From Lactobacillus sp. S2-2 (lineage in GTDB: Bacteria; Bacillota; Bacilli; Lactobacillales; Lactobacillaceae): a DNA stretch of 64,000 nucleotides. The DNA lies in the NCBI RefSeq assembly GCF_021698855.1, contig NZ_WWFA01000011.1, forward strand, positions 1-64,000, written 5' to 3'. This document shows positions 1 through 64,000 of this stretch, in pieces; positions within the stretch are counted from its first letter, which is position 1, and each line of letters starts with the position of its first letter. A program made the translations under genes and the position numbers. The notes beneath the pieces were generated by a model. The model saw nothing but the letters and a program-made list of their open reading frames with translations, made no database searches and was not told the DNA's origin.

Positions 1-18
1 CGAGCCCGCCTGCCGGAG
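1..18 (+). tRNA. 3' end of a tRNA cut by the window edge (possibly tRNA-Asn)
   Basis: The first 18 bases fit the end of a tRNA: the last part of the T loop, a T-stem 3' strand CCGCC, an acceptor 3' strand TGCCGGA and a discriminator G. A G discriminator and a 5' strand of the type TCCGGCA would suit tRNA-Asn, but the anticodon lies outside the window, so identity is a guess. A complete tRNA follows 60 bases later, consistent with the tail of a tRNA cluster. Confidence 0.5.
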
Positions 19-77
19 TTATTATAATTTGCTAACCATTGTGTTAGCATTTTTATTTACAAAAGAATAATTGTTAT

Positions 78-150
78 GCCGGCTTAGCTCAGTTGGTAGA
101 GCATCGGTATCGTAAACCGAGGGTCACAGGTTCAAGTCCTGCAGCCGGCA
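78..150 (+). tRNA. tRNA-Thr (CGT anticodon)
   Basis: Complete cloverleaf of 73 nt: acceptor GCCGGCT/AGCCGGC, D-arm with AGCTCAGTTGGTAGAGC, anticodon stem TCGGT/ACCGA with loop ATCGTAA giving anticodon CGT (reads ACG), T-loop TTCAAGT and discriminator A. The outermost T-stem pair (bases 126 and 142) is an A-C mismatch. The CCA end is not encoded. It is followed directly by an intrinsic terminator, so it is the last gene of its cluster. Confidence 0.96.
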
Positions 151-151
151 T

Positions 152-186
152 AAAAAAGAGATGTTATTTCACATCTCTTTTTTTTA
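152..186 (+). terminator. Intrinsic terminator of the tRNA cluster
   Basis: Stem AAAGAGATG with CATCTCTTT, closed by a short loop and followed by a run of eight or more T. It sits immediately after tRNA-Thr and before the GlnR-controlled promoter, separating the two units. Confidence 0.9.
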
Positions 187-203
187 TGTTAATTTTCCTA
201 ACA
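187..203 (+). promoter_or_regulatory. GlnR operator upstream of glnR
   Basis: TGTTA-N7-TAACA matches the GlnR/TnrA consensus TGTNA-N7-TNACA at every fixed position. It lies just upstream of the -35 element of the glnRA promoter. Autoregulation of glnRA by GlnR when nitrogen is plentiful is established in Bacillus and lactic acid bacteria. A second consensus box, as found in Bacillus, was not seen. Confidence 0.85.
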
Positions 204-210
204 TAAATAA

Positions 211-239
211 TTGACTTATTCGTATTGTAATAATAAACT
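211..239 (+). promoter_or_regulatory. Putative sigma-A promoter of glnRA
   Basis: TTGACT at 211-216 and TAAACT at 234-239 with a 17-base spacer, placed between the GlnR box and the glnR start. The -35 is convincing, the -10 is a weak match. Confidence 0.55.
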
Positions 240-266
240 GATACACATACATAAGGAGATTTGATT

Positions 267-632
267 ATGGGAGAAAAAGATTTAAGAAAATCGATGTCTG
301 TTTTGACAATTGGAACTGTAATTAGATTAACTTCCTTGACTGCTCGGCAAATTAGATATTATGGAGATCAAGGTTTAGTTTTTCCAGAAAGAACTGAAAG
401 TAATCAAAGATTATATTCTTTAAATGATATTGATAGAATTTTAGAGATTAAAGATTATCTTGATGAGGGTATGAATATTCATGATATTAAAAGAATTTAT
501 TATAAGCAGCAATTGAGGAAATCTAAAAAAGGTGAATTAACAGATGTAGAAGCTAGAAATTATCTAAAAGATGATTTTCTTAATGCTGGAAGATTAAATA
601 AATCAAACGATTTCCGATCAAATCGCTTATAA
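267..632 (+). CDS. glnR: MerR-family nitrogen regulator GlnR
   Basis: Transcription repressor that senses nitrogen status through feedback-inhibited glutamine synthetase. The protein is 121 aa. A MerR-type winged helix-turn-helix occupies about residues 12-75 (VLTIGTVIRL, LTARQIRYYG). The short charged C-terminal tail is where GlnR contacts glutamine synthetase. I chose ATG 267 over an in-frame TTG at 261 because AAGGAG at 253-258 lies 8 bases upstream of it. It is followed after 23 bases by glnA and preceded by a GlnR box, the classic autoregulated glnRA operon. Confidence 0.95.
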   Translation: MGEKDLRKSMSVLTIGTVIRLTSLTARQIRYYGDQGLVFPERTESNQRLYSLNDIDRILEIKDYLDEGMNIHDIKRIYYKQQLRKSKKGELTDVEARNYLKDDFLNAGRLNKSNDFRSNRL

Positions 633-655
633 AAAATTAAGGAGATCTATACATT

Positions 656-1993
656 ATGAGAAAAACTTATACCAAAGAAGACATTAGAACCATGGCAAAA
701 GAAGAAGATGTCAGATTTTTAAGATTAATGTTTACTGATTCATTGGGAACAGTAAAGAACGTTGAGGTTCCAATTTCAAAATTAGAAACTGTATTAGATA
801 ATAAACAAATGTTTGATGGATCTTCAATTGATGGATTTGTAAGAATCGAAGAAAGTGATATGTATCTATATCCTGATTTATCTACATGGGTTGTATTTCC
901 TTGGGGAGATAAACATGGTAAAATTGGTCGTTTGACTTGTAGTGTATATAAAAGTGATCGTGAACCATTCATGGGTGATTCAAGAAATAATTTAATTAGA
1001 GTACTTAAAGAAATGGAAGATGAAGGCTTTACTAATTTTAATATAGGACCTGAACCTGAATTCTTTTTATTTAAATTAAATGAAAATGGAGAACCAACAA
1101 CTGAATTAAATGATAATGGTAGTTATTTTGATTTAGCTCCAATGGATCTTGGTGAAAATATAAGAAGAGATATTGTATTAGAACTTGAAAACATTGGTTT
1201 TGATGTAGAAGCTTCTCATCATGAAGTAGCGCCGGGACAACATGAAATTGATTTTAAATATGCAGATGCATTAACAGCTGCTGACCATATTCAAACTTTT
1301 AAATTAGTTGTAAAAACAGTTGCAAGAAAATATGGTTTTTATGCAACGTTTATGCCAAAACCACTAAATGGAATTAATGGATCTGGAATGCATATTAATA
1401 TGTCATTATTTGATAAAGATAAAAATGCATTTTATGATGATAAAGATGAAATGGAATTATCACAAAAAGCTTATTGGTTCTTAGGAGGATTATTAAAGCA
1501 TGCAAAATCATTAGCTGCTGTATGTAATCCAACTGTTAATTCATATAAAAGATTAGTACCTGGATTTGAAGCTCCTGTATATATTGCTTGGTCTGGTTCA
1601 AATAGATCACCACTTGTAAGAGTTCCTAACAGCAGAGGCTTATCTACTAGATTAGAATTAAGAAGTGTAGATCCAGCTGCAAATCCTTATTTAGCTATTG
1701 CAGCAATTCTAGAAGCTGGTCTTGATGGAATTAAAAATAAAATTGATCCAGAAGAACCAGTTGACCGTAATATTTATATGATGGACAAAGCTGAAAGAGA
1801 GTTAGACAACATTAAAAATCTACCTTCTACTTTATATAATGCTTTAGTTGAATTTCAAAATGATCCATTGATGAAAAAAGCATTAGGACCACATATTCAT
1901 CAAAGTTTCTTAGAAGCTAAAAAATTAGAATGGGATTCTTATCGTGAAAATGTTTCAAAATGGGAAAGAGATCAATATTTAGATTCATTATAA
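656..1993 (+). CDS. glnA: Type I glutamine synthetase
   Basis: Cytoplasmic dodecameric enzyme that makes glutamine from glutamate, ammonia and ATP, and also signals to GlnR. Its 445 aa is the usual length of the Gram-positive GS I-alpha form, without the adenylylation-type insert. Visible family motifs are FDGSS at 53-57, the metal and glutamate-binding [24 protein letters not shown] and the ATP-binding region around [16 protein letters not shown]. An AAGGAG ribosome binding site lies 11 bases before ATG 656. It is second gene of the glnRA operon and ends at a strong bidirectional terminator. Confidence 0.98.
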
Positions 1994-2021
1994 AAAAAGA
2001 CTTGCTTAGCAAGTCTTTTTT
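1992..2021. terminator. Bidirectional terminator between glnA and mscL
   Basis: GACTTGC-TTA-GCAAGTC stem with an A run on the left and a T run on the right, so it can stop transcription from both converging genes. The T run overlaps the mscL stop codon. Confidence 0.9.
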
Positions 2022-2403
2022 ATTTATCATCCTTTTTTAATAAATCAACAATTTCACCAAGATATTTATCTGTTTGACTTGGTTCTGCAGGAGCTGCTTC
2101 TTCATCTTTTTTATTTTTTAAAGTAACTTTATTAATTATTTTTACAAAAATAAAAACAACGAAAGCAATAATTAGAAAATTAATAATAGAATCAATAAAG
2201 TCACCATATTTAAATTCTGCACTTCCAATTTTTAGTACCAAATTAGATAAATTTATTTGGCCTAAAAACATTCCAATTAAAGGATTGATTATATTAGAGA
2301 CTAAAGAAGTTACAATGGCTGTAAAAGCTGATCCTACAATCATTCCAACTGCTAAATCTACAACATTACCACGAGCAATAAATTCTTTAAATTCTTTAAG
2401 CAT
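2020..2403 (-). CDS. mscL: Large-conductance mechanosensitive channel MscL
   Basis: Homopentameric membrane valve that opens under high membrane tension to release solutes during osmotic downshift. The 127-aa protein has the N-terminal amphipathic helix followed by the diagnostic pore helix GNVVDLAVGMIVGSAF (about residues 12-28), a second membrane helix at about 70-90 and an acidic/lysine-rich cytoplasmic C-terminal helix. ATG start with AAGGAAG a few bases upstream. It is monocistronic and divergent from the peptide transporter; both promoters overlap one long inverted repeat. Confidence 0.96.
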   Translation of the reverse strand: MLKEFKEFIARGNVVDLAVGMIVGSAFTAIVTSLVSNIINPLIGMFLGQINLSNLVLKIGSAEFKYGDFIDSIINFLIIAFVVFIFVKIINKVTLKNKKDEEAAPAEPSQTDKYLGEIVDLLKKDDK

Positions 2404-2433
2404 AAAAAACTTCCTTTCATTAAACTATCAGCA

Positions 2434-2462
2434 ATTATATCAAAATTTATTCTTTAAATTAA
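2434..2462 (-). promoter_or_regulatory. Putative promoter of mscL
   Basis: On the minus strand a perfect TATAAT (plus-strand 2434-2439) is preceded by TTAATT (2457-2462) with a 17-base spacer. The weak -35 lies inside the left arm of the inverted repeat at 2453-2502. Confidence 0.5.
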
Positions 2463-2502
2463 ATTAAAAGATTCATAAAAGATTGTTTTAATTTAATTTA
2501 AA
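2453..2502. repeat. Perfect 17-bp inverted repeat in the mscL/dtpT divergent region
   Basis: Left arm 2453-2469 and right arm 2486-2502 are exact reverse complements of 17 bases, made only of A and T, with a 16-base centre. The left arm covers the mscL -35 and the right arm overlaps the -35 of the transporter gene. No T tract follows a GC-rich stem, so it does not look like a terminator; an operator is the simplest guess. Confidence 0.6.
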
Positions 2503-2511
2503 TAGTATAAT
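2483..2511 (+). promoter_or_regulatory. Putative promoter of dtpT
   Basis: TTGTTT at 2483-2488 and perfect TATAAT at 2506-2511 with a 17-base spacer, about 50 bases before the dtpT start. The -35 overlaps the right arm of the inverted repeat. Confidence 0.65.
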
Positions 2512-2561
2512 TCCCAACAATATCTAATTGTATATTTTATTAAATAAGTTTGGAGATAATT

Positions 2562-4022
2562 ATGAAACAAGAAAAAACATTTTTAGGACAACCTTTAGGA
2601 TTATCTACATTGTTTTCTACAGAATTATGGGAACGTTTTAGTTATTATGGTATGAAAGCTATTTTAATTTATTATATGTATTATTCCGTTGCTAAAGGTG
2701 GTTTAGGATTTGATAAGACAGTTGCATTATCAATTATGTCTATTTATGGATCGATGGTTTATTTATCAACTGTTTTGGGTGGATTTATAGCTGATCGAAT
2801 TTTAGGTAGTCGAAAAACTGTCTTTTATGGTGGAGTATTTATTATGTTTGGCCATATATTTCTGTCATTACCATTTGGTAAGTTGGCTTTATTTGCCTCT
2901 ATTATTTCAATCTGTATTGGTACTGGTATGTTGAAACCAAATATATCAGATATGGTAGGTAAATTGTATCCAGATGGTGATAATCGAAAAGATGCAGGAT
3001 TCAATATTTTTGTTTTTGGGATTAATTTTGGAGCATTAATTGCACCCTTAATTGTTGGAACTATTGGATTAAATTATAATTTTCATGTAGGGTTTTCAAT
3101 TGCTGCAATTGGAATGTTTATTGCCCTTTTAAATTATTATTTAGTTGGAAATAAAAGATTAGGTGATATTGGTAATGAACCAAGTGCTCCTTTAACAGAT
3201 GTAGAAAAAAGTAAAATCAAAAGAAATATTTTATTAGGAACAATTTTATTCATTTTAGTTTTAGGATTTATGAAAATTATTGGAATTTTAAATATTGAAA
3301 ACTTTATTTCTCTATTAAGTATTATTGTTATTTTGACACCAATCGCTTACTTTATGATTATGTTAAATAGTAAAAAAGTAAATTCAATAGAAAGAAAAAA
3401 AGTTTTAGCTTATATTCCATTATTTATTGCAGCAACTGTTTTTTGGGCAATTGAAGAGCAAGGATCAGTAGTTCTAGCATTATTTGCTGCTGACCAAACT
3501 AATAACAGCATTTTAGGATTTAATATTAATGTTTCATGGTATCAATTATTAAATCCAGGATTTATAATGCTTTATACACCATTATTTGCTTATATGTGGA
3601 CTAAATTAGGAAAGAAACAACCAAGCACTCCTAAAAAGTTTGCTTATGGAATGTTTTTTGCAGGCTTATCGTATATTTTTATGATGATTCCAATTGGATT
3701 ATTTGGAGAGACAGCTAAAGTTAGTCCATTTTGGTTGATTGGAAGTTGGGCAATTATTGAAATTGCAGAATTATTAATTTCACCAATTGGTCTTTCTGTA
3801 ACAACTAGTTTGGCACCAAAGTCATTTGAGTCTCAAATGCTTGGAATGTGGTTTTTGGCAGATGCAGCCGGGCAGGCAATTAATTCACAAATTGTTAAAT
3901 TTTATGTTCCCGGAAACGAAATGAATTATTTTATGTGGATTGGAATTGTTTCAATTGTTGCAGGAATCGTTCTTTTGTTTATGTTAAAGAAAATAAAAAA
4001 TAATATGGGTAATGTATTATAA
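2562..4022 (+). CDS. dtpT: Proton-coupled di-/tripeptide transporter (POT/PTR2 family)
   Basis: Imports di- and tripeptides with protons, an important amino acid supply in lactic acid bacteria. About 486 aa, near the usual length of DtpT. The N-terminal ELWERFSYYG carries the family ExxER-F motif that couples proton and peptide binding. FNIFVFGINFGAL matches the second PTR signature, and 12-14 hydrophobic helices span the protein. ATG 2562 is preferred to an in-frame TTG at 2550 because TGGAG at 2551-2555 serves as its ribosome binding site. No terminator is seen after the stop; tRNA promoters begin at once. Confidence 0.93.
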   Translation: MKQEKTFLGQPLGLSTLFSTELWERFSYYGMKAILIYYMYYSVAKGGLGFDKTVALSIMSIYGSMVYLSTVLGGFIADRILGSRKTVFYGGVFIMFGHIFLSLPFGKLALFASIISICIGTGMLKPNISDMVGKLYPDGDNRKDAGFNIFVFGINFGALIAPLIVGTIGLNYNFHVGFSIAAIGMFIALLNYYLVGNKRLGDIGNEPSAPLTDVEKSKIKRNILLGTILFILVLGFMKIIGILNIENFISLLSIIVILTPIAYFMIMLNSKKVNSIERKKVLAYIPLFIAATVFWAIEEQGSVVLALFAADQTNNSILGFNINVSWYQLLNPGFIMLYTPLFAYMWTKLGKKQPSTPKKFAYGMFFAGLSYIFMMIPIGLFGETAKVSPFWLIGSWAIIEIAELLISPIGLSVTTSLAPKSFESQMLGMWFLADAAGQAINSQIVKFYVPGNEMNYFMWIGIVSIVAGIVLLFMLKKIKNNMGNVL

Positions 4023-4029
4023 AAAAGTA

Positions 4030-4058
4030 TTGACGAAAAACTAATTATCATGTAATAT
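4030..4058 (+). promoter_or_regulatory. tRNA-Tyr/tRNA-Gln promoter P1
   Basis: TTGACG at 4030-4035, 17-base spacer, TAATAT at 4053-4058 preceded by TG. The -10 region belongs to a 30-base segment (4048-4077) repeated with three changes 81 bases downstream. Confidence 0.65.
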
Positions 4059-4084
4059 ATTATTTGTTGATGAGATAACTATTT

Positions 4085-4109
4085 AGTTATTTATATTTTA
4101 TAAATAACT
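4085..4109. repeat. 11-bp perfect hairpin between the two tRNA promoters
   Basis: AGTTATTTATA, loop TTT, TATAAATAACT: exact inverted repeat ending one base before the P2 -35 hexamer. There is no T tract. It may pause or end transcripts from P1, or be a protein site; function unknown. Confidence 0.5.
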
Positions 4110-4110
4110 G

Positions 4111-4139
4111 TTGACATTATTTTGTCAGTCATGTAATAT
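4111..4139 (+). promoter_or_regulatory. tRNA-Tyr/tRNA-Gln promoter P2
   Basis: Consensus TTGACA at 4111-4116, 17-base spacer, TAATAT at 4134-4139, preceded by TG. This gives a start about 30 bases upstream of tRNA-Tyr. It is the stronger of the two tandem promoters. Confidence 0.8.
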
Positions 4140-4176
4140 ATTACTTGTTGAAGTGATATATTAATTCAATGCTTGC

Positions 4177-4259
4177 GGAGGGGTAGCGAAGTCTGGCTAA
4201 ACGCGGCGGACTGTAAATCCGCTCCTTCGGGTTCGGTGGTTCGAATCCACTCCCCTCCA
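4177..4259 (+). tRNA. tRNA-Tyr (GTA anticodon)
   Basis: Class II tRNA of 83 nt: acceptor GGAGGGG/CCCCTCC, anticodon stem GCGGA/TCCGC with loop CTGTAAA giving GTA, a long variable arm, T-loop TTCGAAT and discriminator A. No encoded CCA. Followed after five bases by tRNA-Gln in one transcript. Confidence 0.97.
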
Positions 4260-4264
4260 TTTAT

Positions 4265-4336
4265 TGGGTTATAGCCAAGCGGTAAGGCATCGGGTTTTGA
4301 TCCCGTGATGCGCTGGTTCGAATCCAGCTAGCCCAA
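4265..4336 (+). tRNA. tRNA-Gln (TTG anticodon)
   Basis: 72-nt cloverleaf: acceptor TGGGTTA/TAGCCCA, anticodon stem TCGGG/CCCGT with loop TTTTGAT giving TTG (reads CAA and CAG), T-loop TTCGAAT and discriminator A. It is second gene of the Tyr-Gln transcript, ended by a hairpin just downstream. Confidence 0.97.
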
Positions 4337-4345
4337 TATATAATG

Positions 4346-4379
4346 GTCGGTTAACATAAAATGTTAATCGGCTTTTTTT
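4346..4379 (+). terminator. Terminator of the tRNA-Tyr/Gln operon
   Basis: Twelve-pair stem around AACATAAAATGTT closed by AAA (two G-T wobbles) followed by seven T. It also separates the tRNAs from the GntR gene. Confidence 0.9.
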
Positions 4380-4403
4380 ATATCAAAAGAAGGGATTTAT
4401 TTT

Positions 4404-5105
4404 ATGGTTAAACCTGTTTACGTTGAAATCCATGATGATATTCAAAAAAAGATTGAAAATAATATTTGGTCAGTTGGAAAGAGAATACCATCTGAAAGAA
4501 TTTTATCAGATATGTATAATGTTTCTCGAATGACATTAAGACAAGCAATTCAAGTTCTTGTCGAAGAAGGTATTTTAAATAAAATTCCTGGTTCTGGTAC
4601 ATATGTTGCAAATCAAAAGATTCAAGAAAAAATGTCAGGAGTAACAGGCTTTACTGATATTATGATTTCTGAAGGTAAAGTTCCTTCAAGTAAAACATTA
4701 TCTTTTAAAGAGGTTGAAGCGACTTTTAATGAGTCTGAAGAATTAAAAATTAATGGTAATAATAAAGTTTTAAGAATGGAACGAATCAGATATGGTGATC
4801 AAATCCCTATTTGTTATGAAGTAACAACAATTCGATTGGATTTATTAAAAGGAATTAGCAGAGATGAAATTTCACGTTCTTTATATCAATCTTTAAAAGA
4901 GAAAAAAGGATTAAAGCCGAAAAATGCTAAACAATATATTTCTGCAATTTTAGCTACTAAACAGATTTCGGAATATTTAGAAATAAAAATGAATGAGCCT
5001 ATTTTGAAATTAAGGCAAACATCTTATTTAGATGATGGAACACCGTTTGAATATGTTCAATCACAGTATGTTGCTGAAAGGTTTGAATTTTATCTACAAA
5101 AATAA
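4404..5105 (+). CDS. GntR/HutC-family transcription regulator with UTRA domain
   Basis: DNA-binding regulator with an effector-binding UTRA domain, often sensing a sugar phosphate in this subfamily. The 233-aa protein has an N-terminal winged helix at about 1-70 (GKRIPSERILSDMYNVSRMT, then GSGTYV) and a UTRA domain at about 90-230 (ICYEVTTIRL, YVQSQYVAERFEF). ATG start with AAGGGA upstream. It stands alone between a tRNA operon and a convergent teichoic acid gene, so the context gives no target. NagR/YvoA or TreR-like roles are possible, but I cannot choose between them. Confidence 0.9.
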   Translation: MVKPVYVEIHDDIQKKIENNIWSVGKRIPSERILSDMYNVSRMTLRQAIQVLVEEGILNKIPGSGTYVANQKIQEKMSGVTGFTDIMISEGKVPSSKTLSFKEVEATFNESEELKINGNNKVLRMERIRYGDQIPICYEVTTIRLDLLKGISRDEISRSLYQSLKEKKGLKPKNAKQYISAILATKQISEYLEIKMNEPILKLRQTSYLDDGTPFEYVQSQYVAERFEFYLQK

Positions 5106-5135
5106 AAAAGGATAATTATTAATTATCCTTTTTTT
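5104..5135. terminator. Bidirectional terminator between the GntR gene and tagA
   Basis: AAAAAAGGATAATTA with TAATTATCCTTTTTTT, an A/T-flanked stem that can act in both directions. It overlaps the tagA stop codon. Confidence 0.88.
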
Positions 5136-5850
5136 GTTTCTTTACTAATCTTAAAAATTTTGGGATAGCAAGCATTCTTTTGAATCTAGTTGGTTGAGTA
5201 ATAAAACGATATAACCATTCTAAATGATGGTTAATCCAAAATTTTGGGGCACGCTTTACATGACCAGACATTACATCAAAGCTACCGCCTAAACCAATCC
5301 ATAAACCGTTATTAATTGGTCGATGTTTATCTATAAATTCTTCTTGTTTTGGGAAACCTAGTCCTACAAATACCATATCAGGTTTTGTATGTTTAATTTC
5401 ATTTAATATTTCATTTGGATTGTTAAAATAACCATCATGAATTCCTTTAATTTGAAGAGTAGGATAATCTTGATTTAATTTTTTTTGTAAATCAGTTATT
5501 ACCTCTGGTTTTGATCCAATAAAATATGCCGATTTATTATTTTCATTTCCCCATTTTAATAAATCACAAAAAATATCATAACCAGAAATTCTTTCTTTGA
5601 TTGGTGTGGAGAATTCTTTTGATGCATTTACAATTCCAATACCATCTGGGACGACATAGTCAGATTTTTTTATTAAATCAAGGTAGTCTTTATTATCATA
5701 TGCATGTACCGCAATTTCAGGATTTGCAGTGATAACAAATCTATTTTCGTGTAGATTTATATCATTCTTTATTTGAGTCATGAATGTATCAAACGACTCG
5801 TTTACGAATGGAATATTTAAAATTGAAGTAGTACTTAAATTATTGAGCAT
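5119..5850 (-). CDS. tagA: Teichoic-acid N-acetylmannosaminyltransferase TagA (WecG/TagA/CpsF family)
   Basis: Transfers ManNAc from UDP-ManNAc to undecaprenyl-diphosphate-GlcNAc, the second committed step of wall teichoic acid linkage-unit synthesis at the inner membrane face. The 243-aa protein shows family blocks DYVVPDGIGIV, the central MVFVGLGFPKQEEFI and the C-terminal WIGLGGSFDVMSG and RAPKFW. The C-terminal basic tail (FLRLVKKQKK) resembles the membrane-targeting appendage of TagA. ATG start at 5850. TagO, which makes its substrate, is encoded far away at 56666. Confidence 0.93.
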   Translation of the reverse strand: MLNNLSTTSILNIPFVNESFDTFMTQIKNDINLHENRFVITANPEIAVHAYDNKDYLDLIKKSDYVVPDGIGIVNASKEFSTPIKERISGYDIFCDLLKWGNENNKSAYFIGSKPEVITDLQKKLNQDYPTLQIKGIHDGYFNNPNEILNEIKHTKPDMVFVGLGFPKQEEFIDKHRPINNGLWIGLGGSFDVMSGHVKRAPKFWINHHLEWLYRFITQPTRFKRMLAIPKFLRLVKKQKKDN

Positions 5851-5953
5851 TAATTAATGTCCTTTCATAAATGATATCTTTTAACTATTATTATAAATTA
5901 ATGGTAAAATAATAATTAAATTATCGAACGAATCGATGGAGGATTTTATTTCA

Positions 5954-7426
5954 ATGTTAAAAAATAATCAAGTTGATAATATTACTTTACATACAGATGC
6001 ATATGAAATCAACATGATGGCAACTTATTTTAAAAAAAATATGCATAATCGACATGCTGTATTTGAAACTTTTTTTAGAAAAATGCCATTTGGAAACGGA
6101 TTTGCAATATTTGCTGGATTAGAACATTTGGTTGAATCAATTCAACAAATACATTTTTCTGAAGAAGATATTCAGTATTTAAAAGAAGTTGGAGATTATT
6201 CAGAAGATTTTTTAAATTATTTAAGAAATTTTGAATTTAAGGGGACAATTCGTTCTGCTCTAGAAGGAGATTTAATCTTTAGTAATGAACCAATTTTACA
6301 GGTTGAGGGAACAATTGCTGAATGTCAACTTGTAGAGAGTTTATTATTAAATATTGTTAATTATCAAATCTTAATTGCAACTAAAGCTTCAAGGATTAGA
6401 ATGACTGTAAAAGATGATCCTTTGCTTGAATTTGGTACTAGAAGAGCACAGGAAACAACAGCTGCTTTATGGGGATCAAGAGCAGCTTATATTGGTGGTT
6501 TTGATGCTACTTCAAATGTTTTAGCTGGAAAAAAATTTAATATTCCAATTAGTGGAACCCATGCACATTCATTGGTTGAATCGATGAATAGTGAATATGA
6601 TGCTTTTAAAGCATATGCAGAAACACATAAAGAGTGTGTATTTTTGGTTGATACTTTTGATACACTAAAAAGTGGAGTTCCCAATGCAATAAAAGTGGCA
6701 AAAGAAATGGGAGAATCAATTAACTTTAGAGGAGTTAGAATTGATTCTGGAGATATGGCTTATCTTTCTAAACGGGTTCGTGAAATGCTTGATGAAGCTG
6801 GATTTAAAGATGCAAAAATTTATGCCTCAAATGATTTAGATGAATACACAATTTCAAGTTTAAAAATGCAACATGCTAAAATTGACGTTTGGGGAGTTGG
6901 AACTAAATTAATTACAGCCTTTGATCAACCAGCTTTAGGAGCAGTTTATAAATTAGTCTCCATTGAAAATGATCAAGGTAAAATGATTGATACAATTAAA
7001 TTATCAAATAATGCAGAAAAGGTTTCAACACCTGGTAAAAAGCAAGTTTGGAGAATTACTAAAAATAAAGATGGAAAATCTGAGGGTGATTATATATCAT
7101 TACAAAATGAAAATCCACAAAATGAAGATAGTTTATATATGTTTCATCCTAACTTTACTTATATTAATAAAACAGTTAAGAATTTCTCAGCTCAACCTTT
7201 ATTAAAAGATATTATTGTTAATGGTGAATTAGTTTATGATTTACCAGATGTTCATAGTATTCAAAAATATGCTAAAGCTAATTTAGACTCACTTTGGCCT
7301 GAATACAAAAGACAATTAAATCCAGAGGATTATCCAGTTGATTTGTCAACTGAATGTTGGAATCATAAAATGGAATTAATCAGTAAAATGAAAGAAAAAA
7401 TGAATAAGTTAGGTGATAATGAATGA
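5954..7426 (+). CDS. pncB: Nicotinate phosphoribosyltransferase
   Basis: Converts nicotinate and PRPP to nicotinate mononucleotide, the entry step of NAD salvage. ATG 5954 is chosen because GGAGG at 5938-5942 sits 11 bases upstream; an upstream in-frame ATG at 5936 overlaps that site. About 490 aa, typical of the Gram-positive enzyme. Visible motifs: [10 protein letters not shown] near the start, [16 protein letters not shown], the phosphorylated-histidine region [13 protein letters not shown] and [13 protein letters not shown]. Its stop overlaps the nadE start by four bases (ATGA), so the two are translationally coupled. Confidence 0.96.
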
Positions 7427-8262
7427 ATCAAGCTCAATTAGATTTGCAAAAGAAAATTATTAAATCACTAAAAGTTCAACCTAAAATCGATGCTAAGATT
7501 GAATTAAGAAGAAGTATTGATTTAATTAAAGAATTTATGAAAAAAAATCAATGGGCTAAATCTTTAGTACTTGGTATTTCTGGTGGTCAAGATTCAACTT
7601 TAGCAGGTAAAATTGCACAAATTGCAATTGATGAATTAAGACAAGAAACTGGAAATAATAATTATAAATTTATTGCAGTCCGTTTACCGTATGGAGAGCA
7701 AGCTGATGAATCTGATGCGATGGATGCAATTGAGTTTATGAAAGCAGATTTAGTAAAAAGAGTAAACATTAAAGCAGCAACAGATGATATGATTAAGGCA
7801 GTTTCTGATAATCATGATGAAATTTCTGATTTTAATAAGGGTAATATTAAAGCTCGTCAAAGAATGATAGCTCAATATGCGATTGCTAGTGCAAATGGTG
7901 GAGTAGTAATTGGAACAGATCATGCAGCTGAAGCGGTAACTGGATTTTATACTAAATTTGGGGATGGAGCTGCTGATATAACACCATTATGGCGATTAGA
8001 TAAGCGACAAGGAGTTTTACTTTTAAAATTATTAAATGCACCAGAGCATCTATATAAAAAGATTCCAACTGCTGATTTAGAAGATGATCGTCCTGCATTG
8101 CCAGATGAAAAAGCATTGGGTGTAACATATGATGAAATTGATGATTTTTTAGAAGGAAATGTAATTGATGAAAAAGCAGCAACAATAATAGAAAAGTGGT
8201 ATTTAAAAACTGAACATAAAAGAAAATCACCAATAACTGTTTTTGATGATTTTTGGAAATAG
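7423..8262 (+). CDS. nadE: Ammonia-dependent NAD+ synthetase
   Basis: Amidates nicotinate adenine dinucleotide to NAD with ATP and ammonia, the last step of the pathway begun by PncB. The 279-aa length fits the single-domain ammonia-dependent form with no glutaminase domain. Motifs: PP-loop [13 protein letters not shown] at about 47-59, [20 protein letters not shown] and the C-terminal [13 protein letters not shown]. It overlaps pncB by four bases and is followed after ten bases by an unknown gene in the same operon. Confidence 0.97.
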
Positions 8263-8272
8263 GAGATAATAA

Positions 8273-8689
8273 ATGAAAAAGAAATTTGATGTTAATTATG
8301 GACCAAAATTAGGGGAAATTATTGAAGATACTAATAATATTGGTGAAGAAATGAATGACAGCTATTTATTAGTAAAAAAATATATTGATGATAATACAAT
8401 TGATATTGATTTAGTTCAAATTCAAGATAAATTTCAAAATGGAACTGATAAATACAAAAGGAATTTAGTGAGTTTAAAAAATTTAAAGGCTCCAATTAAA
8501 GAATTAGGTAAACATAATCAAATGATTAGTGCTTATGAAGATTATGTTGATGGTTGTCAATTAATGGTAGATAGTTTAAATGATGATTCAGTTGATGAAG
8601 AAAAATTTAATGAATCAGAAAAGAATCAAGAAGAAAGTAGCGACCGTGTTACAAAAGTAGTTCAAAGAATTTTAACTTCTTACATGTAA
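8273..8689 (+). CDS. Small acidic protein of unknown function in the NAD operon
   Basis: I do not recognise this 138-aa protein. It is acidic and Asn/Asp-rich, without signal peptide, membrane helix or cysteine cluster, and is predicted largely helical (LVKKYIDDNTIDIDLV, EKFNESEKNQEESSD, VTKVVQRIL). ATG 8273 has AGGAG 6-7 bases upstream. It lies 10 bases after nadE and ends at a strong terminator, so it is third gene of pncB-nadE. A link to NAD metabolism is only inferred from position. Confidence 0.8.
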   Translation: MKKKFDVNYGPKLGEIIEDTNNIGEEMNDSYLLVKKYIDDNTIDIDLVQIQDKFQNGTDKYKRNLVSLKNLKAPIKELGKHNQMISAYEDYVDGCQLMVDSLNDDSVDEEKFNESEKNQEESSDRVTKVVQRILTSYM

Positions 8690-8694
8690 GATAT

Positions 8695-8734
8695 AATACT
8701 TCGTTAAATAAATTAACGAAGTATTATTTATTTT
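8695..8734 (+). terminator. Terminator of the pncB-nadE operon
   Basis: Thirteen-pair stem AATACTTCGTTAA with TTAACGAAGTATT followed by a T-rich tail. Confidence 0.88.
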
Positions 8735-8748
8735 GAAAGGGAGAAAGA

Positions 8749-10908
8749 ATGGAAACTAAAGCATTAAAAGAAATTAAAAAGAATTTTTCTGATATTTCAG
8801 AAAATCAAATTAAACAAACAATTAAACTGATTGAAGATGGAAATACAATTCCATTTATTGCCAGATATCGAAAAGAATTAACTGGAAATCTTGATGAAGT
8901 ACAAATTGCTGAAATTAAAGATTCACATGATAAAATTAATAAACTATTTAAGCGACAAGAAGAAGTAATTAATCAAATTAATGAAGCAGGTCAATTAACT
9001 GATGAATTAAAAGATAAAATTTTAAAATCAACAACTATGCAACAAGTAGAAGACTTATATTTACCTTATAAACAAAAAAGAAAAACTAAAGCAATGATTG
9101 CAAAAGAAAAAGGATTAGATAAATTTGCTGAATGGATTTTAACTTTTCCTAAAGTTGATTTGAATCAAGAAGCAGAAAAGTATGTAAATACAGAACTTGA
9201 ACTAAATTCAATTCAAGATGTATTTGATGGTGCTCATGAAATTATTGCTGAAATGGTAGGTAATGAAGCTGAATATCGTGCTTTCATTAGAAAGCAGACC
9301 AGAGATAACGGGTTATTAGTTACAAAGGTAAAAAGTAAAGGTAAAGAACTTGATGAAAAAGGAGTATATCAAGATTATTATGATTACTCCCAAAAATTGA
9401 AGCAAATTCCGGGATATCGAATTTTAGCGATTAATCGTGGTGAAAAAGAAAAAATATTACGAGTTAAGATTGAAATGGATTTAGCAGTGATTAATAAATA
9501 TTTAGCTTATAATTTGTTAAAGGGAGAAACTGGAGCTGCAAGTGAATTTGTAGAAGAAGCATTTAAAGATGCTTATAGTCGTTTTATTGCACCATCAATC
9601 GAGCGAGAATTACGTGCTGAAATGACAGAAAATGCGGAAGCTCATGCAATTGAGGTCTTTGGTAATAATCTTTATCATCTTTTAATGCAATCTCCTCTAA
9701 AAGGTAAAATTATAATGGGATTTGATCCTGCTTATCGAACAGGATGTAAATTAGCAATAATTGATAAGAATGGTACATTTATTCATAAAGAAATTATTTA
9801 TCCAACTAAACCATCTAGTGAAGCTAAACAAAAAGAAGCTATGAAAATATTTATTAATTTAATTGAAAAATATCATGTTGAAATGATTGCAATTGGTAAT
9901 GGAACTGCAAGCAGAGAATCTGAACTTTTTGTATCAGAAGCACTGAAAAAAATTGATCGAAAGGTTTATTACGTAATTGTTAATGAGGCAGGAGCTTCAG
10001 TTTATTCAGCTAGTTCAAATGCACGAACAGAATTTCCAGAATTACATGTTGAAGAAAGATCAGCAATTAGTATCGGTAGAAGACTACAAGATCCACTAGC
10101 TGAACTTATTAAAATTGATCCCAAATCAGTCGGAGTAGGTCAGTATCAGCATGATGTTTCTCAAAAAGAATTAGATAATAAATTAGATCGAATTGTAGAA
10201 ATGGTTGTTAATAATGTTGGAGTAGATTTAAATACCGCTAGTGCAGAGTTATTAGAACATATTGCTGGATTAAGTAAAACAACTGCAAAAAATATTGTGC
10301 AATATCGAGAAGATAATGGTGAATTTACCAATCGAAATCAATTGAAAAAAGTATCTAAATTAGGTCCAAAAACCTATGAACAAGCAATAGGTTTTTTGAG
10401 AATTTTAGATGGGGTTAATCCACTTGATAATACTGATATTCATCCAGAAAGTTATACGATTGCAAAAAAAATCTTGAAAAAACAAAATATTGATTTAACA
10501 GAATTAGATGCTAAAAAGAATGAATTAGATTTAAATAAGATTGATATAAATCAATTAGATGAAAACCAATTAACTATTAATGAATTAATTAATGGATTGA
10601 AACATTATGGAAGAGATTCTAGGGATGAAATGCCAGCTCCACTTTTGAAATCTGATGTTTTAACTATGGAAGATTTAAAAGAAGGAATGCAAATGCAAGG
10701 CACAGTTCGTAATGTAACTGATTTTGGAGTATTCATAGATATTGGAGTTAAACAAGATGGATTGGTTCATATTTCGAAGATGAGTGATAAATTTATTGAT
10801 GATCCAAGTAAAATAGCATCAGTGGGAGATATTGTTGATGTTTGGATTGATCAGGTTGATTTAGATCGAGGAAGAATTCAATTATCAATGATTGCACCGA
10901 AAGGTTAA
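8749..10908 (+). CDS. tex: Tex/YhgF-family RNA-binding protein
   Basis: Nucleic-acid-binding protein conserved across bacteria and linked to transcription and RNA processing; exact role unsettled. The 719-aa length is normal. Domain order: N-terminal helical Tex domain (about 1-190), YqgF/RNase H-like domain starting near 323 (GFDPAYRTGCKLAIID), helix-hairpin-helix region near 495-560 (ASAELLEHIAGLSKTTAKNI) and a C-terminal S1 domain at about 640-715 (GTVRNVTDFGVFIDIG). ATG start after GGGAGAAAG. The SprT-like gene begins five bases after its stop. Confidence 0.95.
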   Translation: METKALKEIKKNFSDISENQIKQTIKLIEDGNTIPFIARYRKELTGNLDEVQIAEIKDSHDKINKLFKRQEEVINQINEAGQLTDELKDKILKSTTMQQVEDLYLPYKQKRKTKAMIAKEKGLDKFAEWILTFPKVDLNQEAEKYVNTELELNSIQDVFDGAHEIIAEMVGNEAEYRAFIRKQTRDNGLLVTKVKSKGKELDEKGVYQDYYDYSQKLKQIPGYRILAINRGEKEKILRVKIEMDLAVINKYLAYNLLKGETGAASEFVEEAFKDAYSRFIAPSIERELRAEMTENAEAHAIEVFGNNLYHLLMQSPLKGKIIMGFDPAYRTGCKLAIIDKNGTFIHKEIIYPTKPSSEAKQKEAMKIFINLIEKYHVEMIAIGNGTASRESELFVSEALKKIDRKVYYVIVNEAGASVYSASSNARTEFPELHVEERSAISIGRRLQDPLAELIKIDPKSVGVGQYQHDVSQKELDNKLDRIVEMVVNNVGVDLNTASAELLEHIAGLSKTTAKNIVQYREDNGEFTNRNQLKKVSKLGPKTYEQAIGFLRILDGVNPLDNTDIHPESYTIAKKILKKQNIDLTELDAKKNELDLNKIDINQLDENQLTINELINGLKHYGRDSRDEMPAPLLKSDVLTMEDLKEGMQMQGTVRNVTDFGVFIDIGVKQDGLVHISKMSDKFIDDPSKIASVGDIVDVWIDQVDLDRGRIQLSMIAPKG

Positions 10909-10912
10909 TAAT

Positions 10913-11350
10913 TTGGAAAATATTGAACTACAAAGATTAGTTGAACAAATATCAATTGATTATTTTCATGAACCATTTAGACATCAAGCATATTTTAATC
11001 GACGTTTGAAAACCACTGGAGGGCGATATCATTTAAATTCTCATAATATTGATATCAATCCAAAAATGTTGGAAATTTCAAAAGAAACTTTAATTGGTGT
11101 AATTAAACATGAGTTAGTTCATTATCATTTATCAAGACAAGGTTACTCTGGTAAACATGCAACAAAAGAATTTAAAGATTTATTAAAACAAGTTGGTGGT
11201 AGTCGATATGCACCGATGATTTTAGATAAGCCAAAATACATTTATACATGTAAAAAATGTGGACAAAAATATCCTAGAAAGAAAAAAATAAATACAGATA
11301 AATATGTTTGTAGTAAATGTCGAGGAAAGTTAGTATTTAGTTATAGTTAA
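10913..11350 (+). CDS. SprT-like zinc metalloprotease-fold protein (YdcK type)
   Basis: SprT-family protein of unknown substrate. Starting at TTG 10913 gives 145 aa and places GAAAGG about 8 bases upstream; an earlier in-frame TTG at 10892 lies inside tex and has no clear site. The residues IKHELVHYHL carry an HExxH metal motif near position 63, and a four-cysteine zinc ribbon closes the protein (CKKCGQKY and CSKCRGKL). Length and layout match Bacillus YdcK. It is co-transcribed with tex. Confidence 0.88.
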   Translation: MENIELQRLVEQISIDYFHEPFRHQAYFNRRLKTTGGRYHLNSHNIDINPKMLEISKETLIGVIKHELVHYHLSRQGYSGKHATKEFKDLLKQVGGSRYAPMILDKPKYIYTCKKCGQKYPRKKKINTDKYVCSKCRGKLVFSYS

Positions 11351-11371
11351 ATTTATATAGAGGGTGATAAA

Positions 11372-12253
11372 GTGGAAAAGTTAATTGTAAGAGTTCCTGC
11401 AACATCTGGAAATGTTGGAAATGGATTTAATTCAATTGGATTAGCGCTTCATCTTTATTACACAGTAATAGTTGAAGAAGAAACAGAAGTGTGGAAAATA
11501 AACCATGCATTAGGAGATAATATTCCAACTGATAAAAATAATTTAATTGTTCAAACTATTTTAAAAATAAAGCCTGATATTAAACCACATCAACTCACGG
11601 TTATGTCTGATATTCCAGTAGAACATGGATTAGGTTCAAGTACAACTGCAGTAGTAGCAGGAATTAAAATAGCTAATTCAATTGGAAAATTAAAGATGAC
11701 AATGGAAGATGAAATTAATTTGGTAACAAAATTTGATGGAAATCCGGATAATTCTGCTGCAGCTATTTTAGGTGGATTAACAATTTCTCATTATAATGGT
11801 GAGATTGTTGATTCTGAAAAAACCGAATTACCTGAAGATATTAAAGCATTGATTTTTATTAAAACAAATGGAATAACTGAAAAAGAAAGTATTAAAGAAT
11901 TACCAAAAGTAATTGGATTAATGAATGCAGTTAATTCAAGTAGTGCATCAAATCTATTTATTGCAGCACTTATGAATAAAGATTGGGACAAAGCAGCAAA
12001 AATAATGGAAGTTGATAACTTTGTTGAAAAAAGTCGTACAAAAGATTACTCAATATTGAAAAAAATTAGAGAAATTGCGCATGAGCATAATGTTCATAGT
12101 ACTTTTATTAGTGGTGCTGGTTCGACTATTATTACATTAGGTAAAGAAGAGCAGTTAGTAAAAATTAGAGAGCAGTTAAAAGATTTAGATGGAAAAACCA
12201 AAATTGTAAAACTTGCAAATAATGGTACTGAAATTAGAGGAGAACTAGATTAG
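11372..12253 (+). CDS. thrB: Homoserine kinase (GHMP kinase family)
   Basis: Phosphorylates homoserine, giving the substrate of threonine synthase. The 293-aa GHMP kinase has VPATSGNVGNGFNSIGLAL near the N-terminus, the ATP-binding loop VEHGLGSSTTAVVAG at about 83-97 and the C-terminal STFISGAGSTIITL. The GTG start at 11372 follows GAGGGTGAT. No hom or thrC is nearby, so it is an isolated copy. The family assignment is firm; the substrate is inferred from similarity of the N-terminal and ATP regions. Confidence 0.85.
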   Translation: MEKLIVRVPATSGNVGNGFNSIGLALHLYYTVIVEEETEVWKINHALGDNIPTDKNNLIVQTILKIKPDIKPHQLTVMSDIPVEHGLGSSTTAVVAGIKIANSIGKLKMTMEDEINLVTKFDGNPDNSAAAILGGLTISHYNGEIVDSEKTELPEDIKALIFIKTNGITEKESIKELPKVIGLMNAVNSSSASNLFIAALMNKDWDKAAKIMEVDNFVEKSRTKDYSILKKIREIAHEHNVHSTFISGAGSTIITLGKEEQLVKIREQLKDLDGKTKIVKLANNGTEIRGELD

Positions 12254-12255
12254 TA

Positions 12256-12284
12256 TTGCTTTTAGTCTGTAATTTTGCTATATT
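12256..12284 (+). promoter_or_regulatory. Promoter of tRNA-Leu
   Basis: TTGCTT at 12256-12261, 17-base spacer, TATATT at 12279-12284, placing the start about seven bases before the mature tRNA. Confidence 0.75.
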
Positions 12285-12297
12285 AGTTAATGGTTAA

Positions 12298-12383
12298 GCG
12301 GCCATGGCGGAATTGGCAGACGCGCAAGATTAAGGATCTTGTCGGGAATTATCCCGGTGGAAGTTCGAATCTTCTTGGCCGCA
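12298..12383 (+). tRNA. tRNA-Leu (AAG anticodon)
   Basis: Class II tRNA of 86 nt: acceptor GCGGCCA/TGGCCGC, anticodon stem CAAGA/TCTTG with loop TTAAGGA giving AAG (CUU codons), long variable arm GTCGGGAATTATCCCGGTG, T-loop TTCGAAT and discriminator A. No encoded CCA. It has its own promoter and terminator. Confidence 0.97.
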
Positions 12384-12390
12384 TTTAAAT

Positions 12391-12422
12391 AAAAGGACAA
12401 CCAATTTTTGGTTGTCTTTTTT
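12391..12422 (+). terminator. Terminator of tRNA-Leu
   Basis: GGACAACCAA with TTGGTTGTC and a T run: a perfect stem with short T loop. Confidence 0.9.
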
Positions 12423-12464
12423 AGTGTTATAATAATTTAAAATAAAAAAATCAGGTATTCAATT

Positions 12465-13223
12465 ATGACAGATAAAAATAAAATTGATAAAAAAGGTTTA
12501 TTTTACACATTTTTAATGATTATTTCAGTCATTTCAATTGTTAACGTAATTTTAGCTTATGCTAATTTTTTTGATTTAAATGATAAATATTATTTATTTT
12601 CTGAAATATTAATTGAATTAATTTATATTATCCAATTAGTTTGGCGTTTTTGTTTATCTAAAGAAAAAAATATTTTTTTATTGAATAATTTATTTGAGAT
12701 TATTTCAATAATTCCTTTTCATCCAGTATTTATTTTTTTTAGAGTGATTAGTGTTTATAAATTTATAAGATATTATAAATTAATTTATCGATTGGGATTA
12801 TCTAATAATTTAACAAGTAGTATTCATGAATTTTTATTTACAAAAAAATTTATTTATTTAATTTCTGTATCTTTTGGAATTATAATTGCTGCTAGTTTAG
12901 GTTTTTCAATTGTTGAGCATGTAAGTCTAGGAGAATCATTATGGTGGGCAATCGTAACTGCTACTACAGTTGGATATGGTGATATTAGTCCACATACTTT
13001 TTTAGGTAAGTTAATAGCAATTGGATTAATGTTTTTGGGAATTGGATTTATCGGGTTATTAACATCTAACCTAATTCAATTTATTACGCGAAAAACAGAT
13101 GTTTCTCAAAAAAATGATTTAGATGAAATTAATCAAAAGATGGATTATTTAATTAAAATCGTTAATCAGCAAAATAAAGAAATAAGTAATTTAAAAAAAA
13201 GACATAAAAAAAAGAAGCCATAA
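12465..13223 (+). CDS. Voltage-gated-type potassium channel, six transmembrane segments
   Basis: Probable K+-selective ion channel of the plasma membrane. The 252-aa protein has an S1-S4 sensor-like region (hydrophobic segments from about residue 12 to 125), then S5, a pore loop with the K+ filter ATTVGYGD at about 167-174 and S6. The S4-like stretch (FRVISVYKFIRYYKLIYRLG) has several spaced basic residues. The C-terminus is a charged, probably coiled-coil tail that ends in a Lys run. The ribosome binding site is weak (CAGGT). It stands alone, convergent with the LCP gene. Confidence 0.9.
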   Translation: MTDKNKIDKKGLFYTFLMIISVISIVNVILAYANFFDLNDKYYLFSEILIELIYIIQLVWRFCLSKEKNIFLLNNLFEIISIIPFHPVFIFFRVISVYKFIRYYKLIYRLGLSNNLTSSIHEFLFTKKFIYLISVSFGIIIAASLGFSIVEHVSLGESLWWAIVTATTVGYGDISPHTFLGKLIAIGLMFLGIGFIGLLTSNLIQFITRKTDVSQKNDLDEINQKMDYLIKIVNQQNKEISNLKKRHKKKKP

Positions 13224-13236
13224 TGGCTTCTTTTTT
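13206..13236. terminator. Bidirectional terminator between the K+ channel and the LCP gene
   Basis: AGAAGCCA-TAA-TGGCTTCT flanked by A and T runs. It overlaps the last codons of the channel gene. Confidence 0.9.
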
Positions 13237-14305
13237 AGTAACTTGTAGAATTATAACTATTATTAGAATTGTAATTATAACTATCATTATTATTAGAACT
13301 ATTATTTTGTGCATCAGTAGTAAATTTTTTGGTTGCTTTTAAGTTTAACGTTTTTCTAATATGATTTGATACTTTTTTTAATTCTTTGTCGGGAGCAATT
13401 TGATAACTAATTCCATCAATCATTGCATCATCACATTGAAGTGTTTCAGATTTAATATGATGAGTAGCTTCACCATAATTAGCTCTTGCAGCAGTCATAT
13501 CTTCAAAAGACATATCTGTTTTTAAGTTACCATTTAATGATGTAAGAATTTCTTTGGTTCTAGTAATAGAAGAAATATTTAACCCTTTCATTACTAATTT
13601 TTGAAGAACTTGTCTTTGACGTGCTTGTCTTCCATAATCACCTTTTGGATCATCATAACGCATTCTTGAATAATCTAATGCTTGTTTACCATTTAAATGA
13701 GTAGCTTTTCCTTTAACAACGCTTGCATGTCCGTAACTAAATGTTAATGGAGACTTTACGGTTACTCCACCAACAGCATTAACCATTTTTTCAAGACCAC
13801 CCATGTTAACAATTGCGTAAAAATCAAGTGGTATATCTAGTAAATCTTCAACAGTTTGCATAGCTGAATCTGCTCCACCAATAGTGTAAGCAGCATTTAT
13901 TTTTTCATATTGTGATTGATCACCCTTAACAGAAACTCTAGTGTCACGAGGAATACTAGTCAAATAAGTAGTTTCTTTTTTAGGATTAACGGTTGCCACC
14001 ATAATAGTATCAGTTCTACCAGTATCATGACGACCTAATGCACCAGTATCAGTACCTAATAAAAGAATTGAGAAAGGTTTCTTGTTATTTAACATACTGG
14101 AAGCATTTCTAATCTTATTACTTGATGTTTTATCATATGTATCTGAGAAGGTCGATTTTGCATCTTGATATCTATTATAACCAAGTCCTAGTCCAACAAT
14201 AACAATTAATAAACTTAATAATTGGAAAGTCCAAATTATAGGATGGTGAGCAGTTCTAAGGTTACTTTTTTCAGTTCGATTATTTATTTCTTTATTATTT
14301 TTCAT
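13235..14305 (-). CDS. LytR-CpsA-Psr (LCP) family wall polymer ligase
   Basis: LCP enzymes attach teichoic acids or capsule chains from a lipid carrier to peptidoglycan on the outer side of the membrane. The 356-aa protein has a short cytoplasmic N-terminus, one membrane helix at about 25-45 and an extracellular LCP domain at about 75-240 (LLLGTDTGALGRHDTGRTDT, SIPRDTRV, NAAYTIGGADSAM, NAVGGVTV, DYSRMRYDDPKGDYGRQARQ). The last 25 residues are almost only Asn, Ser and Tyr. TagA and TagO elsewhere in the window make the polymer it may attach. Confidence 0.93.
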   Translation of the reverse strand: MKNNKEINNRTEKSNLRTAHHPIIWTFQLLSLLIVIVGLGLGYNRYQDAKSTFSDTYDKTSSNKIRNASSMLNNKKPFSILLLGTDTGALGRHDTGRTDTIMVATVNPKKETTYLTSIPRDTRVSVKGDQSQYEKINAAYTIGGADSAMQTVEDLLDIPLDFYAIVNMGGLEKMVNAVGGVTVKSPLTFSYGHASVVKGKATHLNGKQALDYSRMRYDDPKGDYGRQARQRQVLQKLVMKGLNISSITRTKEILTSLNGNLKTDMSFEDMTAARANYGEATHHIKSETLQCDDAMIDGISYQIAPDKELKKVSNHIRKTLNLKATKKFTTDAQNNSSNNNDSYNYNSNNSYNSTSY

Positions 14306-14446
14306 AAAAAATCTCCATATCTGTGAGTTAATCTTCTTTGATTATAAAATAAATATTTCTATTTGACTTTGTTTTTTACCAGTACTTTACGATATTTTAA
14401 CATTTAGGTTATTATAGCATGAAAATCAGTAAAAATTTGTGCTTTA

Positions 14447-14463
14447 CAATTGTGGTACAATTG
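14447..14463. promoter_or_regulatory. Inverted repeat over a putative extended -10 promoter
   Basis: CAATTGT-GGT-ACAATTG is a perfect 7-3-7 inverted repeat. It contains TGGTACAAT, an extended -10 element, about 35 bases before the auxin-carrier-family gene. No good -35 is seen. The overlap would suit a repressor site, but no regulator is adjacent. Confidence 0.4.
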
Positions 14464-14495
14464 AATTTAAATAAATTTTAGTTTGGAATGATTGA

Positions 14496-15443
14496 ATGGC
14501 AGAATTTTTACAAAGTATTTCAGGAATACTGACAATCTTAATTATGATTGGATTAGGTTATATACTAGCAAAATTTAAATGGTTTGATAAGAATTCAACT
14601 GATTTGCTAGTTAAATTAGTAGTTAATATTGCTTTACCAGCATATATGATTTCTACAATTACAAAGGATTTTACAGCAACAAAGTTATTACATATTTTAC
14701 CAGATTTAAGATTCCCGGTTATTTCGATGGTTATTTTATATGGAATTTCAATTGCAATTGTTCATATTATAAAAATAAAAAAAGAACATCGAGGCTTATT
14801 TGAATCAATGTTTTTAAATTCTAATACAGTTTTTATTGGATTACCTATTAATATGGCTTTGTTTGGTGAAAAGAGTTTACCATATGTTTTGGTATATTAC
14901 ATGGCAAATACAACTTTTTTTTGGACAATTGGGGTTTATTTGATTCAAAAAGATAGTAAATATAAAGAACCATTTAGTATTACTACTACTTTAAAAAAAA
15001 TATTTTCTCCTCCATTATTAGGATTCATTGTAGGAGTTATAATTGTTGCTTTAGATTTTAAACTACCTACTTTTTTAATGAGTGATTTTTCTTATATTGG
15101 TGATTTAACAATTCCCTTATCAATGATTTTTATTGGAATTGCTATTTCAAAAGTTAAATTAAGTCAAATTAAATTTAACCGAGCCAATTGGGGAATTTTA
15201 TTTGGTAGATTTGTGATGGCTCCAATTGTTATGACGTTGTTAGTTATCAATACAGATGTACCGCTTTTAATGAAACAAGTTTTTATTATTCAATCGGCAA
15301 TGCCGGTGATGACCAATGCACCAATTATTGCTAGAAAATATGATGCAGATTATGAATATGCCTCCGTTATGGTCACAGAGACAACTATTTTGAGTTTATT
15401 TGTCGTACCTGTGCTAATTTTATTGGTCCAACAAATAAATTAA
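14496..15443 (+). CDS. AEC-family (auxin efflux carrier type) transporter
   Basis: Secondary membrane transporter. Bacterial AEC members move organic acids such as malate, or other small molecules, but the substrate cannot be read from sequence. The 315-aa protein has about ten membrane helices in two halves; NSNTVFIGLPINMALFGE in the middle and MPVMTNAPIIARKYDADYEYASVMV near the end are typical family blocks. ATG 14496 follows TGGAATGATTGA, a poor ribosome binding site. A DMT transporter follows after 30 bases and gpmA after that. Confidence 0.88.
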   Translation: MAEFLQSISGILTILIMIGLGYILAKFKWFDKNSTDLLVKLVVNIALPAYMISTITKDFTATKLLHILPDLRFPVISMVILYGISIAIVHIIKIKKEHRGLFESMFLNSNTVFIGLPINMALFGEKSLPYVLVYYMANTTFFWTIGVYLIQKDSKYKEPFSITTTLKKIFSPPLLGFIVGVIIVALDFKLPTFLMSDFSYIGDLTIPLSMIFIGIAISKVKLSQIKFNRANWGILFGRFVMAPIVMTLLVINTDVPLLMKQVFIIQSAMPVMTNAPIIARKYDADYEYASVMVTETTILSLFVVPVLILLVQQIN

Positions 15444-15473
15444 TTTAAATTTATTTAAGGAGTATTCAAAAAA

Positions 15474-16439
15474 TTGCGAAAATCGTATATATATGTTTTG
15501 ATTTCAACTGTTATGTTTAGTTCAATGGAGATTGCTTTAAAAATTGCTGGAAACCAATTTTCTCCAATTCAATTAAACTTAATTAGATTTTTTATTGGAG
15601 GAATTGTTTTACTTCCTTTTGCGATTAAATCTATGCATAAGCAAAACTTGAAAATTAAAATGTCAGATTGGAAAGTATTTTTTCTGACAGGTTTATTTTG
15701 TGTCATTGTTAGTATGAGTTTATATCAAATGTCAATTTTATATGATGATCCTGGGATTGTTGCTGTTTTATTTAGTTCTAATCCATTATTTGCTTTAATT
15801 TTTTCATATCTAATTTTGAATGAAAAAATTAGTCGAACAAATTTTATCTCATTAATAGTTTCGTTGTTAGGATTAGTCGTTATTGTTAATCCCTTTAATT
15901 TAAGTCATCCAATTGGTTTATTTTTAGGATTATTATCAGCTTTAACTTTTGGTTTTTATAGTATTTTTTCAAGATATGAATCATTTAAACATAATTTTGA
16001 TGGAATAACATTAACTTCATTTACTTTTATAGCTGGTTCAATTGAATTATTGATTGTGATTGGAGCAACACATATACCAACGATTGCTAATTTTTTAGAG
16101 TCATCAAAAGGATTAAAGGTATTTGCAAATACGCCAATTTTACAAAATGTCAATTTGAGTAATTTACCAATTATTTTATTTACTGGTATTTGTGTAACTG
16201 GTGGAGGATTTGCATTTTATTTCTTGGCAATGCAAGAAGCAGGGGTTTCTATTGCCTCTTTAGTTTTCTTTATTAAACCTGGTTTGGCCCCAATTTTAGC
16301 GATGCTTTTAATTGGTGAGAAAATTTCTTTAACTGTTTGGATTGGAATTGTTATAATTCTAATAGGTTCAGTGATTACTTTTATTGGTAATCGAAATGAA
16401 GAAAAAGATTCAGATATTTTATCTGAAAAAGATGTATAA
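15474..16439 (+). CDS. DMT-superfamily transporter with two EamA domains
   Basis: Drug/metabolite-type permease, probably a metabolite exporter or importer of unknown substrate. The 321-aa protein has ten predicted membrane helices as two EamA repeats; each repeat ends with the usual glycine-rich block (LNEKISRTNFISLIVSLLGL and IGEKISLTVWIGIVIILIGS). The start is TTG 15474 with AAGGAG about 13 bases upstream. The C-terminal tail is acidic and cytoplasmic. It lies between the AEC gene and gpmA on the same strand. Confidence 0.88.
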   Translation: MRKSYIYVLISTVMFSSMEIALKIAGNQFSPIQLNLIRFFIGGIVLLPFAIKSMHKQNLKIKMSDWKVFFLTGLFCVIVSMSLYQMSILYDDPGIVAVLFSSNPLFALIFSYLILNEKISRTNFISLIVSLLGLVVIVNPFNLSHPIGLFLGLLSALTFGFYSIFSRYESFKHNFDGITLTSFTFIAGSIELLIVIGATHIPTIANFLESSKGLKVFANTPILQNVNLSNLPIILFTGICVTGGGFAFYFLAMQEAGVSIASLVFFIKPGLAPILAMLLIGEKISLTVWIGIVIILIGSVITFIGNRNEEKDSDILSEKDV

Positions 16440-16466
16440 ATTTTCAAATAGAAAGAAGGTATTCTA

Positions 16467-17153
16467 ATGAGTAAATTAATAATTATGCGTCACGGAGAAA
16501 GTGAAGCTAATCAGAAGAATATCTTTACTGGTTGGTCTGATGTTCCATTAACTGAAAAGGGAGTTTTTGAAGCCCAAAAAGCTGGGAATTTGTTAAATCA
16601 ATTAGATTTGAATATTAAAATGGTTCATACTTCTTTTTTAAAAAGAGCAATTTTAACTAGTAATATTATATTAAGTCAAATTAACCAAAGTTATTTACCA
16701 ATTAATAAAAGTTGGCGATTAAATGAAAGACATTATGGTGCTTTAAGGGGATTAGAAAAAAATTCTGTTAAAAAAGAATATGGAGAAAAGCAATATAAGT
16801 TATGGAGAAGAAGTTTCAAAGAAGTACCTCCTGAGCTGTCAGATTCAGTTATTAGTGATTCTAAATATCTAAATTTAGGGGTTACTGAGCCAAAAGCTGA
16901 AAGTTTAGAAATGACTTATAATAGGGTAGTTCCATATTATAATAATAATGTTGTCCCTAAATTATTAGATGGAGAAAATCAATTAATAATTGCTCATGGT
17001 AGTTCATTGAGAGCATTAATTAAGTATCTCGAAAATATTTCTGATGATGAAATTGATAAAGTAGAGGTTCCAAACGGTGAACCAATAATTTATACTTTCG
17101 ATGATCAATTAAACATCTTGAATAAAGAAGTAATAGAAAAAGAGAATAAATAA
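16467..17153 (+). CDS. gpmA: 2,3-bisphosphoglycerate-dependent phosphoglycerate mutase
   Basis: Interconverts 3- and 2-phosphoglycerate in glycolysis. The 228-aa protein matches the dPGM form of lactobacilli. The catalytic histidine is in IMRHGESEANQ (His9), NIFTGWSDVPLTEKG follows, the catalytic glutamate is in RLNERHYGALRG and the second histidine in IAHGSSLRAL. AAAGAAGG precedes ATG 16467. It ends at a strong terminator. Similarity to a broad-specificity phosphatase is possible, but the full dPGM motif set argues for the glycolytic enzyme. Confidence 0.93.
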   Translation: MSKLIIMRHGESEANQKNIFTGWSDVPLTEKGVFEAQKAGNLLNQLDLNIKMVHTSFLKRAILTSNIILSQINQSYLPINKSWRLNERHYGALRGLEKNSVKKEYGEKQYKLWRRSFKEVPPELSDSVISDSKYLNLGVTEPKAESLEMTYNRVVPYYNNNVVPKLLDGENQLIIAHGSSLRALIKYLENISDDEIDKVEVPNGEPIIYTFDDQLNILNKEVIEKENK

Positions 17154-17192
17154 AAAAGCAAATTTCCAAATTATATGGAAATTTGCTTTTTA
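17153..17192 (+). terminator. Terminator after gpmA
   Basis: AAAAGCAAATTTCCA with TGGAAATTTGCTTTT, a long perfect stem followed by T. The A run on the left also lets it serve the converging pepC gene. Confidence 0.9.
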
Positions 17193-17208
17193 TTTTTAAC
17201 ATTTTTAT

Positions 17209-18549
17209 TTATGCTAATGCACCCATTGGATCCCATGGATCAAGCATTTTTGGTTCTTTTTGTTGATTCTTCTTTTGTTCATCTGACATGTATCTAGTAT
17301 TTACAACAACTTGGTAAACAAATTCATTAAACCAGTCATCACTCATAACAAAATATCCTTTGGTACCAACTTTGTCACCCCAACTATTTTCAACTTTCCA
17401 TTTAGTTGGTTTACCATTAACTATATCGACTCCAGTAAGTACCATGGCATGTGTCATTAAACTTTCACCATAGTTTAAGCGATCAGCTTTTGACATTGAT
17501 AAATCAGCACCTAATAATTCATCCTTATGGAATAAATTAGTATCCATAATTCCTTTTTGACGGTCAGATTCTTTTCCAACATCACAACCAAACCAAACAC
17601 TTTCGCCATCTTTTAATTGTTTAATAGCTAAGTCTTTCATTTCTTCAATTTCTAAGTTTAAATGTTTAACTGAACGTCCACCAACAACGCTACCTAACAT
17701 TTCAATGGTATAAGTATCATTAAATGGTTTGTCATCAGTAGGTGAGTTAATGATTGAAACGTAGTCTTCTAAATCTAGATTTAAGAATTGCTTATAAAAA
17801 TCAATTGGAGTTAAATCTTTTACTAAATTGTATTTATGATCTTTATCGTAGTATTCAAAATCGAATTTATCAGCTGGTTTTCCTAATGCGTATACAAGGA
17901 TTTGATAAATTTCATTAAGCATTGATTCTTTTTTAGCATTGATTTCATCATTACTATTAGAATCAGCCACCATTTTACGTAATTCTTTTGCATTTTTTCT
18001 TAGTTTAGTATTTAAAACATTATTTAATTGACCTGAGTGTTCACTATTAAATGTTTCTTCCATTGCACTTTTTGGAGCAAGCCCATGTTTTTCGATTAAT
18101 GAACATAACATGTCCCATTGACCACCATCTTCTTGAGGGGTTTGCATCAAGAAAGATACTTTTCTAGAATTAATTGGTTCATTTGCTGTAGCCAATACAT
18201 TTTCTAAGAAATAGTTTGACTTTTCAAATTTGTCCCAAAAATTAATGAAGTTTTGAGATAATTCAAAGTCAGCAGGCAAACCAAAATTTTTAGTTAAGTC
18301 ATAACGCATTGTGTTTAAAGCTGCAAACATCCAACAACGACCACTTTGTTTTTGATTAGGAACATCTTGTTTTTCAGAAACCTCAACTGAAAAAACTGGT
18401 TTCATTAGTTCATCTGATTGAATTTCAGTAGATGAAGCTAAAATACCATTTTTACTAACAGATCTTCTAATAATATCAGAAGTTTTATTTTCTGATAAAT
18501 TATTTTGAAACTTATTAATTGATTCGGATGAAATTGAATTTTCTCTCAT
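17209..18549 (-). CDS. pepC: Aminopeptidase C (bleomycin hydrolase family)
   Basis: Cytoplasmic cysteine aminopeptidase that finishes breakdown of imported peptides. The 446-aa protein is of normal family length. The papain-like catalytic triad is visible: Cys72 in QSGRCWMFAALN, His367 in THAMVLTG and Asn388 in VENSWGDK. The C-terminal residues enter the active site and limit the enzyme to aminopeptidase action. ATG 18549 with AAAGGAGTG upstream. It has its own promoter at 18583-18610 and works with the DtpT peptide importer at 2562. Confidence 0.97.
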   Translation of the reverse strand: MRENSISSESINKFQNNLSENKTSDIIRRSVSKNGILASSTEIQSDELMKPVFSVEVSEKQDVPNQKQSGRCWMFAALNTMRYDLTKNFGLPADFELSQNFINFWDKFEKSNYFLENVLATANEPINSRKVSFLMQTPQEDGGQWDMLCSLIEKHGLAPKSAMEETFNSEHSGQLNNVLNTKLRKNAKELRKMVADSNSNDEINAKKESMLNEIYQILVYALGKPADKFDFEYYDKDHKYNLVKDLTPIDFYKQFLNLDLEDYVSIINSPTDDKPFNDTYTIEMLGSVVGGRSVKHLNLEIEEMKDLAIKQLKDGESVWFGCDVGKESDRQKGIMDTNLFHKDELLGADLSMSKADRLNYGESLMTHAMVLTGVDIVNGKPTKWKVENSWGDKVGTKGYFVMSDDWFNEFVYQVVVNTRYMSDEQKKNQQKEPKMLDPWDPMGALA

Positions 18550-18582
18550 AAAACTGACACACTCCTTTAATTTGTTAACTGT

Positions 18583-18610
18583 ATTCTAAACTAATGAGAA
18601 ATTATTGCAA
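18583..18610 (-). promoter_or_regulatory. Promoter of pepC
   Basis: On the minus strand TTGCAA (18610-18605), 16-base spacer and TAGAAT (18588-18583), about 35 bases before the pepC start. Confidence 0.6.
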
Positions 18611-18637
18611 TAAAAAAAAGAAGTAGATTATACTTCT
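18610..18637 (-). terminator. Terminator at the end of rpiA
   Basis: Read on the minus strand, GAAGTA-TAATC-TACTTC is followed by eight T. It overlaps the last codons of rpiA and separates it from the pepC promoter. Confidence 0.8.
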
Positions 18638-19329
18638 TTTCGGTTGGTATTGATTATTTCAGGACCATTTGGATGTTCTACAATAATTGTGTCTACAATG
18701 TCCATAAATAATCCGTGTTCAATCGTACCTGTAAGTGTATCAATTTCAAGTGATAATTCATATGGATTACGAAATTCACCTAAATACAAATCAATGATAT
18801 AATCACCAGAATCAGTTTTAACAAAATTATCATTATCATCAACTCTAAATTTAGGATGGTAATTTTTTTCATCAAATTTCTTGAATAATTGACGACTACC
18901 TTGTGGAACTACTTCAACGGGGAGTGGATAAGATAAATTTTTAACAAATTTTGTTTCGTCAACAATCCACATATTTCTTTTAGAATTAATTGCAACAATT
19001 TTTTCCATTAAGTGGGCAGCCCCGCCACCTTTAATACCTTGGTAGTTTTGATCAATCTGATCAGCACCATCAATTGTTAAGTCAATATAATCCACATCAT
19101 TGATATCTTTTGTTACAATTCCTAAGCTTTCTGCTAATAATTCAGTATGTTTAGAGGTTGGTATTCCAACAATATTAATATTTTCGTTTTTGATTTTTTC
19201 TGAAAGTGCTTCAAGCATATATTTAATTGTACTTCCAGATCCAAGGCCAACAATCATACCATTTTCAATATATTTAACTGCCTCTTTACCAACTGCCTTT
19301 TTTAAATCATCTTGATTACAAGGTTTCAT
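18628..19329 (-). CDS. rpiA: Ribose-5-phosphate isomerase A
   Basis: Interconverts ribose 5-phosphate and ribulose 5-phosphate in the pentose phosphate pathway. The 233-aa protein carries the RpiA motifs GLGSGSTIKYM at about 28-38, DLTIDGADQID at about 82-92 with the catalytic Asp, KGGGAAHLMEKIVA and the C-terminal EHGLFMDIVDTIIV. ATG 19329 follows GAGAGGTAGTTAC. Monocistronic, divergent from the dUTPase gene. Confidence 0.96.
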   Translation of the reverse strand: MKPCNQDDLKKAVGKEAVKYIENGMIVGLGSGSTIKYMLEALSEKIKNENINIVGIPTSKHTELLAESLGIVTKDINDVDYIDLTIDGADQIDQNYQGIKGGGAAHLMEKIVAINSKRNMWIVDETKFVKNLSYPLPVEVVPQGSRQLFKKFDEKNYHPKFRVDDNDNFVKTDSGDYIIDLYLGEFRNPYELSLEIDTLTGTIEHGLFMDIVDTIIVEHPNGPEIINTNRKEV

Positions 19330-19393
19330 ATTAGTAACTACCTCTCTATGGAAAATTCAGCACACTCTTACTTCTTTTAATTTTCTATTGTCT

Positions 19394-19421
19394 TTGACAT
19401 TTTGTCAAGTAATGTTAAAAT
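19394..19421 (+). promoter_or_regulatory. Promoter of the dut-radA unit, with inverted repeat
   Basis: TTGACA at 19394-19399, 16-base spacer, TAAAAT at 19416-19421. The -35 is the left half of a perfect inverted repeat TTGACA-TTT-TGTCAA (19394-19408). Confidence 0.7.
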
Positions 19422-19480
19422 TTAAAGTTTGCTGTTAGAATGGTAGTTACCAATTAAAAAATAAGATAGGAGATTTAATT

Positions 19481-20020
19481 ATGAAAAGAGGATTTAATAT
19501 TGTTTCAAAGTATCAAAATAGTAAATTAAATTTACCTAAAAGAGCAACCAATGCATCTGCCGGATATGACTTCGAAAGTGCAGAAGATTTTGTATTACCC
19601 TCAATCTGGAAAAAGGATTTTTTAAATGGACTATGGCTTTTAAAGCATCAAGATAATCTTTCAGATGAAGACTTAGAAAAAGCACAAAAAATTATTAAAC
19701 CATATTTAATTCCAACTGGTATTAAAGCATATATGCAAGATGATGAGTTTTTAATGATTGCTAATCGATCAAGTGGGCCTTTAAAAAGAAATATGGTAGT
19801 TCCAAATGGAATTGGTGTAATTGATTCTGATTATTATGATAATGATAAAAATGAAGGTGAAATCTTTATTCAACTAATGAACTTTGGTTTATTAGATCGT
19901 AAAATTAAAAAAGGTGATAAAATTGGACAAGGAATTTTTATGCCGTATTTAAAAACTGATAATGATGATGAAACTGACAAGATGAAAAGAACTGGCGGAT
20001 TTGGCTCATCTGGTCAATAA
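19481..20020 (+). CDS. dut: dUTP diphosphatase
   Basis: Hydrolyses dUTP to dUMP and pyrophosphate, keeping uracil out of DNA and feeding dTMP synthesis. The 179-aa protein has the five trimeric-dUTPase motifs: NASAGYDFES (1), NRSSGPLKRNMVV (2), GVIDSDYYDNDKNEGEIFIQ (3), KKGDKIGQGIFMPY (4) and the C-terminal RTGGFGSSGQ (5). A stretch of about 25 extra residues between motifs 1 and 2 makes it longer than the E. coli enzyme, as often seen in lactobacilli. AGGAG upstream of ATG 19481; radA follows after 21 bases. Confidence 0.94.
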   Translation: MKRGFNIVSKYQNSKLNLPKRATNASAGYDFESAEDFVLPSIWKKDFLNGLWLLKHQDNLSDEDLEKAQKIIKPYLIPTGIKAYMQDDEFLMIANRSSGPLKRNMVVPNGIGVIDSDYYDNDKNEGEIFIQLMNFGLLDRKIKKGDKIGQGIFMPYLKTDNDDETDKMKRTGGFGSSGQ

Positions 20021-20041
20021 TTATTTAAGGAGCTATTTTTA

Positions 20042-21424
20042 ATGGCCAAACCAAAAATACAATATAAATGTCAAAATTGTGAATATATATCACCTAGATT
20101 TTTAGGCCGTTGCCCTAATTGTGGTGAATGGAATAGTTTAGTTGAAGAAGTTGTTCAAAAAACAACTCCCGGAAAAACAAATGTAACAAGAGTTTCAATG
20201 GATGGACATAAGTCACAACCTCAACTAATTAGTGAAGTTAAAGCTGAAGATGCACCAAGAATTGAGGTTGATTCTTCAGAACTTAATCGTGTGCTTGGTG
20301 GAGGAGTGGTTCCTGGTTCTTTAGTTTTAATTGGTGGAGATCCTGGAATAGGAAAGTCCACTTTGTTATTACAAGTATCTGGCCAATTAAGTAATAAAGA
20401 TAAAAAAGTCCTTTATGTTTCAGGAGAAGAAAGTGCTGATCAAATTAAAATGAGAGCTGATCGACTTGGTGTCATTAATGAATCTAATCTTTATTTATAT
20501 CCTGAAACTGATATGACTTCAATTAGAGCTGCAATTGATAATATTAATCCAGATATTGTAATTATTGATTCTGTTCAAACAATGCAAGAAAGTGAAGTTG
20601 AATCAACTGTTGGCTCTGTTTCACAAGTTCGAAGTGTTACTAATGATTTGATGAATATTGCTAAGACTAATGCAATTACGATTTTTGTTGTTGGACATGT
20701 TACCAAAGGTGGAGCAATTGCTGGGCCTAAAACATTAGAGCATATGGTTGATACAGTTCTTTATTTTGAAGGTGATAAACACCATTCGTATCGTCTTTTA
20801 AGAGCAGTCAAAAATCGATTTGGGTCAACTAATGAGTTAGGAATTTTTGATATGACTGAAGATGGATTAGAAGAAGTATTGAATCCATCAGAAATTTTCT
20901 TAGAAGAAAGGTTAAAGGATGCAACTGGTTCAGCAATTGTTGTTTCAATGGAAGGAACTAGACCAATTTTAGTTGAAATTCAAGCTTTGCTTACACCATC
21001 TGTTTTTGGTAACGCGCAGAGAACAGCAACTGGATTAGATCGAAATCGAGTTTCATTGATTATGGCAGTTTTAGAAAAAAGAGCAGGATTGATGTTACAA
21101 AATCAAGATGCCTATTTAAAGGCTGCTGGAGGAGTTAAGTTAGAAGAACCATCAATTGATTTAGCTGCAGCAATTGGAATTGCTTCAAGTTATAGAAATC
21201 AAGGGACTAATCCAATGGAATGTTATATCGGAGAAATCGGATTAACTGGAGAAATTAGAAGAGTAAATCGAATTGAACAACGAGTTAAAGAAGCCCAAAA
21301 ATTAGGATTTTCTCGTATTTTAATTCCAAAGAATAACTTATCAGGATGGACACCTCCTAAAGGAATTGATGTGATAGGGGTTGCAACAATAAGTGAAGCG
21401 CTTAATATTGCACTAAAAAAATAG
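20042..21424 (+). CDS. radA: DNA repair protein RadA
   Basis: RecA-like ATPase that promotes branch migration of recombination intermediates and acts in repair and transformation. The 460-aa protein shows an N-terminal four-cysteine zinc finger (CQNCEY and CPNCGEW), a RecA core with Walker [14 protein letters not shown] at about 96-110, the family motif [11 protein letters not shown] near 258 and a C-terminal Lon-protease-like domain from about 300. AAGGAG lies ten bases before ATG 20042. Likely co-transcribed with dut. Confidence 0.97.
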
Positions 21425-21505
21425 GAAGCTAGCTTTATTTTTTATGTTTTTCATTGTAAGATTAATAGTATTGAAAAAGATGTTATTTGAAGGGGAGAAT
21501 TAAGG

Positions 21506-22993
21506 TTGGCTAACAAGAAAATTAGAGTTCGTTATGCACCTAGTCCCACAGGACACTTGCATATTGGGAATGCTAGAACTGCAATATTCAACTATTTATT
21601 TGCTAGAAAAAATAAAGGTAAATTTATAATTAGAATTGAAGATACTGATACAAAAAGAAATGTTGGAGATGGAGAAACTAGTCAATTAGATAATCTTAAA
21701 TGGCTTGGTTTAGATTGGGATGAAAGTCCCGAAAATCCTGGTGATTTTGGACCATATCGTCAATCTGAAAGAAATCATATTTACAAACCATTAATTCAAC
21801 AATTAATTGATGAAGGTAAAGCATATGAGTCATATATGTCAGAAGATGAACTTGAAGCTCAAAGAGAAGAACAAAGAGCAAGAGGAGTTATGCCACATTA
21901 CGAATATGAATTTGCAGGTATGACTGAAGATGAAAAGCAAGCTAAAATTGATGAAGCTAAAGCTGCTGGAATTAAACCAGTTATTCGTTTTGCAGTTCCT
22001 AAGAATAAAGAATACAAGTGGGACGATATGGTTAAAGGCGAAGTTTCTTTCCAATCCAATACAATTGGTGGAGATTTTGTTATTGCTAAAGTTGATGGAA
22101 CACCAACTTATAATTTTGCCGTTGTAGTTGATGATCACATGATGGAAATTTCACATGTATTTAGAGGTGATGACCATGTTGCAAATACTCCAAAACAAAT
22201 GATGATTTATGAAGCATTTGGTTGGGATCATCCTAAATTCGGTCATATGAGTTTAATTACTAGTGCTGATAGTGGTAAGAAATTAAGTAAACGTGATGAA
22301 TCAATTATTCAATTTATTGAACAATATCGTGATCTTGGTTATTTACCTGATGCGATGTTTAACTTTATTACCTTACTTGGTTGGTCTCCAGTTGGAGAAG
22401 ATGAAATTTATTCTAAAAAAGAATTTATTAAAATGTATGATGAAAATCGTTTATCAAAATCACCAGCTGCTTTTGATAATAAAAAATTAGAATGGATTAA
22501 TAATCAATATGTTAAATCTAGTGATGAAGATATTGTGATGGATTTGGCTTTAAGACAATTAGTTAAAGCTGGAAACATTCAATCAAATCCAGATGCCTTA
22601 ACTGTTGAATGGTGTCGTAAACTAATTAATGTTTATAAACAACAAATGAGTTATATGGCTCAAATTAATGAAATGGCATCTGTTTTCTTTGAAGATTTTG
22701 ATCAAGTTAGTGGTGAAGCTTTAGAAGAAATTAGTAATGATACTGCTCCAGTAGTCTTGAAAGAATTTTCAGAATTAGTTAAAAATATTGAAGTATTTGA
22801 TACTGTTGAAATTTTAAAAACAATTAAAACAGTTCAAAAGAATACTAAAATTAAGGGTAGACAACTTTGGATGCCAATTAGAATTGCTGTTACTCATGAA
22901 ATGCATGGACCAGAATTACCTGAAACAATTGAATTAATTGGTCGTGATAAAGCGCTTAAACATATTGAACAAACATTAAATCAAATTAAATAA
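21506..22993 (+). CDS. gltX: Glutamyl-tRNA synthetase
   Basis: Charges tRNA-Glu and, in most Gram-positives, also tRNA-Gln for later amidation. The 495-aa class I synthetase has the HIGH-type site in [15 protein letters not shown] and the KMSKS-type site in [10 protein letters not shown]. The start is TTG 21506 after AGGGGAG with good spacing. No T-box leader is visible upstream. It ends at a perfect hairpin terminator, so cysS has its own promoter. Confidence 0.97.
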
Positions 22994-22997
22994 GAAG

Positions 22998-23032
22998 AAA
23001 ATACATTAATCAATTGATTAATGTATTTTTTT
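22998..23032 (+). terminator. Terminator after gltX
   Basis: ATACATTAATCAA with TTGATTAATGTAT, a 13-pair perfect inverted repeat followed by seven T. The A run on the left side is typical. Confidence 0.88.
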
Positions 23033-23096
23033 AAGAAAAACATTAATAAATTATGATAGAATTACACCTAGCTATTAATAAATAGGAGGAAAACAG

Positions 23097-24506
23097 ATGC
23101 TAAAAGTATATAATTCATTCACTAATCAACTTGAAACCTTTAAACCAATTAATAAAAGATCGGTGAAGATGTATGTCTGTGGACCAACTGTATATAATTA
23201 TATTCATATTGGAAATGCACGAAGTGTTGTTGCTTTTGATACAATTAGAAGATATTTAGAATATCTGGGATATTATGTTACTTATGTATCTAATTTTACT
23301 GATATTGACGATAAAATTATTAATGAGGCTAATAAAGAAGGAATTTCTTATGATGTATTAACTAATCGATACATTGATGCATTTATGGAAGATACTGCTG
23401 CTTTAAATGTTAAACCGGCTACAAATAATCCTCGTGCTACTGAACACATTGATGATATTATAAAATTTATTGAAGAACTAATTGATGATGGTATGGCTTA
23501 CGTAAGTAATGGTAGTGTTTACTTTCGTGCAAAAAAATTCAAAAATTATGGTAAATTAAGTAATAAAAATATTGATGAATTAGAAAATGGTGCAAGTCAA
23601 CATATCACAGAAGCAGAAGCTAATGAAAAGGAAGATCCAATTGATTTTGTATTATGGAAAAAAGTAAAGCTAAATGAAGTATATTGGGATGCTCCATTTG
23701 GTAAAGGAAGACCAGGTTGGCATATTGAATGTTCTGTAATGTCTAATAAATATTTAGGAAATAATTTTGATATTCATGGTGGTGGAATTGATTTAGAATT
23801 TCCACATCATGAAAATGAAATTGCACAAAGTGAATCAAAAAATAAAGAAAAATTTGCAAACTATTGGTTACACAACGGATTCGTAACAGTTGGTGATCAA
23901 AATGAAAAAATGAGTAAATCATTAGGTAATTTCATTACAGTTCACGATCTAATCAAAGAAGTGAATCCAGAAGTTGTAAGATTTTTAATGTCTACAACTC
24001 AATACAGAAGACCAATTGCTTATAATCAAGAAAAAGTAACAGAAGCAGAAAATAATTTAAAGAAAATTAAAAATGCTTATAATAATTTAGAACATCGTAT
24101 GAGTAGTGCTGATGAAGGAAATGATCCAAAAATTGATCAAGAAGTTAGACAAATTCAAGCTAATTTTCAAGATGCAATGGATGATGATTTTAACGCACAA
24201 AATGGAATTGCAGAGGTTTACGAATTAGCTAAATTAGGTAATATATATTCTGAAAGAGATTTTGTGTTTGATAAAACAATTTCTTTAATTTTAAATCGAT
24301 TAAATGAATTATCAAGTATTTTTGGAATTGATTTAGCTACTGAAGATTTAGCGGATGATGAAGTTAAATCATTAATTGAACAAAGAAACAATGCTAGAAA
24401 AAATAAAGACTTTGCTTTGAGTGATAAAATTAGGGATGAATTGAAAGAAAAGGGAATTATCTTAGAAGATACTAATGCAGGTACTAGATTTAGAAGGGAA
24501 AATTAA
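23097..24506 (+). CDS. cysS: Cysteinyl-tRNA synthetase
   Basis: Class I synthetase that charges tRNA-Cys. Normal length at 469 aa. The HIGH-type motif is in [16 protein letters not shown]-like sequence at about 25-40, with the zinc-ligand Cys just before it, [19 protein letters not shown] holds further zinc ligands and [11 protein letters not shown] is the KMSKS loop. AGGAGG precedes ATG 23097. A TATGAT -10 lies about 40 bases upstream. It opens the conserved cysS-mrnC-rlmB-rae1 cluster. Confidence 0.97.
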
Positions 24507-24509
24507 TTA

Positions 24510-24929
24510 ATGTCAGACAATAATATTCAATATAGACAACTTAACGGAGTTGTACTGGCGTATTTAGGTGATGCAGTTTATGAACCTTTTGTTAGAAGAC
24601 ATTTAATTGAATTAGGAATGGCAAAGCCTAATCAATTACAAAAACGAGCAACTAAATATGTTTCAGCTAAAGCTCAAGCTGGTTTAATTGAACTAATGGA
24701 ACAAGAACAAATTTTATCTGATGAAGAAATATATTTTTTTAAACGAGGTCGAAATGCTAAAAGTTACACGCATGCTAAAAATACTAGCGTAGTAACTTAT
24801 CGAATTTCAACTGGGTTTGAAGCTTTGTTTGGTTTCTTATCAATTAGTGGTCAAGAACAAAGATTATCCGAATTGGCAAAATGGTGTATTAAGCAAGTTG
24901 ATGATGGGAGAATTCAATATGAAAAATAA
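24510..24929 (+). CDS. mrnC: Mini-ribonuclease III
   Basis: Dimeric RNase III-fold enzyme that trims the ends of 23S rRNA precursor. The 139-aa protein is a single RNase III catalytic domain with no dsRNA-binding domain; [17 protein letters not shown] at about 14-30 contains the signature acidic residues and [21 protein letters not shown] the second part. It starts three bases after cysS and overlaps rlmB by 11 bases. Confidence 0.95.
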
Positions 24930-25677
24930 CGAAACCGATGCTGATTTTATAATTGGTAGACATCCGGTTGTATCTGCTTTAAAAAGTGATCAAAGTATTA
25001 ATAAACTTTTTTTACAAAATGGAATTAAAAGTGATGATGATACAATTAAAAAAATCGTTAAATTAGCTAAAGAAAGACATTTAGTTATTTCGAATGCTCC
25101 TAAACAAAAATTAGATTTAATGAGTGATAATCAAAACCATCAAGGAGTTATTTTATCAATTGCTGCATTTGAGTATGCTGATATTGATGATTTATTTGAG
25201 AATGCTAAAGAAAAAAATGAAGCACCTTTTTTTGTTATTTTAGATAATATAGCTGATCCACATAATTTAGGATCAATTATTCGAACGGCTGATGCTGCCG
25301 GAGTTCATGGAATAATTATTCCAAAGCATCGTGCAGTTGGATTAACTTCAACAGTGGCAAAAACTTCTGCTGGAGCTATTCAAAGAGTACCAGTTGCTAG
25401 GGTAACTAACTTAGTTAATACAGTTAAAGAATTAAAAGATAATGGTGTTTGGATTTTTGGAACTGACATGAATGGATTAGATTATAGAAAATGGGATGCT
25501 AATGGAGCAAGTGCAGTTGTTATTGGTAGTGAAGGAAAAGGTATTTCACCGCTACTAAAAAAACAAATGGATGAAATGCTAACAATTCCAATGGTTGGGG
25601 ATATTCAAAGTTTAAATGCATCAGTGGCTGCTGGACTATTAATTTATCAAGGATTTAATAGTAGGAATCCTCTTTAA
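24919..25677 (+). CDS. rlmB: 23S rRNA 2'-O-ribose methyltransferase RlmB
   Basis: SpoU-family enzyme that methylates the ribose of G2251-equivalent in 23S rRNA. I start it at ATG 24919, preceded by GGGAG at 24906-24910, giving 252 aa; the longer open frame upstream lies inside mrnC. An N-terminal substrate-binding domain begins with [11 protein letters not shown], and the SPOUT knot motifs are [31 protein letters not shown] and [17 protein letters not shown]. Its stop shares a base with the next start. Confidence 0.95.
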
Positions 25678-26195
25678 TGAAAAAAGAATTACTGATTGTT
25701 GATGGCTATAATGTAATTGGACAATGGCCACATTTAAATGAATTAAAGTTAGAAAATAAATTAGGTCAAGCTCGTGATGAGTTGTTAAGAGAACTTTCAG
25801 AATATCGAAAATTTACAAATAAAGAAATAATTGTTGTATTTGATGCTATGTATGTACCTGGATTAGCTAAGAAGTCCAAAAAATGGAACATGGAAGTCAT
25901 ATGGACAAGTAAAGACGAGACAGCAGATAGTTATATTGAGTCATTAGCAAAACTAAAGCAATCTTTATTAGTTCAAGTAGTGGTTGCAACAAGTGATGAG
26001 GCAGAACAATGGACTATTTTTTCTGCTGGAGCACTTAGAATTTCTTCAAGAGAATTATTAGTGGATGTAAACAGAGTAAAAAAAGAAATTAAATATACAA
26101 CTACAAATTATAATAATAAAAATAAGACTCGTAATAATCCGTTCAATGAAAAGCAAATTTCTGAATTAGAAAAATTAAGAGATGACCTTTTGTGA
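25677..26195 (+). CDS. rae1: NYN-domain endoribonuclease Rae1/YacP
   Basis: Ribosome-associated nuclease; in Bacillus it cuts mRNA in the ribosomal A site. The 172-aa protein begins with the NYN motif LLIVDGYNVIGQWP (acidic residue at about 7) and has KEIIVVFDAMY and VVVATSDEAEQW as further conserved acidic blocks. It begins at TAATG, sharing a base with the rlmB stop. The C-terminal 35 residues are Asn/Lys-rich. A strong terminator follows. Confidence 0.9.
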   Translation: MKKELLIVDGYNVIGQWPHLNELKLENKLGQARDELLRELSEYRKFTNKEIIVVFDAMYVPGLAKKSKKWNMEVIWTSKDETADSYIESLAKLKQSLLVQVVVATSDEAEQWTIFSAGALRISSRELLVDVNRVKKEIKYTTTNYNNKNKTRNNPFNEKQISELEKLRDDLL

Positions 26196-26229
26196 AGTGT
26201 TAATTTTCAATAAAATTAACACTTTTTTT
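26196..26229 (+). terminator. Terminator after rae1
   Basis: AGTGTTAATTTT with AAATTAACACT and seven T, directly after the stop. It separates the cysS cluster from the sigma factor gene. Confidence 0.88.
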
Positions 26230-26300
26230 ATTTTTATAAATTTATTTATTAAATTTGAATTGAAGAATTATATAGTCTTTTAAAGCGAATGTTAGTTCGA

Positions 26301-26330
26301 TTGATGTTTTCTTTTTGTTTAGATTATATT
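26301..26330 (+). promoter_or_regulatory. Putative promoter of the sigma-factor gene
   Basis: TTGATG at 26301-26306, 18-base spacer and TATATT at 26325-26330, about 30 bases before the preferred ATG. Confidence 0.5.
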
Positions 26331-26360
26331 TATTATTATCAAATTAAAAGGGGAAATAAA

Positions 26361-26933
26361 ATGAGAAGAGATGATTTTGAAGGAAAGAAAAATAGATTAG
26401 AAAAAATGATTCAGTTATCAAAAAAAGGTGACGATGTTTATTTTGAAATGTTAATGCAAAAATATCGTCCAATTTTATTAAAGTTTTGGAGTATGTATAA
26501 TATTGATGGAATGGATTTGAACGATTTTGAACAAGAAGCCGCAATTGTAATGCTGAAAACTTTGGTTAACTTTAAAGAAGATAGAAATATTACATTTGGT
26601 GCTTTTTATAAATCAAATTTAAGAAATCATATATTTGATTTACTAAGGAAAATGCAAGCTCAAAAAAGAATTCCAAGTAAGAACATAATATCATTTCAAG
26701 AGGTATCACTTTATTTCGAAGAAACAATCATTGATCCTAAAGTAGAAGTAGATGCAAAATTAAAAAATACTGAAATTATTAATGAAGCATTAAGTTTATG
26801 TAATTGTCAGGAAAAAGAAGTATTAATGAATGTTCTTACAAAATTAGATGCAGAAATTGATAGTAGTAATGTTAAATACAAATTAACTTTAGGTAAATGT
26901 AGAAAGAAATTAAAAACTTGTATACATATATAA
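26361..26933 (+). CDS. sigH: Sigma-70 family factor, SigH/ComX type
   Basis: Alternative sigma factor in the position where Bacillus has sigH, between rae1 and rpmG. In lactobacilli this ortholog controls competence genes. I start at ATG 26361, seven bases after AAAGGGG, giving 190 aa; an upstream ATG at 26289 lacks a site. Region 2 is visible (YRPILLKFWSMYNIDGMDL, DFEQEAAIVML, FYKSNLRNHIFDLLRKMQAQ), while region 4 is short and divergent (CNCQEKEVLMNVL). comFA/comFC at 58-60 kb are plausible targets. Confidence 0.88.
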   Translation: MRRDDFEGKKNRLEKMIQLSKKGDDVYFEMLMQKYRPILLKFWSMYNIDGMDLNDFEQEAAIVMLKTLVNFKEDRNITFGAFYKSNLRNHIFDLLRKMQAQKRIPSKNIISFQEVSLYFEETIIDPKVEVDAKLKNTEIINEALSLCNCQEKEVLMNVLTKLDAEIDSSNVKYKLTLGKCRKKLKTCIHI

Positions 26934-26994
26934 ATTGACGATTTATAGTTCAAATGATAATATATAAGTTATATGAAGGAGGTGCAACTTTATT

Positions 26995-27141
26995 ATGAAA
27001 TCTAAAGTTGCATTGGAGTGTTCTAATTGCGGTTCGAGAAATTATAATGTTCCTGCTAATGCTAATTCAAAACAAAGACTAGAAATAAAGAAGTTTTGTA
27101 ATAAGTGTGGTAAGCAAACTTTACATCGTGCTAATCCATAA
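26995..27141 (+). CDS. rpmG: 50S ribosomal protein L33
   Basis: A 48-aa ribosomal protein, too short for many ORF screens. ATG 26995 follows AAGGAGGTG with a spacing of about nine. It keeps the zinc-binding pairs CSNC and CNKC, so it is the zinc-dependent (C+) form of L33. Its place in front of secE and nusG is conserved across Firmicutes. Confidence 0.96.
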
Positions 27142-27159
27142 GTATAGGAGTTTTATCTA

Positions 27160-27339
27160 ATGAAAAAGTTTATTAATTTTTTAAAGAATACAGTTGCTGA
27201 AATGAAAAAAGTTGTTTGGCCAAATGCGCAACAAACAAAAAGAGATACATCTGTAGTTATTGGTATGACAGTATTTTTTGCTGCTTTCCTAGGATTTGTT
27301 GATTTTGTATTTCAAAATTTACTATCTAAGTTAGTTTAG
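27160..27339 (+). CDS. secE: Preprotein translocase subunit SecE
   Basis: Essential single-span subunit of the SecYEG channel. The 59-aa protein has the amphipathic KNTVAEMKKVVWPNAQQTKR segment and one membrane helix at about 32-52 (VVIGMTVFFAAFLGFVDFVF). ATG 27160 follows TAGGAG. It lies 18 bases after rpmG; a hairpin separates it from nusG. SecA, its motor partner, is at 60600. Confidence 0.96.
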   Translation: MKKFINFLKNTVAEMKKVVWPNAQQTKRDTSVVIGMTVFFAAFLGFVDFVFQNLLSKLV

Positions 27340-27384
27340 TTATAGAAATTGGCTGTTAAATTTGATATAGTTGTTTTAGGCAAG

Positions 27385-27407
27385 AACTTCGGAAACGAAG
27401 TTTTTTT
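27385..27407 (+). terminator. GNRA-loop terminator or attenuator between secE and nusG
   Basis: ACTTCG-GAAA-CGAAGT, six or seven pairs closed by a GAAA tetraloop and followed by seven T. It would reduce read-through from rpmG-secE into nusG. Confidence 0.85.
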
Positions 27408-27436
27408 ATTTTGATTAAAATAAGGAGATTATTCAA

Positions 27437-27988
27437 TTGGTAGAGACACTAGAAAGACAATGGTATGTTTTACATACTTATTCAGGTTATGAGAATAAAG
27501 TAAAAACTAATTTAGATTCTAGAAAAGAATCAATGGGTATGGAAGATTATATTTTTGATGTAATTGTTCCAGAAACTGAAGAATTAGAAGTTAAAAATGA
27601 TAAAGAAAAAATTGTTAATGAAAAAATTTTCCCTGGATATGTTTTAGTTCAAATGATTATGACAGATCAAGCTTGGTATGTTGTAAGAAATACTCCGGGA
27701 GTTACAGGATTTATCGGATCTCACGGTCAAGGTTCAAAACCAACTCCATTATTACCAGAAGAAGTAGATAGTGTTATGGCAGCAATGGGTGTTAAAGAAA
27801 AATATAAAGAACTTGATAGTAATGTTGGTGATTCTATCACCATTATTGACGGTGCTTTTAAAGGATTAGTTGGTAAAATTACTGAAATTGATAACGAAAA
27901 AGGTAAAGTTAAAGCTGACATAGATATGTTTGGTAGAGAAACAAGTACGGAATTAGATTTTCACCAAGTAAAACCTATTGAACTTTAA
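27437..27988 (+). CDS. nusG: Transcription antitermination factor NusG
   Basis: RNA polymerase-bound elongation factor that affects pausing and couples transcription to translation. The 183-aa protein has the N-terminal NGN domain (RQWYVLHTYSGYENKVK, FPGYVLVQM, VRNTPGVTGFIG) and a C-terminal KOW domain (VGDSITIIDGAFKGLVGKI). The start is TTG 27437 with AAGGAG nine bases upstream. It precedes rplK as in most Firmicutes. Confidence 0.97.
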   Translation: MVETLERQWYVLHTYSGYENKVKTNLDSRKESMGMEDYIFDVIVPETEELEVKNDKEKIVNEKIFPGYVLVQMIMTDQAWYVVRNTPGVTGFIGSHGQGSKPTPLLPEEVDSVMAAMGVKEKYKELDSNVGDSITIIDGAFKGLVGKITEIDNEKGKVKADIDMFGRETSTELDFHQVKPIEL

Positions 27989-27995
27989 AATTTAA

Positions 27996-28024
27996 TTGTA
28001 AATTTTTTTATGATATGTTATATT
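27996..28024 (+). promoter_or_regulatory. Promoter of rplKA
   Basis: TTGTAA at 27996-28001, 17-base spacer and TATATT at 28019-28024, upstream of the structured rplK leader. Confidence 0.65.
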
Positions 28025-28057
28025 GTCATAGTATGTTGTGAACATGCTAAGTAACAT

Positions 28058-28090
28058 GTGGGAGAAGAAATACTAATCTTCAATTACCAC
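28058..28090 (+). promoter_or_regulatory. Putative L1-binding leader site before rplK
   Basis: GTGGGAG (28058-28064) and ATTACCAC (28083-28090) enclose a short AAGA/TCTT stem. The same strand pair, GUGGGAG with AUACCAC, forms the L1-binding helix of 23S rRNA, so this leader appears to mimic the rRNA site. L1 feedback on its own operon through such mimicry is established in bacteria. The site in this genome is my inference. Confidence 0.7.
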
Positions 28091-28116
28091 AACACGGACT
28101 TAAGGAGGTATGTCTC

Positions 28117-28542
28117 GTGGCTAAAAAAGTAGCTAATGTTGTTAAATTACAAATCCCAGCGGCAAAAGCAACACCCGCTCCTCCAGTTGGACCTGCATTG
28201 GGTCAAGCTGGTATTAATATTATGGGATTCACTAAAGAATTCAACGCACGTACTGCTGATCAAGCAGGTATGTTGATTCCAGTTGTTATTACAGTGTATG
28301 AAGATCGTTCATTCGATTTTGTTACTAAGACTCCACCAGCAGCTGTTCTATTGAAAAAAGCAGCAGGTGTTGAACATGGTTCTGGTGAACCTAACACTAA
28401 AAAAGTTGCAACTGTAACTAGTGATCAGGTTAAAGAAATCGCCGAAACTAAGATGCAAGACCTAAACGCAGCTGACGTTGAAGCAGCAATGCGCATGGTT
28501 GAAGGAACTGCTCGTAGTATGGGATTCACTGTTGAAGGTTAA
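28117..28542 (+). CDS. rplK: 50S ribosomal protein L11
   Basis: Part of the GTPase-associated centre of the large subunit. The 141-aa length is standard. N-terminal [21 protein letters not shown] and the C-terminal rRNA-binding domain ending in [14 protein letters not shown] are diagnostic. GTG start after AAGGAGGTA. It is first gene of the rplK-rplA unit, behind a leader with a putative L1 site. Confidence 0.98.
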
Positions 28543-28593
28543 TCGTCTATTATTGAAGTAGTTCTGATGTTTTGTTTAAAAACAAAATATCAA

Positions 28594-28619
28594 GTGGGAG
28601 GAATTTCCGTTATAACCAC
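28594..28619 (+). promoter_or_regulatory. Second putative L1-binding site, before rplA
   Basis: GTGGGAG (28594-28600) pairs through GTGG/CCAC with TAACCAC (28613-28619) around a GGAA/TTCC stem, repeating the layout of the site before rplK. It lies 22 bases before the rplA start, close to its ribosome binding site, so bound L1 could block rplA translation. An 8-bp hairpin (28570-28587) precedes it. Confidence 0.7.
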
Positions 28620-28640
28620 AATTGCAAGGAGGAAAACAAA

Positions 28641-29330
28641 ATGGCTAAAAGAGGTAAAAAATACCAAGAAGCTGTAAAACAAATTGACAAAGAAAAAAAT
28701 TATGCAGTTGATGAAGCTGTAGAATTAGTTAAAAAAATTGATTTTGCTAACTTTGACGATTCAGTACAAATCGTATTTAAGTTAGGTGTAGATACTAAAC
28801 AAGCTGATCAACAATTACGTGGTGCCGTAGTATTACCTAATGGTACTGGTAAGGATCAAACTGTTGTAGTATTTGCTAAAGGTGAAAAAGCTAAAGAAGC
28901 TGAAGCTGCTGGTGCAGATGTTGTTGGTGATGAAGATCTTGCTGAACGTATTCAAAATGGTTGGTTAGACTTTGATGTTGCTGTAGCAACTCCTGACATG
29001 ATGGCACAAGTAGGTAAATTAGGTCGTGTATTAGGACCTAAAGGATTAATGCCTAACCCTAAAACTGGTACAGTTACAATGGATGTAACTAAAGCTGTTA
29101 GTGAAGCTAAGTCTGGTAAGGTTACTTACCGTACTGACCGTGATGGTAACGTTGCAGTTGCTATTGGTAAAGCTTCATTTGATGCTGACAAATTAACTGA
29201 AAACTTAAAAACTATTTCAGATGTAATTATCAAAAATCGTCCATCAACTGTAAAAGGTAGTTACATTACTAATGTTTCTGTTTCAACTACTTTTGGACCA
29301 GGTGTTAAGGTTGATGTTGATTCACTTTAA
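28641..29330 (+). CDS. rplA: 50S ribosomal protein L1
   Basis: Builds the mobile L1 stalk at the ribosomal E site and represses its own operon. ATG 28641 follows AAGGAGGAAAAC and gives the usual 229 aa; the longer open frame upstream is the leader. Conserved blocks include FVLPNGTG-type [38 protein letters not shown] and the C-terminal [11 protein letters not shown]. It ends before an independent promoter and L10 leader. Confidence 0.98.
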
Positions 29331-29355
29331 TTAAGAGGTTATAAAAAATCCCTGA

Positions 29356-29383
29356 TTGACTGATACTTTTCAAATATGATAAT
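29356..29383 (+). promoter_or_regulatory. Promoter of rplJL
   Basis: TTGACT at 29356-29361, 16-base spacer and GATAAT at 29378-29383, immediately before the L10 leader. Confidence 0.65.
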
Positions 29384-29395
29384 ATTAAGTTAATA

Positions 29396-29500
29396 TGATT
29401 CGCCTAAGACTCAGGTGGCTTAATTGCCTTAATCTTCCAGCCTGCCGAGGAGTAAGTTTTTCTTTCCTTATGTTTTAGCGAGCATAGGGATTTTTTATTA
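29396..29500 (+). ncRNA. L10 leader (rplJL autoregulatory RNA)
   Basis: The leader between rplA and rplJ has the conserved L10-leader sequence pattern, including GCCTAAGACTCAGGTGGCTT and CCAGCCTGCCGAGGAG. It ends in a 7-bp stem CCTTATG/CATAGGG (29466-29489) with a T run, a transcription attenuator. In this RNA family the L10-L12 complex binds the leader and lowers rplJL expression. Confidence 0.88.
29466..29496 (+). terminator. Attenuator terminator within the L10 leader
   Basis: CCTTATG pairs with CATAGGG (one G-T wobble) and is followed by six T, 35 bases before the rplJ start. As expected for L10 leaders, it should be conditional. Confidence 0.75.
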
Positions 29501-29530
29501 AATCCCATAAAAAAATTGGGAGGTGAAATT

Positions 29531-30028
29531 ATGCCAAAAGAAAATGTTATTGCTGCTAAAGCACAATTAGTTGATGACATCGCAGGACGTTTTACTAACT
29601 CTGTTTCTGCTATTGTTGTTGATACTCGTGGTTTATCAGTTGCTGAAGATACTGAATTACGTAAGCAATTACGTGATTCTGGCGTAAAACTAAGTGTTAT
29701 TAAAAACAAATTATTAAGTCGTGCTGCAGACAAAGCAGAACTTTCTGATCTTAAAGATATCTTTGTTGGACCTAGTGCTGTTGCTTTTTCTGAAGAAGAT
29801 GCAATTGCCCCAGCTAAAATCTTGAAGAAATTTGCTGACGATCATGATGCCGTTGAAATTAAGGGTGGAATTATCGAAGGTAAAGTTGCCTCAATCGATG
29901 AAATTAACGTTTACGCTACTCTTCCAAATCGTGAAGAATTACTTTCAAGTCTTGCAAGTGTATTACAAGCTCCTGTACGTAATGTTGCATATGCTGTTAA
30001 AGCTGTTGCTGAAAAAACAGAAGAATAA
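29531..30028 (+). CDS. rplJ: 50S ribosomal protein L10
   Basis: Base of the ribosomal stalk, binding 23S rRNA and L12 dimers. Start at ATG 29531, preceded by GGGAGGTGA, gives 165 aa. Conserved blocks: [30 protein letters not shown] and a C-terminal helix for L12 binding ([14 protein letters not shown]). Preceded by its own autoregulatory leader; rplL follows after 40 bases. Confidence 0.97.
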
Positions 30029-30068
30029 AATTATTATAAATAACTCATAATTATTGGAGGAAAATAAA

Positions 30069-30437
30069 ATGGCTTTTGATAAAGAAAATATTATTGAACA
30101 AATTAAAGAAGCTTCAATTACTGACTTAAACGATTTAGTTTCAGCTATTGAAGAAGAATTCGGTGTTAGTGCTGCTGCTCCTGTTGCAGCTGGTGGTGCT
30201 GCTGGTGGTGCCGATGCTGGTGCTAAAGACTCATTTGATGTTGAATTAGCTTCATCAGGTGACCAAAAAGTTAAGGCTATCAAAGTAGTTAGAGAAATTA
30301 CTGGATTAGGTCTTAAAGATGCTAAAGATCTTGTTGATAACGCTCCTTCAATCGTTAAAGAAGGCGTTAGCGAAGACGAAGCTAATGAAATCAAAGAAAA
30401 ACTTGAAGAAGTTGGCGCAGGCATTAATCTTAAATAA
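30069..30437 (+). CDS. rplL: 50S ribosomal protein L7/L12
   Basis: Multi-copy stalk protein that recruits translation GTPases. ATG 30069 after GGAGGAAAA gives 122 aa. N-terminal dimerisation domain, a hinge rich in Ala and Gly ([17 protein letters not shown]) and the C-terminal factor-binding domain ([18 protein letters not shown]-type [18 protein letters not shown]). Codon use is more GC-rich and biased than in neighbours, as expected of a highly expressed gene. A terminator follows. Confidence 0.98.
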
Positions 30438-30452
30438 TTTTAATGTCAGATT

Positions 30453-30484
30453 AAAGAGATGTGAAATTCACATCTCTTTTTTTT
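30453..30484 (+). terminator. Terminator of rplJL
   Basis: AAAGAGATGTGAA with TTCACATCTCTTT, a 13-pair perfect stem followed by T. Confidence 0.9.
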
Positions 30485-30514
30485 ATAAAAATTAAGGTAG
30501 GAGAAAAAACTTTT

Positions 30515-33055
30515 ATGTATAATATTTTTAATAAAACTAAAAATTTTATCAATAAAAACATGAATTTATTAAAAACAATTTTTATTATATTTGTATTATT
30601 AATTGTGTCCTCTGAATCATATAAAGTAATTAAAGAAATAAATGGTGGAGAGGTAAAACATGCAATTAATAATTTAGATGTTTTACATATTTTAATCTTA
30701 ACTATTTTAGGAATTGTTGCTGTCTTACCAATGTTAATTTATGATTTTACAATCGTAAAATTTTTACCTGGTAATTTTAAAAAGAAATATATTTTTAAAA
30801 GTGGTTGGATAACTAACACAATTACAAATATTGCTGGATTTGGTGGTTTTTTAGGAGCAAGTTTAAGAGCTAATTTTTATAAGGATAATGCTTCAAAAAA
30901 GGAAATTCTTTATGCAATATCTAAAATTGCTCTGTTTTTACTTTCAGGATTATCTACATATTGTTTAGTTTCCTTTATTTTTATGTTTCTTTCAAAGAGT
31001 GGAAATGAATTTTCACATTATTGGTATTTATTATTAGGTGGTTCAATATATTTTCCAATTATATTTTTAATAACAAGAATTAGTGATTCTGATTATTTTA
31101 AAGACTTAACTATTAAACGTGAATTTACTTTAATAGGAGGATCCTTACTTGAATGGGGATCTTGTGCTTCTTTATTTTTAATAATTGGATATTTTCTTAA
31201 TTTATCACCAAATTTTTTGATAGTGGTTCCAATCTTTTTTGCTGCTAATGTTTTAGGAGTTGTTTCAATGCTTCCTGGAGGCTTGGGATCATTTGATTTA
31301 ATGATGTTAACTGCATTAAATAGTATGGGTATTTCGCCTTCTTTAAGTGCTAGTTGGATATTATTATATCGAGTGTTTTATTATATGATTCCATTTTTAA
31401 TTGGAACAATTTTATATTTAATAGACTTAGTTGGTCATATAAACAATTATTTTGATGGATTACCAAAACTTATTTTGAAGAAAGTATCATTGATTATTAC
31501 AATTATTTTTATGTATTTTTCTGCAATTATGATGATTTTAATTTCAATTTTTCCTAAATTAGTTTTAGTAAATCCCTTTTATTTGTCATTAGCACCTTAT
31601 ACTGTCTACTTTTTAGGTCAACTAACCAATATTGTGGTTGCATTTCTTTTAATTGGTCTTGCTAGAGGTGTTGCGTCTGGAGTAAAGAAGGCTTTTTGGC
31701 CAACAGTAATAGTTTTAATATTTGCGATGATAAATACACTTTGGAAACAGGATTTTCCATTTAAAATAACAATATTTTTAGGAGCTATATTATTATTTCT
31801 ATTTCTTTCTAAGGATACTTTCTATCGAACAAAGTTAACATATTCTTGGGGTAATTTTTTAATTGATTTAGGAATATTTTTTATATCACTCGTGAGTTAT
31901 GGACTTGTTGGATTATATTCATTAAATAATCATATCGTTAGTTCTAAAGTGAGAATGATTTTATTATCTGAACATGTCTGGTTGATTGGATTAGTCGGAT
32001 TTTTACTTGCTATTTTAGTTTTATTTTTAGTTTATATTTATTTATCATCTCAAAAAGTAAATTGGTTTAATTTACCATTCGATGAATTAAGAATAAATTC
32101 ATTATTAAATAAATTTGGTGGTAATGAAATAAGTCATTTAATTTATTTAAGAGATAAAAAAATTTACTATTATCAAGTTGATACCGAAGATCAATTAATG
32201 TTTATGTATGTAAAAAAGGCTAATAAATTAATTATCATGGGAGATCCAATTGGAAATAAAAATTATCTTAATGATGCAATTGATCAATTTATGGAAGATG
32301 CTGATTTAATTAATTTAAATTTAGTTTTTTATGAAATTAGTGAAGATTTAACAATGCTATTACATGAAAAAGGATTTGATTTCATTAAAGCTGGTGAAGA
32401 AGGATATGTTCAATTAAATGACTTCTCTTTATCAGGTAAGAAAAGACGTGGTGAAAGAGCTTTAATGAATAAATTTGAAAGAGAAGGATATACATTTGAT
32501 GTTTTAAATCCACCTTTTGAATTAAATTTAATTAATGATTTAAAAGAAATTTCTAATCAATGGTTATCAGGAAAAAAAGAAAAAGGTTTCTCATTAGGTT
32601 TTTTTGATCAATATTATCTAGAAAGGTCATCAATTGCGGTAATTAAAGATGAAAATCAAAGAATTGTGGCTTTTGCTAATATTATGCCAAGTAATAATCA
32701 AATTATGACATAAATTGATTTAATGAGATCAGGAATTGATGCTCCATCTGGAATTATGGATTTAATGTTTATTAATTTATTTAAATATAATCAAAAGAAT
32801 AATTATCAATTATTTAATCTTGGAATGGCACCATTTTCAAATGTTGGTAAATCAAAGTTTAGTTTTGTGAATGAAAAGGTAGTAAATCTTATTTATAAAT
32901 ATGGTGATGCTTTTTATAATTTTAAGGGACTACGATTATACAAAGAAAAATATGTTAATCATTGGTCTTCTAAATATTTTGTTTATCGAAAAAATAATTC
33001 ATTGATTTTTACCATGTTACAATTATTATCTGTTGTTAATAAAAAGAGAAAATAA
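30515..33055 (+). pseudogene. mprF: Phosphatidylglycerol lysyltransferase MprF, interrupted by one in-frame stop
   Basis: MprF adds lysine from Lys-tRNA to phosphatidylglycerol and flips the product outward, giving resistance to cationic peptides. ATG 30515 follows TAGGAG. The reading frame is full length (about 846 codons): 12-14 membrane helices to about residue 530, then the cytoplasmic transferase domain. A TAA at 32711-32713 interrupts it; the next 114 codons stay in the same frame and keep conserved MprF sequence (IDLMRSG, FNLGMAPFSNVG, LRLYKEKYVNHW, KYFVYRKNNSL). A Ser codon TCA changed to TAA would explain it. The truncated 732-aa product keeps the flippase but lacks part of the catalytic fold. 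Sequencing error is possible. Confidence 0.85.
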
Positions 33056-33102
33056 AAAAAGGAATTAATTATCTGGAAAATACAGATAATTAATTCCTTT
33101 TT
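33053..33102. terminator. Strong bidirectional terminator between mprF and nrdF
   Basis: AAAGGAATTAATTATCTG with CAGATAATTAATTCCTTT, an 18-pair perfect stem with A and T runs on the two sides. Confidence 0.92.
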
Positions 33103-33104
33103 AA

Positions 33105-34073
33105 TTAAAACCATTTTTTATAATCATTATCATCCATTGCCTCAACATTACCAAGTCGATATCCATTACCAACTTGAGAGAAGAAATCATGGTTAGCAGT
33201 AGAAGTTGAAATACCATTCATAACAATTGGGTTAACATCTTCAGCAGTATCTGGGAACATTGGTTCTTGTCCAAGATTCATTAATGCTTTATTAGCATTG
33301 TATCTAATAAAAGTTAATACTTCTTCAGTTAGACCAACTTTATCATATAAAAGATGAGTATATTTTTCTTCATTTGAATATAAATCGTACATGAAGTTAT
33401 ACATCCAATCTTTCAAATCATTTTGTTTATTTTCACTTAATTGATTAAATTCAATTTGGAATTTGTAACCAATGTAAGTACCATGAACGGATTCGTCTCG
33501 AATAATTAGTTTAATAATTTCTGCAACATTAGCTAGCTTGTTATTTCCTAAATACCAAAGAGGGGTAAAAAATCCTGAATAAAATAAGAAGGTTTCTAAA
33601 AATACACTAGAAATTTTCTTTTTTAATGGGTTTGAATCATCATGATATAATTCATAAATTCTTTTGGTTTTATTTTGAAGATATTCTTCGCTATCACTCC
33701 AATCAAAGATATCATCGATTTCTTCAGGAGTATTTAAAGTAGAAAAAATTGATGAATAACTTTTAGCGTGGACTGATTCCATAAATTGAATATTATTAAG
33801 AACTGCAATTTCGTGAGGAGTGATTGCATCTTTTTTTAGAGCAGCCATTCCATCTTGTGATTGAAGAGTATCCAGTAAAGTTAGACCACCAAAAACATGA
33901 CCAACTAACCATTGACGATCTTCATCTAACTCACGCCAGTCTTTTAAATCATTTGAAAGAGGAATTCTTGTATCAAGCCAAAATTGTTCAGTTAATTTTT
34001 CCCATGTTGCCTTATCAATTTCATCATTGATTTCATTCCAATTAATTGCTTCATAATTATTTTGTTGTTCCAT
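33105..34073 (-). CDS. nrdF: Class Ib ribonucleotide reductase, radical-bearing beta subunit
   Basis: Houses the dimetal centre and tyrosyl radical needed by NrdE. The 322-aa protein keeps the ligands and radical site: Asp in LLDTLQS, Glu and His in FMESVHAKSYSS with the radical Tyr three residues on, Glu in FLETFLFYSGF and Glu/His in IRDESVHGTYIG. The C-terminal KKWF docks into NrdE. AGGAAG precedes ATG 34073. It follows nrdE after 18 bases in an nrdEF operon. The flavodoxin NrdI is not encoded in the window. Confidence 0.97.
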   Translation of the reverse strand: MEQQNNYEAINWNEINDEIDKATWEKLTEQFWLDTRIPLSNDLKDWRELDEDRQWLVGHVFGGLTLLDTLQSQDGMAALKKDAITPHEIAVLNNIQFMESVHAKSYSSIFSTLNTPEEIDDIFDWSDSEEYLQNKTKRIYELYHDDSNPLKKKISSVFLETFLFYSGFFTPLWYLGNNKLANVAEIIKLIIRDESVHGTYIGYKFQIEFNQLSENKQNDLKDWMYNFMYDLYSNEEKYTHLLYDKVGLTEEVLTFIRYNANKALMNLGQEPMFPDTAEDVNPIVMNGISTSTANHDFFSQVGNGYRLGNVEAMDDNDYKKWF

Positions 34074-34091
34074 AACTTCCTCCTTAAAAAA

Positions 34092-36257
34092 TTAAATTAC
34101 ACAACTTTCACATTGATTTGCGCCAACTTCTTCTTGATCATCGGTAAACGTTCTAACGTAATAAATTGATTTAATTCCTTTTTTGAAGGCGTAATTTCTA
34201 AGAATTGTTAAATCACGAGTTGACATTTTTTCTGATCGTCCATCTTTCCAATCATAAATTCCTTCTGGGATTGTAGAACGCATAAATAAGGTTAAACTCA
34301 TTCCTTGGTCAACATGTTGTTGAGCTGCCGCATACACATCAATCACTTTTCTCATATCGATGTCATAAGCTGATTCATAATATGGCATTGTATCATTTGA
34401 TAAGTATGGAGCAGGGTAAAAGATATTTCCAATATTTGATTCTTGACGATCTTCAATTTTGTTAATGATAGGGTGAAGACTTGCAGTAGTATCGTTAATG
34501 TAAGCAGTAGATCCATTAGGTGCAACTGCTAAACGATTTTGATGATATAAACCATCTTTCATAACTGATGATTTTAAATCTTCCCAGTCTTGTTTAGATG
34601 GGATAAAAACACCTTTGAAAAGATCTGATACTTTTTGTGATTTTGGTTGCCATTCTTGATTAGTATATTGATCAAAATATGATCCATCGGCATATTTACT
34701 GTTTTCAAAATTGTAAAAAGTAGTTTTCTTTTCACGAGCAATATCATTAGAAACTTTTAAAGTCCAGTAGTTTAATAATAGGAAATAAAGACTGGTAAAT
34801 TCAATTGATTCTTTAGAGCCATAGTACATATGATTTTTAGCAAAGTATGCATGTAGACCCATAGCACCTAAACCAATTGTATGAGCTAAATCATTCCCTT
34901 TTTTAATTGAAGGAACAACATCAATACTTGAGTTTTCAGTTACAAAAGTTAAGGCTCTAGTCATGGTATCAACTGATTTACCAAAATCAGGTGAAGCCAT
35001 TAAATTAGTAACATTTGTTGAACCTAAATTACATGAAATATCAGTTCCTAATTCATCATATCCTTGAACATCATTAACAACTGAAGGCTTTTGTACTTGA
35101 AGTACTTCTGAACAAAGGTTACTCATTACGATTTTTCCTTCAATTGGATTATTACGATTAGCAGTATCAATATTAACAATGTATGGATATCCAGACTCTT
35201 GTTGTAATTTTCCAATTTCAGTTTCTAGTTCTCTTGCTTTAATAACTGTCTTTTTGATATTTGGGTTTTTAACTAAATTATCATATTCTTCGGTTATATC
35301 AACATAAGAGAAGGGTGTATTATATTCTCTTTCAACATCATAAGGACTAAATAAGTACATATCATCATTTTTTTCAGCTAATTCATAAAATTTGTCAGGA
35401 ACAGTAATTCCTAATGATAATGTTTTAAGACGAACCTTTTCATCAGCGTTTTCTTTTTTAGCACCTAAAAATTGAATAATATCTGGATGGAAAACATTAA
35501 GATAAACTACTCCAGCACCTTGTCTTTGTCCTAACTGATTAGAATAAGAAAAACTATCTTCGAGTAATTTCATAACTGGTAGTACACCACTAGCAGCGCC
35601 TTCAATATGCTTAATTGGATCTCCAGCTCCTCGAAGGTTAGAAAGGTTAATTCCAACTCCACCACCAATTCTAGATAATTGAAGCGCTGAGTTAATAGTT
35701 CTACCAATTGTGTTCATATTATCCGTAGTTTGAATTAGAAAACATGAAACAAATTCACCACGTCTTTTACGACCAGCATTTAAGAAAGTAGGAGTAGCAG
35801 GTTGAAATCTACGGTTAATGATTTCATCAGCAAGGTTTAAGGCTAATTTTTCATCTCCATCAGCTAGATAAAGTGCATTCATTGCAGCTCTATCAATGTA
35901 ATTTTCAATATAATACTCATTATCATCAGTCTTTAATGCATATTGAGCATAAAATTTATATGCAGCCATAAATGAATTAAAATGAAAATCTTGTTCTTTT
36001 AAATAGTTATAAATTTTTTCAATAAATGAAAAATTATATTTATTTATAAAATCTTCTTCAAGATAGTCATTTTTTAAAAGATAATCAAATTTATCTTTTA
36101 AACTATCAAATTTTAATGTATTTGGAATTACATTTTCTTTTATGAAGGCATCAAGGGCTTCTTGATCTTTATCTAATTGAATTTGTCCATCAATTGGAAT
36201 ATTAACTTGATTATTTAAAGCATAATAGCTTACTTTTTTGTCATCTTTTAAAGACAT
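34092..36257 (-). CDS. nrdE: Class Ib ribonucleotide reductase, catalytic alpha subunit
   Basis: Reduces ribonucleoside diphosphates to deoxyribonucleotides. The 721-aa protein is of normal NrdE length and lacks the N-terminal ATP-cone of class Ia. Active-site cysteines are visible in EFVSCFLIQTTD, NLCSEVLQ and the C-terminal redox pair QCESCVI, reduced by NrdH. PNGSTAYINDTTAS is a conserved substrate-site block. ATG 36257. It has a separate promoter from nrdH; a terminator lies between them. Confidence 0.97.
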   Translation of the reverse strand: MSLKDDKKVSYYALNNQVNIPIDGQIQLDKDQEALDAFIKENVIPNTLKFDSLKDKFDYLLKNDYLEEDFINKYNFSFIEKIYNYLKEQDFHFNSFMAAYKFYAQYALKTDDNEYYIENYIDRAAMNALYLADGDEKLALNLADEIINRRFQPATPTFLNAGRKRRGEFVSCFLIQTTDNMNTIGRTINSALQLSRIGGGVGINLSNLRGAGDPIKHIEGAASGVLPVMKLLEDSFSYSNQLGQRQGAGVVYLNVFHPDIIQFLGAKKENADEKVRLKTLSLGITVPDKFYELAEKNDDMYLFSPYDVEREYNTPFSYVDITEEYDNLVKNPNIKKTVIKARELETEIGKLQQESGYPYIVNIDTANRNNPIEGKIVMSNLCSEVLQVQKPSVVNDVQGYDELGTDISCNLGSTNVTNLMASPDFGKSVDTMTRALTFVTENSSIDVVPSIKKGNDLAHTIGLGAMGLHAYFAKNHMYYGSKESIEFTSLYFLLLNYWTLKVSNDIAREKKTTFYNFENSKYADGSYFDQYTNQEWQPKSQKVSDLFKGVFIPSKQDWEDLKSSVMKDGLYHQNRLAVAPNGSTAYINDTTASLHPIINKIEDRQESNIGNIFYPAPYLSNDTMPYYESAYDIDMRKVIDVYAAAQQHVDQGMSLTLFMRSTIPEGIYDWKDGRSEKMSTRDLTILRNYAFKKGIKSIYYVRTFTDDQEEVGANQCESCVI

Positions 36258-36314
36258 GAAATTCCCTACTTTCTAAATTCTTAATTAAGTATTTCTGTTT
36301 ATTAATATCTTGAT

Positions 36315-36339
36315 TTAATATTATGTATTATAATATTAA
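36315..36339. promoter_or_regulatory. Perfect 10-bp palindrome over the nrdEF -10 element
   Basis: TTAATATTAT-GTATT-ATAATATTAA. A minus-strand TATAAT (36332-36327) lies inside it, about 70 bases before nrdE. No clear -35 is seen. The overlap would suit an operator, though A/T-only palindromes arise easily in this genome. Confidence 0.45.
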
Positions 36340-36346
36340 GGTTAAA

Positions 36347-36377
36347 TAAAAAAAGAATTAGCCAACTAATTCTTTTA
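36347..36377 (-). terminator. Terminator overlapping the end of nrdH
   Basis: On the minus strand AAAAGAATTAG-TTGG-CTAATTCTTTT plus further T. The stem includes the last codons of nrdH and would stop most transcripts before nrdEF. Confidence 0.8.
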
Positions 36378-36588
36378 ATGCATCTGGTCTAAAATTACTG
36401 AATTGAGGTTGTCCATCAACTTCAACAACTGGAAGTGAAAGGAATCCATTTTCTTTTAGAAATGAAACATATTCAGGATTTGAAGTTGTATCTTTTTCTT
36501 CGAATTCAACGTTTTTTTCGGTTAAAAATCTTTTAGTCATCTTGCATTGCATGCAATTTTCTTTAGTGTAAACAGCTATTTTTGGCAT
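36358..36588 (-). CDS. nrdH: Glutaredoxin-like electron donor NrdH
   Basis: Small thioredoxin-fold protein that reduces the C-terminal cysteines of NrdE. The 76-aa protein has the redox motif NCMQCKMTKR at about 10-20 and the cis-Pro region SLPVVEVDGQ. ATG 36588 follows TAGGAGATG. Upstream are two NrdR boxes. Downstream, an intrinsic terminator and a new promoter precede nrdE, so nrdH can be expressed apart from nrdEF. Confidence 0.96.
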   Translation of the reverse strand: MPKIAVYTKENCMQCKMTKRFLTEKNVEFEEKDTTSNPEYVSFLKENGFLSLPVVEVDGQPQFSNFRPDALKELVG

Positions 36589-36623
36589 TACTTTTCATCT
36601 CCTAATCTCTAGTACATTTATCA

Positions 36624-36651
36624 ATTGTACACTCAAAAAAATAAAATTCAA
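36624..36651 (-). promoter_or_regulatory. Promoter of nrdH
   Basis: On the minus strand TTGAAT (36651-36646), 16-base spacer and TACAAT (36629-36624), about 35 bases before nrdH. The first NrdR box begins ten bases upstream of the -35. Confidence 0.6.
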
Positions 36652-36660
36652 CATAATAAA

Positions 36661-36676
36661 ACACTATATATTGTGT
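36661..36676. promoter_or_regulatory. NrdR box 1
   Basis: ACACTATATATTGTGT fits the NrdR consensus acaCwAtATaTwgtgt at essentially every position. NrdR represses ribonucleotide reductase genes when dATP is high. Confidence 0.88.
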
Positions 36677-36693
36677 TTTGCGTAAAATGTTTC

Positions 36694-36709
36694 ACAACAT
36701 ATAGTGTTG
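36694..36709. promoter_or_regulatory. NrdR box 2 (less conserved)
   Basis: ACAACATATAGTGTTG matches box 1 at 11 of 16 positions and starts 33 bases later, about three helical turns, the phased paired arrangement expected of NrdR sites. It also lies 29 bases before the divergent methyltransferase gene. Confidence 0.75.
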
Positions 36710-36737
36710 ATTTATTTATAAGAAAGTAGGTAATAAA

Positions 36738-37346
36738 TTGAGCGACTTTTATTATACAACAAATCCGAATTCAAAACATGATGAGAAACAAATTAATTTT
36801 GATATTTTTAATCATAAGTTTTTTTTTACTACAGATAATGGTGTTTTTTCTAAACGAACAATTGATTTTGGTTCAAGTTTATTAATTAAAAATGTAGATT
36901 TAGTTAATTTACCTGAAGGTCCAATTTTAGATTTAGGGTGTGGATATGGACCGGTTGGAATAATTTTGGGACATGAATTTCCAAATCGATATTTTCATAT
37001 GACTGATGTAAATAATCGTGCCTTAGAATTAGCTAATAAAAATTCTAAATTAAATAATGTAGAAAATGTAACAATTTATAATTCTAGTGTATATGATTCA
37101 ATTGATAATAAATTTGCAGGAATAATTACTAATCCACCAGTTAGAGCTGGTAAAAAAATTGTTAGTGAAATGATTGGTAATGCATATGATTATTTATTAG
37201 ATAATGGATTTTTATTTGTAGTATTACAAAAAAAGCAAGGAGCTCCTTCTGCTCAAAAATTAATGTTAGAAAAATTTGGTAATGCAGAAATCGTAAAAAA
37301 GGATAAAGGTTATTATATTTTAAAAAGTAAAAAAATAGGTGAATAA
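36738..37346 (+). CDS. Class I SAM-dependent methyltransferase, RsmC/YbxB type
   Basis: Probable rRNA guanine-N2 methyltransferase of the MTS family. The 202-aa protein is the single-domain form: glycine-rich SAM motif ILDLGCGYGPVGI at about 64-76, acidic MTDVNNRALELA and the catalytic ITNPPVRAGKK at about 133-143. TTG start at 36738 after AAAGTAGG. tadA overlaps its stop. It is close to the NrdR boxes, but a functional link to nrdH is not implied. Confidence 0.88.
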   Translation: MSDFYYTTNPNSKHDEKQINFDIFNHKFFFTTDNGVFSKRTIDFGSSLLIKNVDLVNLPEGPILDLGCGYGPVGIILGHEFPNRYFHMTDVNNRALELANKNSKLNNVENVTIYNSSVYDSIDNKFAGIITNPPVRAGKKIVSEMIGNAYDYLLDNGFLFVVLQKKQGAPSAQKLMLEKFGNAEIVKKDKGYYILKSKKIGE

Positions 37347-37348
37347 TG

Positions 37349-37804
37349 ATGAATTATGATTCTTATTATATGAGAGAAGCTCTAAAAGAGGCTAAAAAAG
37401 CTGCAACAATTGGTGAAATTCCAATTGGAGCAGTTGTGGTAAAAGATAACCAAATAATTGGCAGAGGACATAATTTTCGTGAGCATTCAAATATTGCTAT
37501 GCAACATGCAGAAATTAATGCAATTGAACAAGCTAATATTAATCAAAAAAGTTGGAGACTTATAGATTGTACTATGTATGTTACGATTGAACCTTGCGTA
37601 ATGTGTGCCGGCGCAATTTTAAACTCAAGAATTAAAAGAGTAGTTTACGGAGCAGAAAATAAAAAAGCCGGTAGCATTAATAGTTTGTATCAATTATTAT
37701 CTGATTCAAGACAAAATCATCAAGTTGAAGTTACCAACGGAATTGAGTTTGAGGAAGCAAGTAAAATAATGAAAGAATTTTTTAAAAATAAACGAAAGTC
37801 TTAA
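37349..37804 (+). CDS. tadA: tRNA-specific adenosine deaminase TadA
   Basis: Deaminates A34 to inosine in tRNA-Arg(ACG). The 151-aa protein has the zinc and proton-shuttle site QHAEINAI (His, Glu) and TIEPCVMCAGAIL (two Cys). Two ATGs are adjacent (37346 and 37349); AGGTGA at 37337-37342 favours the second. It precedes the SRP RNA and dnaX, as in many Firmicutes. Confidence 0.95.
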   Translation: MNYDSYYMREALKEAKKAATIGEIPIGAVVVKDNQIIGRGHNFREHSNIAMQHAEINAIEQANINQKSWRLIDCTMYVTIEPCVMCAGAILNSRIKRVVYGAENKKAGSINSLYQLLSDSRQNHQVEVTNGIEFEEASKIMKEFFKNKRKS

Positions 37805-37805
37805 C

Positions 37806-37834
37806 TAGACATTTTAAAATAAATACGATATTAT
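37806..37834 (+). promoter_or_regulatory. Promoter of the SRP RNA
   Basis: TAGACA at 37806-37811, 17-base spacer, TATTAT at 37829-37834. The predicted start at about 37840 coincides with the start of the conserved RNA. Confidence 0.75.
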
Positions 37835-37839
37835 AGTAG

Positions 37840-37935
37840 ATGCCGTAAGGCCTTGAAGCAAGTTCATCCTATGAATCGTGTCAGGTTCGAGAGAAAGCAG
37901 CACTAAGTAGATTTTGGACTGTGCTTCTTGTTATT
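37840..37935 (+). ncRNA. ffs: Small bacterial SRP RNA (4.5S-type)
   Basis: The apical SRP domain is diagnostic: GTGTCAGGT, then the GAGA-type tetraloop region and GAAAGCAGCACTAAG, which bind Ffh. The lower stem pairs GAAGCA (about 37855) with TGCTTC (about 37922). No Alu domain is present, so it is the short form of about 95-100 nt. Exact ends are estimated from the promoter and the terminator at 37946. Confidence 0.92.
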
Positions 37936-37945
37936 AGAATATAAA

Positions 37946-37980
37946 CTCTTAATCAAAATTTTGGTTAAGAGATTTTTTTT
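37946..37980 (+). terminator. Terminator of the SRP RNA gene
   Basis: CTCTTAAtCAAAA with TTTTGGTTAAGAG followed by a run of eight T. Confidence 0.88.
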
Positions 37981-38050
37981 AATTAATAGAAATAATAAAA
38001 AGTGCAGTTTATAATATGAATTAATTAATAATTTAAGTGAGGTTTTGAAA

Positions 38051-39757
38051 ATGAGTTATCAAGCATTATATCGTGTGTGGCGACCAACTACATTTGATGA
38101 GTTAGTTGGTCAAAAAGTAATAACACAAACATTGAAAAATTCTTTGATAACAAATCAAATAAGTCATGCATATTTATTTACTGGGCCTAGAGGAACTGGG
38201 AAAACTTCAGCAGCTAAAATATTTTCTAAAGCTGTAAATTGTCCCAATTTAAAAGATGGTGAACCTTGTAACGAATGTGAAATTTGTCAATCAGTTAATC
38301 AGGGATCATTAAATGATGTAATTGAAATTGATGCAGCTTCCAATAATGGGGTTGAAGAAATAAGGAATATTAGAGATAAGGCGAAGTATGCACCAAGTAT
38401 TGCTAAATATAAGGTTTATATTATTGATGAAGTGCATATGTTATCAACAGGGGCTTTTAATGCTTTATTAAAGACTTTAGAAGAACCTCCAGCACATGTT
38501 ATTTTTATTTTGGCAACAACCGAACCTCATAAAATTCCAGCCACAATTATATCTAGAACACAAAGATTCGATTTTAAAAGGATTAAAGCAGTCGAAATCT
38601 TAAATCGAATGAAATTTATTTTAGATGATAAAAAGATTGATTATGAAGAAGACGCTCTAAAAATAATTGCTAAGAATGCAGAAGGTGGAATGCGTGATGC
38701 ACTTAGTATTTTAGATCAGGTCATTTCTTATGATGGAAATAATTTAACTTATGAAAGTGCATTGCAAGTTACAGGAACGGTTACTAAAAATAAACTAGCT
38801 GATTATTTAAAATTAGTGTTTGAAGGAAATATTAAAGAAGCACTAGCAATTAATAGTTCGATTTTAGACGATGGGAAAGATCCTAATCGTTTTATTGAAG
38901 ACTTAATTAACTATTGCCAAGCAATTCTTTTATTTAAACAAAATCCTGCTGCAGTTAATGAAAGTGAACTAGGATTAATTGATCAAAATTTTGAAAATAT
39001 TACAAAAATAGTAAGTAATGAAGAAATTTATGATTGTATTGAAATCTTAAATTCAATTCAACAACAAATGAGATTTTCTGATAATCTAGATGTTTATTTA
39101 GATATTGCGACTGTTAAGTTAGGAAAATTAAAAGAAAATACATCAGTAGATAATATGGGACAAAATACTGAGTATTTAGAAAATCAAATTGAATCATTGA
39201 AGAAACAAGTTAGTGATTTATCTCATCAAATATCTGAAAAAAGTCAACCAATTGTAAATACAGAAACACATAAAAATGATAAAACAAGTGTAAAAAAAGC
39301 AACAGTAAAAGTTAATTTAACTAAAATTAATGACGTATTAAAAGAAGCAAAAAAAGCTGACTTGATTAATTATAAAAATATTTGGGATGAGTTATTACAG
39401 TCTTTATCAGTTACGCAAAGAGCAATAATGCATTCGTCTAGTCCAGTTGCAGCAAGTGAAAAAGGTGTTGTAGTTTCATTTGATTATGGATTTTTATTTC
39501 AAAAAGCTGATGATGATGATGAATTAAGAATTGCTTTAGAGAATGGATTAGATCGAATCCTAAATTTTGTTCCACAAATTGCTTTTGTACCAAATGATGA
39601 TTGGCCAAAAATTAGAAAAGATTATTTAAATAAAAATAAAGAAAATATTTCTAATTCAAATGAAAATAGTGAAGATTTAAATAAAGATGATGATGAAGTT
39701 ACAAAAAAAGCCCATGATTTATTTGGCGATGATATAATTAATGTTAAAGATGATTAA
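38051..39757 (+). CDS. dnaX: DNA polymerase III subunits gamma/tau
   Basis: Clamp-loader ATPase that organises the replisome. I prefer ATG 38051 (GAGG about ten bases upstream) to an in-frame TTG at 38045; this gives 568 aa. Walker A GPRGTGKTSAAK at about 44-55, four zinc-ligand cysteines (CPN, CNECEICQ) and Walker B YIIDEVHML follow the family order; domain III ends near 360. At codons 433-435 an A7 run in frame as A-AAA-AAA is followed by GCTGA, so a -1 slip gives a stop after one more codon (436 aa). ybaB follows after 17 bases. Confidence 0.96.
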   Translation: MSYQALYRVWRPTTFDELVGQKVITQTLKNSLITNQISHAYLFTGPRGTGKTSAAKIFSKAVNCPNLKDGEPCNECEICQSVNQGSLNDVIEIDAASNNGVEEIRNIRDKAKYAPSIAKYKVYIIDEVHMLSTGAFNALLKTLEEPPAHVIFILATTEPHKIPATIISRTQRFDFKRIKAVEILNRMKFILDDKKIDYEEDALKIIAKNAEGGMRDALSILDQVISYDGNNLTYESALQVTGTVTKNKLADYLKLVFEGNIKEALAINSSILDDGKDPNRFIEDLINYCQAILLFKQNPAAVNESELGLIDQNFENITKIVSNEEIYDCIEILNSIQQQMRFSDNLDVYLDIATVKLGKLKENTSVDNMGQNTEYLENQIESLKKQVSDLSHQISEKSQPIVNTETHKNDKTSVKKATVKVNLTKINDVLKEAKKADLINYKNIWDELLQSLSVTQRAIMHSSSPVAASEKGVVVSFDYGFLFQKADDDDELRIALENGLDRILNFVPQIAFVPNDDWPKIRKDYLNKNKENISNSNENSEDLNKDDDEVTKKAHDLFGDDIINVKDD

Positions 39758-39774
39758 AAAGGAGATAATTAATA

Positions 39775-40092
39775 ATGATGAACGGTATGAACATGGGAAA
39801 AATGATGAAACAAGCAAAACAAATGCAAAAGGATATGCAAGAAGCACAAGAATCATTGAATCAAAAAGAATTTAAAGGATTTGCTCCAGAAGAGTTAGTT
39901 AGCGTTGTATTTTCTGGTGATCAAAAGATGAAAGATATGCAAGTAAAACCGGAAGCAATTGATCCAGATGATCCTGATATGCTTTCTGATTTAGTTATTA
40001 GTGCAGTTAATGATGCACTCTCAAAATTAAGTGATGAAAAAGAAAAAACTTTAGGCAAATATACTAATGGGATGAATATTCCTGGAATGTAA
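39775..40092 (+). CDS. ybaB: YbaB/EbfC nucleoid-associated protein
   Basis: Small dimeric DNA-binding protein regularly encoded between dnaX and recR. The 105-aa protein has a Met/Gln/Lys-rich N-terminal helix ([19 protein letters not shown]) and a conserved core ([25 protein letters not shown]). AAGGAG at 39759-39764 supports ATG 39775. Acts in the cytoplasm; precise role unsettled. Confidence 0.94.
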
Positions 40093-40103
40093 GAAGGGAT
40101 TTT

Positions 40104-40703
40104 ATGTTTTATCCAGAACCACTTTTAAAATTAATTGATAGCTATATGAAATTACCAGGAATTGGTAAAAAAACAGCGACAAGATTAGCTTTTTATACTG
40201 TTGATATGGAAAAAGATGATGTAAAACAATTTTCCAATGCTCTGATTTCTACTAAAGATGATTTAAGATATTGTTCAATTTGTGGAAACTTGAGTGAGGA
40301 CGATGTTTGTGAGATTTGTAAAGATAAAAGTAGAAATCAATCACAAGTTTTAGTATTAGAACAGTCTAAAGATATTATGATTATGGAGCGAATGAAAGAT
40401 TACAATGGACTTTATCATGTTTTACATGGAGTCTTATCACCAATTGAAGGTAAAGGACCAGAAGATATAAATATTAGTTCTTTAATTAAAAGACTTCAGG
40501 AAAATAAATCAATTAATGAAGTGATTATTGCAACTAATGCAAGCCCAGAAGGCGAAGCTACGGCAATGTATCTCTCTAAATTAATTAAGCCATCAGGAAT
40601 TAAAGTGACTCGTTTGGCACATGGACTTTCAGTCGGTAGTGATATTGAATATGCTGATGAAATGACACTATTTAAAGCAGTTGAAGGACGAACTGAAATG
40701 TGA
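40104..40703 (+). CDS. recR: Recombination mediator RecR
   Basis: With RecO loads RecA at single-stranded gaps. The 199-aa length is standard. Helix-hairpin-helix [15 protein letters not shown] at about 16-30, a C4 zinc finger ([18 protein letters not shown]) and a Toprim domain ([25 protein letters not shown]). It starts 11 bases after ybaB and is followed by yaaL. Confidence 0.97.
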
Positions 40704-40711
40704 GGTAGCTT

Positions 40712-40954
40712 ATGTTTGGGAAAAAAAGTGAAAAATTAAAGTTACAGTATGATGAAGAAATTTTAGAAATAATTGATGATTTTAAGTTGAAGTGGAACCA
40801 GGCAATTCAAACTGAAGAAGCAGTTTATGAATTTAATGAATCGGTTCATGTTCCTACTTTAATTGCTAAAAGAAAATATTTATTTATGTATAAACAGGCT
40901 AGAAAAAGAAACGTTAAAAGTAACCAAATACAAAGTTCTATTTATGATTATTAA
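40712..40954 (+). CDS. yaaL: YaaL family protein (DUF2508)
   Basis: An 80-aa protein of unknown function, conserved after recR in Firmicutes. It is predicted all-helical and charged (ILEIIDDFKLKWNQAIQTEE, TLIAKRKYLFMYKQARKRN). ATG 40712 follows GAGGTAGC nine bases after recR. It closes the dnaX-ybaB-recR-yaaL unit. Confidence 0.88.
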   Translation: MFGKKSEKLKLQYDEEILEIIDDFKLKWNQAIQTEEAVYEFNESVHVPTLIAKRKYLFMYKQARKRNVKSNQIQSSIYDY

Positions 40955-40982
40955 AGTTCATCAAAAGATGAGCTTTTTTATT
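40955..40982 (+). terminator. Terminator after yaaL
   Basis: AAAGTTCATC-AAAA-GATGAGCTTT, a ten-pair stem with one G-T wobble, followed by T. Confidence 0.82.
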
Positions 40983-40991
40983 TGTGCTAAA

Positions 40992-41020
40992 TAGACATAA
41001 AAGTTAACTTAAAGTACAAT
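40992..41020 (+). promoter_or_regulatory. Promoter of the tmk-darA-holB-yabA-rsmI operon
   Basis: TAGACA at 40992-40997, 17-base spacer and TACAAT at 41015-41020, right after the yaaL terminator. Confidence 0.72.
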
Positions 41021-41052
41021 TGAGTAAGAAAATATTAATAGGGATGATTTCT

Positions 41053-41697
41053 ATGCAAGGTAAATTTGTTACTTTTGAAGGCACTGATGGTGCTGGTAAG
41101 ACAACGGTTTTAAATAAAGTAATTGAGCACTTAAAGGATGAATTAGATGATCGTTTAACTGTTACAAGAGAACCCGGTGGGAATCGAATATCTGAAGAAA
41201 TTAGAAGTATAATTCTTGAAAAAGATAATACAGAAATGGATCCAAGAACTGAGGCATTATTATATGCTGCAGCTAGAAGACAGCATATGATTGAAACAGT
41301 TTGGCCAGCTCTAGATAAAGGTGATCTAGTTTTATGTGATCGATATGTTGATAGTTCAATTGCATATCAAGGTGAAGGTAGACAAATTGGATATAATAGT
41401 GTTTTAAAAATGAATCAATTTGCTATTGAAAATAAAATGCCCGATTTAACAATTTATTTTGATATTCCAGTAGAAACTGGATTAAGTAGAATTAATAAAT
41501 ATCGTGATAATGATGAAATTAATCGATTGGATTTAGAAAATATGCAATTTTATCAAAGAGTACATGATGCTTATGATAAAATTGAGAATGAATTCAGTCA
41601 AAGAATTGTTAAAGTAGATGCAACTAAGTCGATTGATGAAGTTGTTAAAGATGTTTTATCAATTTTAAATGATAGAATAATAACTAAATATTATTAG
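41053..41697 (+). CDS. tmk: Thymidylate kinase
   Basis: Phosphorylates dTMP to dTDP. ATG 41053 gives 214 aa, the normal length; in-frame starts further up (41020, 41044) would add residues before the P-loop region and the first lies in the promoter. P-loop FEGTDGAGKTTVL at about 8-20, the DR motif LCDRYVDSSIAYQG and the lid region follow. AATAGGGA precedes the start. First gene of the operon. Confidence 0.96.
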   Translation: MQGKFVTFEGTDGAGKTTVLNKVIEHLKDELDDRLTVTREPGGNRISEEIRSIILEKDNTEMDPRTEALLYAAARRQHMIETVWPALDKGDLVLCDRYVDSSIAYQGEGRQIGYNSVLKMNQFAIENKMPDLTIYFDIPVETGLSRINKYRDNDEINRLDLENMQFYQRVHDAYDKIENEFSQRIVKVDATKSIDEVVKDVLSILNDRIITKYY

Positions 41698-41709
41698 GAG
41701 GAGAAAGTT

Positions 41710-42036
41710 ATGAAGTTAATCGTCGCAATTGTTCAAGATAAGGATGCAGCAAAGTTACAATCTGAGTTTATCAAAAATAAAATTCAAGCAACTCGTTTAT
41801 CAACAAAAGGTGGATTTTTAAAAGCTAAAAATGTCACTTATTTAATTGGAACAGAAGATGAAAAGGTTGATAATGTCCTTGATGTTATTAAGGAAACATC
41901 TCAAACTAGAAAACAATATATGACACCTCCAGTAAGTTTAGCTGGTAGTATCAGTGAAACATCATATCCTGTCGAAGTACAGGTTGGTGGTGCTACTGTT
42001 ATGGTATTACCTATGGATTCATTCCATCATTTTTAA
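41710..42036 (+). CDS. darA: Cyclic-di-AMP receptor DarA (PII-like, YaaQ)
   Basis: PII-like trimeric protein that binds c-di-AMP; its downstream partner is unknown. The 108-aa protein has the family blocks KLIVAIVQDKDAAKL, ATRLSTKGGFLKAKNVTYLIG (ligand loop region) and the C-terminal VQVGGATVMVLPMDSFHHF. AGGAGGAG lies a few bases before ATG 41710. Location between tmk and holB is conserved. The K+ importer KimA at 52320 is another c-di-AMP-linked protein. Confidence 0.95.
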   Translation: MKLIVAIVQDKDAAKLQSEFIKNKIQATRLSTKGGFLKAKNVTYLIGTEDEKVDNVLDVIKETSQTRKQYMTPPVSLAGSISETSYPVEVQVGGATVMVLPMDSFHHF

Positions 42037-42037
42037 A

Positions 42038-43075
42038 ATGATTAATAAAAAGGAACTAGATATTAAAGATAATTTTTTTAATGAAGTTTATAAAAAGCAA
42101 CCAGAAGTGTCTAAGCATTTTGTTAAGTTAATCAATAATGATCAACTAACACATGCGTATTTATTTGATGGATTAGCAGGTTCTGGGAAATTGTACGTTG
42201 CTAAATTAATTGCAATGACACTATTTTGTGAAAATAAGCAACAAAGTTATCCATGTGGCATATGTGATAATTGTTCCAGAATAATTTCTGATCAGCATCC
42301 AGATGTAATAATGATTTCACCAGAAAATCAGACAATCAAGGTTGATCAAGTTCGTTTTTTGAAACAAGAATTTTCTAAAAGTGGGTTAGAAGGTTCAAAA
42401 AAGATATTTATTATTAATGAAGCTGAAAAGATGACTAATAGTTCTTTTAATAGTCTCTTAAAATTCATTGAAGAACCAACTGGAAATATAACCTCAATAT
42501 TATTGACTGAACATAAAAACTTAATTTTACCTACAATTCTTTCAAGAACACAAATTGTAGAATTTCATCAAAATAATTATGATGATTTAGATGAATATTT
42601 GAAAAAATATTCAGTGAATAATGAAATAGTTCATTTAGTAAAGAAACTAACCAATAATGTTCAAATTGCTAATTTAATGCTTGAAGATAATTGGTTAATG
42701 GAAATTAAAAGTAAACTAGAAAACTGGTTTTATTTGATGAATAATAATAAAGATAAGTCGTTTATTATTATTCAATCTGAAATAATGCCATTGGCAAAGA
42801 GTCGAGATCAACAAGAAATTATAATTAAGTTATTTTCTATGTTATATCAAGATGTTTTTAATGTTCATTTTAAAAAATATAATGAAAATGATTTAACTTT
42901 TCAAAATATATGTGAACAAATAAAAAAAATGTCTAATACTTTAAGTGATCAAAAAGTATTAGATATTTTAAGTGTAATTTTAAATGATATGAAAAAAATC
43001 AAACATAATCTTTCATTTCAAAATTTACTTGAAATGATAAATTTAAAAATAATATCAATTATGGATAATAACTGA
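42038..43075 (+). CDS. holB: DNA polymerase III subunit delta'
   Basis: AAA+ clamp-loader subunit that works with DnaX. ATG 42038 begins two bases after the darA stop and gives 345 aa; there is no clear ribosome binding site, so translation is probably coupled to darA. Visible features are HAYLFDGLAGSGKLYVAKL (degenerate Walker A), a zinc module (CGICDNCSRI), KIFIINEAEKMTNSSFNSLL and the sensor region SRTQIVEF. The open frame starting at 41954 is inside darA and not the real start. Confidence 0.92.
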   Translation: MINKKELDIKDNFFNEVYKKQPEVSKHFVKLINNDQLTHAYLFDGLAGSGKLYVAKLIAMTLFCENKQQSYPCGICDNCSRIISDQHPDVIMISPENQTIKVDQVRFLKQEFSKSGLEGSKKIFIINEAEKMTNSSFNSLLKFIEEPTGNITSILLTEHKNLILPTILSRTQIVEFHQNNYDDLDEYLKKYSVNNEIVHLVKKLTNNVQIANLMLEDNWLMEIKSKLENWFYLMNNNKDKSFIIIQSEIMPLAKSRDQQEIIIKLFSMLYQDVFNVHFKKYNENDLTFQNICEQIKKMSNTLSDQKVLDILSVILNDMKKIKHNLSFQNLLEMINLKIISIMDNN

Positions 43076-43092
43076 AATGTAGGGGATTTAAC

Positions 43093-43416
43093 TTGAAGAA
43101 AAAAGATTTGATTGATGAATTAAATGATTTAGAATCAAAATTTTCATTAATGAATGATCGACTAACAACAGTTAAAGATACTATTTCTGAACTGTTAGAA
43201 GAAAATTCTGAATTAAAGATTGAAAATGACCATCTACGCGAATTATTACCAAAAAACCAAATAAAAAATGATGATTATGAATTATCTTTTTCAAAGAAAA
43301 ATTTAGAAAAATTATATACTGAAGGGTTTCATGTATGTAATCAATTTTATGGTAAAAGAAGACAAAATGACGAGAGCTGTATGTTTTGTACAGATATTAT
43401 ATATGGCGAAAGATAG
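43093..43416 (+). CDS. yabA: Replication initiation control protein YabA
   Basis: Binds DnaA and DnaN and restrains initiation of replication. The 107-aa protein has an N-terminal coiled coil (residues about 5-55) and a C-terminal zinc domain with the ligands in FHVCNQFYG and ESCMFCTDIIYGER. TTG start at 43093 after AGGGGA. YaaT (PSP1), found here in Bacillus, is absent between holB and yabA. Confidence 0.94.
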   Translation: MKKKDLIDELNDLESKFSLMNDRLTTVKDTISELLEENSELKIENDHLRELLPKNQIKNDDYELSFSKKNLEKLYTEGFHVCNQFYGKRRQNDESCMFCTDIIYGER

Positions 43417-43430
43417 GATGAGGATTTATT

Positions 43431-44300
43431 TTGCAAATTCAAAAAAGCTTTCAAACAAGTGAAAATGGGAAACTTTATTTAGTTCCGACCCCAATTGGTA
43501 ATTTAAAAGATATGTCAATAAGATCAATCGAAGTTCTAAAAGAAGTTGATTTGATTGCTGCTGAAGATACAAGAAATACTCAAAAAATATTAAATCATTT
43601 TGAAATTGAAACAAAAAAAACTAGTTTTCATGAGCATAATAAAGAAACAAAAATTAATACTTTAATCGATATACTAAAAAATGGTGAAAGTATTGCTCAA
43701 GTGAGTGATGCAGGAATGCCTTCAATTAGTGATCCTGGTCATGAATTAGTTGAAGCATGTATTAAAAATAATATTTCAGTTATTTCAATTCCAGGTGCTA
43801 CTGCTGGATTAAGTAGTCTGATTGCTTCAGGAATTGCTCCACAACCTAATTTATTTTATGGCTTTTTACCTCGAAAAATAAGTGAACAAAAAAATAGTTT
43901 AAATGAAGTAAAGGACTTTCCGTTTACAATTATTTTTTATGAAGCTCCACATCGTTTGAAAAAAACTTTAAAATCGATGGTTGAAATTTTAGGTGATCGT
44001 GAAATTGTTTTAGCTAGAGAAGTTACTAAAAAATATGAAGAATATTTACGAGGAACAATTCATGAAATGATAAATTGGTTTGAGGAAAATGAAGTCAGAG
44101 GAGAGTTTGTATTACTTGTCTCTGGGAATAGTAATCCTCAATCTAATGAAGATGATCCGCTTGTTGATTTAGCTATTGATAAACAAGTTCAATTTTTAAT
44201 TGATAAAGGTGAAAAAACTAATGAGGCAATTAAGAAAATAGCTAAAAAAAATGAAATAAAAAGACAAGAAGTTTATAACATCTATCATCAAATTGATTAG
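43431..44300 (+). CDS. rsmI: 16S rRNA 2'-O-ribose C1402 methyltransferase RsmI
   Basis: Modifies C1402 in the decoding centre. The 289-aa protein has the tetrapyrrole-methylase-type fold: LVPTPIGNLKDMSIRSIEVL, IAAEDTRNTQKIL, VSDAGMPSISDPGHELV, PGATAGLSSLIASG and FYEAPHRLKKTL. TTG start at 43431 with GAGGAT upstream. Last gene of the replication-linked operon before the thioesterase. Confidence 0.96.
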   Translation: MQIQKSFQTSENGKLYLVPTPIGNLKDMSIRSIEVLKEVDLIAAEDTRNTQKILNHFEIETKKTSFHEHNKETKINTLIDILKNGESIAQVSDAGMPSISDPGHELVEACIKNNISVISIPGATAGLSSLIASGIAPQPNLFYGFLPRKISEQKNSLNEVKDFPFTIIFYEAPHRLKKTLKSMVEILGDREIVLAREVTKKYEEYLRGTIHEMINWFEENEVRGEFVLLVSGNSNPQSNEDDPLVDLAIDKQVQFLIDKGEKTNEAIKKIAKKNEIKRQEVYNIYHQID

Positions 44301-44317
44301 TGAGGTAATGAAACGAA

Positions 44318-45076
44318 ATGAATAATCAGATTAGCTCTTATGAAGAGAAACACCATGTTAATTATTATGAATGTAATTCTAATGAAGAAGTAAATTTATC
44401 AATGGTTTTAGAATTAATAAATTTAGCTTCACAAAATCATGGAGAAACTTTGAATCAGACTAATAAAGCAGTTCAAAAAATAGGAGTAACATGGGTTGTT
44501 GTTCAATATTATATGGAGATAAAGCGTTTACCAAAAATTAAAGAAGATATTATTTTAAAAACTGAATCAACTTCATATAATAAGTATTTTGCTGATCGAA
44601 AATTTTGGATTAAAGATGAAAATAGAAATGATTTAGTTGTAATTGATAGTTTATGGGTAACAATGGATATGGAAACTAGAAAAATGGTAAAAATACCACC
44701 AGAAGTTGTTCTTCCTTTCCGAGGTGAAGAAGTTAAAAGAATTCCTAAATTACCTAAAATTAAACGAAAAGATGAAAATATAAATGAATTAAAAAAGAGT
44801 TATCATATTCGATTTTCTGATATAGATTGGAATGGACACGTAAATAATGCAAACTATATTGAGTGGATGGTTGATGTATTGCCTTTTACAACATTAAAAG
44901 AATATGTTCCAACTAAAGTTAATATAAAATTTGAAGACGAAGTAAAATATGGAAATGATATTCTAAGTTCGGCACAAATTGTACAAGAAAATGATATTTA
45001 TTTAAAAACTCATCATGAAATTACAATTAATGGTCATAATCATTCAGTAGCTGATCTTGAATGGGGGAAACGTTAA
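44318..45076 (+). CDS. Acyl-ACP thioesterase (FatA family)
   Basis: Releases free fatty acids from acyl-ACP. The 252-aa protein has two hotdog folds; the second contains the catalytic region with RFSDIDWNGHVNNANYIEWM at about 168-187. The gene after rsmI is common in lactobacilli. GAGGTAATGAAACGA precedes ATG 44318; tsaB follows after 22 bases. Confidence 0.9.
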   Translation: MNNQISSYEEKHHVNYYECNSNEEVNLSMVLELINLASQNHGETLNQTNKAVQKIGVTWVVVQYYMEIKRLPKIKEDIILKTESTSYNKYFADRKFWIKDENRNDLVVIDSLWVTMDMETRKMVKIPPEVVLPFRGEEVKRIPKLPKIKRKDENINELKKSYHIRFSDIDWNGHVNNANYIEWMVDVLPFTTLKEYVPTKVNIKFEDEVKYGNDILSSAQIVQENDIYLKTHHEITINGHNHSVADLEWGKR

Positions 45077-45098
45077 ATAATAAAATGGGAGATTTTAA

Positions 45099-45824
45099 AT
45101 GAATATTTTAGCAATTGATTCTTCAAACAAACCTTTATCAATTGCTTTAATTGCTGAAAATAAAATTCAAGCAACTAAAACAATTACAACTAATAAAAAA
45201 CATGCAGAGCAATTACTACCGATTATTGATGATTTGATGAATGTAGCTAATTTAAAGCCAAATGAATTAAATCGAATTGTTGTTGCAAAGGGACCAGGCT
45301 CTTATACGGGAATTAGAATTGGAGTAACTGCTGCAAAAGTATTAGCTAATACTTTAAATATTGATCTAGTTGCAGTTTCTAGTTTAGAAACTCTTGTACT
45401 TAATGTTCAAAGTGATGATACTTTAGTAGTACCAATGTTTGATGTTAGAAATGATAATGTATTTACAGGTTTATATGAAAAGAAAAACAAAAAAATTATC
45501 AATTTGATTAAAGACCAACATATAAATATTGATGATTGGTTAGAACAATTAAAATTAAAACAGGCAAAAATTATTTTTATTGGAACAGATATAATCAATT
45601 TTAAGAGTAAAATTTTAGATTATATTGGAGATAATGCTAACTTTGTAAATGGAATTGATAATTTACCACAAGCTTCAAATTTAGCATTTTATGGTTCTGA
45701 TAAAGAAGTAGTTAAAAATATAAATGAATTAACACCAGATTATTTAAGATTAACAAAAGCAGAAGTTGATTGGAAAAAAACACATCCGAAAGAGGTTAAT
45801 AAAAAATATGTGGAGAAAGCTTAA
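45099..45824 (+). CDS. tsaB: tRNA t6A biosynthesis protein TsaB
   Basis: Inactive paralog of TsaD that scaffolds the t6A37 complex with TsaD and TsaE. The 241-aa protein has N-terminal ILAIDSSNKPLSIAL, KHAEQLLPIIDDL and GPGSYTGIRIGVTAAKVLA. GGGAG before ATG 45099. It overlaps the rimI start by 17 bases. Confidence 0.95.
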   Translation: MNILAIDSSNKPLSIALIAENKIQATKTITTNKKHAEQLLPIIDDLMNVANLKPNELNRIVVAKGPGSYTGIRIGVTAAKVLANTLNIDLVAVSSLETLVLNVQSDDTLVVPMFDVRNDNVFTGLYEKKNKKIINLIKDQHINIDDWLEQLKLKQAKIIFIGTDIINFKSKILDYIGDNANFVNGIDNLPQASNLAFYGSDKEVVKNINELTPDYLRLTKAEVDWKKTHPKEVNKKYVEKA

Positions 45825-46401
45825 ACAATTATATGATGATTTTAAAGATGATTCTGATGACAAAATCAGGGAGGCTTTAGATTTTAAAAATCATATTATT
45901 GAAATCAATGGATTAGATTTTTATTTTGCAAAGGGAAATTTAACTGATTTGCCGGATATTATTCGAGTTGAAAAAGAAGCTTTTGATGTAAATGAATTGA
46001 ATCGAAAAAAAATCTTAACTAGACAGTTAAAAGATCAACGAAATTCTTTATTTTTTGTTTTAAGAAAAGAAGATGAATTAATAGGTTATATTAGTTGTTC
46101 TATTGATCGAAAAAGAAATGTTTTTTATATTAATAATTTAGCATTATTAAATAAGTTTCGTAATCATGGACTTGGTTATTTTTTGATTACAAATGCTGTT
46201 AATCGAGCACGTTTGATGGAAATGTCAGAAGTAATCGCAGAAGTTAAAGATGATAATTTTAAAGCACAACATATTTTTAGAGACCTTGGATTTAAACAAT
46301 CTGGAATGTTACCTAATTTTTATAAAGATAAATCAAACGCGATTTTAATGCATTTTGATTTAAATACAATTGATCTATCTCCAAGTAATTATGGAAGATA
46401 G
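45808..46401 (+). CDS. rimI: GNAT N-acetyltransferase, RimI type
   Basis: Probable N-terminal acetyltransferase of ribosomal protein S18 or related targets. ATG 45808, preceded by AGAGG, gives 197 aa; the frame extends upstream inside tsaB. An N-terminal extension of about 45 residues precedes the GNAT core ([35 protein letters not shown] with the acetyl-CoA loop, [16 protein letters not shown]). Position between tsaB and tsaD is the family rule. Confidence 0.92.
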
Positions 46402-46405
46402 TGGA

Positions 46406-47449
46406 ATGGATGATATTATGGCTGAAAATGATAATTTGATTTTGGCTTTTGAAAGTAGTTGTGATGAAACTAGTGTCGCAGTAATTAAAAATGGAAATGA
46501 AATTCTATCAAATATTGTTGCAACACAAATAAAAAGTCATCAAAGATTTGGTGGAGTTGTACCTGAAGTAGCAAGTAGACATCATATTGAAGAAATTAAT
46601 ATTTGCATTGATGATGCAATGCAAGAAGCTAATGTTAGTTATGATGATTTAGATGCTGTAGCTGTCACTTATGGTCCTGGTTTAGTTGGATCATTACTTG
46701 TTGGATTAACAGCAGCCAAAATGGTAGCGTGGGCTCATGATTTACCTTTAATTCCTGTAAACCATATTATGGGGCATATATATGCTTCTGCTTTTAATCA
46801 GGAAATCGTATTTCCAGCTCTAGCATTAGTTGTATCAGGTGGACATACTGAATTAGTTCATATGCCTAAAAAAGGTGTATTTGAGATAATTGGTGAAACT
46901 CGTGATGACGCTGCTGGTGAAGCTTATGATAAAATTGGAAGAGTTTTAGGACTTCAATATCCAGCAGGAAAAAAAGTCGATGAATTGGCATTTGAAGGAA
47001 AAGATACTTTTAATTTTCCAAGGGCTATGAATGATGATGATAATTTTGATTTTAGTTTTAGTGGATTAAAAAGTTCATTCATTAATACAGTTCATCATGC
47101 AGAACAAATCAATCAGGTACTTAGTAAAAATGATTTATCAGCTAGTTTTCAAGATGCAGTTGTTGATGTATTAGTACATAAAACAAAGAAGGCAATTGAT
47201 GATTTAGATGTTAATGAATTTATTTTAGCTGGCGGGGTTGCTGCAAATTCTCAACTTAGAAATGAATTTGATAAATTATTTAATAATAATTACAAAAATA
47301 TTATTTTTGAAAAAGCTCCGTTAAAATTATGTGGTGATAATGCTGCTATGATTGGTGCAGCTGCATATCCACTTTATCAATTGGGAGTGTTTGCTGATAA
47401 TAGTTTAAATGCTAACCCTGGACTAGAATTCGAATATAAAAAAGACTGA
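46406..47449 (+). CDS. tsaD: tRNA N6-threonylcarbamoyladenosine transferase TsaD
   Basis: Catalytic subunit that transfers the threonylcarbamoyl group to A37 of ANN-reading tRNAs. ATG 46406 has GGAAG eight bases upstream; ATG 46418 is an alternative. About 347 aa. [15 protein letters not shown], metal ligands in [42 protein letters not shown] and [12 protein letters not shown] are all present. It ends at a bidirectional terminator facing the ABC-F gene. Confidence 0.97.
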
Positions 47450-47470
47450 TTATTAAATCAGTCTTTTTTA
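47437..47470. terminator. Bidirectional terminator between tsaD and the ABC-F gene
   Basis: AAAAAAGACTGAT with ATCAGTCTTTTTT (loop TATTAA), with both A and T runs. Confidence 0.9.
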
Positions 47471-47471
47471 T

Positions 47472-49409
47472 TTATTCTAATTTTAAAGATAGTTCTGTCC
47501 ACATATTTTCTAGATTTTCTTTTTTTTCATTATTAATATTAATAGAGTTTTGTAAATCATTTAATTTATCATAATTTGTAATATTCTCATTCAAAGTCAT
47601 TTGATTTTGAATTGTTTTATTATTTTTATCAATTTCAATTAATTCTTCTTCAATTTGATTTATTTTACGAATAATTTTTCTTTGCTCTTTTTGCTTTTCC
47701 TTACTTAATTGATATGAAGTTTTATTTTCGTTTGTTTCTTTTTTAGTATTATTTTGGTCCTTTTGTGATTCTTCGTATTCTTTTAGAATACGTTCTTCTT
47801 CTTTTTTTTCAGTATAATAGTCATAATTTCCAAGATATAAGTTAGCTTGATTAGAATTCATTTCTAAAATATTATTAGATATTTTATTTAAAAAGTATCT
47901 ATCATGAGATATGAATAAAATAGTTCCTTGAAAGTTAAGCAAAGCCTTTTCTAAAACTTCGATACTATCAATATCTAAATGGTTTGTTGGTTCATCTAAA
48001 ATCAAGAAATTATCCTTTTCCATAGATAATTTAGTTAATAGAAGTCTTGCTTTTTCTCCACCAGATAACATACTAACAGTTTTTAAAACATCGGTTCCAG
48101 AAAATAAAAAACTACCAAGAATAGATCTAATGTCTTTTTCATCAACAGTCGGATAATCATCCCAAAGTTCATTTAATACAGTTTTATTATTATGCAAATC
48201 ACTTTGATGTTGATCATAGTACCCGACTGTAACGCCAGTTCCGAAACGGATTGTTCCAGATAGTTTTGGGATTCTTCCAATAATTGTTTTTATTAATGTA
48301 GATTTACCAATACCATTAGGTCCTACAATCCCGATGGAATCACCTTTTTTGAGATTCAAATTAACTGTTGGTAAAAAAGTTTTATTTGGATAACCAAATT
48401 TTAATTTATCTAAATCTAATACAATATTTCCGCTACTTCGATCAAATGAAAAATTAAATTTAGCTTTTTTATCATAAATATCAGGTTTTTGTAACGAATC
48501 CATTTTTTCTAATTGTTTTCGTTTAGATTGTGCTCTTTTAGTAGTTGAAGCACGAACTATATTTTTATCAACAAAATCTTGTAATTGTTTAGCTTCTTTT
48601 TGTTGTTTTTCATAATGCTTTAACTCAATGATTTGATCATGTTCTTTTGTTTTAATAAATTCAGTATAATTACCGGTATATGCCTTTATACTTCCATTGT
48701 TTAAATCATAAATTTTATTAGTTATTTTATCCATAAAATAACGATCATGTGAAATTATTAATAGAGATCCATTATACCCTTGAAGATATTGCTCTAACCA
48801 AGCAGTTGTTTCTACATCGATATGATTTGTTGGTTCATCAAGAATTAAAAGATCAGGCTTTTGTAACAATAATTTAGCTAGTGCCAGTTGTGTTTGTTGA
48901 CCACCAGATAATTCTGATATTTTTTTGTTAAAAATATCTTCATAAAAGCCAAAACCAAATAAAACACTTTTAATTTCAGAGTCATAAGTGTATCCACCTT
49001 TAGCTTCAAAATCATTTTGAATATTGTCATAAGTTTGAGTTAATTCATCAAGAAGTGATGGATTATTAATAACTTGATCAGTACTTAATCTTTTTTCAAT
49101 TTCATGAAGTTTCTTTTCAATACTGATTAATTCTGAAAACACAGTTCTCATTTCTTCAATAATTGTTTTATTGGAATTTAAACCAGTATTTTGTTCTAAA
49201 TATCCAATTTTTATGTCTTTCTTTTGAGATATATGACCTTCATCAATTGTTTCTTTACCTAAAATCATTTTTATTAAAGTTGATTTACCAGCACCGTTTT
49301 TACCAACTAATCCGACTTTATCATCGGAGGAAATTGATAAATTTACATTGGAAAATAAATCTATCCCATCAAATCTTTTGGTTAAATTTGATACCTGTAA
49401 TATGTTCAT
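47472..49409 (-). CDS. ydiF: ABC-F family ATPase (YdiF type)
   Basis: Soluble ribosome-binding ATPase with two ABC domains and no membrane part; acts on translation. The 645-aa protein has Walker A GLVGKNGAGKSTLIKM and GIVGPNGIGKSTLIKT, signature LSGGQQTQLALAK and LSGGEKARLLLTK, and the inter-domain linker (about 250-310) with HYEKQQKEAKQLQDFVDK. A long C-terminal coiled coil follows from about 560. Location next to rex and groESL matches Bacillus ydiF. It is divergent from rex. Confidence 0.93.
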   Translation of the reverse strand: MNILQVSNLTKRFDGIDLFSNVNLSISSDDKVGLVGKNGAGKSTLIKMILGKETIDEGHISQKKDIKIGYLEQNTGLNSNKTIIEEMRTVFSELISIEKKLHEIEKRLSTDQVINNPSLLDELTQTYDNIQNDFEAKGGYTYDSEIKSVLFGFGFYEDIFNKKISELSGGQQTQLALAKLLLQKPDLLILDEPTNHIDVETTAWLEQYLQGYNGSLLIISHDRYFMDKITNKIYDLNNGSIKAYTGNYTEFIKTKEHDQIIELKHYEKQQKEAKQLQDFVDKNIVRASTTKRAQSKRKQLEKMDSLQKPDIYDKKAKFNFSFDRSSGNIVLDLDKLKFGYPNKTFLPTVNLNLKKGDSIGIVGPNGIGKSTLIKTIIGRIPKLSGTIRFGTGVTVGYYDQHQSDLHNNKTVLNELWDDYPTVDEKDIRSILGSFLFSGTDVLKTVSMLSGGEKARLLLTKLSMEKDNFLILDEPTNHLDIDSIEVLEKALLNFQGTILFISHDRYFLNKISNNILEMNSNQANLYLGNYDYYTEKKEEERILKEYEESQKDQNNTKKETNENKTSYQLSKEKQKEQRKIIRKINQIEEELIEIDKNNKTIQNQMTLNENITNYDKLNDLQNSININNEKKENLENMWTELSLKLE

Positions 49410-49546
49410 GATGATTCCTCCATTCTATATATAGTAATATTAACATAATCAGATAGGTAATATAATTTATTTCACAAGTATAAAGTTTATGATATGATAA
49501 ATATCGTAAGTCTTTGTGAATTTTTTTAAAATAGGGGAGTAAAGAG

Positions 49547-50203
49547 ATGGCAGAAACAAAAATTCCAAGAGCGACCGCAAAAAGATTGCCCATTTATTAT
49601 CGCTACTTAAATATTTTACACGATGGTGGAAAAAATAGAGTATCATCTAATGAATTGTCAGATGCAATTCAAGTTGATTCTGCTACAATTAGAAGAGATT
49701 TTTCTTATTTTGGAGCACTTGGTAAAAGAGGATATGGATATGATGTTCAAAGTTTATTAGATTTTTTTAAAAAGATTTTAAACCAAGATCAATTAACCAA
49801 TGTTGCATTAATTGGTGCTGGTAATTTAGGACATGCGTTGTTAAATTTTAATTTTCATATGGATAGTAATATTAGAATTTCAGCAGCATTTGATACTAAT
49901 GCTGATAATGTAAATACTGTTCAAGGTGGAGTTCCAATTTATCCAATGGATCAAATGGTCCAACAATTAAATGAACAACAGATTGAAGTAGTTATTTTGA
50001 CCACTCCTGCTAAAGTTGCTCAAAAGGTAACTGACGAAGTTGCAGAAACAGGTGTTAAAGGTATTTTGAATTTTACCCCCATCAGATTATCAACACCTAA
50101 AAAAATTAGAGTACACAATGTAGATTTGACTAATGAGTTACAAACATTAACTTATTTTATTGATCATTATGATCAAAAAGATGAAAAAGACGATTTCTTT
50201 TAA
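49547..50203 (+). CDS. rex: Redox-sensing transcriptional repressor Rex
   Basis: Senses NADH/NAD+ and represses fermentation and respiration genes when NADH is low. The 218-aa protein has an N-terminal winged helix ([38 protein letters not shown]) and a C-terminal Rossmann domain with [14 protein letters not shown] at about 86-99. GGGGAG precedes ATG 49547. Two half sites for Rex lie upstream. Its stop is inside its terminator. Confidence 0.97.
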
Positions 50204-50217
50204 ATCGTCTTTTTTTA
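50184..50217 (+). terminator. Terminator overlapping the rex stop
   Basis: AAAAGACGATTT with AAATCGTCTTTT (short loop), followed by T; includes the last rex codons. Confidence 0.85.
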
Positions 50218-50259
50218 ACTTGAAAAATTAATTAATAAATTATATATTGAATTAGTAAA

Positions 50260-50286
50260 TTAGCAGTACAATAAATGAATTGCTAA
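50260..50286 (+). promoter_or_regulatory. Degenerate CIRCE element before groES
   Basis: TTAGCAGTA-N9-AATTGCTAA. The outer six bases of each half-site match the HrcA operator TTAGCACTC-N9-GAGTGCTAA exactly and the spacing is exact, but the three inner bases of both halves differ. It overlaps a TACAAT that may be the -10 of groESL. Confidence 0.72.
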
Positions 50287-50308
50287 AAATATAGAGGTGA
50301 ATTTAATT

Positions 50309-52187
<1,879 letters not shown>

Positions 52188-52221
52188 AAAAGATTTACTA
52201 TAATTAGTAAATCTTTTTTTA
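52188..52221 (+). terminator. Terminator of groESL
   Basis: AAAAGATTTACTA-TAAT-TAGTAAATCTTTT followed by T. Confidence 0.88.
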
Positions 52222-52319
52222 CTTTGTAGATGAATTATGATTGTAATTGTAGTAAAATACACGTTGTTCAATAAATGCATTAATTAGTTAATTAAATGTA
52301 TTAAAAAGGAGTAACAGTT

Positions 52320-54158
52320 ATGTGGCGTTATCTAAAAAGATTTTTAATTGGTAAACCACTTAAATCAAATGATGAAAGTGGACAATCAATTTCTAAATTT
52401 AAGGGAATTGCATTGTTGTCGTCTGATGCTTTGTCTTCAGTTGCTTATGGGACAGAACAGATAACTGCAGTATTAATAACCCTTTCTGCGGCAGCATTAA
52501 TGTATCAGTTATGGGTTGCTTTGTTAGTTTTAATTTTATTAGCAGCAATAACGCTATCGTATCGTCAAATTATTTATGCGTATCCTTCAGGTGGTGGATC
52601 TTACATAGTATCCAAAACTAATTGGGGAGAATCAGCTGGATTAGTTGCTGGTGGATCGCTATTAGTTGATTATATGTTAACCGTTGCAGTTTCAACTACT
52701 GCTGGTACAGAAGCAATTACTTCAACAATTCCATCTTTACATAAGTATTCAGTTGCTATCTCAATTTTTATTGTAATATTTATTATGTTATTAAATTTAC
52801 GTGGAATGAGAGAATCTGCATCATTTTTAATTGTTCCAGTTTATTTATTCATTATTACAATCATAGCGATGATTGTTGTTGGTGGTTATAACATAATTAC
52901 TGGAAATGTTGAGTTTCATGGCTATGCAAACTTTGGATCAAATGTAAGTGGAATGACATTATTACTATTTTTCAAAGCCTTTTCTTCAGGATCTTCTTCA
53001 TTAACTGGAGTTGAAGCAATTAGTAATGCAGTTCCTAATTTTAATAAACCAAAGCGAAAAAATGCTGCTAATACATTAGTTATTATGTCAATTATTTTAG
53101 GTATTTTCTTTGCTGGAATAACTTTCTTAAGTTATTATTTTGGAATTGTACCAAATAGTAAAGAAACTGTATTATCTCAAATTGGTCAGGCCGTATTTGG
53201 AAATAGTATTTTATATTATCTTCTTCAAACTGCAACTGCTTTGATTTTAGTAGTTGCTGCAAATACAGGATTTTCAGCTTTTCCAGTTTTAGCTTTCAAT
53301 ATGGCTAAAGATAAATACCTTCCTCATGCATATTTGGATAAGGGAGATCGCTTAGGATATTCTAATGGAATAATTTCATTAGCTTTAGGAGCAATTATAT
53401 TAATTTTAATTTTTAATGGTGAAACTAATTTATTGATTCCTTTATATGCAATGGGAGTATTTATTCCGTTTACTTTATCGCAATCAGGTATGATTAAACA
53501 TTGGTTCCGTGAAAGAGATGGTTTCTGGCTTGGAAAAGCATTCATTAATTTTATTGGAACAGTTATTTCTGCTACTTTAGTAATCTTTTTATTTATTTTA
53601 CATTTTAAAAATGTTTGGCCATATTTGATTATAATGCCATTACTTTTATTACTATTTTATAAAATTAATGATCATTATAAGAGAGTAGCAGAACAGTTAA
53701 GAGTTTCTAGAGAATCTGTAAAAGAAATTAAACCTTATTCAGGATCTACTGTGATTGTTTTAGTTAGTGATATTACACAAGTTACTAAAGAAGCAATGGC
53801 ATACGCAAGCTCAATCGGAGATTATGTAATTGCAATGCATGTTTCATTTAATGAAAATGAAGATGCTAAGAAAAAGAAATTATCGGATAAGTTTAAAGCA
53901 GCTTATCCAGAAATTAGATTTGTCGATATTCATACTTCTTATCGTTCAATAACTAATCCAGTTTTGAGATTCTGTGATGTAATTGCTAATAAAGATGATA
54001 AAGATAATAATTCAACAACTGTTTTAGTACCTCAATTTGTACCAAAACATCCATGGCAACAAGTGTTGCATAATCATACAGCTTTAAAATTAAGAGCTGT
54101 TTTAAATTCAAGAGAAAATATAATCGTTTCAACATTTAATTACCATTTGAAAGATTAA
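52320..54158 (+). CDS. kimA: KimA-type APC-superfamily potassium importer
   Basis: Probable high-affinity K+ importer that works with protons; in Bacillus KimA is inhibited by c-di-AMP. The 612-aa length matches KimA. About twelve membrane helices end near 455, starting with FKGIALLSSDALSSVAYGTEQ and YAYPSGGGSYIVSKTNWGE, then a cytoplasmic USP-like C-terminal domain (TVIVLVSDITQVTKEAMAYA onward) where c-di-AMP binds in KimA. AAGGAG before ATG 52320. The 98-base leader is too short for a c-di-AMP (ydaO) riboswitch. A general amino acid permease is the alternative. Confidence 0.88.
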   Translation: MWRYLKRFLIGKPLKSNDESGQSISKFKGIALLSSDALSSVAYGTEQITAVLITLSAAALMYQLWVALLVLILLAAITLSYRQIIYAYPSGGGSYIVSKTNWGESAGLVAGGSLLVDYMLTVAVSTTAGTEAITSTIPSLHKYSVAISIFIVIFIMLLNLRGMRESASFLIVPVYLFIITIIAMIVVGGYNIITGNVEFHGYANFGSNVSGMTLLLFFKAFSSGSSSLTGVEAISNAVPNFNKPKRKNAANTLVIMSIILGIFFAGITFLSYYFGIVPNSKETVLSQIGQAVFGNSILYYLLQTATALILVVAANTGFSAFPVLAFNMAKDKYLPHAYLDKGDRLGYSNGIISLALGAIILILIFNGETNLLIPLYAMGVFIPFTLSQSGMIKHWFRERDGFWLGKAFINFIGTVISATLVIFLFILHFKNVWPYLIIMPLLLLLFYKINDHYKRVAEQLRVSRESVKEIKPYSGSTVIVLVSDITQVTKEAMAYASSIGDYVIAMHVSFNENEDAKKKKLSDKFKAAYPEIRFVDIHTSYRSITNPVLRFCDVIANKDDKDNNSTTVLVPQFVPKHPWQQVLHNHTALKLRAVLNSRENIIVSTFNYHLKD

Positions 54159-54192
54159 AAAAAGCTTACCCCAATCGAGGTAAGCTTTTTTA
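54157..54192. terminator. Bidirectional terminator between kimA and lrgB
   Basis: AAAAAAGCTTACC with GGTAAGCTTTTTT (loop about CCAATCGA), with A and T runs on both sides. Confidence 0.9.
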
Positions 54193-54203
54193 TTAGGTTT
54201 GTA

Positions 54204-54944
54204 TTAACTTATATGCATAATTTTAGCAAAGAGTGGAACTACTAAATCAACAACAATTGAAATGATAACAACAGCAATTGATGCCATTGATCCTTCAATT
54301 GAACCAATTGATACGGCTTTTGCAGAACCGATTGTATGACCAGCAGTTCCAAGACCAAGTCCTAAACCAACTGGATTTTTTAATATAAAGAATTTAATTA
54401 GTTTATCACCTAATGCATAAATGATAACTGCATTTATAATACATGCCATTGCAGTTATCGCTGGTACTCCTTTAATTCCTTCAGCAATTGGCATTGCTAC
54501 AGCAGTAGTTGCTGCTTGTGGTAGCATTGAAGCAATTCCTGTATTATTCAAATTGATTAATTTACCAGTGAAGTAAATAATGAATAGTGAAATTAATGTA
54601 CCAATAACTAATGATGAAATAATTTCAAACCAATATTTTTTAACAATATCATTTCTTTTATATAGTGGAATTGCAAATGCAATTGTTGCAGGATATAAGA
54701 ACCAGAAAATTATGTCTCCACCAGGTTTATATAAGTTTGTATAAACCCATCCAATATTTTGATTAATCATTTTTGAAATTAGCCATAGTACAAAGATACC
54801 TAAAACCATCCCAAGAAAAAGCGGTTGAAATAAGAAGAAGCCATTTGTTTTCTTAAAGAGAAAAACACCAATGGCATAAACTAGAAGAGAAAGAAAAATT
54901 CCAAAGAATGGATTTTCTAAAGTAATCATTATATCTTTACTCAT
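54204..54944 (-). CDS. lrgB: LrgB-family membrane protein, copy 2
   Basis: Partner of the holin-like LrgA; in Gram-positives the pair affects autolysis and pyruvate uptake. The 246-aa protein has about seven membrane helices and typical LrgB blocks (YKPGGDIIFWFLYPATIAFA, SMLPQAATTAVAMPIAEG, GLGLGTAGHTIGSAKAV). It is closely similar to copy 1 at 55375. ATG 54944 after AAAGG; it follows lrgA copy 2 after 18 bases. Confidence 0.92.
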   Translation of the reverse strand: MSKDIMITLENPFFGIFLSLLVYAIGVFLFKKTNGFFLFQPLFLGMVLGIFVLWLISKMINQNIGWVYTNLYKPGGDIIFWFLYPATIAFAIPLYKRNDIVKKYWFEIISSLVIGTLISLFIIYFTGKLINLNNTGIASMLPQAATTAVAMPIAEGIKGVPAITAMACIINAVIIYALGDKLIKFFILKNPVGLGLGLGTAGHTIGSAKAVSIGSIEGSMASIAVVIISIVVDLVVPLFAKIMHIS

Positions 54945-54962
54945 TATTTTAAGACCTTTCTT

Positions 54963-55349
54963 TTATTTATTATTTGAACTAATTTTTTGTTTTAGACGAA
55001 TAATAATTGATGCGGTTGTTGTAATAACTACAAGTAATATAATTGTTGAAAAAATTGTCATACCAATAATTTTTACTCCATCATGACTCAATACATCTAG
55101 AGAAGGGGCGAGTTGAATTCCAGAAGGAATAAATAAGAATGCCAAAATACCAATAAAAAAATCGCCGACTTTTTCTACTTGTTCAACTTTTATAATTTTT
55201 GTAGTTAATAATAAATATAAAAGAATAAGACCGATTACTGGTGTTGGGACGGGAAATGAACTAGGGAAAAAACTAGAGATAATATTAGAAACAAATAAAA
55301 TAGATACAAAAATACTTAATTGAATGATAATTGGTGTTTCTTTTTTCAT
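54963..55349 (-). CDS. lrgA: LrgA/CidA-family holin-like protein, copy 2
   Basis: Small membrane protein of 128 aa with four predicted helices. The conserved region TPVIGLILLYLLL at about 34-46 and the later LFIPSGIQL are diagnostic for the CidA/LrgA family. It has a normal ATG 55349 with AAAGGGAG upstream, unlike the first copy. It follows lrgB copy 1 after 25 bases, so all four genes can be one transcript. Confidence 0.92.
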   Translation of the reverse strand: MKKETPIIIQLSIFVSILFVSNIISSFFPSSFPVPTPVIGLILLYLLLTTKIIKVEQVEKVGDFFIGILAFLFIPSGIQLAPSLDVLSHDGVKIIGMTIFSTIILLVVITTTASIIIRLKQKISSNNK

Positions 55350-55374
55350 AATAAAGTGACTCCCTTTAAATTTT

Positions 55375-56112
55375 TTAACCTAAATTCATTAATTTAGCAA
55401 AAAATGGAATTAAGAAATCAATTAGAATTGAAATAATAACAATTGAGATTGAAGACGTTGCTAATTCAATTGATCCAATTTCTGCTGCTTTGGCGGATCC
55501 CATTGTACCAGAAGTTCCTAAGCCAAGACCAACACCAACAGGATTTTTTAATTTGAATAATTTTAATAATTGAGTACCAATTGCATAAACGATAATTCCA
55601 TTTAAAATACATGCAACTGCAGTAATTGAAGGATTTCCATTAATTGCTTCAGCATTAGGAATTGCAACTGCTAAAGTAGCTGCATGAGGTAAAATTGAAG
55701 CAATTCCAGTATCATCAATGCCAAGCATTTTACCTATATAATACATACCAAATAATGAAATAATCATTCCAATAAAAAGTGATAATAATATTTCCCACCA
55801 ATATTTTTTTATAATATCATTTCTTTTATAAAGTGGGACAGCAAAAGACAAAGTAGCAGGAAGTAAAAACCAAAAAATCATATCTCCACCTGGCTTATAT
55901 AGGCTTTTATAGACCCATTCAACATGATGGCTTGTATACATGGAGATTAATGATAACACTAGGATACCAATCACAATTGCAATTAATACAGGTTGTAAAA
56001 TAAAGAAATTACTACTTTTTTTATAAATCCACATTCCAATTAAATATGCAATTAAGGTTAAACATATTCCAAATAATGGATCTTTTAATAGATTAATTAA
56101 TTCCTCTTTCAT
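55375..56112 (-). CDS. lrgB: LrgB-family membrane protein, copy 1
   Basis: 245-aa LrgB protein, paralog of the one at 54204, with the same blocks (YKPGGDMIFWFLLPATLSFA, SILPHAATLAVAIPNAEA, GLGLGTSGTMGSAKAAE). ATG 56112 overlaps the end of lrgA copy 1 by four bases and is preceded by AAAGGAG, so it can be translated even if lrgA copy 1 is not. Confidence 0.92.
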   Translation of the reverse strand: MKEELINLLKDPLFGICLTLIAYLIGMWIYKKSSNFFILQPVLIAIVIGILVLSLISMYTSHHVEWVYKSLYKPGGDMIFWFLLPATLSFAVPLYKRNDIIKKYWWEILLSLFIGMIISLFGMYYIGKMLGIDDTGIASILPHAATLAVAIPNAEAINGNPSITAVACILNGIIVYAIGTQLLKLFKLKNPVGVGLGLGTSGTMGSAKAAEIGSIELATSSISIVIISILIDFLIPFFAKLMNLG

Positions 56113-56510
56113 AAATTATCTCCTTTTTTGAAAATTTTTTTAATTTTCTTTTGAATAAAAATTAAAAGTGCAGTTGTAACAGAAACCGATAAAACCATTA
56201 AAATTGTAGATAAAAAAATCATAATAATTAATTTAAATCCATATTTATGTAGTACATCGATTGATGTAATTAATTCAATTCCAGAAGGTATAATCAAGAA
56301 AGGTAAAATTTTAATGAAAAAACTTGCTAATGTTTCTACTTGATGTAGTTTGATGATTTTCATAGTTAATAATAAATATAAAATTATGATACCAATTACA
56401 GGCCCAGAAAGTGGAAATCCGTCAGGTAAAAGATTAGCTATGAGGTCGGAAATGAATAAAATTGTTGCAAATATAAGTAATTGATTTATTATGCCAGTTT
56501 TTTTATTAAT
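56109..56510 (-). CDS. lrgA: LrgA/CidA-family protein, copy 1, with no canonical start codon
   Basis: Open frame of 133 codons that aligns along its whole length with lrgA copy 2 (GPVIGIIILYLLL, FLIIPSGIEL). Upstream of the first in-frame ATG (56363), 49 codons with clear LrgA similarity are open, including the first membrane helix, but contain no ATG, GTG or TTG; a TAG lies just before. By alignment the start is at ATT 56510 (ATTAATAAAAAAACT), with AAGGGA about ten bases upstream. Either it uses a rare ATT start, or the start was lost and the gene is decaying. The ATG at 56363 has no ribosome binding site. Confidence 0.75.
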   Translation of the reverse strand: MNKKTGIINQLLIFATILFISDLIANLLPDGFPLSGPVIGIIILYLLLTMKIIKLHQVETLASFFIKILPFLIIPSGIELITSIDVLHKYGFKLIIMIFLSTILMVLSVSVTTALLIFIQKKIKKIFKKGDNL

Positions 56511-56605
56511 TGTAATCTATCCCTTCAAAATTTAAATATTATTGTAATTATAACAGATAAATAGTTAAACTTTTAACAATTTGCTAGAATGATTGACCTA
56601 TAATC

Positions 56606-56634
56606 TTGTGTTTAATTAATACGATTTGTATAAT
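56606..56634 (+). promoter_or_regulatory. Promoter of tagO
   Basis: TTGTGT at 56606-56611, 17-base spacer and perfect TATAAT at 56629-56634, about 30 bases before the gene. A minus-strand TATAAT at 56552-56547 may serve the divergent lrgAB unit; GTTAAA-CT-TTTAAC (56564-56577) lies between them. Confidence 0.68.
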
Positions 56635-56665
56635 TAGAATACATAAAATATTGTGAGGAATTAAG

Positions 56666-57766
56666 ATGTTAATAAAACTAGAAATAATTGTAAGTCTTTT
56701 TGCAACTATGCTAATATCTGCTGTTTTAACACCTTTTATTAGAAAATTAGCATTTAAAGTTGGTGCAGAAGATGAACCTAATAAAAGAAGAGTTAATAAA
56801 AAATCGATGCCAACCCTTGGTGGTTTATCTATTTTTATTTCTTTTTCAATTTCAATATTAATCTTGTTAAGAAATCAAATGCCAATGGATAAAATGCCTG
56901 GTTTTTTTGGAGCTGGATTAATAATCATTATTGTTGGTGTATGTGATGATATTTGGTCACTTAAGCCATGGCAAAAAATGGCTGGTATTACACTTGCAGC
57001 ATTTTGGATTTATTTTGTGGCTGGAATAAAAATGACGACAGTAACAATTCCATTTCTTGGTGATTTTCAATTAGGATTGTTGAGCTTACCGGTTACTTGG
57101 TTATGGATTGCAGCTATTACTAATGCAATTAATTTAATTGATGGCTTAGATGGTTTAGCTACAGGAGTATCAATTATTGCATTAACAACAATGGGAATTA
57201 CAGGGATGTTCTTTTTAAATGTCGGGAATATTTATGTTTCAATTATGATTTTTGCACTTGTTGCTTCTTGTTTAGGATTTTTACCTTATAATTTCTTTCC
57301 TGCAAGAATATATTTGGGTGACACTGGATCATTATTTATTGGATTTATGATTGCAGTTTTTTCATTAAATGGTTTAAAAAATGCAACATTTATTTCTGTA
57401 ATTATTCCAGTAATTATTTTAGGAGTTCCAATTACTGATACAGTTTATGCAATTTTAAGAAGAAAATTAAATAAGCAACCAATTTCGCATGCAGATAAAC
57501 ATCATTTACACCATAGATTGATGCAAATTGGGTTAACTCATCGACAAACAGTTTTAGTGATATATGGAATAGCGTTAATTTTTTCATTTATTGCATTGTT
57601 ATATCCATTATCAAGTTTATGGGGGACAATTTTATTAACTGTCGCTACTTTAATTGGACTAGAATTATTTGTTGAAGCAATTGGGTTAGTCGGTAGTAAT
57701 CGACAACCACTTTTAAATTGGATTAAGAAAATTGTTAAAAATAATACTAGTTCTTCAAATAAATAA
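56666..57766 (+). CDS. tagO: UDP-GlcNAc:undecaprenyl-phosphate GlcNAc-1-phosphate transferase
   Basis: First enzyme of wall teichoic acid synthesis, making undecaprenyl-PP-GlcNAc, the substrate of TagA at 5119. The 366-aa protein is a polytopic MraY/WecA-family protein with the expected cytosolic motifs: DEPNKRRVNKKSMPTLGGL at about 36-54, the DD motif GVCDDIWSLKPWQK, NLIDGLDGLATG, YLGDTGSLFIGF and the histidine loop ADKHHLHHRLMQIG. TGAGGA before ATG 56666. Terminator shared with yvyE follows. Confidence 0.95.
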   Translation: MLIKLEIIVSLFATMLISAVLTPFIRKLAFKVGAEDEPNKRRVNKKSMPTLGGLSIFISFSISILILLRNQMPMDKMPGFFGAGLIIIIVGVCDDIWSLKPWQKMAGITLAAFWIYFVAGIKMTTVTIPFLGDFQLGLLSLPVTWLWIAAITNAINLIDGLDGLATGVSIIALTTMGITGMFFLNVGNIYVSIMIFALVASCLGFLPYNFFPARIYLGDTGSLFIGFMIAVFSLNGLKNATFISVIIPVIILGVPITDTVYAILRRKLNKQPISHADKHHLHHRLMQIGLTHRQTVLVIYGIALIFSFIALLYPLSSLWGTILLTVATLIGLELFVEAIGLVGSNRQPLLNWIKKIVKNNTSSSNK

Positions 57767-57795
57767 AAAAGCTTACATAGCGTAAGCTTTTTTAT
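57765..57795. terminator. Bidirectional terminator between tagO and yvyE
   Basis: AAAAAAGCTTAC-ATAGC-GTAAGCTTTTTT with A and T runs on both sides. Confidence 0.9.
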
Positions 57796-58430
57796 TTTGT
57801 AAAATCAACTTCAATAAATTGATTTCCTTGTTCATTAATTGTAATTTGATTATTTAAAAGGTCTATAACTGATTGTTTAAAATGTTCAACTTTTGCATTG
57901 TCAATTGAAACCATGATGTCAACTTGATTGCTATAATTAGTTTCTAATAACAAAATATTATTTTGGGATAAATAATATTCTAATTTATTGTAATTGGGAT
58001 AACTAACAGATAATTTTAGTTTTTTTTGTAAAACTTTATTAACGATACCAATTTTTTTAATTCCTTCAGATGCAGAATTACTATAAGCTCTAATCAATCC
58101 ACCAGCGCCCAATTTAATTCCGCCAAAGTATCGGGTTACAACAATTACTACATTATGAAGATTATTTTTTTTAATTGCTTCAAGAATAGGTACTCCAGCA
58201 GTTCCAGATGGTTCTCCGTTATCACTAGCTCTTTGAATATGATCATCATCACCAATCATATAGGCATAGCAATTATGAGTTGCTTTATTATGTTCTCGGT
58301 TAATTTCATTAATAAAATTTTTGGCTTCATTTTCATTTTGAACTCTTGCTAAACTGGCAATAAAAATTGATTTTTTTATGATGATTTTATTTGTTCCGTT
58401 TGATTTAATAGTTAAATTTTCATTAATCAA
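57792..58430 (-). CDS. yvyE: YigZ/IMPACT family protein (YvyE)
   Basis: Conserved protein with an N-terminal IMPACT (UPF0029) domain, thought to act on translation. The 212-aa protein shows NKATHNCYAYMIGDDDHIQRASDNGEP-type sequence at about 49-75, GTAGVPILEAI and RYFGGIKLGAGGLIRAYSNS. C-terminal DUF1949-type domain. Start is TTG 58430 with AAAGGAG at 58438-58444. It is divergent from comFA, as in Bacillus and lactobacilli. Confidence 0.93.
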   Translation of the reverse strand: MINENLTIKSNGTNKIIIKKSIFIASLARVQNENEAKNFINEINREHNKATHNCYAYMIGDDDHIQRASDNGEPSGTAGVPILEAIKKNNLHNVVIVVTRYFGGIKLGAGGLIRAYSNSASEGIKKIGIVNKVLQKKLKLSVSYPNYNKLEYYLSQNNILLLETNYSNQVDIMVSIDNAKVEHFKQSVIDLLNNQITINEQGNQFIEVDFTK

Positions 58431-58476
58431 TTAATGGCTCCTTTCAATTTACGTATGTTTATAAGGTGGTGATTCT

Positions 58477-59805
58477 ATGATTGATAATGAATTTGATTTA
58501 TATGGAAGAATTATAAAACAGTCTGAATTAAATAATAAATTACTTAGTAAAGATGATTTGACTCGAATACCTGGAATGATGTTAAACAAAGACACAGTAT
58601 ATTGTAACCGATGCAATATGAATTGTGAAAAAGAACTCGCTCGATTAAGTGAAAATAATTATTATTGTTATTATTGCGTTAATTTAGGAGCAATAAAATT
58701 AGATGATATATTAGTTAGTAAAAAAGCAATATCATTTAAAAAGCAAAATAATCCATTAACTTGGGAAGGTAAATTAACTAAGCTACAAGAAAAATGTTCT
58801 AAAGAATTAGTTAGAAGTTTAGAGTTGAAAAAAACGTATTTATTATGCGCAGTAACAGGTGCAGGTAAAACTGAAATTCTATTTTCCGGAATTGAATGGG
58901 GTCTTAAAAGAGGTTTCAGAATTTGTATTTGTTCTCCTAGGGTTGATGTATGCATTGAATTATTTCCTCGAATTAGTGAAGCATTTTTACATACTACAAT
59001 TCAATTATTACACGGAAAAATTGATGAAAATTATCACTATACTCAAATAGTGATTTGTACAACTCATCAGTTAATCCGTTTTAAAGATGCTTTTGATATT
59101 TTAATTATTGATGAAGTTGATTCCTTTCCATTTATGAAAAATTTATTATTAGAAAAAGCAGTTATCAAAGCTAAAAAATATTTTGGTGGGTTAGTTTATT
59201 TAACAGCTACACCAAATAAATATTTACTATCAAAAAATAAAAATATGAAAATTGATTACTTGCCATTAAGATTTCATCGAAATTTACTACCAGAATTAAA
59301 AATTCATATATCAATGAATTGGTATCAAAAACTTTTAAAAAATAAATTACCTAAATTACTATTAAAGAAAATCAAGTACAATATTGATAATAAAATTCCA
59401 TTTTTATTATTTGTACCTGAAATAAAAATGATAAAAATGGTTGAAAAAGCTTTATTTTTTAATGAAATTAAAGATAATTTTGATTCAGTTTTTTCTGCAG
59501 ATCCAAATCGAATTGAAAAAGTAAAAAAAATGAGAAATAAGAAGATTTTATTTTTAATTACAACAACAATTTTAGAAAGAGGAGTAACTTTCCCAGGAAT
59601 AGATGTAATAATTTTAGGTGCTGAAAATCGTGTTTTTAATTGTTCATCAATTATCCAAATTGCAGGAAGAGTCGGTAGAAAAGAAATTAGACCATATGGA
59701 AATGTTGATCTTTTTGCTAATTTTTACAATTATAATATGATTGATGCAAAGAAAAAAATTATTGAAATGAATAAGAAAGGTAAGCAATTGCTAGATGATA
59801 AATGA
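58477..59805 (+). CDS. comFA: Competence DNA helicase-like ATPase ComFA
   Basis: DEAD-like ATPase at the inner face of the membrane that helps pull transforming single-stranded DNA into the cell. The 442-aa protein has an N-terminal four-cysteine zinc finger (YCNRCNMNC and YYCYYCV), Walker A AVTGAGKTEILF at about 128-139, DEVD box LIIDEVDSFPF and the C-terminal motif VI region QIAGRVGRKEIRPYG. AAGGTGG lies before ATG 58477. It overlaps comFC by 11 bases. Confidence 0.95.
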   Translation: MIDNEFDLYGRIIKQSELNNKLLSKDDLTRIPGMMLNKDTVYCNRCNMNCEKELARLSENNYYCYYCVNLGAIKLDDILVSKKAISFKKQNNPLTWEGKLTKLQEKCSKELVRSLELKKTYLLCAVTGAGKTEILFSGIEWGLKRGFRICICSPRVDVCIELFPRISEAFLHTTIQLLHGKIDENYHYTQIVICTTHQLIRFKDAFDILIIDEVDSFPFMKNLLLEKAVIKAKKYFGGLVYLTATPNKYLLSKNKNMKIDYLPLRFHRNLLPELKIHISMNWYQKLLKNKLPKLLLKKIKYNIDNKIPFLLFVPEIKMIKMVEKALFFNEIKDNFDSVFSADPNRIEKVKKMRNKKILFLITTTILERGVTFPGIDVIILGAENRVFNCSSIIQIAGRVGRKEIRPYGNVDLFANFYNYNMIDAKKKIIEMNKKGKQLLDDK

Positions 59806-60478
59806 ATGCTTAATTTGTAATAGTATAATAAATGAAATTTTAAATATTAATTTCATCTTTAGTTTTAAAGCTTATCAAAACATTTATATATGTAAATTAT
59901 GTCGAAATGACTTTATAAAAATTACTGGAAATAAGTGTAAAAATTGTTGTAAAAAAGGTGATTTTGAATCAAAGATTTGTTTGGAATGCAAAAGATGGAG
60001 TACTTTATATAATTTCAAATTAGAGAATTATTCAATTTATGAGTATAACGAAAAAATGCAAGATTTTTTTCAAAAGTATAAATTTAATGGAGATTTTAAA
60101 TTGAGAAAAGTTTTTCAAAATGATTTAGTAAATTATTTAAATAATAAATCAGAAATATTAGTTCCGATTCCGGTTAGTGAAAAGGCAATGGAAAGTAGAG
60201 GATTTAATCAAGTAATAGGTTTAATAGAAAATATTGAGTATTGTGAATGCTTAAAAGCATTAAATAATAAAAAAAATCAATCCAAGAAGAATCGAAAAGA
60301 ACGATTACAAACAAAACAACCATTTTCAATAATAAGTGATCAAATTAAATTGGTTGAAGGTAAAGAAGTTATTTTAATTGATGATATTTATACAACAGGA
60401 GTTACATTAAGACATGCAACAAATTTGTTGTTGCATAATGGAGTCAAAAAAGTAAGGAGCTTAACACTAGCTAGATAA
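59795..60478 (+). CDS. comFC: Competence phosphoribosyltransferase-like protein ComFC
   Basis: PRTase-fold partner of ComFA required for efficient transformation. The 227-aa protein starts with four CxxC pairs (CLIC, CKLC, CKNC, CLEC) forming zinc fingers and has the PRPP-binding loop VILIDDIYTTGVTLRHA at about 196-212. Start ATG 59795 lies inside the end of comFA. hpf, the usual next gene, is absent; secA follows after 121 bases. Confidence 0.94.
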   Translation: MINECLICNSIINEILNINFIFSFKAYQNIYICKLCRNDFIKITGNKCKNCCKKGDFESKICLECKRWSTLYNFKLENYSIYEYNEKMQDFFQKYKFNGDFKLRKVFQNDLVNYLNNKSEILVPIPVSEKAMESRGFNQVIGLIENIEYCECLKALNNKKNQSKKNRKERLQTKQPFSIISDQIKLVEGKEVILIDDIYTTGVTLRHATNLLLHNGVKKVRSLTLAR

Positions 60479-60525
60479 TGTTTTTGATAAAGTTTTTTAG
60501 TGTTTGTTTTCATTGAGGGGATAAA

Positions 60526-60582
60526 ATGTTAAGATTAAAAGATAATTATATGATATATTATTCGTGTAAAAAGAGTACGTAA
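60526..60582 (+). other. 18-codon mini-ORF where hpf is expected
   Basis: ATG 60526 is preceded by GAGGGG with good spacing and reads MLRLKDNYMIYYSCKKST before a TAA. Many HPF proteins begin with ML(R/K), so this could be what remains of the hpf start, or a chance ORF. The segment also holds a TATGATATATT stretch that may be a secA promoter -10. The surrounding 121 bases contain nothing else I can name. Confidence 0.3.
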
Positions 60583-60599
60583 AGAGAGGAAATTAACTA

Positions 60600-62963
60600 A
60601 TGCCAAATGTTTTAAGAAATTGGGTTGAAAGTGATAAAAAAGACCTTAAACGTTTGAGTAAACTTGCTGATAAAGTAGGTTCCCATTCAGAAGAATTTAG
60701 CAAATTAAGTGATGAACAATTACAAAATAAAACAAATGAATTTAAGCAACGCTATCAAGACGGTGAAACTTTAAATGATTTACTACCTGAGGCTTTTGCG
60801 GTTGCAAGAGAAGGAGCTACTCGTGTTCTTGGATTAACACCATTCCACGTACAAATTATGGGTGGAATTGTTTTACATGAAGGAAATATTTCTGAAATGA
60901 AAACAGGTGAAGGTAAGACTTTAACAGCTACAATGCCAGTATATTTAAATGCAATTGCAGGTAAGGGTGTTCACGTAGTTACAGTTAATGAATATCTTTC
61001 AGAACGTGATGCTACTGAAATGGGAGAATTATATAATTGGCTTGGATTATCAGTTGGAGTAAATATGACTGATAAAAGTCCAGAAGAAAAAAGAGCAGCA
61101 TACAATGCTGATATCACATATTCTACTAATAGTGAAATTGGATTTGATTACTTAAGAGATAATATGGTTGTTTATAAAGAAGATCGTGTGCAAAGAAAAC
61201 TTAATTTTGCAATTATTGATGAAGTAGATTCAATTTTAATTGATGAAGCAAGAACTCCTTTAATCATTTCTGGTCAAGCACAAGGATCTAATCAATTATA
61301 TTTACAAGCAGATCGTTTTGCTAAAACACTTAAAGAAACTGATGATTTTAAAGTTGATTTAGAAACAAAAACAGTTTCATTAAACAATCAAGGAATTGAA
61401 AAAGCAGAAAAATATTTTAATTTAGATAATTTATATGATACTGATAATACAGCTTTAACTCACCATTTAGATCAAGCATTAAGAGCTAATTTTATTATGT
61501 TCTTAGATAAAGATTATGTTGTAGCTGACGGTGAAGTTAAAATTGTTGATTCATTTACTGGTCGTATTATGGATGGTCGTCGTTTCTCAGATGGTCTTCA
61601 TCAAGCAATTGAAGCAAAAGAAGGCGTTCAAATACAAGAAGAAAGTAAGACAATGGCTAACATTACTTACCAAAACTTATTTAGACGTTATAAAAAACTA
61701 GCAGGAATGACAGGTACTGCGAAAACTGAACAAGAAGAATTTAGAGAAATCTATAATATGGATGTAATTTCAGTGCCAACTAATAAACCAATTGCAAGAA
61801 TCGATGAATCTGATGTTTTATATCCCACATTAGATTCAAAATTTGAAGCAGTAATTAAACAAATTAAAGAATTAAATAAACGTGGACAACCTATTTTAAT
61901 TGGTACAGTAGCTGTTGAAACTTCAGAATATTTATCTAAGCGTTTGGATGAAGAAAAAATTACTCACGTTGTATTAAATGCTAAAAATCATGCTAGAGAA
62001 GCTGATATTGTTGCTAATGCAGGACAATTAGGTGCTGTTACAATTGCTACTAATATGGCAGGTCGAGGTACTGATATTAAATTAGGTGCTGGAGTTGTTA
62101 AAGTTGGTGGTTTAGCAGTTATTGGTACTGAACGTCATGAATCAAGACGTATTGATAATCAACTTCGAGGAAGATCTGGTAGACAAGGTGATCCAGGTTG
62201 GTCACAATTTTATCTTTCTCTTGAAGATGATTTAATGAAGCGTTTTGGATCTGAAAAAATTAAAGGTATTTTACAATCAATGCGTGTTGAAGGTGAAGAT
62301 GCTGTAATTAGAAGTAAGATGATTACTAAACAAGTTGAATCAGCTCAAAAACGTGTTGAAGGTAATAACTATGATTCAAGAAAAAATGTTTTAAAATATG
62401 ATGATGTTATGCGTCAACAAAGAGATGTTATTTATGGTGAAAGATCACAAGTGATTGATGAACAAGATTCATTGAAATGGGTAATTATTCCAATGATTAA
62501 GAATACAGTTAATCAAATAGTTGATCTTCATACTCAAGGATCAAAAGAAGATTGGGATTTAAGTACAATTTTAGATTTTGCAATTACATCAATTGCAAAT
62601 CCAGATCAAATTGGTCTTGATGATTTGAAAGATAAAAGTGCTGATGAAATTAAATCAACTTTAATGGATATTGTTGAAAAAGTATATGAAGAAAAGACTT
62701 CTCAACTTCCTGATAAAGAACAAATTTTAGAATTTGAAAAAGTTGTTGTTTTAAGAGCAGTGGATGCACACTGGACTGATCATATTGATGCAATGGACCA
62801 ATTACGTCAATCAATCGGTTTAAGAGGTTATGGACAATTAAATCCACTAGTTGAGTATACTGAAGAAGGATTTAAAATGTTTGAAGAAATGATTTCAGAT
62901 ATTGATTACGATGTGACAAGATTGTTTATGAAGGCTGAAATTAGACAAAATATTCAAAGATAA
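60600..62963 (+). CDS. secA: Preprotein translocase motor ATPase SecA
   Basis: Drives secretory proteins through SecYEG. The 787-aa protein has Walker [14 protein letters not shown] at about 100-112, DEAD-like [18 protein letters not shown] at about 206-223, the preprotein-binding domain, [21 protein letters not shown] and the second NBD arginine finger region [13 protein letters not shown]. It ends at [11 protein letters not shown] and lacks the C-terminal zinc SEC-C motif, as usual in lactobacilli. GAGAGGA before ATG 60600. Confidence 0.98.
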
Positions 62964-62971
62964 TAAAATTT

Positions 62972-63002
62972 GAGTTCTTATAAAAAAGGACTCTTTTTTT
63001 AT
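62972..63002 (+). terminator. Weak terminator between secA and prfB
   Basis: GAGTTC with GGACTC (one G-T pair) around an A-rich loop, followed by seven T. It may only attenuate. Confidence 0.6.
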
Positions 63003-63022
63003 ATTTATATGAGGTGATAATA

Positions 63023-64000
63023 ATGGAATTGAATGAAGTACAAAATGATATTAATCAAATGAAAGATGAAATTAATAAGTTTAGGGGGTCTCTTTGACTT
63101 AGATGCCTTATCTGAAGAAATAGCTCTAAATGAATCAAAAATGGCAGAACCAGACTTTTGGAATGATAATATAGCGGCTAAATCAGTGATTGATCAAAAT
63201 AATATTTTAAAAGATAAATTTGATAATTTTAACCAGTTAGTTAATGCAATTGATGATTTAGAAGTTAATTTAGAATTGTTAAAAGAAGATAATGATGAAA
63301 GTTTGGCTAATGAATTAACTGAAAATATTCAACTGGTGAAAAAACAATTAGATAATTATCGTCTAAAATTATTATTAGATGGTAAGTATGATGGTAATAA
63401 TGCAATTTTAGAAATTCATCCTGGAGCAGGTGGAACCGAATCACAGGATTGGGGAGCAATGCTTTATCGTATGTATAGTCGTTGGAGTGAACAAAATGAT
63501 TTCGAATTAGAAGTTTTGGATTATCAAAGTGGTGATGTTGCTGGATTATCAAGTGTTTATTTGTTGATTAAAGGACAAAATGCATATGGATATTTAAAAT
63601 CAGAAAAAGGGGTTCATCGATTAGTTAGGATTTCACCATTTGATTCGGCCGGTCGACGTCATACTTCTTTTGCTTCAATTGATGTAATGCCAGAATTAGA
63701 TGAAAATGTTGACATAGAGATTAACTCAGATGATTTAAAAGTAGATGTATATCGTGCAAGTGGAGCAGGAGGTCAACATGTTAATAAAACTTCATCAGCA
63801 GTTAGAATAACTCATATACCAACTGGAGTTGTAGTTGCTTCTCAAGCACAACGTTCACAATTACAAAATCGAGAAACTGCAATGAATATGTTAAAATCCA
63901 AGTTGTATGAATTAGAAGAAGAAAAGAAAGCGAAAGAAAAAGCTGAATTAGAAGGCGATCAATTAGAAATAGGGTGGGGATCACAAATTAGGTCATATGT
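63023..64000 (+). CDS. prfB: Peptide chain release factor 2, programmed +1 frameshift, cut by the window end
   Basis: Releases finished proteins at UGA and UAA. Translation begins at ATG 63023 (GAGGTGAT upstream), reads 24 codons and meets TGA at 63095-63097 within AGGGGGTCTCTTTGAC. The internal Shine-Dalgarno AGGGGG (63083-63088), the slippery CTT and UGA-C are the classic RF2 autoregulatory site. After the +1 shift the frame stays open from 63096 to the window end. The UGA-recognition SPF motif (RISPFDSAGRRHTSF) and catalytic GGQ (SGAGGQHVNKTSSAVR) are present. The C-terminal part is missing only because the window ends. Confidence 0.97.

Follow-up and report, generated by a model that had tools for sequence, protein, structure and literature searches.

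mprF puts positive charge on membrane lipids, and in the window (the whole stretch of 64,000 nucleotides analysed here) its reading frame contains one internal TAA codon. The question raised by this locus is whether mprF has been inactivated in the sequenced organism, whether the TAA is an error in the sequence, or whether a working MprF is still made in spite of it. From the ATG at 30515, 732 codons lead up to the TAA at 32711-32713; past it, the same frame stays open for another 113 codons until its normal terminal TAA at 33053-33055, and translation of 30515-33058 revealed no further stop or frameshift. The original prediction had counted 114 codons after the stop; they are indeed in the same frame, and 113 of them are sense codons, the 114th being the terminal stop. 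The start codon is assigned by inference, with AGGTAGGAG as a plausible ribosome-binding site upstream of the ATG. A promoter scan returned 22 sites, compared with a mean of 23.3 in shuffled sequences.

Profile comparison showed that both sides of the TAA belong to one MprF gene. The 732-residue part matched positions 2-729 of NF033480 (the NCBIfam model of bifunctional MprF) with 746.5 bits, and the part after the stop matched positions 732-841 of the 841 in the model with 166.8 bits (E = 7.3e-49). Because of this family match, the in-frame extension of 113 residues is not a product of chance. The LPG_synthase_C domain (PF09924) was likewise split in register, with positions 3-202 before the stop and 208-298 of 298 after it, and the F. 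fructivorans protein aligned across the stop in one frame at 60% identity with one internal TAA. The proposals that a full-length mprF frame is split at this codon, that strong MprF sequence lies beyond it, and that the 732-residue product keeps the membrane (flippase) region but only part of the synthase domain are all borne out by these matches. The cut-off of NF033480 is 600 bits, which the first 732 residues exceed by themselves, and an annotated 'MprF' match need not imply an active synthase. The features of the locus are listed in Table 1.

Table 1. Features of the interrupted mprF locus, in window coordinates
Feature	Position	Strand	Basis
mprF reading frame, interrupted, whole gene	30515..33055	+	In-register NF033480 match before and after the TAA; F. 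fructivorans protein 60% identical
Open part, 732-aa product: membrane (flippase) region and about two thirds of the synthase domain	30515..32713	+	Translation, profile matches
Premature TAA, at a Ser column in relatives	32711..32713	+	9/9 congeners, 27/27 rows of the wider alignment
113 in-frame codons and normal stop: C-terminal end of the synthase domain	32714..33055	+	DLMR, NLGMAP and GLRxYKxKY motifs retained
First in-frame ATG past the premature stop	32723..32725	+	No Shine-Dalgarno-like sequence ahead
Long inverted repeat, terminator-like on the minus strand	33056..33102	-	Between mprF and the converging gene
Converging gene 3' of mprF	33105-34073		Resembles nrdF by eye

The mprF gene had no internal stop in any of nine other Fructilactobacillus genomes, and the column of the TAA is Ser in all nine, in agreement with the proposal that a Ser codon had been changed. 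All 27 rows of a wider alignment had this residue as well. The alignment comprised the nine congeners and 18 proteins hand-picked from 61 named loci, with 43 omitted; two of the rows (L046 and L047) do not differ from each other, at least over the post-stop columns. At the level of the family, 233 of 397 sampled genomes (the window's own included), or 223 of the 377 more complete ones, had an mprF match. Since the remaining 164 genomes had none, mprF seems to be dispensable in the family and its loss tolerable. Among the 150 matches listed (of the 233), two had an internal stop, namely the TAA in the window and a TAG in another genome (G331). A compensating second copy of the synthase was rejected, as a search of the host genome with LPG_synthase_C at E <= 0.001 found neither a second MprF nor a stand-alone synthase.

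What the stop would do to the enzyme can be judged from S. aureus MprF, in which, according to a published study, exchange of K547, K621, E624, D731, R734 or K806 abolished lysyl-PG production (PMC2774229). In the window, the DK and KAGE motifs (equivalents of K547, K621 and E624) precede the stop, and the DLMR and YKEK motifs (D731, R734 and K806) follow it. This assignment rests on motif and spacing rather than on an alignment with the S. aureus protein; the spacings from K621 to D731 (110 residues) and from D731 to K806 (75 residues) are identical in the two proteins, and that from K547 to K621 is 77 residues here and 74 in S. aureus. By these equivalences, the translated synthase domain lacks three of the six essential residues. 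Comparison with structure 4v36, the solved lysyl-PG synthase domain from Bacillus licheniformis, gave an alignment up to residue 333 of 335 with an intact relative as the query but only up to residue 215 with the pre-stop part from the window. As half of the six essential residues fall after the stop, the 732-residue product should be an inactive synthase. The original prediction had presumed lysyl-PG as the lipid made, but the product at stake may be another: two studies describe Ala-PG as the product in some relatives (PMC2774229) and a lysyl-glycolipid that is additionally made in some relatives (PMC11630815).

We propose, with a probability of about two in three, that this is the mprF of a Fructilactobacillus and that a nonsense mutation recently inactivated it, either in the isolate that was sequenced or in its lineage. 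Translation of MprF would end after residue 732, and the synthase domain would lack its final portion, which, as judged by motif and spacing, holds three of the six residues essential in S. aureus. The protein would then no longer aminoacylate membrane lipid, and the leftover flippase part would probably have no product to flip. The stop allele may be a polymorphism of the culture or of the strain. The single in-frame stop here stands against intact genes in all nine congeners, the pattern of a nonsense allele; the evidence comes from one genome sequence, in which a base error would look identical.

If the stop were old, the codons behind it would be expected to have decayed. The window's share of the tree length (fixed tree, 28 proteins) was 0.080 for the membrane part, 0.073 for the synthase domain before the stop and 0.081 for the part after it, and only one other row (L050, 0.105) had a post-stop branch longer than that of the window. 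Among the columns invariant in the nine congeners, the window was altered at 66 of 269 in the membrane part, 24 of 138 in the synthase domain before the stop and 14 of 79 after it (Fisher's exact test for the post-stop part, p = 1.0 against the pre-stop synthase and p = 0.45 against both pre-stop parts). At the protein identity of about 60% shared with the nearest relatives, synonymous sites would be expected to be saturated. A cruder identity ratio, in which the log distance of the window to the rest is divided by that of F. fructivorans to the rest, was 2.07 after the stop compared with 1.67 and 1.69 before it; this points towards a slight decay after the stop, although with about 100 columns the difference may be noise. 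Thus neither relaxed constraint in tree share and invariant columns nor added lesions in the translation were found past the stop, and an old pseudogene is not supported. With no clear loss of constraint, the stop either arose late on the branch, or is an error, or does no harm. The lack of decay does not discriminate against a pseudogene, because it is expected if the stop is recent, and it is equally predicted by an error, by readthrough or by reinitiation.

A base-calling or assembly error, with an intact mprF in the real genome, is possible but on balance unlikely. A single codon is affected in a draft of 14 contigs, constraint beyond the stop is similar to that elsewhere in the gene, and mprF is intact in all nine congeners compared, as would be seen if the TAA were an error. 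Against this, 161 open reading frames of at least 100 residues (antisense frames included), taken from 80 kb of each of two relatives, were searched against 104 kb of the contig. Of these, 139 were matched over 69.5 kb, and among the sense genes an internal stop was seen in mprF alone. All remaining stops fell before a start codon, at the end of a gene or in an antisense frame; the comparison used best hits only, so that small frameshifts could escape it. With no other broken gene among the matched stretches, the sequence does not appear to be generally poor. The genome is 99.71% complete with 0.59% contamination, which is still compatible with one isolated error. The original prediction had also offered an assembly error: poor assembly as a general cause is not supported, as the matched stretches of the 104 kb are otherwise unbroken, and what is left of that proposal is an isolated base error.

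It is improbable that the stop is read through, or that translation restarts at the ATG 9 nt downstream, so that MprF is still produced, in full length or in two pieces. The family motifs retained after the stop with no clear loss of constraint, the in-frame ATG at 32723, and a report that S. aureus MprF is active with its flippase and synthase parts as separate proteins would all fit such a product, though that split lies between the two domains and not within the synthase (PMC2774229). Readthrough or recoding is unlikely on several grounds. TAA is the commonest stop codon among the window's open reading frames examined, ending 36 of 44 others picked by hand, and it therefore works as a stop here; none of the 51 tRNAs found in the genome has an anticodon that reads UAA; and folding of the RNA around the stop gives no sign of special structure, as 184 of 200 shuffled sequences fold at least as well (z = +1.31). 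None of the nine congeners has a stop at this site. As for a restart, no ribosome-binding site was seen at 32723, unlike the start of mprF itself, which is preceded by AGGTAGGAG. In a related possibility, to which we give very little weight, the interrupted mprF would still work, with the parts of 732 residues and of 113 residues (the C-terminal one) together active or regulated, so that the lineage makes mostly flippase and a little full enzyme.

The original prediction also named a flippase-only protein; in a selected form of this reading, the truncated MprF would be kept to move another lipid or substrate with its membrane part. In favour of this, the membrane part is uninterrupted and has not diverged more than the remainder. 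On the other hand, there is no older signature of a switch, in that the synthase sequence on either side of the stop evolves on the window branch much as the membrane part does, and a protein that retains about two thirds of the synthase domain would be an unlikely design for a flippase alone. In addition, the N-terminal part of S. aureus MprF did not confer peptide resistance by itself (PMC2774229). We found nothing that points to retention for flipping and regard this adaptation as hardly credible. A recent loss of the synthase, which had been proposed alongside it, remains the best fit, given the absence of clear acceleration after the stop, the single copy of the gene and the essential residues beyond the stop; overall, the original interpretation is partly supported.

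The host organism is an AT-rich Fructilactobacillus, with a genome of 1.35 Mb in 14 contigs; the window lies within contig 3. The GC content of the window is 28.5%, compared with 34-40% in four 20-kb stretches of F. fructivorans and F. lindneri, and with 36% given for the chromosome of F. vespulae strain Mu01 (PMC12101011), so that an assignment to F. vespulae is not supported. In the midpoint-rooted mprF tree, the window is sister to the other nine congeners and has the longest terminal branch, and the low GC content together with this branch (window positions 1-64000) indicates an AT-rich and fast-evolving lineage of Fructilactobacillus. Two tRNA genes are also of note, a tRNA-Leu with the anticodon AAG at window positions 12298-12383 and a tRNA-Thr with the anticodon AGT at positions 723-798 of locus L146; an A at the first anticodon position is uncommon in bacteria outside tRNA-Arg.

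A further observation in the genus concerns DltA (TIGR01734), which did not score above the curated cut-off in any of 10 Fructilactobacillus genomes; weaker matches were found in seven, and none in the window's genome or in two others (G003 and G004). The usual D-alanylation pathway may therefore be absent from the genus Fructilactobacillus. If the mprF stop is real, it would be a further example of mprF being expendable in the family, here in an AT-rich member with a small genome, and the strain might be left with neither of the usual means of masking envelope charge, MprF and DltA.

Taken together, the locus looks like an ordinary loss-of-function allele or a base error rather than a new mechanism or a new kind of system. 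A limited literature search of small coverage met no report of this mprF allele, which is a weak negative. As in the MprF family (NF033480; PF09924 and PF03706), nearly the whole profile is matched here, although in two consecutive pieces, and the motifs conserved within the genus are retained in the interrupted frame; the difference is the single internal TAA, which removes the final 113 residues. The mprF of G331 (locus L143, G331:C1:722800-727500) resembles that of the window in having one internal stop in an otherwise full-length gene, but its TAG occurs early in the gene, within the membrane part (near residue 192 of the aligned relative), whereas the stop in the window lies in the synthase domain. 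The closest published likeness is an mprF nonsense mutant of Listeria monocytogenes, in which a premature stop is described as most likely causing loss of function (PMC10457916). That stop, which is predicted to fall in the flippase domain, appeared under laboratory selection during an evolution experiment with hop beta acids (PMC10457916), whereas the Fructilactobacillus stop lies in the synthase domain and was found in a public genome of another genus.
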